Assembly: GCA_027214255.1 (NCBI GenBank)
Contig: JAPWHL010000014.1
Location: 1 to 64,000, forward strand
Source: Roseovarius aestuarii
GTDB lineage: Bacteria > Pseudomonadota > Alphaproteobacteria > Rhodobacterales > Rhodobacteraceae
Direction: 5' to 3'
DNA: 64,000 nucleotides
The position numbers were made by a program, and so were the translations under genes. Positions 1-64,000 of the stretch are shown here, piece after piece. Numbering within the stretch: position 1 is the stretch's first letter; every line of letters begins with the position of its first letter. A model generated the notes under the pieces. The model saw only the letters and a list, made by a program, of their open reading frames with translations, made no database searches and was not told the DNA's origin.

Positions 1-1
1 C

Positions 2-40
2 ACAATGGCGCAGCTTGCGAACGACATCGACATCGTTTGA
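2..40 (+). CDS. C-terminal tail of an upstream gene (partial, unidentified)
   Basis: The first bases read in frame 2 as a short open stretch ending in TGA at 38-40, with the last residues ANDIDIV. A strong hairpin follows 10 bases later, as expected downstream of a real gene end. Only about a dozen codons are visible, so the product cannot be named and the assignment rests mainly on the terminator position. Confidence 0.3.
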   Translation, partial: TMAQLANDIDIV

Positions 41-50
41 TGAAAACAGC

Positions 51-74
51 CCCCGCAGGTCCTGACCTGCGGGG
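51..74 (+). terminator. Hairpin terminator after the left-edge gene
   Basis: A perfect 10-bp stem CCCCGCAGGT / ACCTGCGGGG encloses a CCTG loop, directly after the TGA at 38-40. The T-rich tail is poor (agcatt), so termination may be only partly Rho-independent. Confidence 0.6.
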
Positions 75-125
75 AGCATTCGACATGTGCTAACGTGCAT
101 GCCTTCCGGTGATCCGGGCGCATTT

Positions 126-155
126 GAACGGGCAGGGGTGAACCCCTGTCCGTTC
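126..155. terminator. Hairpin between convergent gene ends
   Basis: A long inverted repeat, GAACGGGCAGGGG (126-138) with CCCCTGTCCGTTC (143-155), has a TGAA loop and one G-T wobble. It lies downstream of the minus-strand gene ending at 210 and past the left-edge gene end. No good T-run is present on either side, so it may act as an mRNA end-stabilising or bidirectional stop structure. Confidence 0.5.
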
Positions 156-209
156 GCGTTTACATGATTGGGATCTGAGCCCTGTTTTGGTCTTTGGTTC
201 GTGACCTGT

Positions 210-1094
210 TTACAGTTTTCCGATGGGCACTTTCAGAACCGGGTTTCCATCGTCGTCTTTGGGAATTGTGCCTGCGCGCATGTTGATCTGTAGTGACGGG
301 ATGATCAGACGTGGCATGGCAAGGGTCGCGTCCCGCTCTGTGCGGAATTTGACGAATTCCTCTTTGGTCTTGCCGTCCCCGACGTGGATGTTGTGGGCTT
401 TTTCCTCGGCCACCGTGGTTTCCCATGCGATGTCGCGCCCATTTGGCCCATAGTCATGGCACATGAACAACCGCATTTCATCCGGCAGGGCCAGCACCTT
501 TTGAATGCTGTCATAAAGCGTGCCCGCGTCACCGCCCGGAAAATCCGCCCGCGCCGATCCGCCATCGGGCATGAACAATGTATCCCCGACAAACGCCGCA
601 TTGCCCATGACATGGGTCATGCAGGCCGGGGTGTGACCGGGGGTATACATCGCAAATGCTGTCAACTGACCGATCTGATAAGTGTCGCCATCGTCGAACA
701 GGCGGTCAAACTGGCTGCCGTCGCGCTGAAATTCGGTGCCCTCGTTGAAGACTTTGCCAAACGTGTCCTGGACGACCATGATTCCACGGCCAATGCCGAT
801 CTTGCCACCCAATTTCTGTTGAATATAGGGCGCTGCCGACAGGTGGTCGGCGTGAACATGCGTTTCGATGATCCATTCCAACTGCCAGCCTTGCTGGGTC
901 ACAAAGTCAATCATGGCATCGGCATGATCATAGGTGATGCGTCCAGCAGCATAGTTGATGTCCATCACGGAATCTATGATCGCGCAGCTGGTCGTCGAAG
1001 GATCGCGCACCACGTAGGAAATGGTGTTGGTATCGGGATCAAAAAAGCTATGCACAGCCGGGATGACGTTCATCTGAACTTGGGCGTGGGTCAT
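210..1094 (-). CDS. MBL-fold metallo-hydrolase, persulfide dioxygenase-like (ETHE1/Blh type)
   Basis: This 294-aa protein is a single metallo-beta-lactamase fold. The metal-binding HxHxDH motif is visible as H79-V-H81-A-D83-H84, followed by YTPGHTP, an FVGDTLF segment carrying the bridging Asp, and a late CHDYG His. These are hallmarks of the ETHE1/Blh group, which oxidises glutathione persulfide to sulfite and GSH using iron. An ATG at 1274 in the same frame would lengthen the protein, but the ATG at 1092-1094 has a strong GAGGAG site and starts where homologous proteins start. It lies 23 bp after the second YeeE/YedE gene, so all three genes probably form one operon for reduced-sulfur uptake and detoxification. 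Catalytic activity is inferred from the family. Confidence 0.85.
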   Translation of the reverse strand: MTHAQVQMNVIPAVHSFFDPDTNTISYVVRDPSTTSCAIIDSVMDINYAAGRITYDHADAMIDFVTQQGWQLEWIIETHVHADHLSAAPYIQQKLGGKIGIGRGIMVVQDTFGKVFNEGTEFQRDGSQFDRLFDDGDTYQIGQLTAFAMYTPGHTPACMTHVMGNAAFVGDTLFMPDGGSARADFPGGDAGTLYDSIQKVLALPDEMRLFMCHDYGPNGRDIAWETTVAEEKAHNIHVGDGKTKEEFVKFRTERDATLAMPRLIIPSLQINMRAGTIPKDDDGNPVLKVPIGKL

Positions 1095-1117
1095 TGCTTG
1101 TGTCTCCTCAAAGCGGT

Positions 1118-1555
1118 TCAGGAACTGGGTGGAGCGATCGTTGTGAAAATGGATTGAAGCGCTTTGGCCAGCCAAATTCCCAATACCATGGCCGCAACGA
1201 ACAACGCCACCTCCCATCTGCCGGTCCCCAGCGCGGGTAGCGCCCCACCGGGGCAAAAACCGGCGATCCCCCATCCGATGCCAAACACAGCCGATCCACC
1301 GATCAACCGCGGATCAATGGCTTTATTGGTGGGCAGTTGAAAACGTGTGGCGAACAATGGGGTGTTGCGCCTCAGTACCAGACGATATCCGATGAACGTG
1401 ACCACAACAGCCCCGCCCATGACAAAGGCCAGTGAAGGATCCCATGCCCCTGCGATATCAAAAAAGTTCAGGACTTTGGCCGGGTTCGCCATGCCGGATA
1501 TCGAAATGCCGATGCCAAATATCAGGCCGATCATATAGATTGCAATCATGCGCAT
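1118..1555 (-). CDS. YeeE/YedE family membrane protein (DUF6691-type half)
   Basis: This 145-aa hydrophobic protein has about four membrane segments and a GFCPGGALPALGTG turn typical of the shorter member of paired YeeE/YedE proteins (PmpB-like). Such pairs are thought to import thiosulfate or a related sulfur compound. It begins 3 bp after the stop of the other half, with its ribosome site (CGGAGTG) inside that gene, and is followed by the MBL-fold dioxygenase-like gene. The substrate is inferred from family and context. Confidence 0.82.
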   Translation of the reverse strand: MRMIAIYMIGLIFGIGISISGMANPAKVLNFFDIAGAWDPSLAFVMGGAVVVTFIGYRLVLRRNTPLFATRFQLPTNKAIDPRLIGGSAVFGIGWGIAGFCPGGALPALGTGRWEVALFVAAMVLGIWLAKALQSIFTTIAPPSS

Positions 1556-1558
1556 AGG

Positions 1559-1990
1559 TTACACTCCGATCACATGGCGCAGGATATAAACGGTGGCTGC
1601 GGTGGTCGCCATAAATGTCGCCACGGCCACCACCGAACGGGGTGACATCCGGGCCAACCCGCAGACTCCATGCCCCGAGGTACAGCCAGATCCAAAGGTT
1701 ACGCCGATCCCGACCAACACACCTCCGATTGCCAACATCAGGCCTGATCCGGGCACCTGCACAGCGGGCATTTGACCGCTTAACAGCATCAAGACCACTG
1801 GCCCACTGATCATGCCCAGTAACAAAACCAGCCGCCAGCTTCGGTCCTGCTCTGCTCCGGCACTGATCAAACCGCTCAGGATTCCGGTCGCACCGAAAAT
1901 CCGCCCACGACCAAGCATCAGCAATGTTGCCGCCAGCCCGATCAATGCGCCTCCGGCCAACGAGTGCCAAGGTGTGAAAACTGTCTCCAT
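1559..1990 (-). CDS. YeeE/YedE family membrane protein
   Basis: This 143-aa protein has four predicted membrane spans and the family signature GSGCTSGHGVCG near residue 105; the cysteine in this motif is the one implicated in sulfur relay in YeeE. It is the first gene of the minus-strand sulfur operon (YeeE/YedE, second YeeE/YedE, MBL hydrolase). The ATG at 1988-1990 has a GAGG about 9 bases upstream. In related bacteria the operon is controlled by the persulfide sensor BigR, but no ArsR-type regulator gene lies next to it here. Confidence 0.82.
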   Translation of the reverse strand: METVFTPWHSLAGGALIGLAATLLMLGRGRIFGATGILSGLISAGAEQDRSWRLVLLLGMISGPVVLMLLSGQMPAVQVPGSGLMLAIGGVLVGIGVTFGSGCTSGHGVCGLARMSPRSVVAVATFMATTAATVYILRHVIGV

Positions 1991-2010
1991 GCCGCCGACC
2001 TCGTGCTGGG

Positions 2011-2024
2011 GTTACGCCTGTAAC
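2011..2024. promoter_or_regulatory. Inverted repeat upstream of the sulfur operon
   Basis: GTTAC-GCCT-GTAAC is a perfect 5-bp dyad 21 bp upstream of the first YeeE/YedE start codon. It is placed where an operator or promoter-proximal regulator site would sit. No regulator is identified. Confidence 0.35.
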
Positions 2025-2077
2025 AGTATATATGGGGCGCGGGGCGATGATAGCTATCCCTGCCGACACTGTTTCAA

Positions 2078-2093
2078 CGACACGTATATGTCG
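2078..2093. promoter_or_regulatory. CGACA-N6-TGTCG dyad upstream of the sulfur operon
   Basis: An inverted repeat with arms CGACA and TGTCG surrounds the AT-rich centre CGTATA. It lies about 90 bp upstream of the sulfur operon start and in the leader region of the divergent hydrolase gene. It is a candidate operator for a dimeric regulator such as BigR, though it does not clearly match a published BigR box. Confidence 0.35.
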
Positions 2094-2180
2094 ATGCTAT
2101 GCCGCCTGCATTGATCCATCTCAAACGGGTAAAGAATGCGGCTATTAGCGCTTTTATCATGATTGCCGCACGACTAGCAT

Positions 2181-2202
2181 GCCCGCGACGCGAAACGCGG
2201 GC
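2181..2202 (+). other. Stem-loop in the leader of the FAH-family gene
   Basis: GCCCGCG and CGCGGGC form a 7-bp GC stem with an 8-base loop, 43 bp before the start codon. It lacks a following T-run, so it is either a leftover terminator-like structure or a structured 5' leader. Confidence 0.35.
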
Positions 2203-2245
2203 GGATCACAAGCGCCGCCCCTTTGCCCTAAAGGAGTTCACCCCA

Positions 2246-3106
2246 ATGAAATTTTTGCGCTATGGCCCGGCCGGACAGGAAAAGCCCGGCGTGCTGGACG
2301 ATGACGGCAATGTTCGCGATCTCAGCGCGGTTATTGACGATTTCTCCGGTGCGTTTTTATCAGCGGACTCGCTTGCCCGGATTGCGGCGATGGAATTGGC
2401 TGCCTTGCCTTTGGTGCCGGGAACTGCACAAAAAGACCTGCGTTTGGGTCCCTGCGTTACGGGAACAGGCAAATTCATCTGTATCGGTCTGAACTATGCC
2501 GATCATGCCGCCGAGGCCGGTATGGATATTCCTTCCGAGCCAGTCATCTTTAACAAATGGACTTCGTGCATTGTCGGTCCGGATGACGATATCCAGATCC
2601 CGCGCGGGTCAACCAAAACAGACTGGGAGGTCGAGCTGGCGGTCGTGATCGGCACACCGGGCAGCTATATTTCCGAGGCGGATGCCCTGTCGCATGTGGC
2701 GGGCTATTGCATCGTCAATGATGTCTCCGAGCGCGCATTTCAGATCGAGCGGATGGGTACATGGGACAAGGGCAAAGGCTGTGACACATTTGGACCGGTC
2801 GGTCCGTGGCTGGTAACGCCGGATGAGGCGGGGGATATCGATAACATGGCGATGTGGTGCGAGGTTGATGGCACGCGCTATCAAAACGGCACGACGGCGA
2901 CACTGGTCTATAAGGTGCCGTTCCTGATTTCCTATTGCTCGCAATTCATGTCGCTGCAACCGGGGGATATCATCTCAACCGGGACACCTCCGGGGGTTGG
3001 CATGGGGCAAAAGCCGCCGGTGTATCTGCAAGGTGGAGAGGTGATGCATCTGGGCATTTCGCGTCTGGGCACCCAAACCCAACGTGTTCTGCCGTCACTG
3101 AAATAG
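2246..3106 (+). CDS. Fumarylacetoacetate hydrolase family protein (ureidoglycolate lyase-like)
   Basis: This 286-aa cytoplasmic enzyme carries the FAH C-terminal fold. GLNYADHAAE (residues 81-90) supplies the catalytic His/Glu pair, DWEVELAVVIG (126-136) contributes the acidic metal ligands, and CIVNDVSERAFQ and STGTPPGVGMG are further family motifs. Proteins of this type cleave C-C bonds of acylpyruvates or act as 2-keto-4-pentenoate hydratases, and they are often loosely labelled ureidoglycolate lyase; the true substrate cannot be read from sequence. The start at 2246 is chosen because AAAGGAG lies 6 bases upstream. The gene stands alone, divergent from the sulfur operon. Confidence 0.85.
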   Translation: MKFLRYGPAGQEKPGVLDDDGNVRDLSAVIDDFSGAFLSADSLARIAAMELAALPLVPGTAQKDLRLGPCVTGTGKFICIGLNYADHAAEAGMDIPSEPVIFNKWTSCIVGPDDDIQIPRGSTKTDWEVELAVVIGTPGSYISEADALSHVAGYCIVNDVSERAFQIERMGTWDKGKGCDTFGPVGPWLVTPDEAGDIDNMAMWCEVDGTRYQNGTTATLVYKVPFLISYCSQFMSLQPGDIISTGTPPGVGMGQKPPVYLQGGEVMHLGISRLGTQTQRVLPSLK

Positions 3107-3410
3107 GGCGCTGCGGTCCAAGGGATACGAATGTTTCCGCGCCATGCACCGGCTGTGCTGAACCAATCAGCATTGCCGGGGGAACGGTTTTCCCTGTTGA
3201 TGCCCGACACCCCGGACCTGGGCAAATAGAACCATGCCCGGTTCCGGGAGGGGGATGGGCCAGTTAACGCCCTTGCGCATACTGCTCGACGAAGCGGGGC
3301 AGGTTGGGCGCACGGGCATTGCCGCATGAGTGCTGAGGTTGCACGGTGACAATGTCGGCTCCGGGGGCGCCGATTCAGATCTTCGGAATTGGACCACGCG
3401 AGGCGGGCAA
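3107..3410. other. Intergenic gap with a possible gene remnant on the minus strand
   Basis: These 304 bp lie between the ends of the convergent FAH-family and tamB genes. No complete gene is supported. On the minus strand, 3374-3264 reads without a start codon as about 36 protein-like residues ending PRFVEQYAQGR and a TAA, bounded upstream by a stop codon. It could be the tail of a decayed gene. No convincing terminator was found. Confidence 0.35.
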
Positions 3411-6400
3411 TCAATAGTCCTTTTCGAAATAGACACCGATACCGGTGCCCCCGTCGGTCGAGACACCGCCCTTGATGGTCACATAACGCGACACATCAAG
3501 GTTCAGGTTGATTTCCTGACGCCCTTCGCTGTCGGCGATGACTTCGGAATAAACCTTTTCCGAAATATAGGCTCCGGCGCTAACTTCGGTCGCGCCATCG
3601 TCGGTTTGGGTCACGTCCAGATCGCTTAGGCCGATGGAATTGCGCAGCTTTCCGAATACCCCGTCGCCGCCGCGCCCGGACAATGTCGCCACTGCCGCTG
3701 CCAGTTGGGCGGCTTGAAATGGTGAGATGCTGTCAAGCCCCCGCCCCAGAAGCAACATCGAGACCACTTCTTCTTGCGGTAATTCGGGCTGGGACTGAAA
3801 GGTGATCTCTACCTCGCTTGCCAGCCCTTCGATGACAATCTCGATTGATGTTTCTTCGACATCGGTTTGGGCGACGAACCGCAGGTAAGGGTCCAGAGAC
3901 CCACGTAGGTTTACCAAGCCTTCCGTCAGGGTCAGCCGCTTGGTCAGAATGTCCAGACGGCCACGGATAAGCTGAAAATACCCGCTGGGAATGACATCAT
4001 GGGTCGTGCCTGTCACACGTATCCGCCCACCGAGTTCGGCGTCCAAGCCCCGCCCGCGCACAAAGATGCGGCGCGGCGCATTGATCTGAATATCCAACGG
4101 ATAGGGCCGCGATGTTTTGGTGTCGGTTTGTCCGGTCAAGCCAGCCCAGCGACGCGTCTGGGCCACGCGGGCCGGCTCGGCGATGTGGCGAATGCTGTCA
4201 AACAAAACAGATTCGGCAGCACCGGTTGAAGGGATGCGGATTTCGGTTTCGCCCATGGTGATCGTGCCGCCAATGGCCGCGCCCCCCGCCAACGCGCCCG
4301 ATAACGTCAGGTTCCCGTCCACTGTGGTCGTATAAATCAGATTGTCGGTCAGGGTCATATTGGTAACGGTGGCTGCAAGATCACCGTTGAATGGTGCGCT
4401 GAGGGTCACTGGGCCATTGACGCTAAGCGATCCGCCATCGCGAAATTGCCCGGTCAGATTGACTTGTGCGCGTCCGGAAGCCAATTGAACAGTGCCGTTG
4501 GCCCTTTCGATGGCCATCCCCACGCTGGGCAACGCCAGCCGGGCATCGGACGTTCGCGCCGTGCCTGTCAGCGCGGCCAGGCCCGGTGCGCCGTCGATGC
4601 GCAGGTCATAACTGACCGTTCCTTGTACCGATTGTGGCGCGATAAAGCTGTTGGCCAAGCCAAGTGGCCCGGTCCCATCCGCCGACAGGTTCAACCGTGC
4701 GCCATGATCCAGAATATCGCCTGCCAGATGCGCAGTCGTCCCTCCGGGGCCGGTGGCATTCAGATTGACGGTGATTTGGCGCGCTTCGGGGCCGATCAGG
4801 TTCACTGTGCCCGAGGCGCTTAGCGGGCCGCTGAAATCGGGGGCAAATAGCCCCAGATTGTTCAGGCGTGCCGTGATGTTCAGCGGCGCACCGACAGCAT
4901 CGCTAATGGCCTGGGCCATCAATTCCACTTGTCCCGAGGACAGCGTCAGTCGGCGAATGTTGATCGCTTCGTTGGTGCGGCCAGCCTCGGCGCTCAGCTG
5001 GAGCTTGCCAGTCAGAAGTTTGTCCAGATCAGCAATCCCAGTGCGCAGGCTGTTGCCGTCCAGATTTGTGCTGATGTCGAACGTTTGTGTCTCAATCTGC
5101 CCTGTGCCTTCCAGCGCAAGGTCAACTTGTCCGGCCAGAGGCATCCCCGCCAGAGGGGCGAAGCGTGACAGATCACCGATTTCGCCGCTGAGTTGGCCGC
5201 GCACAGGCATTCCCTCTGCTCCTGTGGACAGGGTGCCGCTGGCCTTCACAATGGAATCCGCCAGCGTCAGCGTCAGTGAATTCAACGTTACGTCGCCGCC
5301 AAACTGCCATTTTGCATCCGTGCCGATCGTGGCTGTGCCGGGTAGTTTGGGTTCGACCAAAGCCATGTCAACAAGGCTGGCAGTTAGGGTCGCGCGCCCG
5401 CCTTTGTCGTCGGTAAAGGCGGTAGCAGACATGGTAACCGCGTCGTTGCGGACATCCAGCTGTTCCAGCGTGGTGCCGACAGTGTCGCGGCGTGCCTTCA
5501 TTTGCAGGATGCTGGTTCCTTCTAACAGCGGGTCAACGCGTGCAATGCCCAGCGCCAAATCTCGGGTGCGCGCCCTGAGAGCGACGTCGAACTTACCGCC
5601 CAGTAACGTGCCGCTGCCGTTGATGCGCGCATCGGCTGCGCCAGATAGCGGTTGATCCAACAGCGGGGCAAAACGGGTCAGATCGTTTGCGATGACCCGC
5701 ACATTGGCTGTGGTCGGGAACCCGCCCTCTAACCCTTCGATGAGAACGCCGCCGACCAGCCGTGCGTCACCTGCCCGCAGGTCCATATTTCGCAATTCCA
5801 GCGGGGCATCTTTGGCCCAAGTCAAGGATGTCACACCGTTGACCGCGTCGCCCATGGCGCGCGACAACGCTGCATCGGGATGGCTCAGGCCCTCGATTGC
5901 AAAACTGATCAACGCCGACACCGCATCGGGGGCATCCTGCGAAAGGGTTCCGCTGGCCAATAACCCGCCTTTACGGATTGTGAAGGGCCCTTGTTCCAGC
6001 CCGTCAAACGCGATGTTGGCCTGCCATTCATTTCCCGCGGCCGCATCGAATGCGGCAGTTACTTCGGCACGCTCGATCCATGTGTCGCCATCAGGCACCG
6101 GCAGCAACAGGCGCGTGCCGTCGCCCACCGTGCCGACCAGTTGGAATTCGCGCGGCCAGCCATCGGGCTGCAACGCCAGCGAACCGTTCAGCGACAAGGC
6201 TGAAGATTTCAAAGACAAGGTTGAGATATCCAGCGCGCCATCGGCCCCCCGCAGCCCCACGATCTCCAAGCCGCTGGAGGCGCCAAAGAAACGGCGGTGC
6301 TCGGATGCCAGAAGCGGGGTTAGATCCCCTTCGAGATTGGCGGAGAAACGGTATGCGCTGTTTTCGGGTTGTTTGTCAGCTTGTTCGCCGGTCGCATCGT

Positions 6401-7247
6401 CGGATTGTTCCCCGACCTGCGATTGATCTGTGGCAACCTTGGCAATCGTGACGTTACCGGTCAGGCGCGGTTCATCGTCGGTTTCCAGCGCGATGTCCGC
6501 AGAGTAATCGCTTAACGGGCCAGTGCCGCTTACTGTCAGGTTCAGGGCGGGGTTGTCCGGCAATTTCAGCAAGGTAGAGACGATTCCGCCGGACTGTTCC
6601 TTCAGGGCCAAATCCAATGCCAGTATTTTCGTGGTGTTGGCATAAGCCGCCGCCAGTGTGAAACTTCCCGGCTCATCCGTGCGTTCAATTGCCAGCTCGG
6701 CAGCCCCCGCGCCGTCTGCCAGCGACATGTTGCCTGTGACAGCCATCTCAACCGCAGTGCCAATGATGGTTTCGCCCAAAAGCACCTTATCCGCGCTGAT
6801 CTCGCCAATTTTAACAGAGACAGGTAGTTCAGGCAGGGAAAATTCGGTCGCGACCGACGTTTCTGGCGTCACACCATCTGGGGTGACAGGCAAGCGCGCC
6901 AGATCAATTTTTTCGGCAGTCAGGCTGGTTACATCTAGCTGTCCGCGCAACAATGCGCTGCGGTTCCAGTCCAGCACGACAGAGGTCAGCGTGATCCAGA
7001 TGCCATCGTCATCTGCAATGCTCAGCGTTTCGATCTCGGCGCGGGACGACAGCGCACCAGTCAGACCGACGATGCGCACGTCTCGGCCTGCGTCTGACAG
7101 GTTGTCTTCAAGGAACGCTTGTAAATAGCCGCGTTCGTCTTGGGTTGTTTCGGTCGCTGTCGTGTCCGAATCTGACGCGTCTTGTGCGCTTGCACCCAAG
7201 GGGGCGATCAAACATGCCAGCGTCGCAATAAGTGCAAGAAACCGCAT
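3411..7247 (-). CDS. tamB: Translocation and assembly module protein TamB (DUF490)
   Basis: This 1278-aa protein starts with a signal peptide or anchor (MRFLALIATLACLIAPLG) and then consists of long repetitive beta-rich segments. It ends in the conserved TamB/DUF490 domain (last 300 residues or so, with IRVTGTTHDVIPSGYFQLIRG and LPQEEVVSMLLLG). TamB-family proteins form a hydrophobic groove spanning the periplasm, and work with TamA in outer-membrane protein assembly and phospholipid transport. The ATG at 7245-7247 overlaps the stop of the upstream Omp85 gene as TGATG, which indicates translational coupling; a TTG one codon earlier is less likely. Length is normal for the alphaproteobacterial family. 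Confidence 0.92.
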   Translation of the reverse strand: MRFLALIATLACLIAPLGASAQDASDSDTTATETTQDERGYLQAFLEDNLSDAGRDVRIVGLTGALSSRAEIETLSIADDDGIWITLTSVVLDWNRSALLRGQLDVTSLTAEKIDLARLPVTPDGVTPETSVATEFSLPELPVSVKIGEISADKVLLGETIIGTAVEMAVTGNMSLADGAGAAELAIERTDEPGSFTLAAAYANTTKILALDLALKEQSGGIVSTLLKLPDNPALNLTVSGTGPLSDYSADIALETDDEPRLTGNVTIAKVATDQSQVGEQSDDATGEQADKQPENSAYRFSANLEGDLTPLLASEHRRFFGASSGLEIVGLRGADGALDISTLSLKSSALSLNGSLALQPDGWPREFQLVGTVGDGTRLLLPVPDGDTWIERAEVTAAFDAAAGNEWQANIAFDGLEQGPFTIRKGGLLASGTLSQDAPDAVSALISFAIEGLSHPDAALSRAMGDAVNGVTSLTWAKDAPLELRNMDLRAGDARLVGGVLIEGLEGGFPTTANVRVIANDLTRFAPLLDQPLSGAADARINGSGTLLGGKFDVALRARTRDLALGIARVDPLLEGTSILQMKARRDTVGTTLEQLDVRNDAVTMSATAFTDDKGGRATLTASLVDMALVEPKLPGTATIGTDAKWQFGGDVTLNSLTLTLADSIVKASGTLSTGAEGMPVRGQLSGEIGDLSRFAPLAGMPLAGQVDLALEGTGQIETQTFDISTNLDGNSLRTGIADLDKLLTGKLQLSAEAGRTNEAINIRRLTLSSGQVELMAQAISDAVGAPLNITARLNNLGLFAPDFSGPLSASGTVNLIGPEARQITVNLNATGPGGTTAHLAGDILDHGARLNLSADGTGPLGLANSFIAPQSVQGTVSYDLRIDGAPGLAALTGTARTSDARLALPSVGMAIERANGTVQLASGRAQVNLTGQFRDGGSLSVNGPVTLSAPFNGDLAATVTNMTLTDNLIYTTTVDGNLTLSGALAGGAAIGGTITMGETEIRIPSTGAAESVLFDSIRHIAEPARVAQTRRWAGLTGQTDTKTSRPYPLDIQINAPRRIFVRGRGLDAELGGRIRVTGTTHDVIPSGYFQLIRGRLDILTKRLTLTEGLVNLRGSLDPYLRFVAQTDVEETSIEIVIEGLASEVEITFQSQPELPQEEVVSMLLLGRGLDSISPFQAAQLAAAVATLSGRGGDGVFGKLRNSIGLSDLDVTQTDDGATEVSAGAYISEKVYSEVIADSEGRQEINLNLDVSRYVTIKGGVSTDGGTGIGVYFEKDY

Positions 7248-9043
7248 CAAAAGGCCTGCCCAATTCCGATATAAAGTTCAAAATCCTTGCCCGCGTCGCC
7301 GTCTAACGGAGTGGCAAGATCAACACGGATCGGGCCAATGCCGGTGTAATACCGCCCGCCGATACCCGCACCGCTGTGCCAGTTGCCAGAGCCGGTGCCC
7401 AGATCATCCGCGCCGACATAGCCGGTATCGGCAAAGGCGACGACACCGAATTTGTCATTGATCTGGCTGCGCAATTCGCCGCTAAAGGCCATGAACGAGC
7501 GCCCGCCAATGCGATTGCCGCCGCCCAGATCAACGGCCAGAGATTGATAGGGTTGTCCCCGCACAGTGCCTGCACCACCAGAATAAAACAGGAATTCGGG
7601 CGACACGTCTGCAGCCTTGGCGCCGACAACCGAGCCGACCTGCGCACGTGCCGCAAGGGTCAGGCGCTTTTGATCGCCAAAGCTGTGATAGGCCCGCCCA
7701 TCAACATAGATGCGGGCACCGGGCGCACCGCCATCCAGATTTACAAACGGGTCCAGTTCCAGCCCTACATATGCCCCTTTGCGTGGATCAAGCGCGTTGT
7801 CCCGTCGATCCCATGTCAGACGCCCCGGAAAGACGATTTGCTCGATTGTGCGCGAACCAAGATCGTCGTCAATTTCGCTATAGCGATAGGCAATGCCGGC
7901 TTCGCCATACAGGTGGTCCGCAAAGATATGCGTCAGACCGGCGCCGACCTGAATGTTGCGCTCGCGATAATCCGGTTCGTCATTCTCTTCGATGGAGGCG
8001 TCAATATACAGGCCCGTGTCCGAATTGAATGTGGCGGGGCGTTCGAACCGGGCGGCCAGACGGTAATCCTCGCCGCCCGAATTGCCGCCAATACCGCCAA
8101 CTTCGGCGTCAAAACGCAGCTTTTCTGCCCCGCCCAGAAGGTTGCGATGCAACCAAAAGGCCGAGACAGAAACCCCTTCTAGCGATGACAGTTCAACGCC
8201 GACGCCGACGCGGCGGGGTTTGGCATCCACCAGATCGGCGCTGAAATCCAAGGTTTCATTCGGGCCAATCACGTCGCTTTCTTTTAAGGCGACGGACCGA
8301 AACGCGCCGGTGCGGCGCAGACGGTTGGCCGACGTTTTGACCGCGTCGGGCGAATAAACATCGCCCGTAGGCAGGTCGGCAATGGCGCGAATACGGCTGG
8401 CGCGGACCTTGCTGCCTTCGGATACGTTCAGATTGCCAAAGGTCAGACGCGGTCCGGGGGTCAGACGCACATCCACGTCCAGCGTGCTGTCGCGGTGATC
8501 GGCAGTGATATCCTGTCCGGTGACTTCGGCCTTGGCGTGACCAATGTCCCACCAGCGCTCAACACCCGCTTTGGCCGCATCGGTTACGGCATCTCCGCGC
8601 GCCTGTTGGCCGCGTGCAAAACCTTTGGGCAGTTTGGTGCCCTGCGCCAAGGGGGCAACGCGGGCGTTTCCAAAGAGGAACGGCGGGCCGGGGTCGACCG
8701 TCACAATGATCTGGTCAATCCGTGTCGGTGTGCTCAACGGGGGAACGCGGGCGGCCTCGCGGCCATCCACCAAGATCGAGATAACACCCCCATAGTATCC
8801 GGCGGCATAAAGCACCCCGGTCAGGCGCGCATAATCGGCCTGCGCGGCGGCCAGCATGTCTTGGGGCGTGGTATTGTCACGGGCTGCGGTTTGGATCGCG
8901 ACGGATTCCAGCCGCAGTTTTGATGCAAAATCTTTGGAAGTGCCGGGCGCATTGAGGCTGACCTCGGTCGCCCCTGCTGCGTTTCCCATCAATATGCCTG
9001 TCATGACTGTCACAGACACATTGAAAATAAGCCGTTTGAGCAC
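7247..9043 (-). CDS. tamA: Omp85 family outer-membrane assembly protein TamA
   Basis: This 598-aa protein has an N-terminal signal peptide ending near AAGATEV, then POTRA-like domains (roughly residues 30-260) and a C-terminal 16-strand barrel of the bacterial surface antigen family. The barrel begins around VGVGVELSSLEGVSVSAFW and ends in a terminal phenylalanine (GIGQAF), the usual Bam recognition signal. It pairs with tamB immediately downstream (1-nt overlap). The start is a GTG at 9041-9043 preceded by AGGGGGAT at good spacing; any later start would remove the signal peptide. Confidence 0.9.
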   Translation of the reverse strand: MLKRLIFNVSVTVMTGILMGNAAGATEVSLNAPGTSKDFASKLRLESVAIQTAARDNTTPQDMLAAAQADYARLTGVLYAAGYYGGVISILVDGREAARVPPLSTPTRIDQIIVTVDPGPPFLFGNARVAPLAQGTKLPKGFARGQQARGDAVTDAAKAGVERWWDIGHAKAEVTGQDITADHRDSTLDVDVRLTPGPRLTFGNLNVSEGSKVRASRIRAIADLPTGDVYSPDAVKTSANRLRRTGAFRSVALKESDVIGPNETLDFSADLVDAKPRRVGVGVELSSLEGVSVSAFWLHRNLLGGAEKLRFDAEVGGIGGNSGGEDYRLAARFERPATFNSDTGLYIDASIEENDEPDYRERNIQVGAGLTHIFADHLYGEAGIAYRYSEIDDDLGSRTIEQIVFPGRLTWDRRDNALDPRKGAYVGLELDPFVNLDGGAPGARIYVDGRAYHSFGDQKRLTLAARAQVGSVVGAKAADVSPEFLFYSGGAGTVRGQPYQSLAVDLGGGNRIGGRSFMAFSGELRSQINDKFGVVAFADTGYVGADDLGTGSGNWHSGAGIGGRYYTGIGPIRVDLATPLDGDAGKDFELYIGIGQAF

Positions 9044-9189
9044 CTGTCATCCCCCTAGCCTTTGCATCTTAGTATAGTATGCAATGGCAAGGACAACACA
9101 TCATGTGCGCAATTTGTTCCAATCGGCGGGAGTTCACCAACTGTTGATCGTTTGCGAGCAAAGTTTGAGTAAAAACCGCACCCCCAAAA

Positions 9190-10449
9190 TCACGCCTCCA
9201 GCGAATCCCTGATCGTGGTCACAGCACGGATCGTGTCCAGTGTGTAGCTTTCGATCAAATAGTCGGGCCAAGTTGACATCTTGACGGCCATAAACTGGGT
9301 TTTGGGGTCCAGATAGATCAATTGGCCGAACACGCCACGGGCCATGAAATCACCGCGGTCCACGTCTTGAATCCACCACTGGCGGCTATAGGCTCCGTTT
9401 GGCGAGGCGTTGGTATAAGGCGCGCCAAAGGCTGATGCGTCGCCAGTCGCACTGGCGCGGACCCATGATTCTGGCACAATCTGCGCACCATCGACGGCGC
9501 CATCTTCCAACATCATCAGACCAAAGCGCGCATAATCGCGCAGACTGGCGTTGAACCCGCCATCAGCCAGAGCAGTGCCGGCACCATCGACAGTGAAGAA
9601 CCCGTCACAATCCGCGCCGATGCGGCTCCAAATCTTGTCCGACAGCAACGCGGCCAACGGTTCGCCCGTTGTGCGTTCCAAAACCCAAGCAATCAAATCG
9701 GTTTCTATCGAGCGGTATTTGAACGCCTGCCCATGGGGGCGTTCGGCCGGAAGGGCCAGAATAACGTCACGAATGGTTGGGACGGCTTCGCCGGGAAACG
9801 GGGGGCGCCAGCCGGTGGCGATGTCGATCCGGGTCATATCCGATCCGGGCAGGCCATAATCCTCGGTAAAACGCACGCCCGAGCGCATATCCAAAACCTG
9901 CGCCAAGGTCGCATCGCCATATCCGCATTGGGCCAGTTCGGGTACAAACGTGGTCAGCGGCACATCCAGCTTGAACAGGCCTTCGTCGTGCAAGATGCCC
10001 GTTAACGTGCCAACCAGCGATTTGGCAACCGATTGCGACAGGTGTGGGGTGCGCAGGCCCATGTCGTTGGCGTAATGCTCAAACACGACTTTGCCCTGCT
10101 TCATCACAAGAAACCCGTCGGTATAGCTGGCTGTCAGCCATTGTTTGATGGATTGCGGCGCATCGTTTTGGGTGGCTGCGTTAAAAGCCAGATCGGTGAT
10201 GTCCTGATGGGCCGAGGGCAGGGCACGCGCCGCGCCGGTGCCACGCCAAACATCTACCGTGGGAAACAGGGTGCGCATGTTCTGAAAAGACCAGCGATTG
10301 AAAGGCGCGAGATCCCAGTTTTCCTTGCTTGGGCGTTTTTCGGGGGGCGGGGGAAATCCTTGCATGATGCCCAGATCACGCGCTGTACGCGGCGAAGTGG
10401 CCCGTGTCGGTGTCGGGGCGGCGCTGTGCGGTGCGGCTGGGCGCGTCAT
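9190..10449 (-). CDS. Serine hydrolase of the beta-lactamase/EstB/NylB fold
   Basis: This 419-aa protein shows the class C beta-lactamase-like SxxK nucleophile motif as SVAK within SQSVAKSLVGTLTG, a YRS tyrosine motif further on (KYRSIETDLIAW), and the long C-terminal region of the family. Members include 6-aminohexanoate-dimer hydrolase, esterases and D-aminopeptidases, so substrate prediction is unsafe. No clear signal peptide is visible; the N-terminus is Pro/Ala/Thr-rich. It lies alone between tamA and the polyamine importer, with the terminator of the importer behind its start. Confidence 0.8.
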   Translation of the reverse strand: MTRPAAPHSAAPTPTRATSPRTARDLGIMQGFPPPPEKRPSKENWDLAPFNRWSFQNMRTLFPTVDVWRGTGAARALPSAHQDITDLAFNAATQNDAPQSIKQWLTASYTDGFLVMKQGKVVFEHYANDMGLRTPHLSQSVAKSLVGTLTGILHDEGLFKLDVPLTTFVPELAQCGYGDATLAQVLDMRSGVRFTEDYGLPGSDMTRIDIATGWRPPFPGEAVPTIRDVILALPAERPHGQAFKYRSIETDLIAWVLERTTGEPLAALLSDKIWSRIGADCDGFFTVDGAGTALADGGFNASLRDYARFGLMMLEDGAVDGAQIVPESWVRASATGDASAFGAPYTNASPNGAYSRQWWIQDVDRGDFMARGVFGQLIYLDPKTQFMAVKMSTWPDYLIESYTLDTIRAVTTIRDSLEA

Positions 10450-10494
10450 GTTTGGATCCTGTAGGCTATGGGCACAAAGATTTGTGCGATGAAA

Positions 10495-10522
10495 GGGCAG
10501 GGCGCACGGTGTGCGCCCTGCC
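10495..10522 (-). terminator. Intrinsic terminator of the polyamine importer operon
   Basis: GGCAGGGCGCAC (10496-10507) pairs perfectly with GTGCGCCCTGCC (10511-10522) around a GGT loop. On the minus strand it follows the stop of the binding-protein gene by 15 bp and runs into CTTTC. Confidence 0.75.
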
Positions 10523-10537
10523 TAGCAAGCTTAGGAA

Positions 10538-11572
10538 TTATTCCTTAACTTTGGTCCAGATACGGTTGTAGAGATCCGTGACTTCTTGCGCGCAGGGGCG
10601 CACGAAATCAGGCGTGGGCGCATCCGCAGGCATCACGATTTCTGGCGCGCTGATCATGTCCGCATCCATGAATTCCTCGGAGCCGATGATGCCGTTGGCA
10701 TAGCGCGCGAAGTTGGAAATCAACGCGGCGTTTTCCGGCTCCATGATGAAGTTCATGAACAGCTTGGCGTTTTCCATGTTGGGCGCGCCCTTCAACACAG
10801 CCGCGTTGTCCATCCAGCCGGTAAAGCCTTCTTTGGGATAGGCATATTGCAACGTCGGGCGCTGGGCACGGGCGCGCATCGCGGCGCCGTTCCAGTTTTG
10901 GCTGAGGTCCACATCGCCGGAGGTCAGCTTTTCGATGGTGGCATAGTCCATCGTGCGCCAGTATTGTTTTGCGTTGATCAGCAGTTCAGTGACCTCGCGC
11001 AGCTCCTCCTTGTTGGAGTTGCAGCGATCAAAGCCCTTATAACGCAAGCCCGCGTTGATCACTTCGGGCATGTCGTTGAGCATGTTGATCCGCCCTTTCA
11101 GCTCTTCTGGCGGATCGAACATCAGGGCGAGTGTGTGGATGTCGCCGGAATAGACGGCGGTATCGACGGTAAAGGCGGTGGTGCCCCACTGCCATGGCAC
11201 GGAATAGTTGCGGCCCGGATCCCAATAGACATCGACCCACTTGGGGTCCATGTTCTTGAAGTTCTCCATCTCGTTGGGCTTGACCTCTTCCAGCAGGTTC
11301 TGCTCGATCATGATCGCGACGGTGGAGTCACTGGGCACGACGATGTCATAGCCGGTGTTTCCTTCGCGGACTTTGGCCAGCATCGTTTCGTTGCTGTCAT
11401 AACCGTCCAGATTCACCTCGATGTCGTATTTGGCCTCAAAGCGTTCGATCATTTCGGGGCTGGTGTAGTTGCCCCAGTTATAGATGTTCAGTTCACCTTC
11501 GGCCCAGGCAGGGCCAGCCATGGCGACCGCGGCGGCCAGAATGGCGGCGATATTGGTCTTGTTAGGTTTCAT
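10538..11572 (-). CDS. potD: Polyamine ABC transporter periplasmic binding protein (PotD/PotF type)
   Basis: This 344-aa protein has a signal peptide cleaved near AWA-EG (residue 24) and then the family start ELNIYNWGNYTSPEMIERFE. Further motifs typical of the spermidine/putrescine binding family are YDIVVPSD, WQWGTTAF and LSQNWNGAAMRA. It would capture a polyamine in the periplasm and deliver it to the two permeases encoded upstream. It is the last gene of the potA-potB-potC-potD order seen here and is followed by a strong terminator. The start has GGAGGACTTCC just upstream. Which polyamine is bound is not clear. Confidence 0.88.
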   Translation of the reverse strand: MKPNKTNIAAILAAAVAMAGPAWAEGELNIYNWGNYTSPEMIERFEAKYDIEVNLDGYDSNETMLAKVREGNTGYDIVVPSDSTVAIMIEQNLLEEVKPNEMENFKNMDPKWVDVYWDPGRNYSVPWQWGTTAFTVDTAVYSGDIHTLALMFDPPEELKGRINMLNDMPEVINAGLRYKGFDRCNSNKEELREVTELLINAKQYWRTMDYATIEKLTSGDVDLSQNWNGAAMRARAQRPTLQYAYPKEGFTGWMDNAAVLKGAPNMENAKLFMNFIMEPENAALISNFARYANGIIGSEEFMDADMISAPEIVMPADAPTPDFVRPCAQEVTDLYNRIWTKVKE

Positions 11573-11610
11573 TTTTGGAAGTCCTCCAGTTGGTTATTTG
11601 TTGATTTTGG

Positions 11611-12450
11611 TTATTTCTTTCGGTTGCCCAGAAAGAAGAACAGCGACACCAGCACCACCGACAGCACCAATAGCAGGGTCGAGACGGCGTTGATTTCGGG
11701 TGTGATACCACGGCGGATCTGGCCCAGAATGTAGATCGGCAGTGTGGTTTCACCGGGGCCACCGACCAGCAGGGTGATGATCACATCATCCAGCGATACC
11801 ACAAAGGCAAGCATCGCTCCTGCAACGATGCCCGGCGCCATCAGCGGCAATGTCACCTTGCGAAACACCTGAACGGGGGTGGCGTATAGATCGGCTGCGG
11901 CCTGTTCCAGTGTCAGGTTCATATCCTCCAGCCGGGCGCGGATGGGCATATAGGCGAACGGAACACAGAAAACCGTGTGGGCCAGCATCAGGTATCCGAT
12001 CCCATTGATCCCGGTCAGTTGTTTGATAATGCTGAAAAACGCCAGCGTGGCCACAGCCGTGACGATCTCGGGGACCATCAAAGGCTGGTTGATGATCGCA
12101 TAGACCAATGCCTGACCTTTGAAGGGCGGGTTTCGCGTGGTGGCCAATGCGGCCATTGTGGCAAAGATCGTGGCAAAGACTGTCGCTACACCGGCCACTT
12201 TCAGTGACACCATCGTCGCTTTGCGAATACCTTCGTTCTCAAACGCGGCCGTATACCAGCGAAAGCTGAATTCGGTCCACAGAACGACCGAACGGTTGTC
12301 ATTGAACGAGAATATGATCAGCACGATGATCGGCGCATATAGAAACACCAGACAGGCCCACGCCATTGTGTCAAAGCCGGGTTGCTTGCGCAGGTTTTTC
12401 ATCTTGGGGCGGGGCGCTGTGGAACGGGGGGCTGTATCAGGTTTAGCCAT
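11611..12450 (-). CDS. potC: Polyamine ABC transporter permease (PotC type)
   Basis: This 279-aa inner-membrane protein has about six membrane spans and the permease EAA loop (LEQAAADLYATPVQVFRKVTL) that docks onto the ATPase. FAYMPIRARLEDMN is typical of PotC/PotI. I place the start at the ATG at 12448-12450, which overlaps the end of potB by 8 bases, rather than 11 codons upstream. It lies between potB and potD in the operon. Confidence 0.88.
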   Translation of the reverse strand: MAKPDTAPRSTAPRPKMKNLRKQPGFDTMAWACLVFLYAPIIVLIIFSFNDNRSVVLWTEFSFRWYTAAFENEGIRKATMVSLKVAGVATVFATIFATMAALATTRNPPFKGQALVYAIINQPLMVPEIVTAVATLAFFSIIKQLTGINGIGYLMLAHTVFCVPFAYMPIRARLEDMNLTLEQAAADLYATPVQVFRKVTLPLMAPGIVAGAMLAFVVSLDDVIITLLVGGPGETTLPIYILGQIRRGITPEINAVSTLLLVLSVVLVSLFFFLGNRKK

Positions 12451-13408
12451 GAGACGCGCCCCCTTTGCCTGCGTGACGGACATAAACGATCAGCGAGAGC
12501 ATAACGACCACCATCAGGATCAGCGCGGCTGCCGAACCAAAGGGCCAGTTGCGCGAACCGCCGAATTGTAGCGCGATCAGGTTCCCGATCATCAAATCCT
12601 TGCCGCCGCCCAACAGTTCGGGCGTGATATAGGCGCCAAGCCCGGGGATGAAGACCAAGATACAACCGGCAACTATGCCGGGTTTGGCCATGGGAATAAT
12701 GATGTGGCGCAGTACCTGAAAACGGCTGGCGTATAGGTCATAGGCGGCCTCGACCAGACGGAAGTCCAGTTTTTCCAACGACGCATACAAAGGCAGCACC
12801 ATGAACGGCAGGTAGCTATAGATCAGGCCCATGAAGACCGCAAAATCCGTATAGAGAATGCCAATGGGCTTGTCGGTGATGCCAACGCCCATCAGGCCAA
12901 GGTTGATGATACCTTCGTCACGGATGATCAGCAGGATCGCATAGGTGCGGATCAACAGGTTGGTCCAGAATGGCAAGGTGATCAGAAATAGCCAAAAGTT
13001 TCGCTGTTCAGGGCGCTTGGACGCGATGAAGTAAGCGGTCGGAAAGCCGATAATCAACGCGCCAACCGTTGCCACCAATGCCAGACCGATCGAGCGTGAA
13101 AAGATGCTGAGATATGTGGTGGAAAAGCTAAGAGTGTCGTCGAAGATGTCGGCTTCAAACAAGAATTGGACATAGGCGTTGGTCGAAAACTCCCATGTGA
13201 CACCGCCATAGCTGCCGGGGCTGAGGAAGGAATAGATCAACGTGATCGTCAATGGAAACAGGCCGAATATACCGATCAGTAGAACCGAAGGTGACAGCAG
13301 TTGAAGTCGGCGACGACGTGCGTCTGCGTCTGTCTGGGCCTTGGCGGCTGCCAGCTTGGCGTCGCTTTCGGCCTGTTGGGCGGGGGTGATGAAGCTGCTT
13401 TGGGTCAT
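12443..13408 (-). CDS. potB: Polyamine ABC transporter permease (PotB type)
   Basis: This 321-aa inner-membrane protein has a roughly 35-residue charged Ala-rich N-terminal extension, then six membrane segments. Its EAA loop is VEAAYDLYASRFQVLRHIII. It partners PotC to form the translocation channel. The ATG at 13406-13408 overlaps the potA stop as TGATG, showing translational coupling; a TTG one codon upstream is an alternative. Confidence 0.88.
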   Translation of the reverse strand: MTQSSFITPAQQAESDAKLAAAKAQTDADARRRRLQLLSPSVLLIGIFGLFPLTITLIYSFLSPGSYGGVTWEFSTNAYVQFLFEADIFDDTLSFSTTYLSIFSRSIGLALVATVGALIIGFPTAYFIASKRPEQRNFWLFLITLPFWTNLLIRTYAILLIIRDEGIINLGLMGVGITDKPIGILYTDFAVFMGLIYSYLPFMVLPLYASLEKLDFRLVEAAYDLYASRFQVLRHIIIPMAKPGIVAGCILVFIPGLGAYITPELLGGGKDLMIGNLIALQFGGSRNWPFGSAAALILMVVVMLSLIVYVRHAGKGGASHG

Positions 13409-14505
13409 CAATCCACCAAAACCTGCACAGCGTCGGGCAACGTAATGCCGACCAGCGCCCCAACCTCGTGGGAGGTTCCGGCGCAGCGCACGATGATGTC
13501 GAGGCCGCTGTCCAATGCCACGTGCACATTATGGCCTGATCCGAAATACACGATGTTCTGAACGGTCCCGTGCAAGGCGGCATTGTCTGCGCCCGGCTGT
13601 GTCAGGGCCATGTCTTCGGGGCGGATCGCCACGTTGACGCGCCCTGTCGGCGCCCAGCTGTTCGGCAGTATTGCGTTGATACGCGCACCACCGGGCAATG
13701 TGGCCTGAGTGTCGCCCGAGGTTAGGTCGGCCTCGAGGATGTTGATGTCACCGATGAAGTCCGCAACAAAGCGGCGCGCGGGGTTGTTATAAATTTCTTT
13801 TGGGGGGCCGACTTGCAGAATGTCGCCTGCCGACATGACCGCGATGCGGTCGGACATGGTCAGGGCCTCTTCCTGATCGTGGGTCACAAAAACAAAGGTG
13901 ATGCCGGTTTCATGTTGAAGGCGTTTCAACTCGATCTGCATTTCCTTTCGCAGCTTCAAGTCCAGTGCCGATAGGGGTTCATCCAGCAGCAAAACCTTGG
14001 GGTGGGGGGCCAATGCGCGCGCCAGTGCGACACGCTGTTGTTGTCCTCCTGACAACTGATCAGTCTGGCGATCCGCCAGGTGCTCCATCTGGACCAGTGC
14101 CAGCATCCGGTCAGTGGCTTCGCTGATTTCCTTGGCTGGGCGGCCTTGCATTTCCAGACCAAAGCCGATGTTACGAGCCACGCTCATATGCGGGAACAGT
14201 GCATAGTTTTGAAACACGGTGTTTACCGGGCGCTTGTAGGGGGGCAGGTGGCCAATTTCCTGCCCGTCCAGCAAGATATTGCCGCGATCGGGCAAATCGA
14301 ACCCGGCGATCAGGCGCAAAAGGGTGGTTTTGCCACAGCCAGACGGCCCAAGCAGCGTAAAAAACTCGTTCTGGCGAATCGTGACAGATACATTATCCAG
14401 CGCGGTCACCATATGCTCGCCCTGTCCGAACGTCTTGACGACGCCCTCGGCCAAAATCATGTTTTTATGCGTGTCGGCCCCTTGGGACACCCCGTTTTGC
14501 GCCAT
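13408..14505 (-). CDS. potA: Polyamine ABC transporter ATP-binding protein (PotA type)
   Basis: This 365-aa ATPase carries Walker [10 protein letters not shown] (about residues 53-61), the signature LSGGQQQR, Walker [13 protein letters not shown], a switch HDQEEAL, and a C-terminal TOBE-type domain (IRPEDMAL). It powers uptake through PotB and PotC. Two in-frame ATGs lie close together at 14511 and 14505; the second has AGGGGGA at a better distance. It is the first gene of the operon, and the upstream region contains two GC palindromes. Confidence 0.9.
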
Positions 14506-14589
14506 GCGCATTCCCCCTTTTTTGCCGGGGTTCGGTGCGATGATCGCACTGACCCCTGTTGCTTGTCAGCCTAGGGTGTAGCCAGCGGT

Positions 14590-14609
14590 GGGGTAAATAC
14601 CCCTTGGGG
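14590..14609. promoter_or_regulatory. Tandem palindromes upstream of potA
   Basis: GGGGTA-AA-TACCCC (14590-14603) overlaps CCCCTTGGGG (14600-14609), about 85 bp before the potA start. The position suits an operator, but no regulator can be assigned. Confidence 0.35.
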
Positions 14610-14762
14610 GATAGTTCAAGGTTTGACCTGTTCAAGCCGGTCTGGCGCAGGTTTTTGGGCTGTTTCGTTGGGGCGCGCGCCTGTTTTCAGCGTAATTAAC
14701 TGCGGATGGCCCTATATTTTCGCTTTGAATGGCCTCAGGGTTGGACGAACAGGCCGGGTGAT

Positions 14763-14803
14763 TAAAAATTACGCGCCGTCCCGCCGCCCGTCACGGGCGC
14801 GCC
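14763..14803 (-). terminator. Terminator-like structure after the LuxR-type gene
   Basis: On the minus strand a GGCGCGCC...GGCGCG outer pairing with an inner CGCCC-GTGAC-GGGCG stem is followed by TAATTTTT. It lies about 35 bp past the stop codon at 14839. Confidence 0.5.
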
Positions 14804-14838
14804 TTGAGCAAAAGCCGCCCGCCCCTGAAGATCAATTG

Positions 14839-15654
14839 TCATGCCGCCCGCGTCAGCGTCGCCAAGAACATCGAGAACAGCTCGCTCTGAGACGAGATGT
14901 TCAGCTTGCGATAAAAGTTGCGGCGATGGATTTTGACGGTGCCGGGGCTGACGCCGATGCGTTGGGCGATGGATTTTGACGAATGTCCCTTTAGGATCAG
15001 GATCGCGATCTGGCTTTCGCGCTCGGTCAACAGGTCTGACCCGAACGCGTCCATGGCACTGTCGATGTCGTCGGGCACAATAGGAGGGGGTGTTGGATCC
15101 TGGACCAAAGAGGCGATTTGGGCACGGGCAAAGTGGCGGCGGTTAATGGCGGCAAACACCGGCAGAACACGGCGTGTGGCGTCTATATCCCGCCGCGAAA
15201 AGCGTGGCTCTCCGATCAGGCGCCCGATAGAGTAAAACAAGTGTGATCCCCCGGGCAGGTCGACCAGAACGGCGGCTTCGTCATGCAACCGGATGCCACC
15301 ATAGTATTCGCTGAAATAACTGGACTGGGGGAACCTGTCGGGGGCTACGTCGCGCAGGCGCGCAGCATAACAGGATGGATTTTCGACATAGGCGACATAG
15401 AACGGGTCCAACCGATACGCCCCGTCCAGCCATGCATCCACCACGTTTGTGCGACGGTCGGCGCTTACGTTATCATAGATATGTTCGGGCGGTCGCCTGC
15501 CATTCAGGCGGGTTAAGAAGCAGCCGCGAAATCCAATGGCAGTGCGCAGATAATCCAAGGCCCGCGCGACAAAATCGGCGGTGCCAATGGCGGCAATGGC
15601 TTGGGCGAGAACCTCTTCGCGGCTCTGGGTATCTAGGGCGATGGGAGTGGTCAT
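14839..15654 (-). CDS. LuxR-type helix-turn-helix transcriptional regulator
   Basis: This 271-aa protein has a C-terminal LuxR/NarL DNA-binding domain: LTERESQIAILILKGHSSKSIAQRIGVS..TVKIHRRNFYRKL, roughly residues 205-260. The N-terminal 200 residues show no clear autoinducer-binding or receiver motif, so the signal is unknown. The frame stays open to 16131, but that part runs across the divergent amidohydrolase gene; the ATG at 15654 (with GGAA upstream) or 15669 is the real start. It is divergent from the amidohydrolase, so local regulation of that enzyme is plausible. Confidence 0.83.
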   Translation of the reverse strand: MTTPIALDTQSREEVLAQAIAAIGTADFVARALDYLRTAIGFRGCFLTRLNGRRPPEHIYDNVSADRRTNVVDAWLDGAYRLDPFYVAYVENPSCYAARLRDVAPDRFPQSSYFSEYYGGIRLHDEAAVLVDLPGGSHLFYSIGRLIGEPRFSRRDIDATRRVLPVFAAINRRHFARAQIASLVQDPTPPPIVPDDIDSAMDAFGSDLLTERESQIAILILKGHSSKSIAQRIGVSPGTVKIHRRNFYRKLNISSQSELFSMFLATLTRAA

Positions 15655-15787
15655 ATGGCGGTGTTCCATACAGTAACCCGAAGGGGTCTTTACCCGCTGG
15701 GCGTGATAGCGCAGTTTATCAATCTGTTCGGGACTTGAGAAGGGCCAAGATGAGGGCTTTTCGTTTGGAAAAAAGGAAGGCTGGGGA

Positions 15788-17455
15788 ATGGCACAGGCAG
15801 TAGATCTGGTTATCGTGAACGGCAAGGTTTTGACGATGGACGCTGCCGCCCCGAGGGCCGAGGCCGTCGCATTGGCGGCAGGCAAGGTTTTCGCGGTTGG
15901 AAGCACTGCGGACATACGTGCGTTGGCCGGTCCGCAAACACGTGAAATCGACGCCGCAGGGGGCAGCGTTTTACCCGGTTTCATCGACAGCCATGTACAT
16001 CTGTTCCAAGGCTCTGCTTCGCTTGAATTCATGGGAATGGAAGGCGTGACCGGGCGTGAGGCCGCCATGCGTACTATTCGCGCCTTTGCCGATGCCAACC
16101 CGGATGAACGTTTGATCGTCGGTGTTTCCACCAGCTATCAGCTGATGGATGGGCGCAATCCGGTGCGTCAGGATCTGGACGCCATCCTGCCGGATCGCCC
16201 TTTGGCCCTGTTGGCGCCCGATATTCACACGGTCTGGGCCAATACCAAGGCGCTGGAACTGGCCGGCCTGTTGCACGGTGGGCCCGTTCCCGAAGGCAGT
16301 ATCATCGTAATGGCCGCGGATGGCACCGCCACTGGCGAGTTGCAGGAAACCGGCGCCTTTGGTCCGGTTTTAAGGCTGAGCCGGACGGGCGGGCGCGATA
16401 TGCTGGGGTATGTCACCGGCAACGACCCCGAACCACCCGCTACCGAGGCCGAGCGTGCGGCGGATCGCAGGCTGATCACCAAAGGGCTGGCCCATGCCGC
16501 CAAACATGGGATCACCACGATGCACAACATGGATGGCAATTTCTATCAGCTGGATTTGCTTGGTCAGATCGAGGCCGAAGGCAATTTGAAATGCCGTATG
16601 CAGGTGCCGTTTCATCTGAAAAACTATGATCCGCTGGAACGGATGGAAGAAGCTGCCGAAATGCACCGCCGCTATAGGGGGGACACGATCTGGTCGGGGC
16701 GGGTCAAGATGTTCATGGATGGGGTCATCGATTCGCGCACTGCGCTGATGACACGCGGTTATCCGGGTGCTCCGGACATCACGGGCGAGCCGGTGTTCGA
16801 GCCGGACCACTTTAACGAGGCGTGTATCCGCGCCGACGCGCTGGGCTTGCAAATCTGCGTCCATGCGATCGGTGATCTGGCGGTTCGACGCACGCTGGAT
16901 GGCTATGGTGCTGCGGCCAAAGCCAACGGCGCACGCGATCATCGCCACAGGATTGAACATATCGAAGTCATCCACCCCGATGATCTGCCGCGTTTGGCAC
17001 AGATGGGCGTAGTTGCCTCGCTTCAGCCGCGTCATTCGGCGTTGGGCGGGCATTTTCCGTTAATTCCTCAGGGCACAATCCTGCATGACGATCAATATCC
17101 CTATGCCTTTGCGTGGCAACGCATACGCGATACGGGGGCCAAGGTGGTGTTTTCCACTGACTGGCCGGTGGTGCCGATCAGTGTGATGGAAACGCTGCAA
17201 TGCGCCATTGCGCCGCTTGATCCCGGCGCGCCGTGGGATTCCCGTGCCCAAAGCCTGACGGATACGTTGGAATCTTACACTGTGGGCAACGCGTGGGTCG
17301 AATTCAACGAGGGCCGCAAAGGTCAGCTGATCGCAGGGCAGATGGGCGACGTGGTGGTCATGGACCGGGATCTGGAAGCGGTCGATCCCGGCCAGATCGG
17401 ACAGGCACAGGTGGCGTTTACCATCTGCGGTGGGCAGGTGACATACGCGGCCTAG
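15788..17455 (+). CDS. Amidohydrolase family protein (YtcJ/Amidohydro_3 type)
   Basis: This 555-aa metal-dependent hydrolase has the N-terminal beta-sandwich strand IVNGKVLTMD, the metal site H69-V-H71 in FIDSHVHLF, a middle VKMFMDGVIDSRTA segment, a later HAIGDLAVR and RIEHIEVI, and the final STDWPV aspartate. These match the YtcJ-like branch, whose members hydrolyse N-acyl, formamide or exoenzyme-type substrates; the exact substrate is unknown. GGAAGG lies 11 bases upstream of the ATG. It is divergent from the LuxR-type regulator and ends 6 bp from the convergent methyltransferase gene. Confidence 0.85.
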   Translation: MAQAVDLVIVNGKVLTMDAAAPRAEAVALAAGKVFAVGSTADIRALAGPQTREIDAAGGSVLPGFIDSHVHLFQGSASLEFMGMEGVTGREAAMRTIRAFADANPDERLIVGVSTSYQLMDGRNPVRQDLDAILPDRPLALLAPDIHTVWANTKALELAGLLHGGPVPEGSIIVMAADGTATGELQETGAFGPVLRLSRTGGRDMLGYVTGNDPEPPATEAERAADRRLITKGLAHAAKHGITTMHNMDGNFYQLDLLGQIEAEGNLKCRMQVPFHLKNYDPLERMEEAAEMHRRYRGDTIWSGRVKMFMDGVIDSRTALMTRGYPGAPDITGEPVFEPDHFNEACIRADALGLQICVHAIGDLAVRRTLDGYGAAAKANGARDHRHRIEHIEVIHPDDLPRLAQMGVVASLQPRHSALGGHFPLIPQGTILHDDQYPYAFAWQRIRDTGAKVVFSTDWPVVPISVMETLQCAIAPLDPGAPWDSRAQSLTDTLESYTVGNAWVEFNEGRKGQLIAGQMGDVVVMDRDLEAVDPGQIGQAQVAFTICGGQVTYAA

Positions 17456-17461
17456 GATCGC

Positions 17462-18112
17462 TTAACCGTTGCGCGCAATCAGCATCAGGTTGTTGGCGGG
17501 CATTTCGATCGGGGGGAGGGTGGTCAACCCGCTCTCGGCCAGCCAGCTTTGAACGGTGGCCGTGTCCTTGTACCCGATGGCCGGGTCCGCTGCCCGCAGG
17601 CTGGCATCAAATGTGGCGTCCCCATCTGATGTGGCACGACCATCGCGCAGGAATGGTCCATAAATGGCAAACATGCCCTTCGGGGCCAGCGCGATGGCGG
17701 CTTCATGGATCAGTATGCGCGCCTCATCTGCGCTGACCAAATGTAGCAGGTTGGCCAACTGGATCAAATCCTGCCCTTTGTGATGCTGTCCCCAGCCCGG
17801 CGAGGTTGCGTCCAGATCAATTGCCGGGCGGACGTTTTTGCGCCCAGCGACCCACGTATCAATACTGATGCGGCGCACGGGGTCTACTTCGCTGGGTTGC
17901 CAGATCAGGCCGGGCAGCGCGTCGGCCAGCGTGGTCACATGTTGCCCCGTGCCGCTGGCCAGCTCCAGCGCCTGCCCCTGTTGGGGGCCGTGATCGCGTA
18001 ACACCTGCAATATCGCAGGCGCATTGCGGGTCGCGGCGGGCGCGGTCATGCGCCCATCTGGGGCGGTATCCGCAACCGAGGCGGTCGGCGGCAGGGCGGT
18101 ACGCTTTGGCAT
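17462..18112 (-). CDS. DUF938 family class I SAM-dependent methyltransferase
   Basis: This 216-aa protein has a Rossmann methyltransferase core with ALELASGTGQHV as the SAM-binding glycine loop, then LIWQPSEVDP, and the family segments RNAPAILQVL and YGPFLRDGRATSDGDATFD. DUF938 proteins are widespread in Proteobacteria but their substrate is not known. CGGAG sits 8 bases before the ATG. It faces the amidohydrolase tail to tail. Confidence 0.85.
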   Translation of the reverse strand: MPKRTALPPTASVADTAPDGRMTAPAATRNAPAILQVLRDHGPQQGQALELASGTGQHVTTLADALPGLIWQPSEVDPVRRISIDTWVAGRKNVRPAIDLDATSPGWGQHHKGQDLIQLANLLHLVSADEARILIHEAAIALAPKGMFAIYGPFLRDGRATSDGDATFDASLRAADPAIGYKDTATVQSWLAESGLTTLPPIEMPANNLMLIARNG

Positions 18113-18178
18113 CGGGCGACTCCGAGGTTAGGTCAGATCGGGAAACTGACGGAGATTGCAGCGGTTGTCACGCTGGTT

Positions 18179-18940
18179 TCAACGCGCGGAGGCTGTGGAC
18201 TCGTCAGGATTGGGGATTTCAAGATAGGCGGCCTTTGGGATCGCCACGATACCGGTGATCCCCAAGAGCGATTTATTGGTGTCATCCAGATCAACAATAG
18301 CACGTTTCACGGCCGTAAATATCAGGCTGGCATCATTGCCCAATGCGCTGATCAACGGCAAGCCGGGGGTCGGGGCGGTCCATTCCAGCACGCGCAACGC
18401 GGCGGCGCTGGGTTCAAAACGTTCGATGTTGCGCCACGTTACGGCGTCCAATGCGGCAATGTCGGCCCGCCCTGCCGCAACGGCACGCGCAGATTCCAGA
18501 TGCTGTTCGGTGTGCAGCCGATTTTCAAACCAAAACCCGTCGGGTTTCACATGCCAAAAGGGCGCGGCGTACCCTGATTGCGAAAAGGTCTGGTTATAGG
18601 CGAATAGGGTCTCTTTGAATGCTGCAATGTTGGTGCGTTCATCATCGGCGCGCACAATGATCGCGCTGCGGTAATAGCCGGGGGGGCATCCCGTCAGGCC
18701 GTAATCCGGTGTGCCTACCAGTTGCACCTTGTCGTGCAGCCATGTCCGATAGGGCATACCGCAGGTTTGGCTTAGAACCAGATCGGGGTGTTTCCAGACA
18801 AAAAACTCTTCGGCCTCTTGGGACAAGGCGGCAGGGCTGTCCATGCCTGCGTCGCGTAAATGCTTGCGGATCAAACCCCAATAGGCATCATGTGCCGCGC
18901 TCAGTTCGGGGCGTTGATACATCATCAGATTGGCAATCAC
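18179..18940 (-). CDS. PhnD-like substrate-binding protein (orphan)
   Basis: This 253-aa protein resembles the phosphonate/phosphate ABC binding-protein family. Visible family features are LVLSQTCGMPYRT, GTPDYGLTGCPPGYYRSAIIVRADD and ADIAALDAVTWRN. I choose the GTG at 18938-18940, which has a clear AAGGAG 8 bases upstream; the frame stays open further but without a better start. From that start there is no signal peptide, and no transporter ATPase or permease of this class lies nearby, so a classical import role is doubtful. It may act as a cytoplasmic ligand-binding protein or be a transporter leftover. Confidence 0.7.
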   Translation of the reverse strand: MIANLMMYQRPELSAAHDAYWGLIRKHLRDAGMDSPAALSQEAEEFFVWKHPDLVLSQTCGMPYRTWLHDKVQLVGTPDYGLTGCPPGYYRSAIIVRADDERTNIAAFKETLFAYNQTFSQSGYAAPFWHVKPDGFWFENRLHTEQHLESARAVAAGRADIAALDAVTWRNIERFEPSAAALRVLEWTAPTPGLPLISALGNDASLIFTAVKRAIVDLDDTNKSLLGITGIVAIPKAAYLEIPNPDESTASAR

Positions 18941-19170
18941 TGGCAGGACTCCTTGTAAGATATTGCTAGACCCCGGCAGGGTCGCGACGAATTCCCAATG
19001 GCAGAGGGCGCAAGTGCTATATCGGTAAACGCCAAATCGCTTCAATCTCACGCATAAAGGATGACAGATCGCTCTTTTGTAATGCGCGCCGCTCTGCAGG
19101 TAAATCGCCAAAACCAGTCGGTTCTCGGGCATGTACCTGCATGGAGTGCCGCGGGGGGCGGGACATGCAA

Positions 19171-19196
19171 AAGGCCCCGCGCGGGACGGGGCCTTT
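19171..19196 (-). terminator. Intrinsic terminator of the BMP importer operon
   Basis: AAGGCCCCG (19171-19179) and CGGGGCCTT (19187-19195) form a perfect 9-bp stem. On the minus strand it runs into TTTT, 20 bp after the binding-protein stop. The flanking A and T tracts would also let it work in the other direction. Confidence 0.8.
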
Positions 19197-19216
19197 CTGT
19201 CGCGTATAGAAGGGGA

Positions 19217-20290
19217 TCAGTTCGGCACGTTGCCTTCAATCCCTTCGACATAGAAATTCATACCCAGCAGCGTGCCGTCATCCGCTGTTTCGCCCTCGGC
19301 CAGCCATACACTGCCGTCTTGTTTATTCAGTGGGCCTGTGAACGGGTGATACTCGCCCGATGCGATTGACGCCTTCAGGGCCAGTGCCTCGGCCTTGATC
19401 TCTGCGGGAACGCGATCGGTGATTTCGCCAATGCCAACCATGCCGGGGGCAATGCCGTCCCATGTGTCGGCGCTGCTCCAGCTGCCATCAATGACGGCCT
19501 GCACACGGGCGATATAATAAGGTGCCCAGTTGTCGATGATCGAGCTGACACGCGGTCCGTCGCTGTATTCGGCCATGTCTGAGGCCTGCCCAAACCCGAT
19601 GACGTTTCCAGCCTCGGCTGCGGCGGCCAATGGTGCCGTGCTGTCGGTGTGCTGGATGATTACATCCGCGCCCTGTTCAATCAAGACTTTGGCTGCTTCG
19701 GCCTCTTTGGCGGGGTCAAACCAGTCATAAACCCAGACGATTTTGAACGTCACATCGGGGTTGACCTTCTTGGCATGGATATAGGCCGCGTTGATGCCGC
19801 GAATGACTTCGGGGATCGGGACGGAGCCGATGTAGCCAATGACGTTGGACTCGGTCATGCGGCCCGCAATCGTGCCCTGAACCGCGCGCCCTTCATAGAA
19901 CCGGGCCGAATAGGTGCTGACGTTGTCGGCCCGCTTATAGCCCGTGGCGTGTTCAAATTTGACCTTAGGGAATTTTTTGGCTGCGTTCAGCGTTGGATCC
20001 ATGAAACCAAACGACGTGGCAAAAATCAGGTCAGCGCCCTGCATCGCCATTTGCCGCATGACGCGCTCGGCATCGGGGCCTTCGGCGACGCTTTCGACAT
20101 AGACTGTCTCGACTTGATCGCCGAAATGGTCCTCGACGGCCAGGCGCGCTTGATCGTGCTCATAAGTCCAGCCGCCGTCACCGACGGGGCCGACATAGAC
20201 AAAGCCCACCTTGGTCTTGTCCTGGGCTATGGCCCCGGTGCTCAGGCCCAGCGTTATCGCGGCTGCGATCAGCGTTTTGGCAAATTTCAT
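19217..20290 (-). CDS. BMP family ABC transporter substrate-binding protein
   Basis: This 357-aa protein has a signal peptide cleaved near AIAQD, then the Bmp/PnrA core: VGFVYVGPVGDGGWTY, the QGADLIFATSFGFMDP strand, and EQGADVIIQHTDST. The family binds nucleosides or, in this Med/YufN-like branch, purines and related ligands. It is the last gene of a minus-strand operon with an ATPase and two permeases, and is followed by a strong terminator. The ligand is inferred only to the class level. Confidence 0.88.
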   Translation of the reverse strand: MKFAKTLIAAAITLGLSTGAIAQDKTKVGFVYVGPVGDGGWTYEHDQARLAVEDHFGDQVETVYVESVAEGPDAERVMRQMAMQGADLIFATSFGFMDPTLNAAKKFPKVKFEHATGYKRADNVSTYSARFYEGRAVQGTIAGRMTESNVIGYIGSVPIPEVIRGINAAYIHAKKVNPDVTFKIVWVYDWFDPAKEAEAAKVLIEQGADVIIQHTDSTAPLAAAAEAGNVIGFGQASDMAEYSDGPRVSSIIDNWAPYYIARVQAVIDGSWSSADTWDGIAPGMVGIGEITDRVPAEIKAEALALKASIASGEYHPFTGPLNKQDGSVWLAEGETADDGTLLGMNFYVEGIEGNVPN

Positions 20291-20319
20291 GGCAGTTCCC
20301 CCAGTTTAAGTGCCGCGCC

Positions 20320-21240
20320 TCAGCGCGCGGAATGAAAGGTGCGGCCCAGATCGCCGGGCGCTTGGTTGCGCCGCGCCGACATGATGACCAGCACCAGAAT
20401 AGTGACCAGATACGGAGACATGGACAAGTATTCGACCGGAATTGCAACCCCGGCGGCTTGCAGGTTCAACTGCAACACCGTCATGCCGCCAAAAAGATAA
20501 GCGCCCATCAAAACCCGTCCGGCTCGCCAGCTGGCAAACACGACCAATGCCAGCGCGATCCATCCTGCGCCCGATGTCATGCCCTCGGTCCATTGAGGTA
20601 CGCGCACAAGGCTCAGATACGCCCCACCCAGACCCGCACAGGCCCCACCGAACAGGATTGCCAGCAGACGTACCCGCACCACCTTATAGCCCAGCGCGTG
20701 TGCGGCTTCAGCATTTTCGCCGACCGCCCGCAGGATCAAGCCAGCGCGCGTATGGCGCAAAAATGCCCACACCGCGAGCGTCAGGAACAGCCCGAAATAC
20801 ACCATCCAGTCATGTGCGAATAGTACGGCTCCAAGTCCGGGTATGTCACCGAGAACTGGGATGTCCAGCCGCGCCGTGGAAGGCGGACGTACGCCCAGAT
20901 AAGACTGACCCAACAGCGCACTCAATCCCAGCCCAAACAAGGTTAACGCCAAACCTGATGCCACCTGATTGGCCAGTGCCATCTGGGTCAGCAGACCAAA
21001 GATCAACGCCAATGCCGCTCCGCCTCCGGCAGCGGCGGCAAAGCCAAACAGCGGCGATCCGGTCTGCACTGCCACTACAAACCCGCAAACGGCCCCGGTA
21101 ATCATCATACCCTCAACACCAAGGTTCAATACCCCGGCCCGCTCGACCACCATTTCGCCCAAGGCGGCAATCAGGATTGGCGTTGCAGCCACCATAAGGG
21201 ACGCGATCAGAAGGCCTGGCTGGATCGAAGATAAATCCAT
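20320..21240 (-). CDS. ABC transporter permease of the BMP/nucleoside importer (second permease)
   Basis: This 306-aa inner-membrane protein has about eight to ten membrane spans and the conserved VVERAGVLNLGVEGMMITGAV segment of the BPD_transp_2 family, then RAVGENAEAAHALGYKVVRVR. The ATG at 21238-21240 overlaps the upstream permease stop as TGATG; a GTG one codon earlier is possible. It forms a heterodimeric channel with the other permease. Confidence 0.88.
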   Translation of the reverse strand: MDLSSIQPGLLIASLMVAATPILIAALGEMVVERAGVLNLGVEGMMITGAVCGFVVAVQTGSPLFGFAAAAGGGAALALIFGLLTQMALANQVASGLALTLFGLGLSALLGQSYLGVRPPSTARLDIPVLGDIPGLGAVLFAHDWMVYFGLFLTLAVWAFLRHTRAGLILRAVGENAEAAHALGYKVVRVRLLAILFGGACAGLGGAYLSLVRVPQWTEGMTSGAGWIALALVVFASWRAGRVLMGAYLFGGMTVLQLNLQAAGVAIPVEYLSMSPYLVTILVLVIMSARRNQAPGDLGRTFHSAR

Positions 21241-22322
21241 CACATGGTTCCCTTGCGCGCGAACTGCAGGCGAAAATGTGTCAAAACATCCACGGCCAAA
21301 AGGAAAAACAGCAGCATTCCCTGAAAAAGTTGGATCGCAGCGGCAGGCAGGCCCAGGTCGCCCTGCGCAATCTCGCCGCCGATATACGTCAATGCCATCA
21401 ACGCTCCGGCCAATGCTATGCCAACGGGATGCAGTCGCCCCAGAAAGGCCACGATAATGGCGGTAAATCCATAGCCTGCGTTAAAGCTGATCCCGATCTG
21501 CCCGGCGGGTCCGGCCACCTCGAATAGGCCCGCAGCCCCGGCCAACGCGCCGGAAACCCCCATGCAAAACAACATCAACCGACCGGGGCTTACCCCTGCA
21601 AACCGCGCGGCGCGCGGGGCCTGACCACTCAGGCGAATGTGAAATCCCAAAACGTGACGGCTCAGCAAAACATAAGAGGCGATTACGGCTATTAACGCGG
21701 CGACAACCCCCCAATGCAGGCCGGTGTCTGCGAAAATCTCGGCATTATGGGCGCTGGGATAATCTTGCAAATTACGGCTGCCGGGAAATCCCATGCCGTC
21801 GGGGTTCTTCATCACCCCAAGCGACATGGCCTTCAGCAGGCGCTCGGCAACATAGACCAGCATCAATGACACCAGAATTTCACTGGCCCCAAACCGCCAT
21901 TTCAACAGCGCGGGAATCATCGCCCAGGCCCATCCCCCTGCCAATCCGGCTAAAATCATCGCAGGAAACAAAAGCGCGTGCTCTGCCGGATATGCAGCCA
22001 GAGCCACACCCGCGCCGCACAGCGCTCCGACGATATATTGCCCCTCGGCGCCAATGTTCCAAACGCCAGCGCGAAATCCTAGGCTCAGCCCAATGGCGAT
22101 CAAGACCAACGGCCCACCTTTCACTAGCAGTTGGGGCCGGTAAAATTCTGCGAACTCACCAAACAGCGGTTCCCAGAAAATCGTGGCGATAGCCTCAAAA
22201 GGGTCTTTACCCAGAACGGCAAACAATATTCCCCCCGCGCACATCGTAATGAGCACTGCCACAAGCGGGGCCAGCACGGCCCATAGGGCCGAAGGCTTCG
22301 CGCGCCGCTCCAGCCTCACCAT
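21240..22322 (-). CDS. ABC transporter permease of the BMP/nucleoside importer (first permease)
   Basis: This 360-aa inner-membrane protein is the longer member of the permease pair, with the family motif GFRAGVWNIGAEGQYIVGALCG and HIRLSGQAPRAARFAGVSPGR. It follows the ATPase gene after a 108-bp gap and overlaps the second permease by 1 nt. The gap contains no clear terminator, so all four genes are probably cotranscribed. Confidence 0.88.
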   Translation of the reverse strand: MVRLERRAKPSALWAVLAPLVAVLITMCAGGILFAVLGKDPFEAIATIFWEPLFGEFAEFYRPQLLVKGGPLVLIAIGLSLGFRAGVWNIGAEGQYIVGALCGAGVALAAYPAEHALLFPAMILAGLAGGWAWAMIPALLKWRFGASEILVSLMLVYVAERLLKAMSLGVMKNPDGMGFPGSRNLQDYPSAHNAEIFADTGLHWGVVAALIAVIASYVLLSRHVLGFHIRLSGQAPRAARFAGVSPGRLMLFCMGVSGALAGAAGLFEVAGPAGQIGISFNAGYGFTAIIVAFLGRLHPVGIALAGALMALTYIGGEIAQGDLGLPAAAIQLFQGMLLFFLLAVDVLTHFRLQFARKGTM

Positions 22323-22430
22323 GATGCACCATGTCCAGTTAGGACACCCATCCGTCCTGTTTCATCTTTCCAAAAATACCTAAATCCCATACCTGTCGGC
22401 ACGCTCGGACGGGTGTGTTTTGTATCTGCT

Positions 22431-23948
22431 TCACACATGCGCCATTACCATTCCATGCGCGCCGCCCATCATCAGGCCGATCTCTTCAACACTCAGTGCA
22501 TCTGTGGCGCGTAACGCTGATAACCGCCCCTCGTTCAGCGCTCCGAACCGGTCGGACAGTTCCATCAATTCATCTAGATCCTGACTAATACAGATCACGG
22601 CAACCCCATCTGCGGCCAGATCCAGCAAGGCTTGCCGGATGGCGGCGGCGGCGGCGGCATCGACGCCCCAGGTCGGTTGGTTGACCACCAGAACGTTCGG
22701 TGCTTGCAATACTTCGCGCCCGATCACGAATTTTTGCAGGTTGCCGCCCGAGAGCGCGCGCGCGGCGCTGTCGGGGCCGGGGGTGCGGACGTCAAACTGG
22801 GCAATAATCTCTTCGGCAAAACGTCGCGCTGTGCCCCATTGAACAAAGCCCCGTTGCACCAAGGCGCGGCGTTGTGCGCCGGTGACGACGGCATTTTCGG
22901 TCAGGCTCATATCCGGCGCGGCTGCATGGCCCAGCCGTTCCTCGGGAACGGTCAGCAGGCCCTTGCCACGCCGCGCTGCTGGCCCCAGATGCCCGATGGG
23001 ATCACCTGATAGGTGTACCATGTCTCGCGCCGCGCGCCGTTCGCCCGATATGGCGGCCAGCAATTCATCTTGCCCGTTTCCGGCCACGCCGCCAAGGCCC
23101 AGAACCTCGCCGCGGCGCACCGCAAAGCTGATATCGCGCAGGGCGGTCCCAAAGGCATGCGCCGGTGGCAGGCTGAGGGCGCGGACCTCCAAGGCCACGT
23201 CGCCCAGATCGCGCCGGGTACGGGCGGGCGCGGCAAAGCTGCTGCCCACCATCATTTCCGCCATTTCACGAGCACTGCTGTCGCGTGGCACGCACTGGCC
23301 GACAACGCGGCCCCGCCGAAGGATTGTCGCGCGTTCACACAAGCTGCGGATTTCTTCCAGCTTGTGACTGATGTATAGGATCGCGACCCCCTCGTCGGTC
23401 AGTTTGCGCAGAGTCTGGAATAAAATGTCCACCTCTTGCGGGGTCAGAACGCTGGTCGGTTCGTCCATGATCAACAGACGTGGATCCTGCAAAAGACAAC
23501 GGATGATTTCGACCCGCTGACGTTCGCCCGCCGATAAATCACCCACGATGCGGTGTGGATCCAGAGGCAGGCCATAGGCCTGCGACACATCCTGAATGCG
23601 TGCGGCCAGATCGCGCTGCCTGGGTGGGTCTTCCATGCCCAAAGCTACGTTTTCCGCGACGCTAAGTGCGTCAAACAGCGAGAAATGCTGAAATACCATT
23701 CCGACGCCAGCGGCCCGCGCCGCGCGTGGTTGCGTCGGGGTGAATGGCGCGCCGTTCATCTGCATCCCGCCGCTATCGGGGCGTATCAGGCCATAGATCA
23801 TCTTGACCAAAGTCGACTTGCCAGCGCCGTTTTCGCCCAACAGCGCGTGCACCTCGCCAGAGTGAATGTCCAAACTGACATCCTCGTTGGCGATCACGCC
23901 GGGATAGGTCTTGGTCACGCCCGAAATGCGCAAAAGGGGCTCGGTCAC
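22431..23948 (-). CDS. ABC transporter ATP-binding protein with two ATPase domains (BMP importer)
   Basis: This 505-aa protein has two fused nucleotide-binding domains. The first has an intact Walker A (GENGAGKST), the LSAGERQRVEI signature and LLIMDEPTSVLT. The second has the degenerate Walker A GGVAGNGQDE and ALSGGNLQKFVIGREV, as usual for sugar and nucleoside importers. The GTG at 23946-23948 with AGAGAG upstream is the likely start; the frame stays open to 24164 but that stretch has no homology. It is the first gene of the operon and is divergent from dnaE. Confidence 0.87.
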   Translation of the reverse strand: MTEPLLRISGVTKTYPGVIANEDVSLDIHSGEVHALLGENGAGKSTLVKMIYGLIRPDSGGMQMNGAPFTPTQPRAARAAGVGMVFQHFSLFDALSVAENVALGMEDPPRQRDLAARIQDVSQAYGLPLDPHRIVGDLSAGERQRVEIIRCLLQDPRLLIMDEPTSVLTPQEVDILFQTLRKLTDEGVAILYISHKLEEIRSLCERATILRRGRVVGQCVPRDSSAREMAEMMVGSSFAAPARTRRDLGDVALEVRALSLPPAHAFGTALRDISFAVRRGEVLGLGGVAGNGQDELLAAISGERRAARDMVHLSGDPIGHLGPAARRGKGLLTVPEERLGHAAAPDMSLTENAVVTGAQRRALVQRGFVQWGTARRFAEEIIAQFDVRTPGPDSAARALSGGNLQKFVIGREVLQAPNVLVVNQPTWGVDAAAAAAIRQALLDLAADGVAVICISQDLDELMELSDRFGALNEGRLSALRATDALSVEEIGLMMGGAHGMVMAHV

Positions 23949-24207
23949 GCGGGTCTCTCTTATGGCAGTGGTTTGGCGTGGGTAGTCCCTGTTAGCAGAG
24001 CAGGGGCGGGGCGGCAAAGGGTAATACACGCTCAACCCTCTCCAACGTATCAAACGGGCGCATCTGCATGTTTTGAGTGCTGTGCGATCTGTGCGCGGCA
24101 GGTACAGAGCGAAAGCCACTGACGTGCCGTATGTTGACGACAGGAATTGTCCGCCGCAGCACATTTCTGTGCTGCACCCCCGAGGGAATTCGCGCTACCC
24201 TAAGCCC

Positions 24208-27200
24208 ATGACACATCCAGCCCGATTCATTCACCTGCGCGTCCACACCGAGTATTCTCTTCTTGAAGGGGCGGTACGCCTGAAAAAGCTGCCGGGACTG
24301 TGTGCCGATGCCGGAATGCCCGCCGTCGCGGTAACAGATACCAATAACATGTTTGCGGCTCTCGAATTTGCCGTCGGTGCGGCGGGGGCGGGTATTCAAC
24401 CGATTATGGGCTGTCAGATTGATCTACAATACCTGACACCTGCACCGGGCGAGCGGCCAAAACCACCGGCACCTATCGTGCTTTTGGCCAAAAATGAAAC
24501 CGGGTATGAGCATCTGATGAAGCTCAACTCGTGCCTGTATCTGCGCGGTGATGGGCAGCTTCCCCATGTCACGCTTGATGATCTGGCGCAGTATTCTGAC
24601 GGATTGATTTGCCTGACCGGCGGCCCGGATGGCCCCGTCGGGCGGTTGTTGCGGGCGGGTCAACGCCCGGCGGCGCAAGCGTTGATGACGCAGATGGCCG
24701 CGATGTTCGGTGATCGTCTGTACGTTGAGTTGCAACGCCACCCCGGTGACGGCGGTGCCCCCGAAGCCGAACGTCTGACCGAACAGGGCCATGTCGAGAT
24801 GGCTTATGCGATGGGCTTGCCTCTGGTCGCGACCAATGACGTCTATTTCCCCCAATCCAAGATGTACGAGGCGCATGATGCCATGTTGTGTGTGGCGGAC
24901 GGGGCCTATGTCGATCAATCCGCCCCGCGCCGCCGTCTGACGCCACAGCATTATTTCAAATCTCCGAGCGAGATGATCACTCTGTTTGCTGACTTGCCGG
25001 AGGCATTGGAAAACACCATCGAAATTGCGCGACGTTGTGCTTTTGGTGCCTATCGGCGTGATCCGATCTTGCCCAAGTTCGCCGATGACGAGGTACAGGA
25101 ATTGCGCCGTCAGGCACGCGAAGGTCTGGTTGAGCGGTTAAAGGTGATCCCGCACGCAGCCAGCGTGGAAGAATACGAGAAACGGCTGGAGTTTGAGCTC
25201 GATATCATTGAGGGCATGGGCTTTCCCGGCTACTTTCTGATCGTTGCGGATTTCATCAAATGGGCGAAGGATCGCGATATTCCCGTCGGCCCGGGGCGGG
25301 GGTCGGGCGCGGGCAGCCTTGTGGCATATGCGTTGACCATCACCGACCTTGATCCGCTGCGTTATAGCCTGCTGTTCGAGCGTTTCCTGAACCCTGAACG
25401 GGTCAGTATGCCCGATTTTGATATCGACTTTTGCATGGATCGCCGCGAAGAGGTGATCCAATATGTGCAGGGCAAATATGGGCGCGACCGTGTGGGGCAG
25501 ATCATCACCTTTGGTGCGCTGCTGTCCAAAGCGGCAGTGCGCGACATTGGGCGCGTGTTGCAGATGCCTTATGGGCAGGTCGACCGCCTGTCCAAAATGA
25601 TTCCGGTTGAAGGGGTCAAACCGGTCAGCATCGAACAGGCGCTGGCACAAGAGGACCGCCTGCGCGAAGAGGCCCGCAATGAAGAGGTCGTAGACCGCCT
25701 TTTGAAATACGGCATGCAGGTTGAAGGGCTGTTGCGCAATGCCTCGACCCACGCTGCCGGGGTGGTGATTGGTGATAGGCCTCTGGATGCGCTGGTGCCG
25801 CTCTATCAGGATCCGCGCTCGGACATGCCCGCAACCCAGTTCAACATGAAGTGGGTCGAGCAGGCGGGACTGGTCAAGTTCGACTTTTTGGGGCTGAAAA
25901 CCCTGACTGTCGTGCAAAATGCGGTTGAACAGATTTTGGCCGGTGGACGGCCTTTGCATATCGCGGCCGATGGGCGCGAGCTGTATCAACCGCCCGAAGG
26001 GGCCGAGAACGACATCGGCGCGATTCCTTTGGATGATGAGGCCACCTACAAGCTTTATGCGCGCGCCAAGACGGTGGCGGTGTTTCAGGTGGAAAGCTCG
26101 GGGATGATGGATGCGCTAAAGCGCATGAAACCCACCTGTATCGAGGATATTGTTGCTCTGGTCGCCCTGTATCGTCCCGGTCCTATGGAAAACATCCCGA
26201 AGTACTGCGAGGTCAAGAACGGGATCAGTGAAAAGGATGGTCTGCACCCGTCGGTCGATCACATTCTGGAAGAAACCCAAGGCATCATTGTTTATCAGGA
26301 ACAGGTGATGCAGATCGCGCAGGAAATGGCCGGGTATTCCCTTGGCGGTGCCGACCTGTTGCGCCGCGCAATGGGCAAGAAAATTCAGGCGGCGATGGAT
26401 GCCGAGCGGCCCAAGTTCCTGAAAGGGGCCGCCGAGAATGGCGTGGACAAGGAAAAGGCGACCGAGGTTTGGAACCTGTTGGATAAATTCGCCAACTACG
26501 GTTTCAATAAATCCCACGCGGCGGCCTATGCCGTTGTCAGCTATCAAACAGCGTGGCTGAAAACCAACCACCCGGTCGAATTCATGGCCGGTGTGATGAA
26601 TTGCGACATGCATCTGACCGACAAGCTGTCGGTTTACTTTGAGGAAGTCCGCAAGGGGCTGGAGCTGCCTTGGGTCGCGCCTTGCGTCAACCGGTCGGAT
26701 GCGACGTTTGTGGTCCGTGATGGTGCCCTGCATTACGCGCTGGGCGGACTGAAAAATGTGGGCGTCGAAGCGATGCGCCTGATTGTCGATGCGCGCCACA
26801 GCGGTGACGCTATGCAAGGCGAGGTTTCCGAGCAAGCCCGGAACGGGATCGGCAAGCCGTTTGCGACGCTTTATGATTTTGCCCGGCGGGTGGATTTGAA
26901 ACGCATTGGCAAGCGACCACTGGAAATGCTGGCGCGTGCCGGAGCGTTTGATGAAATTGACCGCAACCGTCGCCGCGTGTTTGAAGCTATTGAACCGCTG
27001 ATGAATTATTCCGCCGCGATCCACGATCAAAAAAACTCGGCGCAGGTGTCGTTGTTCGGGGAGGCGGGCGAGGACCTGCCCGAGCCGCGGCTGAGCCCGG
27101 TGAATGACTGGTTGCCTGCCGAACGTTTGACCGAAGAATTCAAGGCGGTTGGATTTTATCTGTCCGGCCACCCTTTGGATGACTATATGGCGGCGCTGAA

Positions 27201-27759
27201 ACGCAAGCAGGTCAAGACGCTGGACGAGGTGACGATGCAGGCCGCACGCGGGCCATGCGTGGTCAAGATGGCCGGTGTGGTCGCAGGACGACAAGAGCGC
27301 AAATCGGCGCGGGGCAACCGGTTTGCCTTTGCCCAACTGAGCGACACGACGGGTGGCTACGAGGTCACGATTTTCTCGGATACATTGGAATTGGCGCGCC
27401 CGCATCTGGAAACCGGTTCGCAGGTGGTGATCACCGCCGAGGCGACGATGGAATCAGAGCAGCTAAAGCTGTTGGCGCGCTCGGTCGCGCCGATTGATGG
27501 CGTGGTTGCCGATGCCGGGAGCATGGGTTTGCGCATTTATCTGGAGAGCGCCGAGGCGGCAGCCTCGGTGGCGAGGGTGCTGGAAGATGCGCGCGAGGCA
27601 GCGCGCACGGTGCGTCCGGGGCCGATCGAACTGTGCCTGATGGGCGAGGGCCTGCCCGGTGAGGTTAGCCTGAAAACCCCGCGCGACTATCCGGTCAATC
27701 CTCAGATCAAAGGCGCAATCAAAAGCCTGAACGGCGTGATGGATGTCGAGGATATCTGA
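24208..27759 (+). CDS. dnaE: DNA polymerase III alpha subunit
   Basis: This 1183-aa replicative polymerase has an N-terminal PHP domain (FIHLRVHTEYSLLEGAVR), the family C catalytic core with the Asp pair in PDFDIDFCMDRR, GRGSGAGSLVAYAL, helix-hairpin-helix DNA-binding motifs, and a C-terminal OB fold (VVKMAGVVAGRQERKSARGN). It synthesises the chromosome in the holoenzyme. The frame is open from 24073, but conserved sequence begins at the ATG at 24208. It lies divergent from the BMP importer and ends 6 bp from slyX. Confidence 0.95.
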   Translation: MTHPARFIHLRVHTEYSLLEGAVRLKKLPGLCADAGMPAVAVTDTNNMFAALEFAVGAAGAGIQPIMGCQIDLQYLTPAPGERPKPPAPIVLLAKNETGYEHLMKLNSCLYLRGDGQLPHVTLDDLAQYSDGLICLTGGPDGPVGRLLRAGQRPAAQALMTQMAAMFGDRLYVELQRHPGDGGAPEAERLTEQGHVEMAYAMGLPLVATNDVYFPQSKMYEAHDAMLCVADGAYVDQSAPRRRLTPQHYFKSPSEMITLFADLPEALENTIEIARRCAFGAYRRDPILPKFADDEVQELRRQAREGLVERLKVIPHAASVEEYEKRLEFELDIIEGMGFPGYFLIVADFIKWAKDRDIPVGPGRGSGAGSLVAYALTITDLDPLRYSLLFERFLNPERVSMPDFDIDFCMDRREEVIQYVQGKYGRDRVGQIITFGALLSKAAVRDIGRVLQMPYGQVDRLSKMIPVEGVKPVSIEQALAQEDRLREEARNEEVVDRLLKYGMQVEGLLRNASTHAAGVVIGDRPLDALVPLYQDPRSDMPATQFNMKWVEQAGLVKFDFLGLKTLTVVQNAVEQILAGGRPLHIAADGRELYQPPEGAENDIGAIPLDDEATYKLYARAKTVAVFQVESSGMMDALKRMKPTCIEDIVALVALYRPGPMENIPKYCEVKNGISEKDGLHPSVDHILEETQGIIVYQEQVMQIAQEMAGYSLGGADLLRRAMGKKIQAAMDAERPKFLKGAAENGVDKEKATEVWNLLDKFANYGFNKSHAAAYAVVSYQTAWLKTNHPVEFMAGVMNCDMHLTDKLSVYFEEVRKGLELPWVAPCVNRSDATFVVRDGALHYALGGLKNVGVEAMRLIVDARHSGDAMQGEVSEQARNGIGKPFATLYDFARRVDLKRIGKRPLEMLARAGAFDEIDRNRRRVFEAIEPLMNYSAAIHDQKNSAQVSLFGEAGEDLPEPRLSPVNDWLPAERLTEEFKAVGFYLSGHPLDDYMAALKRKQVKTLDEVTMQAARGPCVVKMAGVVAGRQERKSARGNRFAFAQLSDTTGGYEVTIFSDTLELARPHLETGSQVVITAEATMESEQLKLLARSVAPIDGVVADAGSMGLRIYLESAEAAASVARVLEDAREAARTVRPGPIELCLMGEGLPGEVSLKTPRDYPVNPQIKGAIKSLNGVMDVEDI

Positions 27760-27765
27760 TGCGCT

Positions 27766-27960
27766 TCAATAATGTGGCGGGCGCTCATCCCCGAGGGTGA
27801 CGTGGCCACCCGTGGCGCTGTCGCGCTCGCCCTCGCGCTGCATCAGCATTTGAACACGCCGGGTGAGCAGCGCGATTTCGGTTTGTTGGCGGGCGACCAC
27901 GTCGGACAGGTCATCGACCGAACGCATGAGGTGGGCTAGTTTTTCTTCGATATGTTCCAT
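27766..27960 (-). CDS. slyX: SlyX family protein
   Basis: This 64-aa protein starts MEHIEEKLAHLMRSVDDLSD, carries a heptad-rich coiled coil through VVARQQTEIALLTRRVQMLMQRE and ends with the family signature RPPHY. SlyX is a small coiled-coil protein of unknown function that is widespread in Proteobacteria. An ATG nine codons upstream at 27987 is an alternative start. It lies tail to tail with dnaE and divergent from hisS. Confidence 0.8.
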   Translation of the reverse strand: MEHIEEKLAHLMRSVDDLSDVVARQQTEIALLTRRVQMLMQREGERDSATGGHVTLGDERPPHY

Positions 27961-28106
27961 ACCGCGTGACGTATTCAAGCGCGGCATCTGCGTCAAGCGG
28001 TGGTGCAATGAGGTATTTATGGAAAGATGAAAGGGGTGGGCGGCTTGCCCCGCTTCGGCGCTTGGGCTAGACCGCCGCAGCAGAAGCCCTTCGTCGGAGA
28101 CGTGCC

Positions 28107-29594
28107 ATGGCCAAGCCCAAGAAAAAACCGCGCCCAAAGGCGGAAACCCCAAAAGGGTTCCGTGACTACTTTGGGGCCGAAGTAACGCGTCGCAGTGAAA
28201 TGTTGGACCGGATTGGCCAAGTCTATCATCGCTACGGGTTTGACGCGCTGGACAGTTCCGCCGTGGAAACGGTGGAGGCACTGGGGAAGTTCCTGCCGGA
28301 TGTTGATCGTCCGAATGAGGGTGTTTTTGCATGGCAGGAAGACAGTGGCGAGGATAAGCCGGGCGATTGGCTGGCGCTGCGGTATGACCTGACCGCACCT
28401 TTGGCGCGGGTCTATGCGCAGCACCGCAATGACCTGCCTACGCCTTATCGGCGCTATGCGATGGGGCCGGTTTGGCGCAATGAAAAGCCCGGGCCCGGAC
28501 GGTTTCGCCAGTTTTATCAATGTGATGCGGATACTGTTGGCGCGCCGTCAGTGGCCGCGGATGCGGAAATTTGCGCCATGTTGGCCGATTGTCTGGAAGA
28601 GGTGGGGATTGCGCGGGGCGATTACGTGGTGCGCGTCAATAATCGTAAGGTGTTGAATGGTGTTCTGGAGGTTATGGGCCTTGAGGACGGGCCCGAACGC
28701 GATGCTGTTTTGCGTACCATCGACAAGTTCGACAAGGTCGGCGAAGCGGGCGTGCGCGAGTTGCTGGGCAAGGGGCGGCTTGATGCTTCGGGGGCCTATA
28801 TTGACGGCGTTGGGCTTAATCCGGCGCAGGCAGAGCCCGTGATTGCGTTTCTGACCTCAAAAGGGGCGGATGCAGGAAGCACGCTGGAGAATCTGCGCGC
28901 GGCTGTTGGTGGATCTGATCTGGGATTGGAAGGCGTGGCCGAGTTGAGCGAGATCGCTGATCTGCTGGGCGCGCAGGGCTATGGACCGGACCGGATCGAA
29001 ATTGACCCTTCGGTGGTGCGTGGTCTTGGGTATTACACCGGGCCTGTCTATGAGGCCGAGCTGACCTTTGAAATTCTGGACGAAAAGGGCCGCAAGCGCC
29101 AGTTCGGCAGCGTTGCCGGGGGCGGGCGTTATGATGATTTGGTCAAGCGCTTTACCGGGCAGGCGGTTCCGGCCACGGGCGTCAGCATCGGCGTGGACCG
29201 ACTGCTGGCCGCATTGAGCGCCAAGGGACATGTTGGCGGCGAGGCACCGGGGCCCGTGGTGGTGACGGTGATGGATCGTGCGCGCATGGCCGATTATCAG
29301 GCCATGGTCGGCGAGTTGCGCCGTGCGGGCATCCGCGCCGAAGTGTATCTGGGTAATCCCAAGAATTTTGGCAATCAATTGAAATACGCTGACAAGCGTG
29401 GCAGCCCCGTGGCCATTATCGAGGGCGGGGATGAATATGCGTCGGGCATGGTGCAGATCAAGGATCTGATCCTTGGGGCGCAGATTGCAGAGAACGCCAC
29501 ATTGGAAGAGTGGAAAGAACGCCCCAGCCAATTCGAGGTACCCCGCGCCGATCTGGTTGCAAAGGTGCGCGAAATATTGGACCTGCACAGCTGA
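28107..29594 (+). CDS. hisS: Histidine-tRNA ligase
   Basis: This 495-aa class II aminoacyl-tRNA synthetase has [14 protein letters not shown] at its start, motif 2 around [22 protein letters not shown], the histidine-specific [14 protein letters not shown], and motif 3 near [12 protein letters not shown]-terminal anticodon-binding domain covers roughly the last 90 residues. The basic [11 protein letters not shown] extension is common in this group. GGAGA precedes the ATG. It overlaps hisZ by one base, starting an operon hisS-hisZ-hisG. Confidence 0.95.
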
Positions 29595-30697
29595 TGTCAG
29601 ACATTGCCGCTATCCGGGCCGAGGCCGCGCGCCTGCGCGCCCTGTTCGAAGCCACCGGCGCACAACCGGTGGAGACCGCTGTTTTGCAGCCCGCCGAGGC
29701 GCTGCTGGACCTATATGGCGAAGATATTCGCGCCCGCGCCTATGTGACCAGCGACGCATTACGCGGTGAGCAAATGCTGCGTCCGGATTTTACAGTGCCT
29801 GTCGTGCAGATGCATATGGCGCACGGGGCTGAGCCAGCCCGCTATACCTATAGCGGTGAGGTGTTTCGCCGCCAGCAAGACGACCCGACCCGCGCCAGCG
29901 AATACATGCAAGTCGGCTACGAGGTGTTCGCCCGCGATGACCCTGCCAGTGCCGATGCCGAAGTTTTTGCACTTATCCATGATGCGCTGGCCCCGCTTCG
30001 GCTGCGTGCGGCGACAGGGGATATAGGAATCTTGATGGCCGCTGTCGAGGGCTTGCAAACCTCGGATGCGCGTAAGGCGGCGTTGCGCCGCCATATCTGG
30101 CGGCCTCGCCGGTTTCGTCAATTGATGGACAGGTTTGCAGGGCGCTTGCCGGTTCCGCCCAGCCGTGCGGCGCTGTTGGCCCATGCCGACCCTATAGCGC
30201 AGGCCGGCACCTTTGTTGGGTTGCGCAGCCGGGCCGAAATTGTCGCACGGATCGAAACCCTGCGTGAGGATGCCGCCACGCCCCCGATTTCGCAGCGGGA
30301 AGTGCAGTTGATCGAGGCCATTCTGGCCGTCCGTGCCGCCAGTCCCCATGCGCTGGAACGGTTGCGTGACATTGCGGTGGATATGCCCGCCATCGCCGGT
30401 GCCGTGGCCTTGTTCGCTGCGCGTCTTGACGCGCTGGACAAGCGCGGCGTGACCGTTGAGACCCTACCGTTTGAGGCCTCGTTCGGGCGCAGCCAGATGG
30501 AATATTACGATGGTTTCGTGTTTGGCTTTACCTGTGACACCCGGCCCGATTTGCCGCCTGTCGCGACAGGCGGGCGGTATGATGCGCTGACCCGGCAATT
30601 GGGCGCGGGGTTGGAAATTCCGGCTGTGGGCGGGGTTATCCGCCCAGGCCTGACCCTGAGCCTTGCCAAGGGACAGACCGCAGGAGGAACAGCATGA
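29594..30697 (+). CDS. hisZ: ATP phosphoribosyltransferase regulatory subunit
   Basis: This 367-aa HisRS-like paralogue lacks the anticodon-binding domain. Motif-2-like sequence is visible in LRPDFTVPVVQMHM and YSGEVFRRQQDDPTRASEYMQVG, and GGRYDALTRQLG lies near the end. HisZ activates the short form of HisG and carries histidine feedback inhibition. The ATG at 29594 overlaps the hisS stop as TGATG, and its end overlaps hisG by ATGA, so all three are translationally coupled. Confidence 0.92.
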   Translation: MSDIAAIRAEAARLRALFEATGAQPVETAVLQPAEALLDLYGEDIRARAYVTSDALRGEQMLRPDFTVPVVQMHMAHGAEPARYTYSGEVFRRQQDDPTRASEYMQVGYEVFARDDPASADAEVFALIHDALAPLRLRAATGDIGILMAAVEGLQTSDARKAALRRHIWRPRRFRQLMDRFAGRLPVPPSRAALLAHADPIAQAGTFVGLRSRAEIVARIETLREDAATPPISQREVQLIEAILAVRAASPHALERLRDIAVDMPAIAGAVALFAARLDALDKRGVTVETLPFEASFGRSQMEYYDGFVFGFTCDTRPDLPPVATGGRYDALTRQLGAGLEIPAVGGVIRPGLTLSLAKGQTAGGTA

Positions 30698-31389
30698 GCA
30701 TTCGCCTAGGCGTGCCGTCCAAGGGGCGGTTGATGGAAAAGACATTCAACTGGTTTGGCGCACGAGGGGTCACATTGGCCCGCGCGGGGTCTGATCGGGA
30801 TTACGCCGGACAGGTTGAGGGGATCGACAATGTTGAACTGATCCTGTTGTCCGCCGGGGAAATTCCGCGCGAACTGGCCGCAGGGCGCATCCATCTGGGC
30901 GTAACGGGAACGGACCTTATTCGCGAGACACTGGGCGATTGGGAAACGCAGGTTGATGCGCTGGCGGAAATGGGGTTTGGCCAGGCCGATCTTGTGCTGG
31001 CCGTGCCGCAGGCATGGGTTGATGTGGGCACGCTGGATGATCTGGATGCGGTCGCTGCAGCATTTCGCGCCGCGCACGGGCACCGGTTGCGGATTGCGAC
31101 GAAGTATCATCGGCTGGTGCGCGAATTCTTGCGTGCGCATGGCGTGGCGGATTACGTTCTGATTGACAGTCAGGGTGCGACCGAAGGCACAGTCAAGAAC
31201 GAAACCGCCGAGGCGATTGCAGACATCACCTCGACAGGGGATACGTTGCGGGCCAACCATCTGAAAATACTGGATGATGGGCTGATCTTGCGCAGTCAGG
31301 CAACGCTGTTTCGTGCGCGGCGTACGACGTTAAGCGCGTCAGATCGGGCCACTCTGAGCGATCTGATGATCCGCTTGCGGGTCGATTAA
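30694..31389 (+). CDS. hisG: ATP phosphoribosyltransferase, short form
   Basis: This 231-aa enzyme carries out the first step of histidine synthesis, joining ATP and PRPP. It has the family start LGVPSKGRLMEKT, IHLGVTGTDLIRE, and the PRPP-binding region DSQGATEGTVKNETAEAIADI. It lacks the C-terminal regulatory domain of long HisG, fitting the adjacent HisZ. GGAGGAACAG just before the ATG serves as ribosome site. Confidence 0.95.
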   Translation: MSIRLGVPSKGRLMEKTFNWFGARGVTLARAGSDRDYAGQVEGIDNVELILLSAGEIPRELAAGRIHLGVTGTDLIRETLGDWETQVDALAEMGFGQADLVLAVPQAWVDVGTLDDLDAVAAAFRAAHGHRLRIATKYHRLVREFLRAHGVADYVLIDSQGATEGTVKNETAEAIADITSTGDTLRANHLKILDDGLILRSQATLFRARRTTLSASDRATLSDLMIRLRVD

Positions 31390-31457
31390 GACGCGTCTCT
31401 TGCGGCCGATCGTTAAGTGGGCGAGGCTAAGTTTTCGACAGGGCTACACGAAAGATG

Positions 31458-31493
31458 CGCGGCCCCGAAACGGGACCGCGCTTTGGGTTTTTG
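31458..31493. terminator. Terminator between hisG and the outer-membrane protein gene
   Basis: CGCGGCCCCG and CGGGACCGCG form a 10-bp stem with one mismatch around an AAA loop, followed on the plus strand by CTTTGGGTTTTT. It can serve the ends of both convergent genes. Confidence 0.65.
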
Positions 31494-31521
31494 TGCAGCG
31501 AAAGATCGCCGCACAGCCCGC

Positions 31522-32112
31522 TTAGAAGCGATAGGTTGCACGTATTTGATATGTTGTGGCGTCAACATCGGTGGTCGATGAGGGGCCAAAGTTGTCAAAC
31601 TCGTGGTACAGGACTTCGCCACCGATGGTGAGGTTGTTGGCCAGCATATGTTCATATCCGGCACCAACGAAATACCCGTCTTCGCTGCCTAGATTGTTTG
31701 TGTCGGCATAGGCCCAACCACCCGCACCGTAGAGCAGGCCGTCACCGATTTTGTAGCCCACGCGCGCCTTCGCCCGCCAGATGCTTTCAAGGTCTGAACC
31801 GCCACCAAGGCTGATATCGGCATAGTCATACGACAGGCCCCCACCAACAACCCAGTTGCCCAAATCATAGTCATATCCGGCGTTCACACCGCCGACAAAA
31901 CCATCGCCACTCAGGCCCGCAACGTTCGATCCGATGTCGCCATAGCCCAGCTGAACACCGCCGTAAAATCCGGTCCAGTCGGGGCTGGCCGGAGCCACGG
32001 GTGCGGCTGCGGGCACCATGACCGGTTCTGGGGCGGGGGCCTCAAGTGATCCTGCAAGAGCCGGGCCCGAGAGCAAGGCGGCGGCTGTGGTCATAGTAAT
32101 GAAACGTTTCAT
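31522..32112 (-). CDS. Outer-membrane beta-barrel protein (OmpA-like/porin family)
   Basis: This 196-aa protein has a signal peptide (MKRFITMTTAAALLSGPALA), a short Pro/Ala linker, and then an eight-stranded barrel beginning DWTGFYGGVQLGYGDIG and ending YQIRATYRF with a C-terminal Phe. This matches the Omp25/RopB-like surface proteins of alphaproteobacteria. The ATG at 32112 has AAGGAT at good distance; an upstream TTG is not needed. It may stabilise the envelope or act as a surface antigen; no specific role can be read. Confidence 0.82.
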   Translation of the reverse strand: MKRFITMTTAAALLSGPALAGSLEAPAPEPVMVPAAAPVAPASPDWTGFYGGVQLGYGDIGSNVAGLSGDGFVGGVNAGYDYDLGNWVVGGGLSYDYADISLGGGSDLESIWRAKARVGYKIGDGLLYGAGGWAYADTNNLGSEDGYFVGAGYEHMLANNLTIGGEVLYHEFDNFGPSSTTDVDATTYQIRATYRF

Positions 32113-32494
32113 GCTCGTATCCTTTTTCAATGTTCAAGGCGGCCTTTCACGACCGCGCTTGATGGTGAGATCGTCAACAAACGTCCGGTTTTCAATATGA
32201 GTTCCCGTCGCGCGCCATCAACAGAATGTGATGGTGTGCGCGGCATGTGGCCGATTGGAGGAGTTTGCGGGGTGTTTCTTGCCGACGGATGGAAAATATT
32301 GTTGCTGAACAATATGATAAGTTTGCCGGTTGTGGCCGGCGGTATCACGCTATGTTTTGCGCGATTTCGCGCTTGCGTTTGTTTTCGCGCCGATCACAGG
32401 CCTACTTTTGCAACCATGTTTGGCGAATGTCAGTGCCAGAGATCTGGCTGAATAACGCATTGCGCGGGGTAGAGGGGCGTGCAGGGAAAACGAT
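32113..32494. other. Intergenic region upstream of the outer-membrane protein gene
   Basis: These 382 bp contain no convincing gene. They must hold the promoter of the barrel-protein gene and the 3' end of the DUF1489 transcript. An 8-bp inverted repeat is noted separately at 32296-32315. Confidence 0.5.
32296..32315. promoter_or_regulatory. ATATTGTT-GCTG-AACAATAT inverted repeat
   Basis: This perfect 8-bp dyad with a 4-base spacer lies about 185 bp upstream of the barrel-protein start. It is AT-rich against a GC-rich background, as operator sites often are. Confidence 0.35.
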
Positions 32495-32932
32495 CTACAA
32501 CACGCCGATGTCGGCCAATGCGGCGGACAGGCTGGCCGGCAATGCTTCCTCGGTGGCGCGCCCGCGTGGAAGGTCCACTGGGGCCTCGGACCCCGGTAAA
32601 TAGCGCCAGCCTTGGAAGGGGCGCTTTTGCACGGTCGTGGTGCGGATAATGTCGCCGTCCAGAATGATGCCACAGCGTCGGATGCCATCCTCGCGGATGA
32701 CCTCGTCCAGACGGATGATGCGCTGGCGGCATTGGATCAATCCTTGGATGACCCAATAAATTGATCCGCCGTTCAACAATTCAGAGTCGCGTCTAGGCCA
32801 CATGCGCGTGACATGCCTTGGGGTGCCGTCCGCCCCTTGGGAGCGCGGGTTTGTCTGCCACGCGATCAGATCATCGACGCTGTCGGTGCCGACGCTTAGC
32901 TTGATCAGGTTCAGAGGCGCAGGAGTGGTCAT
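32495..32932 (-). CDS. DUF1489 family protein
   Basis: This 145-aa cytoplasmic protein has LNLIKLSVGTDSVDDLIAWQ, a TRMWPRR segment, GGSIYWVIQGLIQCRQRI and RRCGIILDGDIIRTTTVQKRPFQGWRYL; all are conserved in the alphaproteobacterial DUF1489 family of unknown function. The ATG at 32930-32932 is preferred over one four codons upstream. It lies 47 bp after the end of the LysR gene on the same strand. Confidence 0.8.
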   Translation of the reverse strand: MTTPAPLNLIKLSVGTDSVDDLIAWQTNPRSQGADGTPRHVTRMWPRRDSELLNGGSIYWVIQGLIQCRQRIIRLDEVIREDGIRRCGIILDGDIIRTTTVQKRPFQGWRYLPGSEAPVDLPRGRATEEALPASLSAALADIGVL

Positions 32933-32979
32933 AGCGCGAAACATAGGCCATCACGGGCCGAGTGCAATGCGCTTTGCCT

Positions 32980-33888
32980 TCACATTTCTTGAAATCCGCG
33001 AATACTGTCGCTGACCACTTTGTAGAACGCATCCGCCAAGGTCGAAGACGGTCGGTGCTTGGGCCTCAACAGCGAAATTTCATTCCCGAGGTCTTCTGAG
33101 AACGGGCGATAGACCACCTCGGGCCATGGGTGGCTGACTGCGGTAATGTCATCCACCAGACAGGCGCATAATCCTTGGCGCACAAATACAAGCGCGGGTT
33201 CAACCGTGCGCAAGATGAACTGCCTGTTCAGTGGGGCGTTGCAGCGGTCAAACGCCTGCTTGAGGTTGATATAGGACGAATGGCCATCAAACAGAGTTGC
33301 CATTGGAAAACCGGCCAAGTCCGCTGGGGATATCTGCTTGAGCGCGGCAAGCGGGCTTTGGGCTTGTAGGGCAACGACATAGCGCAGCCGGAAGGTTTCG
33401 ATCACGATGGACGGTCGCGGTTTTGGCGGTTCTGCCAATCCGATATCGTATTCCTGCGACGCGATCAGGTCTTCGATTACCACAGAGGAGCGCATCATCA
33501 AGTCAGCCTTGACTCCCGGCTTGTCCTTAAGGAACTCGCCCAGCAATCCGGGCATAAAGACATTTGACGCCGAGGGCAGGCAGGCAATGCGCAGCCGGCC
33601 CCGATTCAAGGATTTGAGCTCGGACATAGTGTGTGCGGCCCGCCCCAACCGTTCCAACACTTCTTCCGCCTCTTCCAGAAAATAATAGGCTTCGGGGCAG
33701 GGGGTTAGGCGGCGACGATCCCGCACGAATAGACGTAGGCCCAGCTCACGTTCGACCGAAATGATCATTGCGCTGACTGCGGGTTGGGTACGACCCAAGA
33801 TCCGACTGGCCTCGGTAATCGAGCCGCTACGCATCACAGCGGTAAAGGTTTGTAGCTGACGAATGGTCAGGTTTGGAATTTCTGACAT
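32980..33888 (-). CDS. LysR family transcriptional regulator
   Basis: This 302-aa protein has the N-terminal winged helix-turn-helix (LTIRQLQTFTAVMRSGSITEASRILGRTQPAVSAMI) and a LysR effector-binding domain from about residue 90. It is divergent from the TRAP transporter gene with an 89-bp promoter region holding a palindrome, so it very likely controls the TRAP/dehydrogenase operon in response to the imported compound. That role is inferred from position. Confidence 0.9.
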   Translation of the reverse strand: MSEIPNLTIRQLQTFTAVMRSGSITEASRILGRTQPAVSAMIISVERELGLRLFVRDRRRLTPCPEAYYFLEEAEEVLERLGRAAHTMSELKSLNRGRLRIACLPSASNVFMPGLLGEFLKDKPGVKADLMMRSSVVIEDLIASQEYDIGLAEPPKPRPSIVIETFRLRYVVALQAQSPLAALKQISPADLAGFPMATLFDGHSSYINLKQAFDRCNAPLNRQFILRTVEPALVFVRQGLCACLVDDITAVSHPWPEVVYRPFSEDLGNEISLLRPKHRPSSTLADAFYKVVSDSIRGFQEM

Positions 33889-33902
33889 AAAGTAACTCTA
33901 TG

Positions 33903-33915
33903 ATATCGACGATAT
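33903..33915. promoter_or_regulatory. Likely LysR operator between the regulator and the TRAP operon
   Basis: ATATCG-A-CGATAT is a perfect 6-bp dyad around one base and fits the T-N11-A layout of LysR sites. It lies 14 bp upstream of the LysR start codon and 62 bp upstream of the divergent dctQ-like gene. Confidence 0.5.
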
Positions 33916-33977
33916 TTCAAATTTGACTTAATGGCTGACAAAATCAACAACTTTCCGACAGAACTGGAGGGTGGCTG

Positions 33978-34448
33978 GTGGAACGGGCAACACGCATTAT
34001 TCTGACGGGTTTGATTATCGTAGTGGCCTTTGGCCAGTTCGTTCAGGTGGTCACGCGTTATGTCTTTCAGGTGCCTGTGATGGGGCTGGAAGAGATGATG
34101 CTCTACCCTACGCTGTGGCTGTATATTCTGGGCGCTGTCAATGCATCACGCGAAGACAATCACATCCGCGCCAATGTGTTGGAACTGTTCCTGAAAACAG
34201 AACGACAGCACGTTATCCTTGCGCTGATCGGCGAGGTTTGCAGCCTGATTATCGGTCTGTGGCTGATGTCTTGGGCATGGAACTATACCACCTATGCGTG
34301 GCGGGTCTGGCGCGAAAGCCCGACGTTGTATTTTCCGACATTCTATTCGGACGTGTCGCTGGTCGTCGGTCTGGCTTTGATGATGCTTTACACGGCGATG
34401 CACCTTGTCCGTCACATCCGTTCGCTTAATGCCGGAGTTTCCCAATGA
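33978..34448 (+). CDS. TRAP transporter small permease (DctQ type)
   Basis: This 156-aa protein has four predicted membrane spans and conserved features of DctQ subunits (RYVFQVPVMGLEEMMLYPTLWLYILGA). It pairs with the large permease. The start is GTG at 33978 with GGAGGG 8 bases upstream. It overlaps the large permease by ATGA and is the first gene of the operon. Confidence 0.87.
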   Translation: MERATRIILTGLIIVVAFGQFVQVVTRYVFQVPVMGLEEMMLYPTLWLYILGAVNASREDNHIRANVLELFLKTERQHVILALIGEVCSLIIGLWLMSWAWNYTTYAWRVWRESPTLYFPTFYSDVSLVVGLALMMLYTAMHLVRHIRSLNAGVSQ

Positions 34449-35743
34449 TTGAAGTCGCCCTGCTTGCCATCGCCGTTCTGGTGATATTGCTGACCCTTGG
34501 CGTGCCATTGCCCTACTGCTTTGGCGGGGCGTTGATGGTGATGGTTTATGTCGGTGACGTGACCATGAAGGGCAACATGAACTGGGGGATGCAGCAGCTG
34601 TCCAATCCCATTCTTCTGGCCATTCCCCTGTTTGTTCTGGCCGGGTCGATCATGTCCGAAAGCGGGATTGCGGCTGCGTTGCTGCGCTTCGTCAACAGCT
34701 TTGTCGGCCACGTTCGGGGCGGACTGGGCATTGTGGCGGCAGTGTCCTGCGCGGTGATCGGTGCGATTTCCGGCTCTGGGCTGACCGGGATTGCGGCGAT
34801 CGGCCCAATCTTGATCCCCGAAATGGAGGCGCGCGGCTATCCTCGTGAATATGCGACCGCATTGATCGCCAATTCGTCCATTCTGGGCCTTTTGATCCCG
34901 CCATCGGTGACGATGATCATCTATGGCTGGGTCACGGATACTTCGATTCTGGCCTGTTTTCTCGCCACGTTGGGCCCGGGTCTGTTGATCATGTGCAGCT
35001 TTTCGGTGGTGAACCTATGGATGAGCCGCAAATTCGATCTGGTTCTGGATGACAAACCGTCTTTTGGCGAATTGACCAGCAAGCTGACCGAAACAGGCAT
35101 CCATGCCTTTCCCGCGCTGTTGATGCCGGTCATCATTCTGGGCGGTATCTATGGCGGTATCGTCACCCCGACCGAGGCAGCGGCGCTGGCGGTGGTTTAT
35201 GCGATCCCGGTTGGTTTCCTGATCTACAAGGGCCTGCGTTGGGATAATTTTCTGTCGGCGGGCAAGGAATCAGCCACGGCGGTTGGAACGATCATGATGA
35301 TGATCGTCTTTTCGATGATCCTGAGCCAAATCTTCGTGTTTGAAGGCGTGCCACAAGAGATCGTGTCGTCGATCTTTGCGATCACCGAAAACAAGGTGCT
35401 GTTGCTGATCCTGATCAACATCCTGCTGTTTCTGGTGGGGATGGTCGTCAATGATGCCACCGCGATCATTCTGATTGCGCCACTGCTGTTGCCCTTGATG
35501 GTCGCACTGGGGATTAGCCCGGTACAATTTGCGGCGATCATGGGGGTGAATACAGCCATGGGTGGGGTCACGCCGCCCTATGCGTCGATCCTGTATCTGG
35601 GTGCGCGTATCGGCAAGGTCAAAGTCACCAAGGTGATACCGCCCGCGATGTTCCTGATTGTCACCGGCTATGTTCCGGTCGTGTTCCTGACCTCGTTCTG
35701 GCCGGACCTGTCGTTGTTCCTGCCGCGCCTGTTTGGCTACTGA
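34445..35743 (+). CDS. TRAP transporter large permease (DctM type)
   Basis: This 432-aa inner-membrane protein has about 12 membrane segments and DctM motifs such as LAIPLFVLAGSIM, GLTGIAAIGPILIPEM, LIPPSVTMIIYGWVT and MGGVTPPYASILY. It carries out sodium- or proton-driven uptake with the DctP protein. No ATPase is needed. Confidence 0.92.
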   Translation: MIEVALLAIAVLVILLTLGVPLPYCFGGALMVMVYVGDVTMKGNMNWGMQQLSNPILLAIPLFVLAGSIMSESGIAAALLRFVNSFVGHVRGGLGIVAAVSCAVIGAISGSGLTGIAAIGPILIPEMEARGYPREYATALIANSSILGLLIPPSVTMIIYGWVTDTSILACFLATLGPGLLIMCSFSVVNLWMSRKFDLVLDDKPSFGELTSKLTETGIHAFPALLMPVIILGGIYGGIVTPTEAAALAVVYAIPVGFLIYKGLRWDNFLSAGKESATAVGTIMMMIVFSMILSQIFVFEGVPQEIVSSIFAITENKVLLLILINILLFLVGMVVNDATAIILIAPLLLPLMVALGISPVQFAAIMGVNTAMGGVTPPYASILYLGARIGKVKVTKVIPPAMFLIVTGYVPVVFLTSFWPDLSLFLPRLFGY

Positions 35744-35784
35744 AAACCCTGAAAAATAAACGCATCCAACAAGGAGTAATGAAT

Positions 35785-36777
35785 ATGAAACAAACACTTA
35801 TCGCATCAGCACTGGCGTCGATGGTCATGCTGTCGCCCGCTATTGCTGAGACACTGAAAATCAGCCACGTCCGCCCCCAAGGCACGACCATTGATATGGA
35901 AGTCAAAGACTTGTCGGCGGCGCTGTCCGAGGCGACCGATGGCGAGTTGGACCTGAAAATCTTCGCGGCCAACGCTTTGGGTGATTATACATCAGTGCAG
36001 GAACGTATCTCGGTTGGGGCCATCGACATGGCTGTTCAGCCTGCTGGCGCGGCGGCTGACCGCCGTATCCAGATCAGCTCGTTCCCGTATCTGGCTGAAA
36101 ACTGGTCCAAGGCAAAGGCGATTTATGGCCCCGGTGGTGTGCTTAGCACAACCATGGCCGAGCTTTATGCCACCCAAGATATCACCATGCTGGCGGCCTA
36201 TCCGGTATATTTCGGTGGGATTGCCCTGAATATCGACGCTAAGGATCCCGGCAAAACCGATCCAAAAGGGATCAAAGTGCGCGTTCCCGGAATCAAAAGC
36301 TTTCAGTTGCTGGGCGAGGCACTTGGATACATCCCCGCGCCCATTCCATTCGCCGAGGCGTTCACTGCCGTGCAGACAGGTGTGGTTGACGGTGTGATCG
36401 GGTCGGGAGCCGAAGGCTATTATGCGTCGTTCCGGGACGTGACCAAGACGTATATTCCGGCCAATACCCACTTTGAGGTCTGGTATCTGATCATTTCCAA
36501 CGAAAGCCTTGCTGAACTCAGCGATGAGCATCAGGCGATCCTGCGCGAAAAGGCCGCCGAGTTCGCCGAAAAACGCTGGGTCGTGGCGGAATCGGATCAG
36601 GCCAAGAACGAACAACGTCTGGCCGATGATCTGGGCGCAACCGTTGTGTCCCTAAGCGATGAAGAGCTTGCCGGTATGGCCGCCAAGGTCCGCGCCGAAG
36701 TGTGGCCACAGGTTCTGGAGGATGTTGGTGCAGAATGGGGCCAGAATATTCTGGATCAGGTCGCAGCCGCCGAATAA
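35785..36777 (+). CDS. TRAP transporter substrate-binding protein (DctP type)
   Basis: This 330-aa protein has a signal peptide (MKQTLIASALASMVMLSPAIA) and the DctP fold with KISHVRPQGTTIDMEVKDL, IDMAVQPAGAAADRR and the ligand-clamping KIRVPG-type segment GIKVRVPGIKSF. Family ligands are mostly carboxylates or amino-acid-like acids. The second ATG at 35785 has AAGGAG at proper distance; the first, at 35779, is too close to it. A strong hairpin follows, as is common after highly expressed binding-protein genes. Confidence 0.88.
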   Translation: MKQTLIASALASMVMLSPAIAETLKISHVRPQGTTIDMEVKDLSAALSEATDGELDLKIFAANALGDYTSVQERISVGAIDMAVQPAGAAADRRIQISSFPYLAENWSKAKAIYGPGGVLSTTMAELYATQDITMLAAYPVYFGGIALNIDAKDPGKTDPKGIKVRVPGIKSFQLLGEALGYIPAPIPFAEAFTAVQTGVVDGVIGSGAEGYYASFRDVTKTYIPANTHFEVWYLIISNESLAELSDEHQAILREKAAEFAEKRWVVAESDQAKNEQRLADDLGATVVSLSDEELAGMAAKVRAEVWPQVLEDVGAEWGQNILDQVAAAE

Positions 36778-36784
36778 TCCCGAC

Positions 36785-36817
36785 GCCCGGACCGCGCATA
36801 GACGCCGCGGTTCGGGC
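36785..36817 (+). terminator. Intercistronic hairpin after the TRAP binding-protein gene
   Basis: GCCCGGACCGCG (36785-36796) pairs with CGCGGTTCGGGC (36806-36817), 12 bp with one G-T wobble and a 9-base loop, just 7 bp past the stop. The T-run is weak (ATTTG). It likely stabilises the transporter mRNA or attenuates transcription into the dehydrogenase genes. Confidence 0.5.
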
Positions 36818-36848
36818 ATTTGACGAAGACATCGGTGCTGGAAGCGTG

Positions 36849-37949
36849 ATGGAATACGACTATGCGATAATCGGCGGGGGCGTTGTCGGACTGTCCGTTG
36901 CTTGGGGCCTTCTGGGGCGAGGGCGCACCGTGGCCGTTTTGGATGGCGACGATGGCAGTTTTCGCGCCAGCCGTGGCAATTTCGGTTTGGTCTGGGTGCA
37001 ATCCAAGGGAATGGCGCAACCCCGCTATGCCCAATGGAGTCAGGCCTCGGCAGCTGCATGGCGTGAGTTTGCAGATGAACTGACGGATGCGACCGGGCAT
37101 AACCCCGGGCTTGAGCAAAAGGGCGGGTATGACCTGCATTTTGACGAAGAAACCCTGCATGACACTGTTCGCAAATACGATGTCCTGAAGGAAAAACTGG
37201 GTGGCAATTACCCCTATGAGGTTTTGGGGCGCAATGCCCTGCGCCGCGAAGAGCCAAACATAGGACCAGAGGTGGCGGGCGCGATTTTGCATCATCAGGA
37301 CGGTCACGCCAACCCTCTGAAATTACTCCGCGCTTTGGCTGACGATGTGCGACGCCGTGGAGGCGTAATACTTAATGAACAACAGGTGGTCGACGTCACC
37401 AATCGGGACGGATTTCGCGTGACCTGTGCCGATGGCACGGTGGTGGATGCGGGCAAGGTTGTGTTGTCTGCCGGATTGGGCAGTGCGCAACTGGGGCCGA
37501 AACTGGGCTTTAAGGCACCGGTGCGGCCGCAACGCGGGCAGGTGATGATCACCGAAAAACTGCCCAAGCTGATCAACCGTCCGTCCTTGGTGGCGCGTCA
37601 GGTGACTGAAGGTGGCGTTCAGATCGGGGTGACGAACGAGGAAACTGGGTTGGATGACGGGGTAACGTCGGGCGGGCTGTCTGGGATGGCCTCGGATGCG
37701 ATCCGCGCCTTTCCCGCGTTGGCGCGTGCGCAAATGGTACGTAGTTGGGGGGCGCTTAGGGTTTTGTCGCCCGACGGATTGCCGATCTATCAACGCAGCC
37801 CCACCATGCCCGGTGCCAGCCTAGTGACCTGTCATAGTGGCATCACATTGGCGGCGGCCCATGCCCGGCTTTTGACCGATTGGCTGGAAGAAACGGACAC
37901 GGCCCCAGATTTGGAGGTTTTCGGTGAGCACCGCTTTGACATTTCTTGA
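36849..37949 (+). CDS. FAD-dependent amino-acid dehydrogenase catalytic subunit (HcnC/DadA/hydroxyproline dehydrogenase-like)
   Basis: This 366-aa flavoprotein of the DAO family starts with the dinucleotide loop DYAIIGGGVVGLSVAWGL and has PQRGQVMITEK and the C-terminal SGITLAAAHARLLTDWL FAD segment. In HcnABC, octopine/nopaline oxidase and D-hydroxyproline dehydrogenase, the equivalent subunit oxidises the C-N bond. GGAAG precedes the ATG. It overlaps the next gene by 26 bp and follows the TRAP genes, so it should act on the imported compound. Substrate unknown. Confidence 0.83.
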   Translation: MEYDYAIIGGGVVGLSVAWGLLGRGRTVAVLDGDDGSFRASRGNFGLVWVQSKGMAQPRYAQWSQASAAAWREFADELTDATGHNPGLEQKGGYDLHFDEETLHDTVRKYDVLKEKLGGNYPYEVLGRNALRREEPNIGPEVAGAILHHQDGHANPLKLLRALADDVRRRGGVILNEQQVVDVTNRDGFRVTCADGTVVDAGKVVLSAGLGSAQLGPKLGFKAPVRPQRGQVMITEKLPKLINRPSLVARQVTEGGVQIGVTNEETGLDDGVTSGGLSGMASDAIRAFPALARAQMVRSWGALRVLSPDGLPIYQRSPTMPGASLVTCHSGITLAAAHARLLTDWLEETDTAPDLEVFGEHRFDIS

Positions 37950-38232
37950 ATTGACGCCACCATCGCGCACTGTGCGGGTCGAGTTTGACGGCCAGCCTTT
38001 GGACCTTCCTTTGGGCGCAAATCTGGCTGCGGCGCTAATGGTTGCAGGCGTTCACACCCTGCGCAAAACGCCTGTATCGGGGGCACCACGCGGTGCGTTT
38101 TGTATGATGGGGGCGTGCTTTGACTGTCTGGTGGATATTGACGGGGTGACACGGCAGGCCTGCATGCAACAGGTGACCGAAGGCTTGGTGATACGCCGGA
38201 CCAAAACCGCAGGGCAAAATGATGCAAGTTGA
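37924..38232 (+). CDS. (2Fe-2S)-binding subunit, HcnA-like
   Basis: This 102-aa ferredoxin-fold protein has the cysteine pattern C60-x4-C65-x2-C68-x11-C80 in AFCMMGACFDCLVDIDGVTRQAC, typical of the Fer2_4 domain found in HcnA and the sarcosine oxidase alpha N-terminus. It transfers electrons between flavins in the heterotrimer. The start is a GTG inside the end of the catalytic-subunit gene, and its end overlaps the next gene by 14 bp. Confidence 0.85.
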   Translation: MSTALTFLELTPPSRTVRVEFDGQPLDLPLGANLAAALMVAGVHTLRKTPVSGAPRGAFCMMGACFDCLVDIDGVTRQACMQQVTEGLVIRRTKTAGQNDAS

Positions 38233-39619
38233 TTTGATTGTTATCGGGGCCGGCCCCGCTGGCATGGCGGGCGCTCGTCTGGCTGCTGATGCCGGACTGA
38301 CGGTTGCCATCCTGGACGAACAGCACCGCGCTGGTGGGCAGATTTATCGTGATGTCGATATTGTTGCCAGCGCGCGGGGCGATATTTTGGGCAAGGACTA
38401 TACGGACGGTTTGCATCTGACCCGCGCCCTTGCCCATGACAATATTCGCCATATCGCAGGCGCGACCGTGTGGATCATCGAAGAGGGCACGCGTGTTGGG
38501 TATCTGCAGGCGGGCGGAGCGCATGTTGTTACCGGAAAGCGCATCCTGATCGCCACAGGTGCGCTGGAGCGCCCGATGCCCTTGCCTGGATGGACTCTTC
38601 CGGGGGTGATGACCGCAGGCGCGGGGCAGATTTTGTTGAAACAATCGGGCGTTCTGCCTGCACAGGCGGTTTTGGTCGGGGCGGGGCCACTCCTATACCT
38701 GATTGCGTCTCAGATGGTGCGCGCGGGGCATCCGCCGTTGGCATTGATCGAAACGCAGACACGGGCGCACAGCTTGCGTGCCGCGCGCCACCTGCCAAAT
38801 GCGTTGCGGGGCTGGCGCTATTTGGTCAAAGGCCTGTCGATGATCCGCACCTTGAGACAGGCAGGCGTGCAAAGGTTTACCGCTGCCAGCGAGATCGCCG
38901 TAGAGGGCGAGGGGCGTGCCGAGGCAGTCAGCTTTACAGTATCCGGAAAACGTCACCGTTTGATCTGTCAGACAGTTCTGTTGCATCACGGCGTCGTGCC
39001 GAACACGCAAATGGCGCGTGCATTGGACATTCCCCATCACTGGGACGCTGCCCAGCACTGTTTCGTGCCCAAGCGGGATGATTGGGGGCGGTCGCCCCAG
39101 ACATCGGTTTTTCTGGCCGGGGACGGCACGGGTATTTCGGGTGCCAAGGCCGCCGCGCTGGAAGGGCAGATTGCGGCGCTGGATATTGCAACGGATTTGG
39201 GGGCGATGGCCGCAGATCAGCGCGATGCGCAGGCGGCAATCTTGCGCCGCGCAAAGTCTGTAGAATTGGCCGCGCGTCCGTTTCTGGACGCGGCCTATCC
39301 GCCTTTTGCCGGGGCGCTGGCCCCGGCGGATGACACAATCATCTGCCGTTGCGAAGAGGTGCGCGCCGGTGATATCCGCGCCTGTGCTACGCTTGGCTGT
39401 ACAGGGCCAAATCAGACCAAGGCCTTTAGCCGTGCCGGGATGGGGCCGTGTCAGGGGCGTTATTGCGGGCTGACTGTGACGGAACTTTTGGCGCAGGCAA
39501 ATGGCAAAACCTACGACGAAACCGGAGCTTACCGGGTGCGGGCACCGATCAAGCCCGTGACATTGGGGGAGCTCTCCAAAATGACAACACAAACCAATGA
39601 AAGTGAACGACATGATTGA
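38219..39619 (+). CDS. NAD(P)/FAD-binding subunit with BFD-like iron-sulfur domain, HcnB-like
   Basis: This 466-aa flavoprotein has the nucleotide-binding loop IVIGAGPAGMAGARLAADAGL, a second dinucleotide-binding half, and a C-terminal BFD-type [2Fe-2S] region with C-x-C (ICRCEEV) and C-x4-C (GPCQGRYCG). This is the HcnB/OoxA/LhpE-type partner that passes electrons on toward the respiratory chain. It completes a three-subunit enzyme with the two preceding overlapping genes. A second ATG directly follows the first. Confidence 0.85.
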   Translation: MMQVDLIVIGAGPAGMAGARLAADAGLTVAILDEQHRAGGQIYRDVDIVASARGDILGKDYTDGLHLTRALAHDNIRHIAGATVWIIEEGTRVGYLQAGGAHVVTGKRILIATGALERPMPLPGWTLPGVMTAGAGQILLKQSGVLPAQAVLVGAGPLLYLIASQMVRAGHPPLALIETQTRAHSLRAARHLPNALRGWRYLVKGLSMIRTLRQAGVQRFTAASEIAVEGEGRAEAVSFTVSGKRHRLICQTVLLHHGVVPNTQMARALDIPHHWDAAQHCFVPKRDDWGRSPQTSVFLAGDGTGISGAKAAALEGQIAALDIATDLGAMAADQRDAQAAILRRAKSVELAARPFLDAAYPPFAGALAPADDTIICRCEEVRAGDIRACATLGCTGPNQTKAFSRAGMGPCQGRYCGLTVTELLAQANGKTYDETGAYRVRAPIKPVTLGELSKMTTQTNESERHD

Positions 39620-39953
39620 GCGTATCGAAACGAACGCGCGGATGAGCAAGATCGTCAAGCATAATGGCACCGTCTATCTGTGCGGTCAGGTGGGCGAGGG
39701 TGCCACTGTCGCCGATCAGACGCGCGACTGCCTGTCGCGCGTTGATGCGTTGCTGGAACGGGCTGGGACATCCAAGGATCGCATCCTACAGACGATCATC
39801 TGGTTGTCGGATATGTCCGATTTTGCGGAAATGAACGCCGTTTGGGACGATTGGATGCCCGAAGGGGCAGCCCCAGCACGTGCCTGCGGCGAGGCCAAGC
39901 TGGCCCGCGACACTTTGAAGGTCGAAATGATCGTCACCGCCGCCTGCGATTAA
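39612..39953 (+). CDS. RidA family imine/enamine deaminase
   Basis: This 113-aa protein has the YjgF/YER057c/UK114 fold: VYLCGQVGEGATVADQTRDCLSRVDALLE, IIWLSDMSDFAEMNAVWDDW, and the conserved arginine in GAAPARACGEAKLA. RidA hydrolyses reactive 2-imino acids to 2-oxo acids. It overlaps the HcnB-like gene by 8 bp, fitting a role in clearing the imine made by the flavoenzyme. An ATG five codons upstream is an alternative start. Confidence 0.88.
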   Translation: MIERIETNARMSKIVKHNGTVYLCGQVGEGATVADQTRDCLSRVDALLERAGTSKDRILQTIIWLSDMSDFAEMNAVWDDWMPEGAAPARACGEAKLARDTLKVEMIVTAACD

Positions 39954-40019
39954 CGCATGCGCGGTTGGACACGCTTTACGCGCGTCCTGCAGGTTAACGC
40001 GATGGGGTGACCTATGGGG

Positions 40020-41498
40020 TCAGCCCATCGTGAGATTCAGCAGCGCAAAAATAACGCCCGACATCAGCGCGGCCGCAGGCACCGTAATGACCCAAGCCGC
40101 GATAATGGTGAGGAAGTGGCTGCGGCGTACCAGCTTGCGGTGGCGGCGTTCTTCGGGGGCGGGGGCTGCGCGCATCGGGGACGCGGGCAGTTTGGCGCGA
40201 CGGCGCTCCATATGCCATTCTCGATAAAACCCGACGCCAAACACGCCGCCCACTGCAATATGGGTGGAACTGACCGGCAGTCCCAGCCAACTGGCCACGA
40301 TCACGGTGATGGCCGCCGACAGGGCGACACAATAGGCCCGCATCGGGTTTAGTTTTGTGATTTGGCTGCCAACCATGCGGATCAGCTTGGGCCCGAACAG
40401 GAACAGGCCGAACGAGATACCGAACGCCCCGATTACCATCACCCACATCGGGATGGCCACCTTGGCGGCCACGTCGCCTGCTTCGGAGGCGTGCACGATC
40501 GCGGCCAGAGGGCCAACCGCGTTTGCCACGTCGTTCGCGCCATGTGCAAATGACAGCAGCGCAGCCGAAAAAATCAAGGGCATGCTGAACAGCGCTTTGA
40601 GCGACTTGTTGCGGTTTTCCAGCCCCTCGGATTGACGGTGGATCAAGGGCCGTGTGATGAGCCATGTCAGCAAACCGATGACCGCGCCGATAAGAAGGGC
40701 GCTCGTCATGTCGATTGTGAAAATCCGTTTCAGACCTTTCAGCGCCAGATAGGCGGCAAAGGCTGTCGCCATGATGCCCAACAGGATCGGCACCCATTTG
40801 CGGGCGGCTGCGATCTTGTCTTCTTGGTACATGATGCGGTTTTTGATCAGGGCCAGAAACGCGGCGGCAATCAATCCACCCAGCAGCGGCGAAATGATCC
40901 AACTTGCCGCGATTGCGGTCATCGTTGGCCAATTGACCGCCGCCAGACCAGCGGCGGCGATTCCCGCACCCATCACGCCCCCCACGACCGAATGGGTGGT
41001 GGACACAGGCGCGCCGATCTTGGTCGCAAGGTTCACCCATAGCGCTGCCGAAATCAGCGCTGCCATCATTGCCCATATGAATGTTCGGGTGTCGGCCACG
41101 CCTGCGGGATCAATAATGCCCTTTGAGATGGTCGAGACAACATCCCCACCGGCCAAAAGCGCACCGGCGCTTTCAAATATGGCCGCAATAATAATGGCCC
41201 CGCCCATGGAAAGGGCATTGGCCCCAACGGCGGGGCCCATGTTATTGGCCACGTCATTTGCGCCGATATTCAGCGCCATATAGGCCCCGAAAACCGCTGC
41301 GGCGATAACGATGTAATTGACTGGCGTGTGGCCCAGCAGGATCAAAGCGGCCAGCCCGGCAAACAACATGAAAACCATGGAGATGCCAATGGCGACCATA
41401 GGTTTTCCGACATAGCTGGCTGCATTCTCAACATGTGATATGCGGCTTAGATCTTTGTCGATTGTGTTCCAGTTGCGTGTGTCGGGAGTTTTGGCCAA
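40020..41498 (-). CDS. pit: Inorganic phosphate transporter (PiT family)
   Basis: This 492-aa inner-membrane protein has the two PiT signature repeats, GANDVANNMGPAVGANAL and FAHGANDVANAVGPLAAI, and about 11 membrane spans. It takes up phosphate with cations. I choose the TTG at 41496-41498, which has AGGTGG 7 bases upstream and lies where family proteins start; the in-frame ATG at 41573 would add 25 non-conserved residues. A Pho-box-like direct repeat lies upstream. Confidence 0.88.
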   Translation of the reverse strand: MAKTPDTRNWNTIDKDLSRISHVENAASYVGKPMVAIGISMVFMLFAGLAALILLGHTPVNYIVIAAAVFGAYMALNIGANDVANNMGPAVGANALSMGGAIIIAAIFESAGALLAGGDVVSTISKGIIDPAGVADTRTFIWAMMAALISAALWVNLATKIGAPVSTTHSVVGGVMGAGIAAAGLAAVNWPTMTAIAASWIISPLLGGLIAAAFLALIKNRIMYQEDKIAAARKWVPILLGIMATAFAAYLALKGLKRIFTIDMTSALLIGAVIGLLTWLITRPLIHRQSEGLENRNKSLKALFSMPLIFSAALLSFAHGANDVANAVGPLAAIVHASEAGDVAAKVAIPMWVMVIGAFGISFGLFLFGPKLIRMVGSQITKLNPMRAYCVALSAAITVIVASWLGLPVSSTHIAVGGVFGVGFYREWHMERRRAKLPASPMRAAPAPEERRHRKLVRRSHFLTIIAAWVITVPAAALMSGVIFALLNLTMG

Positions 41499-41675
41499 GG
41501 GTTGTCCACCTGTGTCAAGCGTTTCACCTTGTCGTAACGCACGAAAGACAGTCAGCCTGCGCGCAACGTACAAAGGGCAACGTCGTTCACACGCTGACAG
41601 CCAAGCCAGATCATGTGTACAACATTTTGCTAGGACTTCGCCCTAGACAGGTTTCGCGCTCGGATCAATGCATTT

Positions 41676-41693
41676 GTGACAGGAATGTAACTG
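41676..41693 (-). promoter_or_regulatory. Pho-box-like direct repeat upstream of the phosphate transporter
   Basis: Read on the minus strand, CAGTTAC-ATTC-CTGTCAC is a 7-bp direct repeat with the 11-bp period of PhoB boxes. The second half matches the Pho consensus half-site well and the first half less so. It is 178 bp upstream of the pit start and just downstream of the Nudix stop. Confidence 0.45.
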
Positions 41694-41710
41694 GGGAAAG
41701 TGCCCTGTGG

Positions 41711-42169
41711 CTATAAACTGCGCAGTATTGCCTGTAGCCCCGGTTCTCGCACCATGGTTGCGGCCTGTTGGGGAGTTACCCATTTGCGGGTGCGTTCCTC
41801 GGCCTCGGGAAAGTCATCAACCAGTTTGAGCGCATGCACCTTGTAAACACGCGCCTCGACGGGAATATCATAGCCACTGTCCTGCCGCTTGTCATAGTCA
41901 AAGCTGCCGATGGGTTCTTCGATCAGATCAGCCTTTTTTACGCCGGCCTCTTCCCAGGCTTCTTGCAATGCGGATCGCGGGCCATCCAGCCCGTCAATGA
42001 GCCAGCCCTTGGGCAAAATCCAGCGGCCCGTATCCCGGCTGGTGATCAACAGCACCTCGGTGCGGCCTTTGTGTTCACGCCAGCATAGAGCGGCAACCTG
42101 AATGTCGCGCGGACGTTTCAGTATCGGCTGGACCATATCAGTCCAAGCTTGTCTCAAGCTAAATGTCAT
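41711..42169 (-). CDS. Nudix hydrolase (DIPP-like)
   Basis: This 152-aa protein has a Nudix fold with RWILPKGWLIDG followed by a box ending LQEAWEEAGV. The box departs from the consensus: the first Glu is Leu and the REU Arg is Gln, while the metal-binding EExxG Glu pair is kept. This PKGW variant is known in alphaproteobacterial diphosphoinositol-polyphosphatase-like proteins. The ATG at 42169 has AGGTGG just upstream; the frame is open further but without conservation. Confidence 0.85.
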   Translation of the reverse strand: MTFSLRQAWTDMVQPILKRPRDIQVAALCWREHKGRTEVLLITSRDTGRWILPKGWLIDGLDGPRSALQEAWEEAGVKKADLIEEPIGSFDYDKRQDSGYDIPVEARVYKVHALKLVDDFPEAEERTRKWVTPQQAATMVREPGLQAILRSL

Positions 42170-42263
42170 GTAACCACCTGTACTTGGTCTGTTCACGTTT
42201 CTTATTATGACATTGTATATACGTGCTTGGTGCAGAAGTTGCAAATATTAGCAGGAAATGCAC

Positions 42264-44708
42264 CTATTTTCGGGGCTTCGCACGCAGGGTTGGATCCGCT
42301 TGTGTCGGGTCTTCGGGCCACGGATGTCGCGGATAGCGTCCGCGCATATCGCGGCGCACATCATCATAGGAACTGGCCCAGAAACCGGGGATGTCCAGCG
42401 TGGTCTGGACGGGCCGCCCGGCTGGTGACAGCAATGTGACGCGCAAGGGGGTGTTGCCCACGGTGGGGTGTGTTGTCTGGCCAAACATCTCTTGCAGGCG
42501 CAACTGGATTTCGGGCGGGTCGGTTGCATAATCAATCGGAATGCGGCGATCCAGCGGCGTGGTGAAATGCGCAGGCGCGGCACGATCCAATGCTTGCATC
42601 TGATCCCATGTCAGGCTGGCACGTAGCGCCTCCAACATATCGAACCGTTTCCAGTCCTGCGCGGTTTTCAGGCCTTCGATATAGGGCAAAAGCCAATCCT
42701 CGGCGCACTCCAGCAAGGCGTCATCGCCCATATCTGGCAGGTCTTCCCCGCCATCACGCAACAGATGCACGCGCGCAACAAAACGTCGGGCTGCATCGGT
42801 CCAGCTGAGGCCCAGATCACGCACCCCGTCCAGCATGGCACGTGCCACCTTGTCGCTGGGTACGTTTTTCCAAATTCGGTCATCCAGAACCAACGCACCA
42901 AAACGTTCGTGCTGGCGGGCGATCACGCGGCGGTCGCGCCGGGACCAGTCGCAAACGTCATGCCACGCGATCTGGTCATCATAAAGGCGGCGCAGGGCGG
43001 CATCGGGTAGGGTAATCGCCTGACGGATGCGGGCCTCGCGCGGGTTGCCATCGGTGTCGGTTACGACAATTAAGCGCTGGTTGGCCAATGTGTCAGCTTC
43101 GTCCAGAACGGCCCCCTTGCCGCCGGACAGAATAAAGCGGGGTATGTCGCCGGGGCGGCGCAGGCCGATGCGATCAGGATAAGCAAGGGCCGCCATTTCA
43201 GCGTCGCTATAAAGTTCGCTTGGTCGGGAAGTTACCTGAGACTTCAGGCGCTTGGCCTCTTGTGTGATGCGGGCCAGTACTGCGCGGTTGGGCGCAAAGG
43301 CATGCTGCCCCTTGGGGGAGTGCAGGGCCTTCAGGCGAAGGGCCAGATCGACAGGTGCGTTGCGCGGCAAGGGATCACGTTCCGACAGCAGTGCCGCCAG
43401 CGGCGCAGCATCCGGACCTGCCACGGCCAACATATGCGCCAATCGCGGATGCAGGGGCAGGGCTGCCAATGCGCGGCCATGAGGCGTGATGTGGTTCCCA
43501 TCATCCAGTGCCCCCAGCATTCGCAGCAGCGCCTGCGCCTCGCCAAAGCTGCCGGGGTTGGGGGGCGTTAGAAACGGCATGTCTTCGGGGGGCGCCCCCC
43601 ACAGCGCCAGTTCCAGCGCCAGTGGCGCCAGATCAGAGGCCTCGATTTCGGCGGGCGGAAAAGCGGGTAGCGCGCCTTCTTCGCCGCGCGTCCATAGCCG
43701 ATAACAGACGCCGGGCGCGACACGTCCTGCGCGGCCTTGCCGTTGGGTTGCCTCGGCGCGGCTGACCGGATCGGTCACCAGACGGGCCATACCTGCGCCG
43801 GGATCAAACCGTGCCCGCCGCGCCCGCCCACCATCAATCACCACGCGGATGTCTTCGATCGTCAAAGATGTTTCGGCGATGGATGTGGCTAGCACGATCT
43901 TGCGCCCGGAAGTGACAGGCGCGATTGCCGCGCGCTGGGCGGCAAACTCCATCGCACCGTAAAGCGGGCGCAGCTGGCATTCAGGACCGATACGCGGGGC
44001 CAACAGCCCTTCCAGCCGTCTGATTTCGCCCTCACCGGGTAGAAAGATCAAAACACCGCCGCTGGTTTCACTCAACGCGGTGCAGGTCAGATCGGCCAGC
44101 GCCTGTTCCAGACGGGTCTTGCGGGGGAGGGGCCGTTCCAGCCAGCGTGTTTCAACCGGAAAGGCGCGCCCTTGGGACGTGATCAACGGCGCGTCATCCA
44201 TCAAGGCGGCCACGGGGGCTGCGTCCAATGTCGCCGACATCACCAGCAGATGCAGATCGGGGCGCAGCGCGCCTGCGATTTCCAGACACAGGGCCAGCCC
44301 AAGGTCGCTATCAAGGCTGCGTTCGTGAAACTCATCAAACAAAACTGCGCCGATGCCTTGTAACTCGGGATCGTTTTGAATGCGCCGGGTCAGAATGCCT
44401 GTTGTTACGACTTCGATCTTGGTCGCATTGCTTACCTTGGACTCGCCGCGTACCCGATAGCCGACGCTCTGGCCGACGGGTTCGCCCAAGGTCTGGGCCA
44501 TCCGCTCGGCAGCGGCGCGTGCGGCCAGACGGCGGGGTTCCAGCATGATGATCCGGTCTTTGATCAGCCCGGCCTGCATCAGGGCCAGCGGCACCACAGT
44601 GGTTTTGCCCGCGCCGGGCGGGGCCTGTAAAACCGCGCGCTTGTGCGCGCGCAGCGCGTCCAACAGCGAAGGCAGGGCATCATGGATAGGGAGATCGTCA
44701 GGTGTCAT
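42264..44708 (-). CDS. hrpB: ATP-dependent helicase HrpB
   Basis: This 814-aa DExH-box helicase has Walker A in APPGAGKTTVVP (residues 29-40), DEFHERSLDSD as motif II, SATLDAAPV as motif III, and ATSIAETSLTIEDIRVVIDGG and QRQGRAGRVAPG in the second RecA domain. A C-terminal HrpB-specific region follows. Its RNA target is not established for this group. It starts 7 bp after the DUF3108 gene, so the two are likely cotranscribed. Confidence 0.92.
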   Translation of the reverse strand: MTPDDLPIHDALPSLLDALRAHKRAVLQAPPGAGKTTVVPLALMQAGLIKDRIIMLEPRRLAARAAAERMAQTLGEPVGQSVGYRVRGESKVSNATKIEVVTTGILTRRIQNDPELQGIGAVLFDEFHERSLDSDLGLALCLEIAGALRPDLHLLVMSATLDAAPVAALMDDAPLITSQGRAFPVETRWLERPLPRKTRLEQALADLTCTALSETSGGVLIFLPGEGEIRRLEGLLAPRIGPECQLRPLYGAMEFAAQRAAIAPVTSGRKIVLATSIAETSLTIEDIRVVIDGGRARRARFDPGAGMARLVTDPVSRAEATQRQGRAGRVAPGVCYRLWTRGEEGALPAFPPAEIEASDLAPLALELALWGAPPEDMPFLTPPNPGSFGEAQALLRMLGALDDGNHITPHGRALAALPLHPRLAHMLAVAGPDAAPLAALLSERDPLPRNAPVDLALRLKALHSPKGQHAFAPNRAVLARITQEAKRLKSQVTSRPSELYSDAEMAALAYPDRIGLRRPGDIPRFILSGGKGAVLDEADTLANQRLIVVTDTDGNPREARIRQAITLPDAALRRLYDDQIAWHDVCDWSRRDRRVIARQHERFGALVLDDRIWKNVPSDKVARAMLDGVRDLGLSWTDAARRFVARVHLLRDGGEDLPDMGDDALLECAEDWLLPYIEGLKTAQDWKRFDMLEALRASLTWDQMQALDRAAPAHFTTPLDRRIPIDYATDPPEIQLRLQEMFGQTTHPTVGNTPLRVTLLSPAGRPVQTTLDIPGFWASSYDDVRRDMRGRYPRHPWPEDPTQADPTLRAKPRK

Positions 44709-44715
44709 GCGGGTC

Positions 44716-45459
44716 TTATCGCCGCTTTAGGTCCGCCATGCCATAGTTCGTGCGCACGGAAATACGCACGGCCTGCATCAATGCGCCTGCGGGGCGATAG
44801 GTTACGGTGAATGGATAGGTCGTCTGACGTTTCATTGCCGAGGCTGAAAATCCGGCGATGCGGGTATAGGCCCCGGTGCAAGTGACGATACGGCCCGCTT
44901 CAGGGTCTGCTGACTCGCTGCGCCCGGTCATGCGGATGCGCGAGCGTCGTTTGCCGTCAAACACGGACACATCAATCCGGCACAGATTCGCAGAGGGTTG
45001 ATCGCGGAGCGCAGAATACAGCGCCGAAAGCGGGTCCAGCGTGCCACCCTGCTGCGCGGGGTTCAGCGCGTCGGGATCACCAGCCACCTCTTGCAAGACG
45101 CTGCCCCCGGTAATGCGCGGCACGCCCCGGCGATAGCGCAACTGTACTGTGGATTGGCGATCCCCGGTGTTGATCTGTTCATCATAGCGATGTGGGCGCA
45201 GCTTACCGCCTTCTATGCGGCCCTGCGCCATCAGGGCAAAGCTGGCGCGTGCCATACGCCCCAATCCGGTGGTTGCGAAATTCGAGGCTACGCCATAACC
45301 GCCGCCGTCTTCAGTGCCGCTGATCTTCATCTGGCCCAGCGTTAGGCCCAGCATGCGGACATCGAATGTGGCGCGCGTGTCGGAAGTGGCAGGATTGGCC
45401 AGACCCATCAATCCCAATGCGATCCCCAAAACAGTGCGAAGCAGAACGGTGCGATACAT
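44716..45459 (-). CDS. Secreted DUF3108 domain protein
   Basis: This 247-aa protein has a signal peptide (MYRTVLLRTVLGIALGLMGLA) and a DUF3108 beta-rich domain with TFDVRMLGLTLGQMKISG, LDPLSALYSALR and the C-terminal TYRPAGALMQAVRISVRT. Such periplasmic proteins are of unknown function, possibly envelope-related lipid-binding barrels. AGGAGA lies 4 bases before the ATG. It probably forms an operon with hrpB and is divergent from meaB. Confidence 0.82.
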   Translation of the reverse strand: MYRTVLLRTVLGIALGLMGLANPATSDTRATFDVRMLGLTLGQMKISGTEDGGGYGVASNFATTGLGRMARASFALMAQGRIEGGKLRPHRYDEQINTGDRQSTVQLRYRRGVPRITGGSVLQEVAGDPDALNPAQQGGTLDPLSALYSALRDQPSANLCRIDVSVFDGKRRSRIRMTGRSESADPEAGRIVTCTGAYTRIAGFSASAMKRQTTYPFTVTYRPAGALMQAVRISVRTNYGMADLKRR

Positions 45460-45552
45460 GGACTCTCCTATACTGATAAAAACCCGCGCGTGCGGGCTGG
45501 ACAAATCCCCGTATGCCGCGCCATGTAATGCGCCAGTTGCAAGGGGGGCACT

Positions 45553-46557
45553 ATGACAATCGATATTGCACAGCTTGAGGCCGGGATTGTCAAAGGGGAA
45601 CGTCGCGCCCTGTCGCGCGCCATCACTCTGATTGAAAGCAGCCGCACAGATCATCGCGCCATAGCAGTTGATCTGATCGAACGTCTGAAAACCGCAGGCC
45701 CGGACGGACAGCCGCGCCAAGCGTTGCGTATTGGCCTGTCGGGCACGCCCGGCGTTGGTAAATCGACCTTTATCGAAGGGTTCGGTGGCATGCTGACCTC
45801 GCAGGGACTGCGCGTGGCGGTTCTTGCGGTTGATCCCAGTTCGGCGCGATCGGGCGGGTCGATCCTGGGCGATAAGACGCGCATGGACTTGCTAAGCCGT
45901 GATCCAAATGCCTTTATCCGCCCCTCTCCCAGCCAGACACATCTGGGGGGGGTGGGGCGCCGCACCCGTGAGGCCGTGTCCCTGTGTGAGGCTGCCGGAT
46001 ACGACGTGGTGTTGATTGAGACCGTAGGTGTCGGGCAATCCGAAACCGTCGTGGCCGAAATGTCGGACCTGTTCTTGCTGTTGCTTGCCCCGGCGGGCGG
46101 GGATGAATTGCAAGGCGTCAAACGCGGTATCATGGAAATCGCCGACCTGATCCTGATCAACAAGGCAGATGGAGATCTGAAAGCCACGGCCACGCGAACC
46201 TGCGCGGATTACGCCGGGGCATTGCGGCTGCTGCGCAAACGCCCGCAAGATCCCAAAGGTTTTCCCAAGGCGATGATGGTGTCGGCGCTGGAAATGTCGG
46301 GGCTGACCTCTGCTTGGGACGAAATGCAGGCCCTGACAGAATGGCGACGCGATACTGGCCACTGGGCTGCACGTCGTGCCGAACAGGCCCGCTATTGGTT
46401 TGCCGAAGAAGTGCGCCAAGGCCTGTTGGCGCGCCTCCAAACTGGTCCTGCACGCGCGGCGATGCAGGCTTTGGGGGATGAGGTTGCAGCGGGGCACGTG
46501 ACGCCATCTGTGGCCGCCGCGCAACTGCTAAGGCAGATTGGCGAAACACAAAGGTGA
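45553..46557 (+). CDS. meaB: MeaB/ArgK GTPase, methylmalonyl-CoA mutase chaperone
   Basis: This 334-aa G3E GTPase has the P-loop LSGTPGVGKST, AVDPSSARSGGSILGDKTRM, the switch ETVGVGQSE and the base-specificity motif NKAD. MeaB protects and loads the B12 cofactor of methylmalonyl-CoA mutase, used in the ethylmalonyl-CoA and propionate pathways. The mutase genes are not in this window. AAGGGGGG precedes the ATG. Confidence 0.92.
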   Translation: MTIDIAQLEAGIVKGERRALSRAITLIESSRTDHRAIAVDLIERLKTAGPDGQPRQALRIGLSGTPGVGKSTFIEGFGGMLTSQGLRVAVLAVDPSSARSGGSILGDKTRMDLLSRDPNAFIRPSPSQTHLGGVGRRTREAVSLCEAAGYDVVLIETVGVGQSETVVAEMSDLFLLLLAPAGGDELQGVKRGIMEIADLILINKADGDLKATATRTCADYAGALRLLRKRPQDPKGFPKAMMVSALEMSGLTSAWDEMQALTEWRRDTGHWAARRAEQARYWFAEEVRQGLLARLQTGPARAAMQALGDEVAAGHVTPSVAAAQLLRQIGETQR

Positions 46558-46610
46558 CAGACGGGCCCGGTTCGCGCTATTAAGGGCGCAACATGAACGG
46601 AGGCTGCACT

Positions 46611-46643
46611 ATGTACTACGGGATCTGGTTTATCTGCTTCTAA
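46611..46643 (+). CDS. Possible 10-residue leader peptide upstream of an ABC exporter
   Basis: A tiny ORF, M-Y-Y-G-I-W-F-I-C-F followed by TAA, has a GGAGG ribosome site 8 bases upstream. It is unusually rich in aromatic residues and is followed after one base by a stem-loop (46645-46672). This leader-then-hairpin layout 90 bp before the exporter gene suggests translation-dependent control. The alternative is a chance ORF. Confidence 0.35.
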   Translation: MYYGIWFICF

Positions 46644-46644
46644 C

Positions 46645-46672
46645 GCAGCCGACATCCCGTATGGGCGGCTGC
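46645..46672 (+). other. Stem-loop between the leader ORF and the ABC exporter
   Basis: GCAGCCG (46645-46651) and CGGCTGC (46666-46672) form a 7-bp stem, and an inner CCC/GGG pairing extends it. T-runs occur further downstream at about 46703 and 46717. It could be part of an attenuator with the preceding short ORF. Confidence 0.4.
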
Positions 46673-46731
46673 GAAATGCACCGCCGCACATCAATGTGCC
46701 AGTTTTTAACGCTCTTTTTTAGGCGTCCGTC

Positions 46732-48570
46732 ATGTATAAAAAATTTGAAAACCTTGTTGATCCATTTGCTCCCGCGTCCACAGCAACGCCGCCAGCGACG
46801 TTATGGGCTTATCTGAAGACCCATTATGGCCCGTTTCGAAAATGGATGATTGTGTTGGCTGTGACCGGCATGGTCGTGGCGTTGATCGAAACCGGCCTGA
46901 TCTTTTACTCGGGCCGGGTGATTGACCTGCTGGGGGCGAACTCGCCTGACACTCTGATGGTGAACCACGGCACCGAATTATTGCTGGCGGGGCTGTTTGT
47001 GTTGACTGTTCGGCCAATGGCTATTGGCCTGAACCATCTGTTGATGGAACAGATGCTGGCCTCGAACATGCAAGAACAAGTTCGCTGGCGCGCACACAAA
47101 CATTTGTTGGGGCAATCCACCGGCTTTTTCCAGAACGAGTTTGCCGGACGGCTGAGCAACCGGGTGATGCAATTGGGGGAAGCGGTTGAGGACGGCACCT
47201 ATATGGCGTTCGAGGGCGTCTGGTATGCGATCACCTATGTGTTGGGCGCTGCAATTATTCTGGCCGGAGTCAGCCCGATATTGGCCCTGCCGTTGCTGGC
47301 TTGGGTGGCCGTATATGCGGGCTATACAGTTTACATTGCACGCCGGGTCGGCGCGGCGTCGGAAAAATGGTCGGATGCGCGATCAACCGTTACGGCGCGG
47401 GTGGTCGATGCGTATTCCAACATCGAAACGATCAAGCTTTTTGCCGATGAAGGGGCCGAAGAACGCTATGTCCTGTCGGCAATGCGCCGTCTGCGCCTGC
47501 GGTTTCAACGCTTTTTGCGGTTGATGACAGAGTTGAGCTTTGGGTTGAACATTATCAACGGATTGCTGATCCTTGGCATGTTGGTGCCCGCGATCTTGCT
47601 GTGGCAGGCGGGGCGCGTTTCGGTAGGAGAAGTGGCCGCTGCCATGGCGCTGACCGTTCGGTTGAACGGGATGTCGGGCTGGATCATGTGGGTGATTATC
47701 CGGATGTTTGAGCATGGGGGTGTAATCCGCGAAGGCTTGCGCTCGGTCGCGGTTGCGCATGACGTGGTGGACGCAGACGATGCGCCGAAACTGAAGGTGC
47801 GCGCGGCGGAAATCGAATTTCGCGATGTGACGCATCACTATGGCAAGGGGCATGGTGGGTTGAACGGCGTTTCCTTGCATATACCGGCCGGGCAGCGCGT
47901 GGGATTGGTAGGGCGTTCGGGGGCGGGGAAATCCAGCCTGGTTAATCTGTTGTTGCGGTTTCGCGATGCCGAAGCCGGGCAGATCCTGATTGATGGGCAG
48001 GATGTCAGCACGGTGCGGCAGACCTCGCTGCGGCAGGCCATTGGCATGGTCAGTCAGGACAGCTCGCTTTTACATCGCTCGATCCGTGCCAATATCCTCT
48101 ATGGCCGCCCGCAAGCCAGCGAGGCGCAGATGCTGGCGGCAGCGAAACGGGCCGAAGCGCATGGCTTTATCTGCGACCTTAAGGATCGCGATGGGCGTGC
48201 GGGCTATGATGCGCAGGTTGGCGAGCGGGGGGTGAAACTGTCCGGTGGTCAGCGCCAGCGTGTGTCAATTGCACGGGTGATCCTGAAAGATGCGCCGATT
48301 CTGGTTCTGGATGAAGCCACTTCGGCGCTGGATAGCGAGGTGGAAGCCGCCATTCAGGATACGCTGTTTGGCCTGATGGAAGGTAAGACGGTGATCGCAA
48401 TCGCCCACCGTCTGTCCACTATCGCGCAGATGGATCGCATTGTTGTGATGGATGAGGGGCGCGTGGTGGAGGATGGAAGCCACGATGCATTGCTGGCTCA
48501 ACGGGGCGTCTATGCTGCCCTTTGGGCGCGTCAATCGGGTGGATTCCTGGGCGGGGAGGGTGCCGATTGA
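46732..48570 (+). CDS. ABC transporter with fused membrane and ATPase domains (exporter type)
   Basis: This 612-aa half-transporter has a six-span membrane domain (residues about 30-340) and one ATPase domain with Walker A GLVGRSGAGKSS, LSGGQRQRVSIARVIL and ILVLDEATSALDSE. It would act as a homodimer, exporting lipid, drug or peptide. The MsbA/multidrug type is typical but the substrate cannot be told. A long inverted repeat sits 15 bp after the stop. Confidence 0.88.
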   Translation: MYKKFENLVDPFAPASTATPPATLWAYLKTHYGPFRKWMIVLAVTGMVVALIETGLIFYSGRVIDLLGANSPDTLMVNHGTELLLAGLFVLTVRPMAIGLNHLLMEQMLASNMQEQVRWRAHKHLLGQSTGFFQNEFAGRLSNRVMQLGEAVEDGTYMAFEGVWYAITYVLGAAIILAGVSPILALPLLAWVAVYAGYTVYIARRVGAASEKWSDARSTVTARVVDAYSNIETIKLFADEGAEERYVLSAMRRLRLRFQRFLRLMTELSFGLNIINGLLILGMLVPAILLWQAGRVSVGEVAAAMALTVRLNGMSGWIMWVIIRMFEHGGVIREGLRSVAVAHDVVDADDAPKLKVRAAEIEFRDVTHHYGKGHGGLNGVSLHIPAGQRVGLVGRSGAGKSSLVNLLLRFRDAEAGQILIDGQDVSTVRQTSLRQAIGMVSQDSSLLHRSIRANILYGRPQASEAQMLAAAKRAEAHGFICDLKDRDGRAGYDAQVGERGVKLSGGQRQRVSIARVILKDAPILVLDEATSALDSEVEAAIQDTLFGLMEGKTVIAIAHRLSTIAQMDRIVVMDEGRVVEDGSHDALLAQRGVYAALWARQSGGFLGGEGAD

Positions 48571-48584
48571 GGGGCCAGCCCCTC

Positions 48585-48612
48585 GCGTTGAAACCTGAAA
48601 CGGTTTCAACGC
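48585..48612. terminator. Long inverted repeat after the ABC exporter gene
   Basis: GCGTTGAAACC (48585-48595) and GGTTTCAACGC (48602-48612) form a perfect 11-bp stem with a 6-base loop. There is no T-run, so it may be a Rho-type end structure or a symmetrical protein-binding site. A short GGGG/CCCC hairpin precedes it at 48571-48582. Confidence 0.45.
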
Positions 48613-48808
48613 TCACCCCGGGATATTTTGAGCCAGAAGATACGCAAAGTGGGTGTGTGGCTGGATTTGCCGGCCAATCCTTGCCACAGGCGGGCAGACT
48701 CTGGCGATGTGGCGGGGAAACAGGCGTCCGGCCCCTTGACGGGGGGGGCGATTCCGCCTAACCACTGCCAACAGAATTCGGGACGCTGCCTGTGCGGCGA
48801 CCATATGT

Positions 48809-48814
48809 TATGAT
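48809..48814 (+). promoter_or_regulatory. Possible -10 element of rpmB
   Basis: TATGAT lies 40 bp before the rpmB start. The matching -35 region is poor, so this is only a candidate. A second possible pair is TTGACG (48736-48741) with TAACCA (48759-48764) at 17-bp spacing. Confidence 0.3.
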
Positions 48815-48854
48815 CGGGCCTGCCGGCCTTCAACGATAAGACGAGGATGACACC

Positions 48855-49145
48855 ATGTCGCGCCGCTGCGAATTGACCGGAAAAGGCCCAATGGTTGGCA
48901 ATAACTCCAGCCATGCCAACAACAAAACACGTCGTCGGTATCTGCCGAACCTGAACGATGTGACGCTGCAGTCCGAAACACTGGGGCGTGGCATCAAGAT
49001 GCGCATCTCGGCGCATGCGCTGCGCAGTGTTGATCACCGTGGTGGTCTGGACGCGTTTCTGGCGAAAGCCAAAGATGTCGAGCTGTCGCCCGGCGTTTTG
49101 AAAGTGAAAAAAGAGATTGCCAAGGCGCAGGCTGCAAACGCCTGA
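48855..49145 (+). CDS. rpmB: 50S ribosomal protein L28
   Basis: This 96-aa basic protein starts [21 protein letters not shown] and contains [12 protein letters not shown] and [15 protein letters not shown], matching the alphaproteobacterial L28 form. It binds 23S rRNA in the large subunit. It stands alone, with GAGGATGA upstream and a terminator 29 bp after the stop. Confidence 0.96.
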
Positions 49146-49173
49146 TCCATCGCCCTTGGGTGTTTTAGAGTTA

Positions 49174-49197
49174 GGCCCTGCCAGTATTGGCGGGGCC
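49174..49197 (+). terminator. Terminator of rpmB
   Basis: GGCCCTGCCA and TGGCGGGGCC form a 10-bp stem with one G-T wobble and a GTAT loop, followed by AATTCTGTTTCTG. Confidence 0.7.
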
Positions 49198-49264
49198 AAT
49201 TCTGTTTCTGGGACTTGACGGTGGCGTTTGGCACCATGCCGCTTTTCGCCAACAGGCATGAAAC

Positions 49265-49278
49265 TTGACCATGGTCAA
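49265..49278. promoter_or_regulatory. Perfect 14-bp palindrome TTGACCATGGTCAA
   Basis: This self-complementary sequence lies in the gap between the convergent rpmB and Sir2 genes, with extra weak symmetry outside. It resembles the arms of MerR-type metal-response operators, but there is no start codon close to it that would need an operator, so its role is unknown. Confidence 0.35.
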
Positions 49279-49391
49279 ACCGCCGGGCTTTTTCCATCTA
49301 TCACAAACAGAAAGCATGGATGGCCGTCATTATCTGATCGGCATCAGGCGGCCCCAATGCGCCGCCATCTTCACGTCAAAGCGCGTCGGCT

Positions 49392-50084
49392 TTATTCGGT
49401 CAACACGTGCTCTACCCATTCGGGCACCAGTTCTGTTGCCGGGCCGATGTGTATTTCGGCAAAATCGCGGGCATTGGCCGAAGTGGCAAGGTTCAGCTCG
49501 ATCGTATGTGCGCCCATGCGCGCCGCATGTTGAGCGTAGGCCGCCGCCGGATAGACCTGGCCCGAAGTTCCAATCGCCACGAACAGGTCGGCGGCCGCAA
49601 GGGCAGGGTCGATCACCTCTGCCCCATAGGGGATTTCGCCAAACCAGACGATATCGGGTCGCGTTTGTGTTGCGCCGCAGGCCGGGCAGGTATCGGTCGA
49701 GGACATGACCGCTGGCGCGGGCCAGCGATGGCCGCAGCCATGGCACAAGGCACCCGAGAGCGCGCCATGCATGTGAGTGACGGCGCGACTGCCTGCGCGT
49801 TCGTGTAGGTCGTCAACGTTCTGAGTGATGATGCGCACGCGACCGGGATGACCCGCCTCAAGCCGGGCCAAAGCGATATGCGCGGCGTTTGGGCGGGCCT
49901 TGGCTGATTGATCTCGGCGGACATTGTAAAACCGGTGCACTAAATCCGGATCGGCTTCAAATGCCTCGGGTGTTGCGACGTCTTCAACGCGGTGGTGTTC
50001 CCACAAGCCGTCGCTTTCGCGAAACGTCCCCAGACCGCTTTCGGCCGAAATCCCTGCGCCGGTCAAAATGACGATGTTTTGCAA
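49392..50084 (-). CDS. cobB: NAD-dependent protein deacylase, Sir2/CobB family
   Basis: This 230-aa class III sirtuin has GAGISAESGLGTFR, TQNVDDLHERAGS, the catalytic His in HMHGAL, and a zinc site CHGCGH...CPACG. Y53 and R56 in FYNVRR match the Y-x-x-R motif of sirtuins that remove succinyl groups as well as acetyl groups. The TTG at 50082-50084 has AGGTG upstream and matches the family N-terminus (QNIVILTGAG); an ATG at 50135 would add 17 residues and is the alternative. Confidence 0.9.
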   Translation of the reverse strand: MQNIVILTGAGISAESGLGTFRESDGLWEHHRVEDVATPEAFEADPDLVHRFYNVRRDQSAKARPNAAHIALARLEAGHPGRVRIITQNVDDLHERAGSRAVTHMHGALSGALCHGCGHRWPAPAVMSSTDTCPACGATQTRPDIVWFGEIPYGAEVIDPALAAADLFVAIGTSGQVYPAAAYAQHAARMGAHTIELNLATSANARDFAEIHIGPATELVPEWVEHVLTE

Positions 50085-50216
50085 AAGACACCTGTCAGCG
50101 CCGAGGTTTTCGGCGTCTGCCTTGCTGTAACGCATATGCGCCTGTCTGCAAATTTACAGGCAGGGCGAGATCAGAATGACGGTTTTTCCGGGCCTGCGAC
50201 CAGACGCCGAGGCGCG

Positions 50217-50423
50217 TCAGATCTGCGCCAGATTTGCTGCGATCTGGCGGCCATCCCGGCCTTCTTCCATCTCAAAGCTGACTTTCTGATCGTCGGCCAG
50301 CCCTGTCATTCCTGAACGTTCGACCGCAGAGATATGTACGAACACATCTTTGCCGCCGTCGTCGGGCGCGATAAAGCCATAGCCTTTGGTGGTGTTGAAC
50401 CATTTCACGGTGCCAGTTGGCAT
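50217..50423 (-). CDS. Cold-shock domain protein (CspA family)
   Basis: This 68-aa protein is a single cold-shock OB fold with the RNP motifs KGYGFIAPD and VFVHISAVE and the start MPTGTVKWFN. It binds single-stranded RNA or DNA as a chaperone. The ATG at 50421-50423 has AAGGAG 8 bases upstream; longer reading in the frame is not conserved. It is divergent from the ArsC/Spx-like gene. Confidence 0.93.
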   Translation of the reverse strand: MPTGTVKWFNTTKGYGFIAPDDGGKDVFVHISAVERSGMTGLADDQKVSFEMEEGRDGRQIAANLAQI

Positions 50424-50606
50424 GCCGCTTCTCCTTATTGTCATCGTCCCCGGTTGGATGCCGGGCCATGCCAAGGGGGTTTGCGTGCAATCGGGCACGC
50501 GGACAGGTTGCCCCCAAGGCGGGTTAATGATTGCATGACGGTTGTAAAAAGCAAGTGAAAGAGCGCGGGTTTTGTGAAATCCGAGCTTTAGAAACAGGAG
50601 GGCGAG

Positions 50607-50918
50607 ATGATCGTCTATGGGCTAAAAAACTGCGATACGTGCCGTAAGGTATTGAAGTTAATTCCTAATGCGGCGCTGCAAGACGTGCGCGCTGATGGAG
50701 TTCCTGCTGCGACGCTGGAAGCTGCTTTTGAGCAATTTGGTGAAAAATTACTCAATACGCGCTCCACAACATGGCGCGGGTTGGATGCGGATGCCCGCGC
50801 CGCGCCGCCGCTGGACCTGATCAGGGCGCATCCCGCGCTGATGAAGCGGCCGCTGATTGATGTGGATGGTGTGCTGTATCTGGGGTGGGATGCCAGCGTG
50901 CAAAAAGCACTGACCTAA
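50607..50918 (+). CDS. ArsC/Spx family thioredoxin-fold protein
   Basis: This 103-aa protein begins IVYGLKNCDTCRKVLKLI with a CxxC motif at the start of helix 1, has LLNTRSTTWRGLD, and ends around MKRPLIDVDGVLYLGWD. This pattern belongs to the YffB-like branch of the ArsC family, many of which are not true arsenate reductases. No arsenic genes surround it. AGGAGGGCGAG precedes the ATG. It ends 3 bp from the convergent doxX gene. Confidence 0.8.
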   Translation: MIVYGLKNCDTCRKVLKLIPNAALQDVRADGVPAATLEAAFEQFGEKLLNTRSTTWRGLDADARAAPPLDLIRAHPALMKRPLIDVDGVLYLGWDASVQKALT

Positions 50919-50921
50919 GGG

Positions 50922-51488
50922 TTATGTGTGTGCCTGTGGTGCCAATCGCCGCGTCAGGAGATGATCCAGCGACAAGGGTCCGGCACCACGCACGACAATA
51001 ACCAACAGTAAAAAGACCCAGAGAGCGCGTTGATCCATGATCACCGACTCTGGAATTTTGTCGAACCATGCGCCGAGGGTGGCGGGTTCATCCTTGACGC
51101 CGTGCCCAAACAGGTCGGTCAGGGTCTGCACCGCGACAAAGCCGATCATGCCAAGAGCAGACAGTCGCGTTAGCAGCCCGATGACAATCAAGAGGGGCAG
51201 GATGAATTCTGCCCATGTTCCAGCCAGAACGACAAGCGTATGAAAGATGCTCAATTGGCTGGCGTCATAACCGACGGCTTCCATCACGCGCGGGAAAATT
51301 TGGGCGTAGGCCCCCAAGGACGGGCTGAACAAACCGAAAAAACCGTCGCCCAGCTTGGTCAGGCCCGAGGCCCAGAAATACAACAGGAGAATTGCGGCAA
51401 AAAGGAACCGGGCGGTTGTGCCCAGCAATCCGGTGCAGCTATCTATCCGGGAAAACACTGCGTTGTGCAGGGATATAAGGCGCGTCAT
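50922..51488 (-). CDS. DoxX family membrane protein
   Basis: This 188-aa protein has about four membrane spans and DoxX features (RFLFAAILLLYFWASGLTKL, WAEFILPLLIVIGLLTRLSALGM). It is the last gene of the bufferin-type operon and overlaps bufC by ATGA. DoxX proteins are frequent companions of DUF692/DUF2063 gene pairs. A redox or membrane-associated role is assumed but unproven. Confidence 0.85.
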   Translation of the reverse strand: MTRLISLHNAVFSRIDSCTGLLGTTARFLFAAILLLYFWASGLTKLGDGFFGLFSPSLGAYAQIFPRVMEAVGYDASQLSIFHTLVVLAGTWAEFILPLLIVIGLLTRLSALGMIGFVAVQTLTDLFGHGVKDEPATLGAWFDKIPESVIMDQRALWVFLLLVIVVRGAGPLSLDHLLTRRLAPQAHT

Positions 51489-52246
51489 GGGGTGTCTCCG
51501 GTAGCAATTGCATGAATGGCCCGGCCTGCGATCAGCGCGCCGAGAGTGGTGGTCAGATCAAAATCTGTAATCCCGACGCTGGCGTGGTCATGGGCGTCGC
51601 CAAAGGTGTTTCCTTGCCTCAAGGCGTCAACAAAGGTTGCACCACCGGGCGGAAGCGATGTCATGAGCGGATCATATTCGGGCCGGGTGATCAGAACGTC
51701 TTGTGGTCCGCCTGCTGGCTGAGGGGCGCCGGGCTCCATATTGAAGGTCCAGATATCGTGGATCGGCCAACGTGAACGTACAAGTCGCAGCGCCGGAGCC
51801 AGTGTCATCCGCGCGCCCATCAATGTTTCCGGAGTAATGCTTTGCAGTATCTCAGGTTCAACCGGTGATCCATCCGCGGCATGATAGGATTCGCGCAAAG
51901 CCTGCTCTAATCGCGCGACGTCAGGCAGATAGGCCAGATGGGCCAACGGGGCAAATTTCTCAAGAAACGCGGGCAGGGTCGCGCCATATTGGCTGATCAT
52001 TGGGGTGTCGGGCGGGTTCTGTCGCAAAAACACGCCCATCACCGCCTTGAAGTTTTCGTCGCCTATCAGCTTGCGAATAACGGGAAAGCTGACCTCAAGT
52101 GCCTCGGTCAGGCTGACGGCGACGTTGTTGCGATACACTGAAAACCGCGCGCCCGCAGGGTGGCCCCGACCGTCGCTTAGGCCTTCGGGGGTGGGCAGCG
52201 CGCTGTTTAACAAGGCCTTACGGAAATGGGTTTGATCCACGCTCAT
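51485..52246 (-). CDS. bufC: DUF2063 family protein, BufC/HvfC-type partner of the MNIO enzyme
   Basis: This 253-aa protein has the N-terminal DUF2063 helical domain with [32 protein letters not shown], then a beta-rich C-terminal part. Members act as the precursor-recruiting partner of DUF692 oxidases. The ATG at 52246 overlaps the bufB stop as ATGA, and doxX follows with the same overlap. It lies within the minus-strand order bufA-bufB-bufC-doxX. Confidence 0.85.
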
Positions 52247-53106
52247 GGCCGGGCCGGGATGTGCGACAGGGCATTGGCGGCGCGCACAGTTTCCGCCTGT
52301 AGGACCGGCCAGTCGGGCACGTCTGCGTCCCACTCGATCAGCAAGGGACGCGGGCCGGACCTCGCCAGTGTATAGTCCAGCAAGGCCCAGACAGGATCGG
52401 CTACTTCGCGCCCGTGGCTGTCAATCAGCAGGGGTGCACCGTGATCATCGGCGTCTTCATCATGTCCGCCCAGATGGATCTCGCCGACTTTGTCCAGTGG
52501 GAAGGCATCGATGTAGGCCCGAGGGTCCAGCCCCAGATTGGTGGCCGAAATGAACACGTTATTCACATCCAACAGCAATCCACAGCCGGTGCGCTGTGAC
52601 AGCTCGTCTAGAAAGGCGGTTTCTTCCATCGTGCTTTCGTCAAACGCCAGATAGCTGGACGGGTTCTCCAGTAACATGGGGCGGCCGACTGCGTTTTGAA
52701 CCTGATCAATATGATCGCATACGCGTGTCAGCGTCGCAGGCGTGTAGGGCAGGGGAAGCAGATCGTTCAGATATTGGCTGTCATGGGTGGACCAAGCCAG
52801 ATGTTCGGAGAAACTGGCGGGGTTCAGCCAATTACACAGATGTTTCAGGCGCGACAGGTGGTCCGCGTTCAAGGCACCTTCGCCCCCGATGCTAAGGCCG
52901 ACACCATGTACGGACATGGCAAATTTTTCTGACAGATGGCGCAGTTGCGCCAAAGGGCGGCCACCGTCGCCCATATAGTTTTCAGCGTGGATTTCCAGCC
53001 ATGTCACCGGGGTTGCATCCGCCATGATCTGTGCGAAATGCTGTGGCTTGTACCCGACGCCGGGCGCGGCAGGCAGGGTTGTGAAACGATGGGTGGAATC
53101 CAGCAT
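52243..53106 (-). CDS. bufB: DUF692 multinuclear nonheme iron oxidase (BufB-type)
   Basis: This 287-aa TIM-barrel enzyme has the family segments [63 protein letters not shown] and [13 protein letters not shown]. The conserved His, Glu and Asp residues in these segments bind the iron cluster. MNIO enzymes install heterocycles on cysteine residues of RiPP precursors; in bufferins the product is a thiooxazole. GGAGG lies 6 bases before the ATG. A terminator separates it from the precursor gene. Confidence 0.9.
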
Positions 53107-53134
53107 GACAGGCCTCCAAGCGGTTTGGTGGTCA

Positions 53135-53172
53135 CAAAAAAGGGTGCGCGGGATCGTGTCCGCGCACCCTTG
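53135..53172 (-). terminator. Intrinsic terminator/attenuator between bufA and bufB
   Basis: AAGGGTGCGCG (53140-53150) pairs perfectly with CGCGCACCCTT (53161-53171), and on the minus strand the stem runs into TTTTTT. It lies 13 bp after the bufA-type stop and 29 bp before the bufB start, so it should end most transcripts after the precursor gene and let a minority read through. Confidence 0.85.
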
Positions 53173-53184
53173 GTATAGCATGGT

Positions 53185-53472
53185 TTATGCGGGCAGGTCG
53201 CGGTCCAGCTCTTCCAGTGAGCCCATACGATCACCGGGCAGCTCCATTTCGGTGCAGGTGCCTGCGTCTACCAACGTCCAGGCGTTGCCTTGATAATCGA
53301 CAGTGGATGTACCTGCGCATGTGGTGCCTGCGCCGGCCTTGCAATCGTTTTCGCCAGCCAGCGACACGCCATAGCATTTCTCCTGACCTGCGGCGGATGC
53401 CGTGGTGGTTTGTGCGGCCAATGCTGCGGTCATTGCGCCTGCGATTGCGGCTGTTTTCATGAACGTGGACAT
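53185..53472 (-). CDS. bufA: Bufferin precursor, BufA1/DUF2282 family
   Basis: This 95-aa protein has a signal peptide (residues 1-27, ending TTTASA) and a small secreted domain with exactly four cysteines, C33, C44, C52 and C73, in the DUF2282 pattern [13 protein letters not shown]...[18 protein letters not shown]...GTC. In characterised bufferins the central cysteines are modified by the MNIO enzyme and the peptide binds copper in the periplasm. GGGAGAG precedes the ATG at 53472. It heads the operon and is followed by a strong terminator. Metal binding here is inferred from the family. Confidence 0.88.
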
Positions 53473-53671
53473 ATCGGGTCTCTCCCTTTGGATTTCAAAG
53501 TGTATCGCCTGAGTTGGCGCGCCGTTGTGGCGCGGTTGGCAGCGATGGATCAACCATAGCGCCAAGGCAGAGTATCGCGCCAATCACGGATGCGTCAGAC
53601 ACGCCACCGTCAGAGGATGTCAGATGGCGCTATCCACGCAGTCATTGATTTTAAACGAATTTATTGAACCT

Positions 53672-53711
53672 GCGGCGCCCCCTTTATGAAAAATTCCGGG
53701 GAGGGCGCCGC
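53672..53711 (-). terminator. Hairpin downstream of thrS
   Basis: GCGGCGCCC and GGGCGCCGC form a 9-bp stem with a long loop, 16 bp past the thrS stop. It has no T-run on the minus strand, so it is a weak terminator or an RNA-end structure. It lies in the 254-bp gap that must also hold the bufA promoter. Confidence 0.4.
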
Positions 53712-53726
53712 GTAAAGCCGATAATG

Positions 53727-55673
53727 TTACAACAAGTCGGGTGGCGTCGCGTCGCGCGTCAGCTCGATTGTTACAGCGTCCAAAGCCTCGGTCGTCGTTT
53801 GTTTCTGCCCAAGACGGCGGACCGATACGGTGCGCTCTTCAATTTCGCGCAGACCACAGGCAAGGATCACCGGCACTTTACCGACCGAGTGTTCCCGAAC
53901 CTTGTAATTGATCTTTTCGTTGCGCGTGTCCGCTTCGGCGCGCACGCCAGCGGCTTGCAGGGTGCGCACAACCTCGTGCACATAGTCATCTGCCTCGGAA
54001 GTAATAGAGGCCACAACGACCTGACGCGGGGCCAGCCAGAAGGGCAGTTTGCCTGCGTGTTCTTCGATCAAAATACCGATGAACCGTTCGAAACTACCCA
54101 AAGTGGCGCGGTGCAGCATGACGGGGCGGTGTTTTGCACCATCCTGACCAATGTAGCTGGCATCCAGCCGCTCGGGCAGGACAAAATCCACCTGATGCGT
54201 GCCACATTGCCAATCCCGACCGATCGCGTCGGTCAGAACGAATTCCAGCTTGGGACCATAAAACGCGCCTTCACCGGGGTTCAACTCGGGTTCGATCCCC
54301 GCGGCGCGGGTGGCAGAGAGCAGGGCCGCTTCGGCCTTGTCCCATACTTCGTCGCTGCCCGCGCGCTTTTCGGGGCGGTCCGAGAATTTGACGCTGAAGT
54401 TCTCAAACCCTAGGTCGCGATACACCTCCGAGAGAAAGCGGATGAATTCGGCTGTTTCTGTCTCGATCTGATCTTCGCGGCAGAAAATGTGCCCATCGTC
54501 TTGCGTAAACCCACGCACGCGCATGATGCCATGCAAAGCGCCCGAAGGTTCATAGCGGTTACACGAGCCAAACTCGGCCATGCGCAATGGCAGGTCGCGA
54601 TAGGATTTCAGGCCTTGGTTGAAAATCTGAACATGGCACGGGCAGTTCATCGGCTTGAGGGCATTGACCGCCTTTTCGCGCGCGTGCTCTTCGTCGACTT
54701 CGACGATGAACATGTTTTCCTGATACTTTTCCCAATGTCCGCTATCGACCCACAATTGGCGGTCAACCACTTGCGGAGTGTTCACTTCGACATAGCCGCC
54801 TGCACGTTGCTGACGGCGCATATAGTCTTGCAGCAAAGTGTAGATCGTCCAACCGTTGGGGTGCCAGAATATTTGACCGCGGGCCTCTTCCTGCATGTGG
54901 AACAGGTCCATTTCGCGGCCGAGCTTGCGGTGGTCGCGCTTGGCGGCCTCTTCCAGCATGTTCAGATGCGCTTTCAGCTTTTCCTTGCCGGTAAAGGCAA
55001 CACCATAGATGCGTTGCAGCATCGGACGGGAGCTGTCTCCGCGCCAATAGGCGCCGGCCACGCTCATCAACTTGAACGCATCGCCGGGCAATTGGCCAGT
55101 GTGCTGCAGATGCGGACCACGGCACAGATCCTGCCATTCGCCATGCCAATACATGCGCAATGGTTCGTCGCCGGGAATGGCCTCGATCAGCTCGACCTTG
55201 AAGGGTTCGTTGCTGTCTTCATAGTGTTTGATGGCGCGGGCACGATCCCAGATTTCAGTGCGGACAGGATCGCGGGCGTTAATGATGTCCTTCATCTTCT
55301 TTTCGATCAGGCCCAGATCCTCGGGCGTAAACGGCTCCTTGCGATCGAAGTCGTAATACCAGCCATCCTTGATGACAGGACCGATGGTTACTTTGACATC
55401 GGGCCAGATGTCCTGCACCGCACGGGCCATGACATGCGCCAGATCGTGACGGATCAGTTCATTTGCCTGAGCTTCGTCGGCCATGGTGTGAATGGCGATT
55501 TGGGCATCGGCATGGATGGGCCATTGCAAATCCCAGTGCTGCCCGTCCACGGTGGCAGAAATGGCCTTTTTGCCAAGGGATTTTGAGATATCTGCCGCGA
55601 CTGCGCCGGGGGTGATTCCAGCCTCGTAGTCGCGTGCGTTGCCATCGGGAAAGGTCAGGGAGATTGGGGCCAT
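53727..55673 (-). CDS. thrS: Threonine-tRNA ligase
   Basis: This 648-aa class II synthetase has the TGS domain ([16 protein letters not shown]), the editing domain with [11 protein letters not shown], motif 2 around [26 protein letters not shown], and motif 3 and the anticodon domain at the C-terminus ([11 protein letters not shown]). The core zinc ligands are visible near [18 protein letters not shown] lies 10 bases upstream of the ATG. It is a single gene. Confidence 0.96.
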
Positions 55674-55826
55674 GTTCGGCGCTCCTCGTCAGTTTGGCGC
55701 CTACGCGTGCGCCCGGTTGCGGGTTATGGGAGGTTCGTATGACCCTGCTGGAGCGGTGTGTCAAGGCGGGGTCTTGCAAACCGGTCAAAGCTGGGGGAAC
55801 GTGGCGATCTGACAAAGGGCAGGGCA

Positions 55827-56591
55827 ATGACTGACACATCTATCGACACATTGGACACAGCCACCGGGCGGCGCATAGCGTATCGGCGCACAAAAGGCAC
55901 GGGGCCGGGAATCGTGTTTCTGGGCGGTTTCCGCTCGGACATGGAGGGGACCAAGGCCGTGCATCTGGAACAAGCCGCCCAGCAACAGGGCCGCGCCTTT
56001 GTGCGGTTTGACTATTCCGGCCACGGTGCGTCGTCAGGCACGTTTGAAGAAGGATGCATCGGGGACTGGGCTGAAGATGCGATGGCCGTCATCAGCAGTT
56101 TGACACAGGGGCCGCAGATATTAGTCGGTTCATCCATGGGGGGCTGGATATCGTTATTGGTGGCGCGCGCCATGCCCGAACGCGTTGCGGGGCTGGTCAT
56201 GATTGCCGCCGCGCCGGATTTTACCGAAGACAGCATGTGGGCAAGTTTTGACGAGGCTCAACGCGCGCAATTGATGGAAGACGGGCGGGTTTTGCTGCCC
56301 AGCGACTATGGTGATCCATATCCCATCACCCGGCATCTGATCGAGGAAGGGCGTAACAACCTTGTGCTACGCGATCCGCTGCATTTTCCGTTTCCCGTTC
56401 GATTTCTGCAAGGGAGCGCGGATAAAGACGTTGATAAGTCGGTTTCAATATCACTTTTGGAACATGTTTGCGGTCCGGATATTCGCCTGTGCGTGGTCAA
56501 AGATGCCGATCATCGCTTTTCCGATCCGGATTGTTTGACCCTGATCACGGATGCGATCGACGAGGTGACGGCGCGCGCTAGCGTGAACTGA
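55827..56591 (+). CDS. Alpha/beta hydrolase (ABHD10-like)
   Basis: This 254-aa serine hydrolase has the oxyanion HG-type start VFLGGFRSDMEGTKA, FVRFDYSGHG, the nucleophile elbow G101-S-S103-M-G105, and the catalytic His in KDADHRF. It is similar in plan to acyl-glucuronide/depalmitoylase-type ABHD10 proteins, but the substrate is unknown. The ATG at 55827 follows AGGG; an in-frame start at 55758 is less likely. Its stop overlaps the next gene as TGATG. Confidence 0.82.
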   Translation: MTDTSIDTLDTATGRRIAYRRTKGTGPGIVFLGGFRSDMEGTKAVHLEQAAQQQGRAFVRFDYSGHGASSGTFEEGCIGDWAEDAMAVISSLTQGPQILVGSSMGGWISLLVARAMPERVAGLVMIAAAPDFTEDSMWASFDEAQRAQLMEDGRVLLPSDYGDPYPITRHLIEEGRNNLVLRDPLHFPFPVRFLQGSADKDVDKSVSISLLEHVCGPDIRLCVVKDADHRFSDPDCLTLITDAIDEVTARASVN

Positions 56592-57241
56592 TGCGCAAAC
56601 CTGCCAGCATGCGAGGTTTGGAAAATTTGGGGCGCGTGCGCCTGAGCCGTCATTTTTACATGCGCGATTTTCTGCATTCCGAGATCGGAAATCTCTATGG
56701 TATTGCCAACATTCCCGAATACCCTGATATCGCAATCGAAAACGGTCGCCAACTGTGTCGTACCCTGTTGGATCCGTTGGAGGAGACATTCGGCCGGATC
56801 GCTATTCGTTCGGCCTATCGTAGCCCCGCGTTGAACAGGTTTGGGAATGACAACGGTCTGAACTGCGCGCGCAATTCGGCGAATTTTGGCTCGCATATCT
56901 GGGACATGGGCGACGCGAGTGAACAAGGCGCATGTGCCAGTATCGCGATCCCTTGGTTTGCGGATCAATACGATCAAGGGCGCGATTGGCGGGACTTGGC
57001 GTGGTGGTTGCATGATCACCTTCCTTATTCGGAAATGTATTTTTTCCCAAAGCTTTGCGCTCTGAACCTAACGTGGAGGGTGAAGCCGAAGCGCACGATC
57101 TCTAGCTATGTTTCACCCAAGGGGATGTTGCTGGCCGCAGGCGCAGAACCTGCTGAAAAAATAGCGGACCGCCGCGCGCGCTATGCGGATTTTCCTAGAT
57201 TTAGAGGTATCGAATACCCAGATGCGCAGATGGGCGGTTGA
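56591..57241 (+). CDS. Hypothetical protein with M15-peptidase-like features
   Basis: This 216-aa protein is not confidently recognised. IRSAYRSPALN followed by GSHIWDMGD (H102, D105/D108) and a later WWLHDHLP (H141, H143) resemble the zinc-binding layout of M15 (D-Ala-D-Ala carboxypeptidase/VanX-like) domains. No signal peptide is seen, so a phage-like or cytoplasmic role is as likely as cell-wall cleavage. It is coupled to the alpha/beta hydrolase gene by a 1-nt overlap. Confidence 0.65.
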   Translation: MRKPASMRGLENLGRVRLSRHFYMRDFLHSEIGNLYGIANIPEYPDIAIENGRQLCRTLLDPLEETFGRIAIRSAYRSPALNRFGNDNGLNCARNSANFGSHIWDMGDASEQGACASIAIPWFADQYDQGRDWRDLAWWLHDHLPYSEMYFFPKLCALNLTWRVKPKRTISSYVSPKGMLLAAGAEPAEKIADRRARYADFPRFRGIEYPDAQMGG

Positions 57242-57302
57242 CCCGGCTGGGTTCTGTGCCAATGTGCGCGCAGACCGGGATTTGAGACAAGGGTAGAGTG
57301 TG

Positions 57303-58013
57303 ATGAAAGAACCGTTGGTTCTGTTGCCGGGAATGATGTGCGATGCGCGGGTATTCGGCCCGCAATTGGCCGCGTTCAGCCCCGACAACGCCGTCACTAT
57401 CGCTCCGATCACAATGGGGGACCGCGTCGAGGAAATCGCCTCAAACCTGTTGGATGTTCTGCCGCGTAAATTTGCGCTGGCTGGTATGGCCTTGGGGGCC
57501 AATGTTGCGATGGAATTGCTGCGCCGTGCGCCCGACCGCGTTTGCCGGATCGCGTTGATGGACACCAATGCTTTTGCCGAAACACCGCAATCCGCTGCCG
57601 ATCTTGAACCGCTCATTATCAAGCTGAGGGCCGGAAATCTGGCCGGGTTCGTGGATGGTATGCTGCCGTCAACGCATTTGGCGCCGGGCCCGATGCGCGC
57701 GCAGGTGATGGAACTGGTGCATGACATGGCCGATCATCTCGGCGCTGACGTTATCATTAAACAGGCGCGTGCGATGCAGCGGCGGCGCGACTATCAAGCG
57801 GTGTTGCGGCGCTGTAAGATGCCAGCGCTGGTGCTGTGCGGCGCGCATGACGGTGCCACCCCGATCAAGCGGCACAGTTTTCTGGCAGACCTTATTCCCT
57901 ATGCCCAGCTGAGCGTGATCGAGGGGGCAGGGCACCTTCCCACGCTGGAGCAACCTGACAGAACCACAGAGGCTTTGCGCGCGTGGATGAAGCAGCCGTT
58001 GGTCTTACAGTAA
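57303..58013 (+). CDS. Alpha/beta hydrolase fold protein lacking the nucleophile serine
   Basis: This 236-aa protein has the alpha/beta hydrolase plan with LVLLPGMMCDARVF, an elbow, ALVLCGAHDGATP and the GAGHLPTLEQP His. At the elbow the usual G-x-S-x-G reads G61-M-A63-L-G65, so the catalytic serine is alanine. It may be a non-enzymatic binding or regulatory protein, or be losing function. GTG at 57300 or ATG at 57303 can start it. It is followed by a bidirectional terminator. Confidence 0.75.
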   Translation: MKEPLVLLPGMMCDARVFGPQLAAFSPDNAVTIAPITMGDRVEEIASNLLDVLPRKFALAGMALGANVAMELLRRAPDRVCRIALMDTNAFAETPQSAADLEPLIIKLRAGNLAGFVDGMLPSTHLAPGPMRAQVMELVHDMADHLGADVIIKQARAMQRRRDYQAVLRRCKMPALVLCGAHDGATPIKRHSFLADLIPYAQLSVIEGAGHLPTLEQPDRTTEALRAWMKQPLVLQ

Positions 58014-58043
58014 CAAAAAACGCGCCACCTAGGGCGCGTTTTT
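58012..58043. terminator. Bidirectional terminator between the hydrolase and phaZ
   Basis: CGCGCC (58021-58026) and GGCGCG (58033-58038) form the stem, flanked by AAAAAA on the left and TTTTT on the right, so it serves both convergent genes. Confidence 0.85.
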
Positions 58044-58070
58044 AACCTTATCGATAACAGGTGCGCGGTG

Positions 58071-59381
58071 TCAGGCGGCTGCGTTTTTGTTCGCAGCCTT
58101 GGCAACCGTTGGCTTTGTCTTGGGTTTGGCGGCGGGCTTGGCTTTGACCGGTGCGCTGTGGGCATCGATGAATTCCAACACCAAAGGCCGGATATTGTTG
58201 CGCCAGCTGCGCCCGGCAAAAATACCGTAATGCCCTGCGTCAGGTTCCAGATGGCTGGCCTTTTTGCTGTCAGGCAGGCCGGTGCACAGATCCAAAGCTG
58301 CAACGCATTGACCGGGGGCCGAGATGTCGTCCTTGCCGCCTTCGACCGTTTTTACGGCGACGCTGGTAATTTTGCCCATGTCGATCTTGTGCCCGGCAAC
58401 GGTAAACTCATTCTTTGCAACTTCCAAACCTTTGAAAATGCGTTCGACCGTGGACAGATAGAATTCGGCGGGCATGTCCATCACGGCCAAGTATTCATCG
58501 TAGAACCGGTTATGGCGATCATTTTCGCTGGCTTCGCCACGTGCGACGCGCCCGATCTGGTCGCGAAACGCCGTCATGTGGGTTTCTGAGTTCATCGAAA
58601 TAAACGACGCCAGTTGCAGTAGCCCCGGATAGACCATGCGCCCCACGCCTTTGTATTTGAACCCGACGCGTTGGATCATTGTTTGTTCCAATTGGCCCAT
58701 TGTAACGCGACGTCCAAAATCAGTGACTTCGGTCGGGCTGGCATCGGGATCAATCGGTCCGCCGATCAGGGTCAGCGAGCGGGGCTGCGCATCGGGATCC
58801 TGTTCCGCCAGATAGGCCGTCGCGGCCAAGGTCAGCGGAGCGGGCTGACAGACGGCGATGACATGGGTGTCGGGGCCCATTTCGCGCATGAAGTCAACCA
58901 GATACAGGGTATAGTCCTCGACGTCGAATTTGCCTTCGCTGACCGGAATGTCGCGGGCATTGTGCCAGTCGGTAACGTAGACTTCGCAATCAACCAGCAG
59001 GCTTTTGACAGTTGAGCGCAGTAGGGTGGCATAGTGGCCGGACATCGGGGCCACCAACATCACGCGCCGTTTCATCGGCTTGCGGCCTGGGACGGCGAAA
59101 TGGATCAGGTCACCAAAGGGGCGTTCAACCACTTTTTCAACGCTGACCAAATGGTCTTTGCCGTCTTCGCAGGTGAAGGTGTTGATGCCCCAATCGGGTT
59201 TCGTGACCATGCGCTCGAATGTGCGTTCTGTTACTTCGCCCCATGCCGACATCCATTGAAAAGCAGGGTTTGGCGTCATGCTAAACATCGGATAGGATGC
59301 GAAACTAAGAGCAGTGGCGCCCATCCATTGATTGGCGTTCCGGAGGGCTTCCATCATGTCGTAGGTGGCCATATAGCGCAT
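58071..59381 (-). CDS. phaZ: Intracellular polyhydroxyalkanoate depolymerase
   Basis: This 436-aa protein has the PhaZ core with VMLVAPMSGHYATLLRSTVKSL, the lipase-box-like VCQPAPLTL (Cys nucleophile) and VEGGKDDISAPGQC, and a C-terminal Ala/Lys-rich tail (AKPAAKPKTKPT) as in many roseobacters. It degrades stored PHB granules. GGAGA lies 5 bases before the ATG. It is divergent from phaC, sharing a 109-bp control region with a CTGC-N3-GCAG site. Confidence 0.92.
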   Translation of the reverse strand: MRYMATYDMMEALRNANQWMGATALSFASYPMFSMTPNPAFQWMSAWGEVTERTFERMVTKPDWGINTFTCEDGKDHLVSVEKVVERPFGDLIHFAVPGRKPMKRRVMLVAPMSGHYATLLRSTVKSLLVDCEVYVTDWHNARDIPVSEGKFDVEDYTLYLVDFMREMGPDTHVIAVCQPAPLTLAATAYLAEQDPDAQPRSLTLIGGPIDPDASPTEVTDFGRRVTMGQLEQTMIQRVGFKYKGVGRMVYPGLLQLASFISMNSETHMTAFRDQIGRVARGEASENDRHNRFYDEYLAVMDMPAEFYLSTVERIFKGLEVAKNEFTVAGHKIDMGKITSVAVKTVEGGKDDISAPGQCVAALDLCTGLPDSKKASHLEPDAGHYGIFAGRSWRNNIRPLVLEFIDAHSAPVKAKPAAKPKTKPTVAKAANKNAAA

Positions 59382-59455
59382 AAGTGTCTCCAGTTTGGGC
59401 GCGGGGCCCGTGGTTCATTCGCCGCAGTGCCCCTCCCGACACGCACAACATAATG

Positions 59456-59466
59456 CTGCATAGCAG
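59456..59466. promoter_or_regulatory. Likely PhaR site between phaZ and phaC
   Basis: CTGC-ATA-GCAG is a perfect CTGC-N3-GCAG dyad, matching the PhaR site described in Paracoccus. It lies 24 bp upstream of the phaC start and 74 bp from phaZ. Confidence 0.55.
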
Positions 59467-59490
59467 AAACTGTAGGGGGAAAATGTTAAG

Positions 59491-61329
59491 ATGGCAACGG
59501 ATCAGGAGACAGACACACATTCGCGTGATGAAAATCGCACGGAGGCGTTGGACAAGATGGCGGCCAATCTGGCCCGCGTCGAGGAACTGTCCCAGCGTCT
59601 GGTGCAGGCGCTGTCTTCCAAGAATCCTGCCAATCCTACGTTAAACGGCCCGTCTCAGGATTTGTTTGCCAAGGCCGCAACATCGCTGTGGGCCGAGGCT
59701 GTGGAAAATCCGGGACGGATGTATGAAAGCCAGCTGGAGTATTGGGGGAAATCGGTCCGCCATTTCATGGACGCACAGCAAATGTTATTGTCTGGCGCGG
59801 CCAGTGCGGATGACGCGCCCTCAAAGGACGAATCCGAGCAGACCTTGACGGACAAACGCTTTTCCAACCCGATGTGGTCGACGCACCCCTATTTCAGCTA
59901 CATCCGCCAGCAGTATCAACTGAACGCTGATGCCATCGCACAGGCGGTGGCCGAGGTGGATGACCTGGAGCCAAAAGAACAGCGCCGCCTGCGTTATTTT
60001 TCCCAACAGATCATCGATATGATGTGCCCCACCAATTTTCTGGGCACCAATCCAGACGCGCTTGAGCGAGCGGTGGAAACCGAAGGGGAGTCACTGGTCA
60101 AGGGGCTGGAGAATCTGGTGTCTGACCTTGAGGCAAACAATGGCGAGTTAATCGTACGATTGGCCGATGAGGCGGCATTTGAGCTGGGCAAAAACATCGC
60201 CACCTCACCCGGGGAGGTGGTCTTTCGCAATCGCATCATGGAATTGATCCAATATGCGCCAGTCACGGAACAGGTCCATGCGATCCCGCTGATCATCTTT
60301 CCGCCTTGGATCAACAAATTTTATATTCTGGACCTCAAGGCGCAAAACAGCCTGATTAAATGGATCACCGAACAGGGCTATACCCTGTTTGTCGTTTCAT
60401 GGCTGAACCCTGATGTCAGCCATGCCGAAATTGGCATGGAGGATTACATCGAAGAGGGATATCTGACGGCCTTCAAGGAAGTGAAGGCAATCACGAAGCA
60501 AAAGCAGGTCAACGCGATCGGGTATTGCATCGCGGGCACCACCTTGTGCCTGACGCTGGCATTGATGAAGGCGCGGGGCGATAAATCGGTTAAGTCGGCC
60601 ACCTTGTTTACGGCGCTTACCGATTTTTCCGAGCAGGGCGAATTTACGCCGTTTCTTCAGGACGACTTTATCGACGGGATCGAGGTCGAGGTCGCACAGC
60701 AGGGGATCTTGCGGTCCTTCATTATGGGACGCACGATGAGCTTCCTGCGTTCGAATGATCTGATCTATACGCCGGCGATCCGCAGTTACATGATGGGGGA
60801 ATCCCCGCCAGCCTTTGATCTGCTTTATTGGAATGGCGACGGGGCCAACCTGCCGGGGCGTATGGCCATGCAATACCTGCGCGGGCTGTGTCAGAAAAAC
60901 GCCTTTGCCGAAGACGGGTTTGAGCTGTTGGGCACGCGGTTGCATCTGTCGGATGTGGATGTCCCGCTCATGGCGATCACCTGTGAAACCGATCACATTG
61001 CGGCCTGGAAGGATTGCTATCGCGGAGTACAGCAAATGGGCAGCAAGGACCGTACCTTTGTGGTGTCCCAGTCGGGCCATATTGCAGGCATCGTGAATCC
61101 GCCCAGCAAAAAGAAATACGACCATTATACCAACGATGATCTGGACGTATCGCCCGATGATTGGATGGCCGCAGCGACCCGTCACGAAGGCAGTTGGTGG
61201 CCTCGGTGGGAGGCATGGCTGTCCAAAAAATCGGGCAAGAAAATCACCGCGCGCCAGCCGGGTGATTCGTCCCACCCTTCGCTTGCGCCGGCCCCGGGAA
61301 CCTATGTGCGTGTCAAGGCCAGCCGCTAA
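59491..61329 (+). CDS. phaC: Class I polyhydroxyalkanoate synthase
   Basis: This 612-aa enzyme polymerises (R)-3-hydroxyacyl-CoA into PHA granules. It has the lipase-like box GYCIAG with catalytic C346, the conserved PPWINKFYILDL, an Asp in the later ITCETDHIAAW and the His in SQSGHIAGIVNPP. Length and order fit class I PhaC. The N-terminal 100 residues are polar and variable as usual. Its stop codon lies inside the following terminator. Confidence 0.95.
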   Translation: MATDQETDTHSRDENRTEALDKMAANLARVEELSQRLVQALSSKNPANPTLNGPSQDLFAKAATSLWAEAVENPGRMYESQLEYWGKSVRHFMDAQQMLLSGAASADDAPSKDESEQTLTDKRFSNPMWSTHPYFSYIRQQYQLNADAIAQAVAEVDDLEPKEQRRLRYFSQQIIDMMCPTNFLGTNPDALERAVETEGESLVKGLENLVSDLEANNGELIVRLADEAAFELGKNIATSPGEVVFRNRIMELIQYAPVTEQVHAIPLIIFPPWINKFYILDLKAQNSLIKWITEQGYTLFVVSWLNPDVSHAEIGMEDYIEEGYLTAFKEVKAITKQKQVNAIGYCIAGTTLCLTLALMKARGDKSVKSATLFTALTDFSEQGEFTPFLQDDFIDGIEVEVAQQGILRSFIMGRTMSFLRSNDLIYTPAIRSYMMGESPPAFDLLYWNGDGANLPGRMAMQYLRGLCQKNAFAEDGFELLGTRLHLSDVDVPLMAITCETDHIAAWKDCYRGVQQMGSKDRTFVVSQSGHIAGIVNPPSKKKYDHYTNDDLDVSPDDWMAAATRHEGSWWPRWEAWLSKKSGKKITARQPGDSSHPSLAPAPGTYVRVKASR

Positions 61330-61342
61330 CCGGCTGGTTTTT
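61319..61342 (+). terminator. Terminator overlapping the phaC stop codon
   Basis: CCAGCCG (61319-61325) and CGGCTGG (61331-61337) form a perfect 7-bp stem around CTAAC, followed by TTTTT. The phaC stop (61327-61329) lies in the loop, so translating ribosomes would cover it. Confidence 0.75.
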
Positions 61343-61363
61343 CACAAGCTTCGCGTTTTTATG

Positions 61364-61374
61364 CTGCGGTGCAG
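61364..61374. promoter_or_regulatory. PhaR site 1 upstream of phaP
   Basis: CTGC-GGT-GCAG matches the PhaR consensus CTGC-N3-GCAG. It lies just upstream of the proposed -35 element of phaP. Confidence 0.65.
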
Positions 61375-61382
61375 AAAAAAAC

Positions 61383-61411
61383 TTGAAATGCTGCGGCGCA
61401 GCATGCATATT
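61383..61411 (+). promoter_or_regulatory. Candidate sigma-70 promoter of phaP
   Basis: TTGAAA (61383-61388) and CATATT (61406-61411) are separated by 17 bp. The second PhaR site lies in the spacer, so a bound repressor would block RNA polymerase. Confidence 0.5.
61391..61401. promoter_or_regulatory. PhaR site 2 inside the phaP promoter
   Basis: CTGC-GGC-GCAG matches the PhaR consensus and lies 27 bp from site 1, between the proposed -35 and -10 elements. Confidence 0.65.
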
Positions 61412-61482
61412 GATCTCAACCGCAGACGACCGCGGACGCCCCTCCGGTGGCATTCGCCCCGGTCAGACAAAGGAAATGATCA

Positions 61483-61926
61483 ATGACCAAAGCAACAGAT
61501 ATGAACGCCGCAATGAAAGACATCATGGGCGCATTCCCGATCGACACAAAAGGCATGGAAGACGCTTTTAAAAATCAGGCCGCCCTCAGCGAAAAACTGT
61601 CCGGTGTTGCACTGAGCGCCGCTGAAAAATCGGCTGAAATTTCCAGCGCATGGACCAAATCGACACTGGCAAAAATGTCGGATATGGCCAAAGCTAAAGC
61701 CGAGCCAGCCGATTATGCCAAAGCGATGACTGATTTCGCATCGGCCAACGCAGAAGTTGCTGCCGAAAACATGGCGGCCTTCGCAGAAGTCGCGAAGAAA
61801 GTACAAATGGACACAGTCGAACTGATGATGTCGGCAGGCAAAGACCTGCAGGACGATGCCGCCAAGGCCGTCAAGAAAGCAACAGACGACGTGACCGCCG
61901 CCGCCAAGAAGGCGACATCCAAATAA
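61483..61926 (+). CDS. phaP: Phasin family protein
   Basis: This 147-aa amphipathic helical protein has the Phasin_2 character: ALSEKLSGVALSAAEKSAEISSAW, FASANAEVAAENMAAFAEVAKKVQMDTVELM, and a Lys/Ala-rich tail. It coats PHA granules. AAGGAA lies 7 bases upstream. It sits between phaC and phaR, with PhaR sites in its promoter and a terminator behind it. Confidence 0.9.
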   Translation: MTKATDMNAAMKDIMGAFPIDTKGMEDAFKNQAALSEKLSGVALSAAEKSAEISSAWTKSTLAKMSDMAKAKAEPADYAKAMTDFASANAEVAAENMAAFAEVAKKVQMDTVELMMSAGKDLQDDAAKAVKKATDDVTAAAKKATSK

Positions 61927-61977
61927 GCGAGCAGGATTTGCACACTCACTCCTCCCAGTGACGGGTGCACATCTACG

Positions 61978-62010
61978 GGGCGGGCCTTTGCGGGCTCGCC
62001 CTTTCTTTTT
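61978..62010 (+). terminator. Intrinsic terminator of phaP
   Basis: GGGCGGGCC (61978-61986) and GGCTCGCCC (61993-62001) form a 9-bp stem with one G-T wobble, followed by the T-rich tract CTTTCTTTTT. Confidence 0.8.
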
Positions 62011-62034
62011 GCTGCGGATGCGATTAGGCTTTTC

Positions 62035-62046
62035 TGCAGTGCTGCA
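62035..62046. promoter_or_regulatory. PhaR-like sequence upstream of phaR
   Basis: TGCAGTGCTGCA is an imperfect palindrome rich in TGC/GCA half-sites, 18 bp before the phaR start. It could allow autoregulation, but it does not match CTGC-N3-GCAG exactly. Confidence 0.35.
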
Positions 62047-62064
62047 TTTCGGGGAGGAACGTCC

Positions 62065-62637
62065 GTGGCTGATACCCAAAAACCGTTGCTGATTAAACGT
62101 TACGCCAGCCGTCGTCTCTATAATACCGAAACGTCGGATTACGTGACGCTGGATGACATTTCGAACTTCATTCGCGAAGGCCGCGAGGTGCAGATTATTG
62201 ACCTGAAATCGGGCGATGACTTGACCCGGCAATATTTGCTGCAAATCATCGCTGAACACGAAAGCCGCGGTGAAAACGTACTTCCCACGACCGTCTTGAA
62301 CGATCTGGTGCGCAGTTACACCACGCAGGCCACCAGCGTCGTCCCCGAGTTCCTCGCGGCCAGTTTTGAAATGCTGCGTGACGGGCAGTCCAAGCTGCTG
62401 AACAATATGACCAAGGCCAATCCCATGTCCGCCATGCCGGGAATGGAGGCCATGCGCGCCCAGCAAGAAGCCTTTATGAAGGCTATGACCAGCGGCATTG
62501 GCACCCTGGGCACAGGAATTGGGGGCACGGCGCCTGACATGGATGAGCCCAAACCTGAGGACAAGGACGATAATCTGGACGAGATCAAAGCCCAATTGGC
62601 CGATCTTCAGCGCAAGCTGTCCAAACTGGGTAAGTAA
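62065..62637 (+). CDS. phaR: Polyhydroxyalkanoate synthesis repressor PhaR
   Basis: This 190-aa regulator has the PHB accumulation DNA-binding domain (IKRYASRRLYNTETSDYVTLDDISNFIREG, residues about 10-40) and the granule-associated regulatory domain (IIDLKSGDDLTRQYLLQIIAEHE). PhaR senses PHA granules and represses phaP. The start is GTG at 62065 with GGGGAGG 8 bases upstream. It is followed after 6 bp by a LysR gene on the same strand. Confidence 0.93.
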   Translation: MADTQKPLLIKRYASRRLYNTETSDYVTLDDISNFIREGREVQIIDLKSGDDLTRQYLLQIIAEHESRGENVLPTTVLNDLVRSYTTQATSVVPEFLAASFEMLRDGQSKLLNNMTKANPMSAMPGMEAMRAQQEAFMKAMTSGIGTLGTGIGGTAPDMDEPKPEDKDDNLDEIKAQLADLQRKLSKLGK

Positions 62638-62643
62638 CCCTCG

Positions 62644-63609
62644 ATGGTGGAAAGCCCGGGCCGGATCACCTTGTGGGGGATAGAAGTGTTCATGGCCGCT
62701 GCCGATGAACGCTCAATTTCGGCGGCTGCCCGACGGCTGGGGGCCAGCCCCTCGACCATCAGCCAACAACTGACCAATCTGGAAGGGGCGGTCGGGGCGA
62801 CGCTTTTGGACCGCAACGCTCGTCCCATCCGGCTGACCAATGCGGGCGAAATCATGCATCGCCGTGCGCAGGCCATCCTGAACGAGGCCGCACAGGCGCG
62901 TGCGGAATTGGCCATGTCGGATCTGTCGGTTCTCACACGGTTTCGTTTGGGCATGATCGAGGATTTCGAAGCGGATGTGACGCCGCAATTGCTGACGCAT
63001 ATGGCCGGGCAGCTCAAAACCTGCCAGTTCCTGCTGGAAACTGCGGCTAGCCATACGCTCCATGATCTGCTGGATGCGCGCACACTTGACGTGATCGTGG
63101 CTGCCGAACTAGGGGGCGAGGCCGACTGGATCGAGGTCCATCCCCTCCTGCGCGAAGGGTTCATTGTTGCTGCACCCAAAGGAACTGTTGACCCAGCGGC
63201 AGACGTGCTGCATCAGTTGCGCCGCCTGCCATTGATCCAATACACGCAACGCCAATACATGGGCCGTCTGATCAGTGCCCACTTGGCGCGTCAGAATATC
63301 TCGCTGCCGCACCGGTTTGAATTAGACAGCTATCACGCCATCCTTGCACTGGTCGGGCAGGGCAGTGGCTGGACGATACTGACGCCATTGGCGCTGCAAC
63401 GTGCGCGTCGCTTTGCCGATCAGATTGACGTGATGCCACTTCCATTTGAGCCGCTCACGCGCACGATTTCCCTCACCGCGCGCAAGGGAATTCTTCAGGA
63501 GATGCCACAACAGGTCGCCACCACGCTCAAGCCGATTTTGCAAAATACTATCGTTGCTCCGGCCCTGGCCCGACATCCATTTCTGGCGGGCGCATTGACG
63601 GTTCTATAG
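62644..63609 (+). CDS. LysR family transcriptional regulator
   Basis: This 321-aa protein has the N-terminal helix-turn-helix (EVFMAAADERSISAAARRLGASPSTISQQLTNLEGAVGATLLDR) and an effector domain. The 6-bp gap from phaR suggests cotranscription. Its target genes cannot be seen, although the aminotransferase next to it on the other strand is one candidate. Confidence 0.88.
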   Translation: MVESPGRITLWGIEVFMAAADERSISAAARRLGASPSTISQQLTNLEGAVGATLLDRNARPIRLTNAGEIMHRRAQAILNEAAQARAELAMSDLSVLTRFRLGMIEDFEADVTPQLLTHMAGQLKTCQFLLETAASHTLHDLLDARTLDVIVAAELGGEADWIEVHPLLREGFIVAAPKGTVDPAADVLHQLRRLPLIQYTQRQYMGRLISAHLARQNISLPHRFELDSYHAILALVGQGSGWTILTPLALQRARRFADQIDVMPLPFEPLTRTISLTARKGILQEMPQQVATTLKPILQNTIVAPALARHPFLAGALTVL

Positions 63610-63695
63610 CGCGACTCCACTGCTTTTTCTTGGTGAAAATACCCATACTCTGCCCTGCCAACATACGGCGAGGGCCAGATAGAGCGCCGGGGCCG

Positions 63696-64000
63696 CTATT
63701 GATGTCGCGATATATAGGTTACGTCTGTGCGATGCCGTGTATTCGCCAGCAGATCGAAATAGGATGCGCGCAAACGCGTTGCGACTGGCCCCGCATGGCC
63801 ATTGCCATAGCGCCGTGCCCCCAATTGCGCGACGGGCACGACACCGCCGCCCGAGGTGGACAGGAACACTTCGTCGGCCGTGTGAACTTCGCTGACGGGC
63901 AGGGTGCGTGTTTCGACCCGAAGTCCCTCGGCCTTGCACATCTCGATCACAGTGCGTCGGGTGATGCCATGCAAGACCCCGCTTTCGGGCGTCACCACCA
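63696..64000 (-). CDS. Class IV aminotransferase (D-amino-acid/branched-chain type), N-terminus cut off by the window
   Basis: The visible C-terminal part of about 101 residues contains TPESGVLHGITRRTVIEM, the PLP-phosphate binding region of the fold-type IV family, then EVFLSTSGGGVVPVAQLG. It ends in TAG at 63696-63698. Branched-chain aminotransferase, D-alanine aminotransferase and aminodeoxychorismate lyase share these features. The Lys that binds PLP lies outside the window. Confidence 0.85.
   Translation of the reverse strand, partial: VVTPESGVLHGITRRTVIEMCKAEGLRVETRTLPVSEVHTADEVFLSTSGGGVVPVAQLGARRYGNGHAGPVATRLRASYFDLLANTRHRTDVTYISRHQ

Follow-up and report, generated by a model that had tools for sequence, protein, structure and literature searches.

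A Buf1 bufferin operon of Roseovarius aestuarii with a candidate CenR-activated promoter

Introduction

The Buf1 operon of Caulobacter vibrioides (CC3254-3257) consists of DUF2282, DUF692, DUF2063 and DoxX genes, in this order. Its control involves sigma-F, the anti-sigma factor CC3252 encoded beside the operon, and a promoter of the form GTAACC-N16-CGAA. The Buf1 peptide of Caulobacter reportedly carries thiooxazoles, which bind copper. Homologous operons with DUF692 and DUF2063 genes are found in S. meliloti (SMb20530-20527), with the linked ECF sigma factor RpoE7/EcfR7, and in C. metallidurans (gigPABT), beside rpoQ-rsqA; dependence on RpoQ was assumed by the authors of the latter study. 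The related GIG operon of L. pneumophila is described as responding to gold and copper, and its authors suggest an influence of RpoS. In H. influenzae, control of such an operon has been put on an ECF sigma factor.

A different kind of regulator is relevant to the present locus. According to section 11 and Table 1 of PMC9275681, the CenR motif of R. sphaeroides is TGA-N8-TGA, with sites such as TGACGCGGGCGTGAA, and 28 of the 31 mapped sites lie directly upstream of a -35 element and are co-directional with it. The targets named there include an L,D-transpeptidase (Table 1) as well as genes for the envelope and for repair, dsbC and msrA among them. The sites in Table 1 are single; no buf operon is among its R. 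sphaeroides targets, no buf gene appears in the available main-text passages, and copper is mentioned solely as grid material (PMC9275681). A literature search extending mostly to sources outside subscription journals returned nothing linking CenR with DUF692, or bufferins with Roseobacter.

Here we describe a locus from a 64-kb stretch of Roseovarius aestuarii DNA (the window) that has the gene set and order of the Caulobacter Buf1 operon. It differs from the Caulobacter operon in having neither NrsF nor an ECF promoter element, and from the S. meliloti and C. metallidurans operons in having no linked ECF sigma factor; a tandem CenR-type site precedes bufA. What is likely to be new is the control, with a candidate CenR site in place of the dedicated sigma factor on which most described relatives rely.

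Results and discussion

Gene content of the locus

The operon and its upstream neighbour comprise the following genes:

53727..55673, minus strand: thrS, the conserved neighbour upstream of bufA, which serves as locus anchor and lies outside the system
53185..53472, minus strand: bufA, 95-aa DUF2282 (Buf1) precursor; PF10048 82 bits (cut-off 22.4), residues 31-78
52243..53106, minus strand: bufB, 287 aa, MNIO (DUF692) bufferin maturase; NF050167 MNIO_BufB 370 bits (cut-off 310), PF05114 342.6 bits
51485..52246, minus strand: bufC, 253 aa, DUF2063 partner protein; PF09836 80.4 bits (cut-off 27.2)
50922..51488, minus strand: doxX, 188 aa, DoxX membrane protein; PF07681 32.2 bits (cut-off 23.6)

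The four operon genes are real and lie on the minus strand where a first-pass annotation of this DNA had placed them; all Pfam models score above their cut-offs, including the DUF2282 profile on which the bufferin assignment had been said to depend. There are 4-nt overlaps between bufB and bufC and between bufC and doxX. Several narrower models gave scores below their thresholds: HvfC for bufC (42.3 bits, cut-off 142), HvfX for the doxX product (29 bits, cut-off 80; both NCBIfam), and HvfB, ApyH, ChrH and MbnB for the bufB product. The precursor scored 19.8 bits with the BufA2 model NF050166 (cut-off 60) and is thus not assigned to Buf2. Alignment of the bufB product to 3BWW revealed H/E/D positions common to both, with the MNIO residues intact, while a sequence search returned no solved structural relative of BufC. 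The only DUF2282 match in the host genome is bufA. Scanning the window for Rfam families and for tRNAs gave no matches. Judged by family models, gene order and the residues kept with 3BWW, the cluster is an ordinary Buf1 bufferin operon, in support of the earlier assignment.

thrS is located upstream of bufA in 113 of 121 compared loci, and a complete bufABC-doxX set follows thrS in 109 of them (the window is among the 121, and some loci were entered by two routes). Because of this linkage, we regard the operon as more than a chance arrangement. Among the remaining loci, L123 and L125 have no thrS within their 12 kb, and others are short or cut. The gap between thrS and bufA holds sigma-F and NrsF in L113; other longer gaps contain no buf regulator among the matches listed. 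For the window, the first-pass annotation was correct that the operon has neither an ECF sigma factor gene nor a metal regulator gene beside it.

The BufA precursor

BufA contains four cysteine residues, Cys33, Cys44, Cys52 and Cys73, as had been claimed, within a protein matching DUF2282. Their spacing (10/7/20) is identical in all 102 distinct precursors, a set that includes the window and excludes the incomplete L161; the suspicion that the loop lengths might deviate in this precursor therefore finds no support. Beyond the Pfam match is a conserved C-terminal tail of 11 residues, the pattern of which recurs in 96 of the 102. The signal peptide is putative, having been recognised by inspection of the sequence by eye.

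By analogy with characterised bufferins, BufB together with BufC would modify the cysteines of the exported precursor, and the peptide would bind copper; a copper-handling product is plausible by family. An alternative is that the four-cysteine peptide stays unmodified, or serves another metal or stress, with the operon acting more generally against envelope or oxidative stress. The dsbC and msrA genes in the CenR regulon fit such a role, and related operons are described as responding to chromate and cadmium, to gold and copper, or to hypochlorite. We nevertheless consider this unlikely, given the intact MNIO residues of BufB and the thiooxazoles reported for the Caulobacter peptide.

A tandem box upstream of bufA

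Two elements were located in front of bufA:

53584..53612, minus strand: tandem CenR-type box, TGACGGTGGCGTGTCTGACGCATCCGTGA, with half-sites starting at 53612 and 53597
53553..53583, minus strand: predicted promoter; -35 TTGGCG at 53583-53578, -10 TATGGT at 53558-53553, 19-bp spacer

The box has the form TNACR-N4-YGTGA, twice, and lies immediately upstream of the predicted -35 element. The promoter was predicted from reading the sequence and from conserved T/A positions 26-31 bp downstream of the box; CTATGG, with a spacer of 18, is an alternative -10.

We compared 107 distinct bufA promoters from the 80 closest BufB relatives and from loci of the same genus. The tandem box is present with at most three mismatches in 100 of them (40 exact) and lacking in seven. 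Across the family, the exact degenerate pattern occurs in 88 of 248 genomes, against three matches for a reversed control. Of 51 DUF2282-positive genomes without an adjacent model match, promoters from 39 were examined; 17 of the 39 carry the box with at most two mismatches, where shuffles predict none, and 22 do not. In the host genome, a scan allowing two mismatches gave 20 matches versus 17 for the reversed control, and the bufA site is the only exact one.

Buf loci account for 27 of the 30 box sites that were fetched. Some sites elsewhere look meaningful: they precede a gene for an L,D-transpeptidase (64.1 bits with YkuD), a cenR ortholog, and cytochrome b561 with a molybdopterin oxidoreductase. 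The first two fit a CenR site, an L,D-transpeptidase being among the Table 1 targets. Others, in L325, L327, L328, L330 and L332, fall within reading frames and resemble chance matches.

Might BufC itself bind the box and autoregulate the operon? Pfam describes DUF2063 as a putative DNA-binding domain, an older proposal for PF09836 points the same way, and the uniqueness of the exact box in the host genome would suit such a loop. Yet loci that lack the tandem box (L113, L123, L125 and L126) have BufC just the same, three of 70 DUF2282-negative genomes also have box matches, and DUF2063 proteins are now assigned as RiPP partner proteins. We regard autoregulation by BufC as extremely improbable.

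Match to the CenR motif

The TGA-N8-TGA motif is found at 53597-53584, directly upstream of the predicted -35 element. The likeness to the R. sphaeroides CenKR regulon (PMC9275681) extends to the site sequence, its position directly upstream of -35, and an envelope-directed target; the difference is that two sites are in tandem here. With a matrix built from the 31 sites published in PMC9275681, the half-site at 53597 comes top among the 127,972 positions of the window, and that at 53612 ranks forty-third. Of 100 box promoters, 99 have their best matrix hit on a half-site, a figure equalled by none of 300 column-permuted matrices (best, 48%). The box is nearly palindromic and its orientation ambiguous, with the sense strand scoring higher than the antisense in no more than 62 of the 100.

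The host genome encodes a response regulator (G000:C77:128626-129315, its one match at E<=1e-90) that is 87% identical to one with the box upstream; matches at this threshold are present in 38 of 41 family genomes. Provided that translation starts at MGQ, residues D11-D13, D51 and D56 are at the positions given in PMC9275681. On these residue positions and the form of its promoter site, rather than by comparison with RSP_0847, we identify the host regulator as the CenR ortholog. An ACAC-N5-CGTGA element, with the form that was mapped for cenR in R. sphaeroides, is upstream of all 13 cenR orthologs examined. The host cenR promoter scores 8.4 bits on the matrix, slightly below the 8.6 bits that mark the 95th percentile of shuffles; in five of the 13 promoters the best matrix hit is another element. 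A scan around eight response regulators found no half-box in front of any; one of the eight, L237, is the CenR ortholog, whose weaker site escaped the half-box pattern. A related OmpR-type regulator could have the same motif as CenR.

The box recognised by CusR/CopR is TGACA-N4-TGTCA. Our first idea was a copper regulator of this type, abandoned because no host protein reaches the cut-off of the heavy-metal regulator model TIGR01387 (279 bits; best match 181 bits, apparently PhoB-like by its neighbouring genes). More broadly, a different dedicated metal-responsive regulator could bind the box and place the operon under direct control of copper: the tandem box has the same geometry as the CusR/CopR box, and its concentration at buf loci is what a dedicated regulator would produce. 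Against this stand the missing TIGR01387 match, the almost perfect prediction of the half-sites by the mapped CenR sites, and the presence of the same kind of unit upstream of cenR orthologs. Such a regulator thus seems quite unlikely.

NrsF-type promoters

NrsF (PF06532) has no match in the host genome, and no GTAAC element precedes bufA in the window. Among DUF2282-positive genomes, the model finds the tandem box in 1 of 28 with NrsF versus 99 of 150 without (Fisher p 1.9e-10, phylogeny ignored; the model is partly circular, with 30 of its 72 boxes taken from the genomes it scored, and nine of the 99 boxes counted as adjacent are unconfirmed). With the exact pattern the counts are 1 of 28 versus 80 of 150 (Fisher p 1.9e-7, phylogeny again ignored).

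We had read the tandem box and NrsF as alternative regulators, but withdrew this either-or interpretation because the NrsF-type promoters also carry one CenR-like half-site. In 15 of 20 such promoters it ends 3-5 bp before GTAAC (shuffled mean 1.9, largest 6). The sigma-F/NrsF-type buf promoters of Rhodobacteraceae resemble the bufA promoter of the window in having a CenR-like half-site just before -35, and differ from it in having one half-site instead of two. Within the stretch fetched, sigma-F- and NrsF-like genes are both present at 16 of these 20 loci. In other alphaproteobacterial families, eight of nine loci gave a result, and six have GTAAC upstream with no CenR-like site nearby (best, 3.1 bits); sites of 12.9 bits in L005 and 9.4 bits in L012 are located elsewhere upstream.

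An ECF sigma factor encoded elsewhere could drive the operon as in Caulobacter, with the box being secondary. The host genome has 11 Sigma70_r4_2 matches, nine of them over the cut-off, one host sigma factor (L033) resembles a Primorskyibacter sigma-F-like factor at E<=1e-5, and ECF control of buf-type operons is common elsewhere. We consider this very unlikely, however, as NrsF and the GTAAC element are both missing, and GTAAC-N15-20-CG(A/T) is typical of NrsF-type promoters (17 of 20) but rare in box promoters (6 of 100; 2.8 expected).

Proposed control by CenR

The gene identities, the conserved box, its match to the published CenR motif and the presence of a regulator identified as the CenR ortholog are established by sequence. 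The best reading of these data is that the bufferin operon of this family belongs to the CenKR envelope regulon; no ECF/NrsF pair is present at the window locus. We put at roughly 0.8 the probability that this Buf1 operon has a CenR-activated, sigma70-like promoter instead of ECF sigma control. Transcription would start at the sigma70-like promoter, and CenR would activate it by binding two adjacent TNACR-N4-YGTGA sites ending beside the -35 element. With activation from such sites, expression of the operon would depend on the state of the envelope as relayed by CenKR, rather than on an ECF sigma factor. The earlier description of the control as unexplained was fair going by the genes alone, but the conserved promoter box points to CenR.

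More tentatively, and with somewhat less than even odds, control of the Rhodobacteraceae operon may have passed in two steps from an ECF sigma factor to CenKR, an essential two-component system of the envelope. A CenR site would first have been added before the ECF promoter, a state persisting as the single half-site of NrsF-bearing genera; the ECF pair would then have been lost, its role passing to a sigma70-like promoter with a second CenR site. In that case the bufferin would serve in envelope maintenance, the cue being copper damage to the envelope and not copper itself.

If true, a family-wide CenR site would mean a different bufferin control in marine roseobacters and would link a peptide that binds copper with an essential regulator that governs the cell envelope and division. 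The two natural promoter types would also allow study of how a regulon changes hands.

A hairpin between bufA and bufB

The intergenic region downstream of bufA contains one further element:

53140..53171, minus strand: terminator-like hairpin followed by T6; MFE -29.5 kcal/mol, z -3.94

Of the 106 distinct gaps between bufA and bufB, 90 contain a helix of at least 8, compared with 20% of mononucleotide shuffles; a strict test for a stem plus T4 is passed by 16 of the 106 and by no shuffled sequence. The hairpin may raise the level of precursor over that of the enzyme. Both this hairpin (53140-53171) and the promoter box (53584-53612) were absent from the first-pass annotation.

The operon and its products

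The features discussed here are:

53472-50922, minus strand (leftward): bufA, bufB, bufC and doxX, in that order
53140-53171, between bufA and bufB: terminator-like stable hairpin followed by T6
53584-53612, minus strand: tandem box before bufA, half-sites starting at 53612 and 53597
53583-53578, minus strand: predicted -35 of bufA

Profile searches bore out the gene identities of the first-pass annotation: the precursor BufA matches DUF2282 (82 bits, cut-off 22.4), BufB falls in the BufB group of MNIO enzymes (370 bits, cut-off 310), and the remaining two products are the DUF2063 partner (bufC) and a DoxX protein. The last three genes are joined by 4-nt overlaps. Against the BufA2 model the precursor scores 19.8 bits, short of the cut-off of 60, and the cluster is therefore Buf1; it is a further member of an already known type and not in itself unusual. 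BufB can be aligned to 3BWW with histidine, glutamate and aspartate positions in common, a subset of which we take to be iron ligands. The source genome contains one DUF2282 match.

We compared 121 loci by tblastn, a set in which the window is included and some loci are represented twice. thrS lies upstream of bufA in 113 of them, and the complete bufABC-doxX set follows thrS in 109. The cysteine loop lengths, earlier suspected to differ from those described, do not: they are 10/7/20 in all 102 distinct precursors. Precursors from other families mostly have the same spacing (L003 and L004 have 10/8/20, L010 has 10/6/20). After the DUF2282 domain, and outside the profile match, 96 of the 102 precursors carry the tail GSL-x-x-L-x-RDLP (window 53185-53230), a possible recognition element; that BufC recognises it would be a guess. 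Tandem pairs of DUF2282 precursor genes occur at L218:4309-4948 and G126:C18:55492-55990. An ArsC-related gene (window 50607-50918) converges on doxX and occupies the same place in most compared loci.

Of 106 distinct bufA-bufB gaps, 90 contain a helix of at least eight pairs, as do 20% of shuffles, and 16 pass a strict stem-plus-T4 test. The hairpin may act as a brake that leaves the precursor in excess of the enzyme.

A conserved box in the bufA promoter

Related operons are described as tied to ECF sigma factors: sigma-F in Caulobacter, with the promoter GTAACC-N16-CGAA (PMC3511200), RpoE7 in S. meliloti (PMC6180224) and, for a related DoxX/DUF2063 cluster, RpoE2 in H. influenzae (PMC7907618). 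In C. metallidurans rpoQ adjoins gig, and the authors assume dependence on it (PMC10304878); RpoS is suggested by the authors for L. pneumophila (PMC5413113). A landscape survey reports sigma factor and NrsF genes within Buf1 clusters (PMC12452194). Unlike the Caulobacter sigma-F type, the source genome has no match to NrsF, the anti-sigma partner of sigma-F, and GTAAC is absent in front of the window bufA. The earlier statement that no regulator is adjacent holds.

The aligned promoters of relatives show a single marked block of conservation upstream of bufA, a box missed by the first-pass annotation. Its consensus is ACG-N4-CGTG-N4-AC(G/A)-N4-CGTGA. Of 107 distinct upstream regions, 100 carry it with three mismatches or fewer, 40 of these without any. 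Conserved T/A positions 26-31 bp downstream of the box fit a -10.

Among 248 family (Rhodobacteraceae) genomes, sampled one per genus, 88 contain the exact degenerate pattern; a reversed control gave 3 matches. Of 30 fetched exact sites, 27 are at buf loci; in L183 the site sits between bufA and bufB. A sequence model built from 72 boxes, 30 of them from this same sample, has hits at E<=0.02 in 107 of the 248 genomes. DUF2282 is present in 178 genomes, 28 of which have NrsF over the cut-off. With G168, G237, G273 and G348 excluded, the model matches 99 of 150 DUF2282 genomes without NrsF and 1 of 28 with it (p 1.9e-10); the exact pattern gives 80 of 150 and 1 of 28 (p 1.9e-7), both p values ignoring phylogeny. 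The single NrsF-bearing genome with a box match is fragmented (370 contigs).

A box within 600 bp of the DUF2282 match was confirmed in 86 genomes; in G237 and G273 the two are not adjacent. With further fetched loci and the window, adjacency is confirmed for 90 of the 99 counted genomes and unconfirmed for G121, G128, G186, G232, G242, G260, G272, G319 and G365. The excluded G168 does carry the box at bufA (L324) and would raise 99 to 100. We examined 39 of the 51 DUF2282 genomes with neither NrsF nor a counted match: 17 have the box at two or fewer mismatches and 22 do not.

CenR as the predicted regulator

In L329, from a genome without DUF2282, the box precedes the gene for an OmpR-family response regulator with receiver and Trans_reg_C domains; its ortholog in the source genome is 87% identical. 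This regulator is probably CenR, the response regulator of the CenKR envelope two-component system. For R. sphaeroides CenR, Lakey et al. 2022 (PMC9275681) give the motif TGA-N8-TGA and place 28 of the 31 sites immediately before the -35. Table 1 of that paper lists sites, among them TGACGCGGGCGTGAA, TGACGCAGCTGTGAA and TTACATTCGCGTGAT, that agree with the half-box TNACR-N4-YGTGA.

Scored with a matrix derived from the 31 published sites, and so independent of the boxes found here, the window half-site at 53597 comes out on top among 127,972 positions, and its partner in the tandem box is 43rd. The matrix has its best match on a half-box in 99 of 100 box promoters, a figure equalled by none of 300 column-permuted matrices (mean 1%, best 48%). 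The sense strand outscores the antisense in only 62 of the 100, as would be expected for a near-palindromic box.

ACAC-N5-CGTGA, the form that the cenR site takes in R. sphaeroides (PMC9275681), lies upstream of all 13 regulator orthologs examined (12 loci from the ortholog search below and L329), in one case with 14 of 15 letters alike, and is the best matrix match in 8 of the 13 regions. A search of 41 family genomes for the regulator gave a match at E<=1e-90 in 38. Of the other three, G133 (5.6 Mb) has DUF2282 and, at these thresholds, neither CenR ortholog, box nor NrsF; this single case fits control by CenR. Control of the bufferin operon by CenR would be new, and sequence comparison supports it well.

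Promoters with a single half-site

From 19 of the 28 genomes that carry NrsF together with DUF2282 we collected 20 buf promoters. GTAAC-N15-20-CG(A/T) occurs within 250 bp in 17 of them (0.55 expected). When the 45 bp preceding GTAAC are scored for CenR-like half-sites, the best one ends 3-5 bp short of GTAAC in 15 of the 20; 200 shuffles gave 1.9 such promoters on average and never more than 6. In 3 further promoters a half-site lies about 15 bp away. The boxless L113, L123, L125 and L126 of the first locus set have the same arrangement, with the half-site 4 bp before GTAAC. In L113 the sigma-F and NrsF genes are divergent from bufA; 79 of the 80 loci L043-L122 have neither gene in the stretch covered at each locus.

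Nine loci from other alphaproteobacterial families were tried and eight gave a result; none of the six with GTAAC has a CenR-like half-site beside it. Two of these loci have a CenR-like site elsewhere upstream. The simplest order would be an ECF factor alone, then ECF with one CenR site, then two CenR sites without ECF.

CenR-type boxes at other genes

In L323 (2765-3354) a CenR-type box lies about 100 bp upstream of a gene for a 148-aa protein, which has no Pfam match and an export signal judged by eye. In L214 (7216-9423) a tandem box precedes genes for a secreted Asp/Met-rich protein, a cytochrome b561 and a molybdopterin oxidoreductase (119 bits); the bufA promoter of that genome has no box. 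The Caulobacter sigma-F regulon, as reported in PMC3511200, also includes a molybdopterin oxidoreductase.
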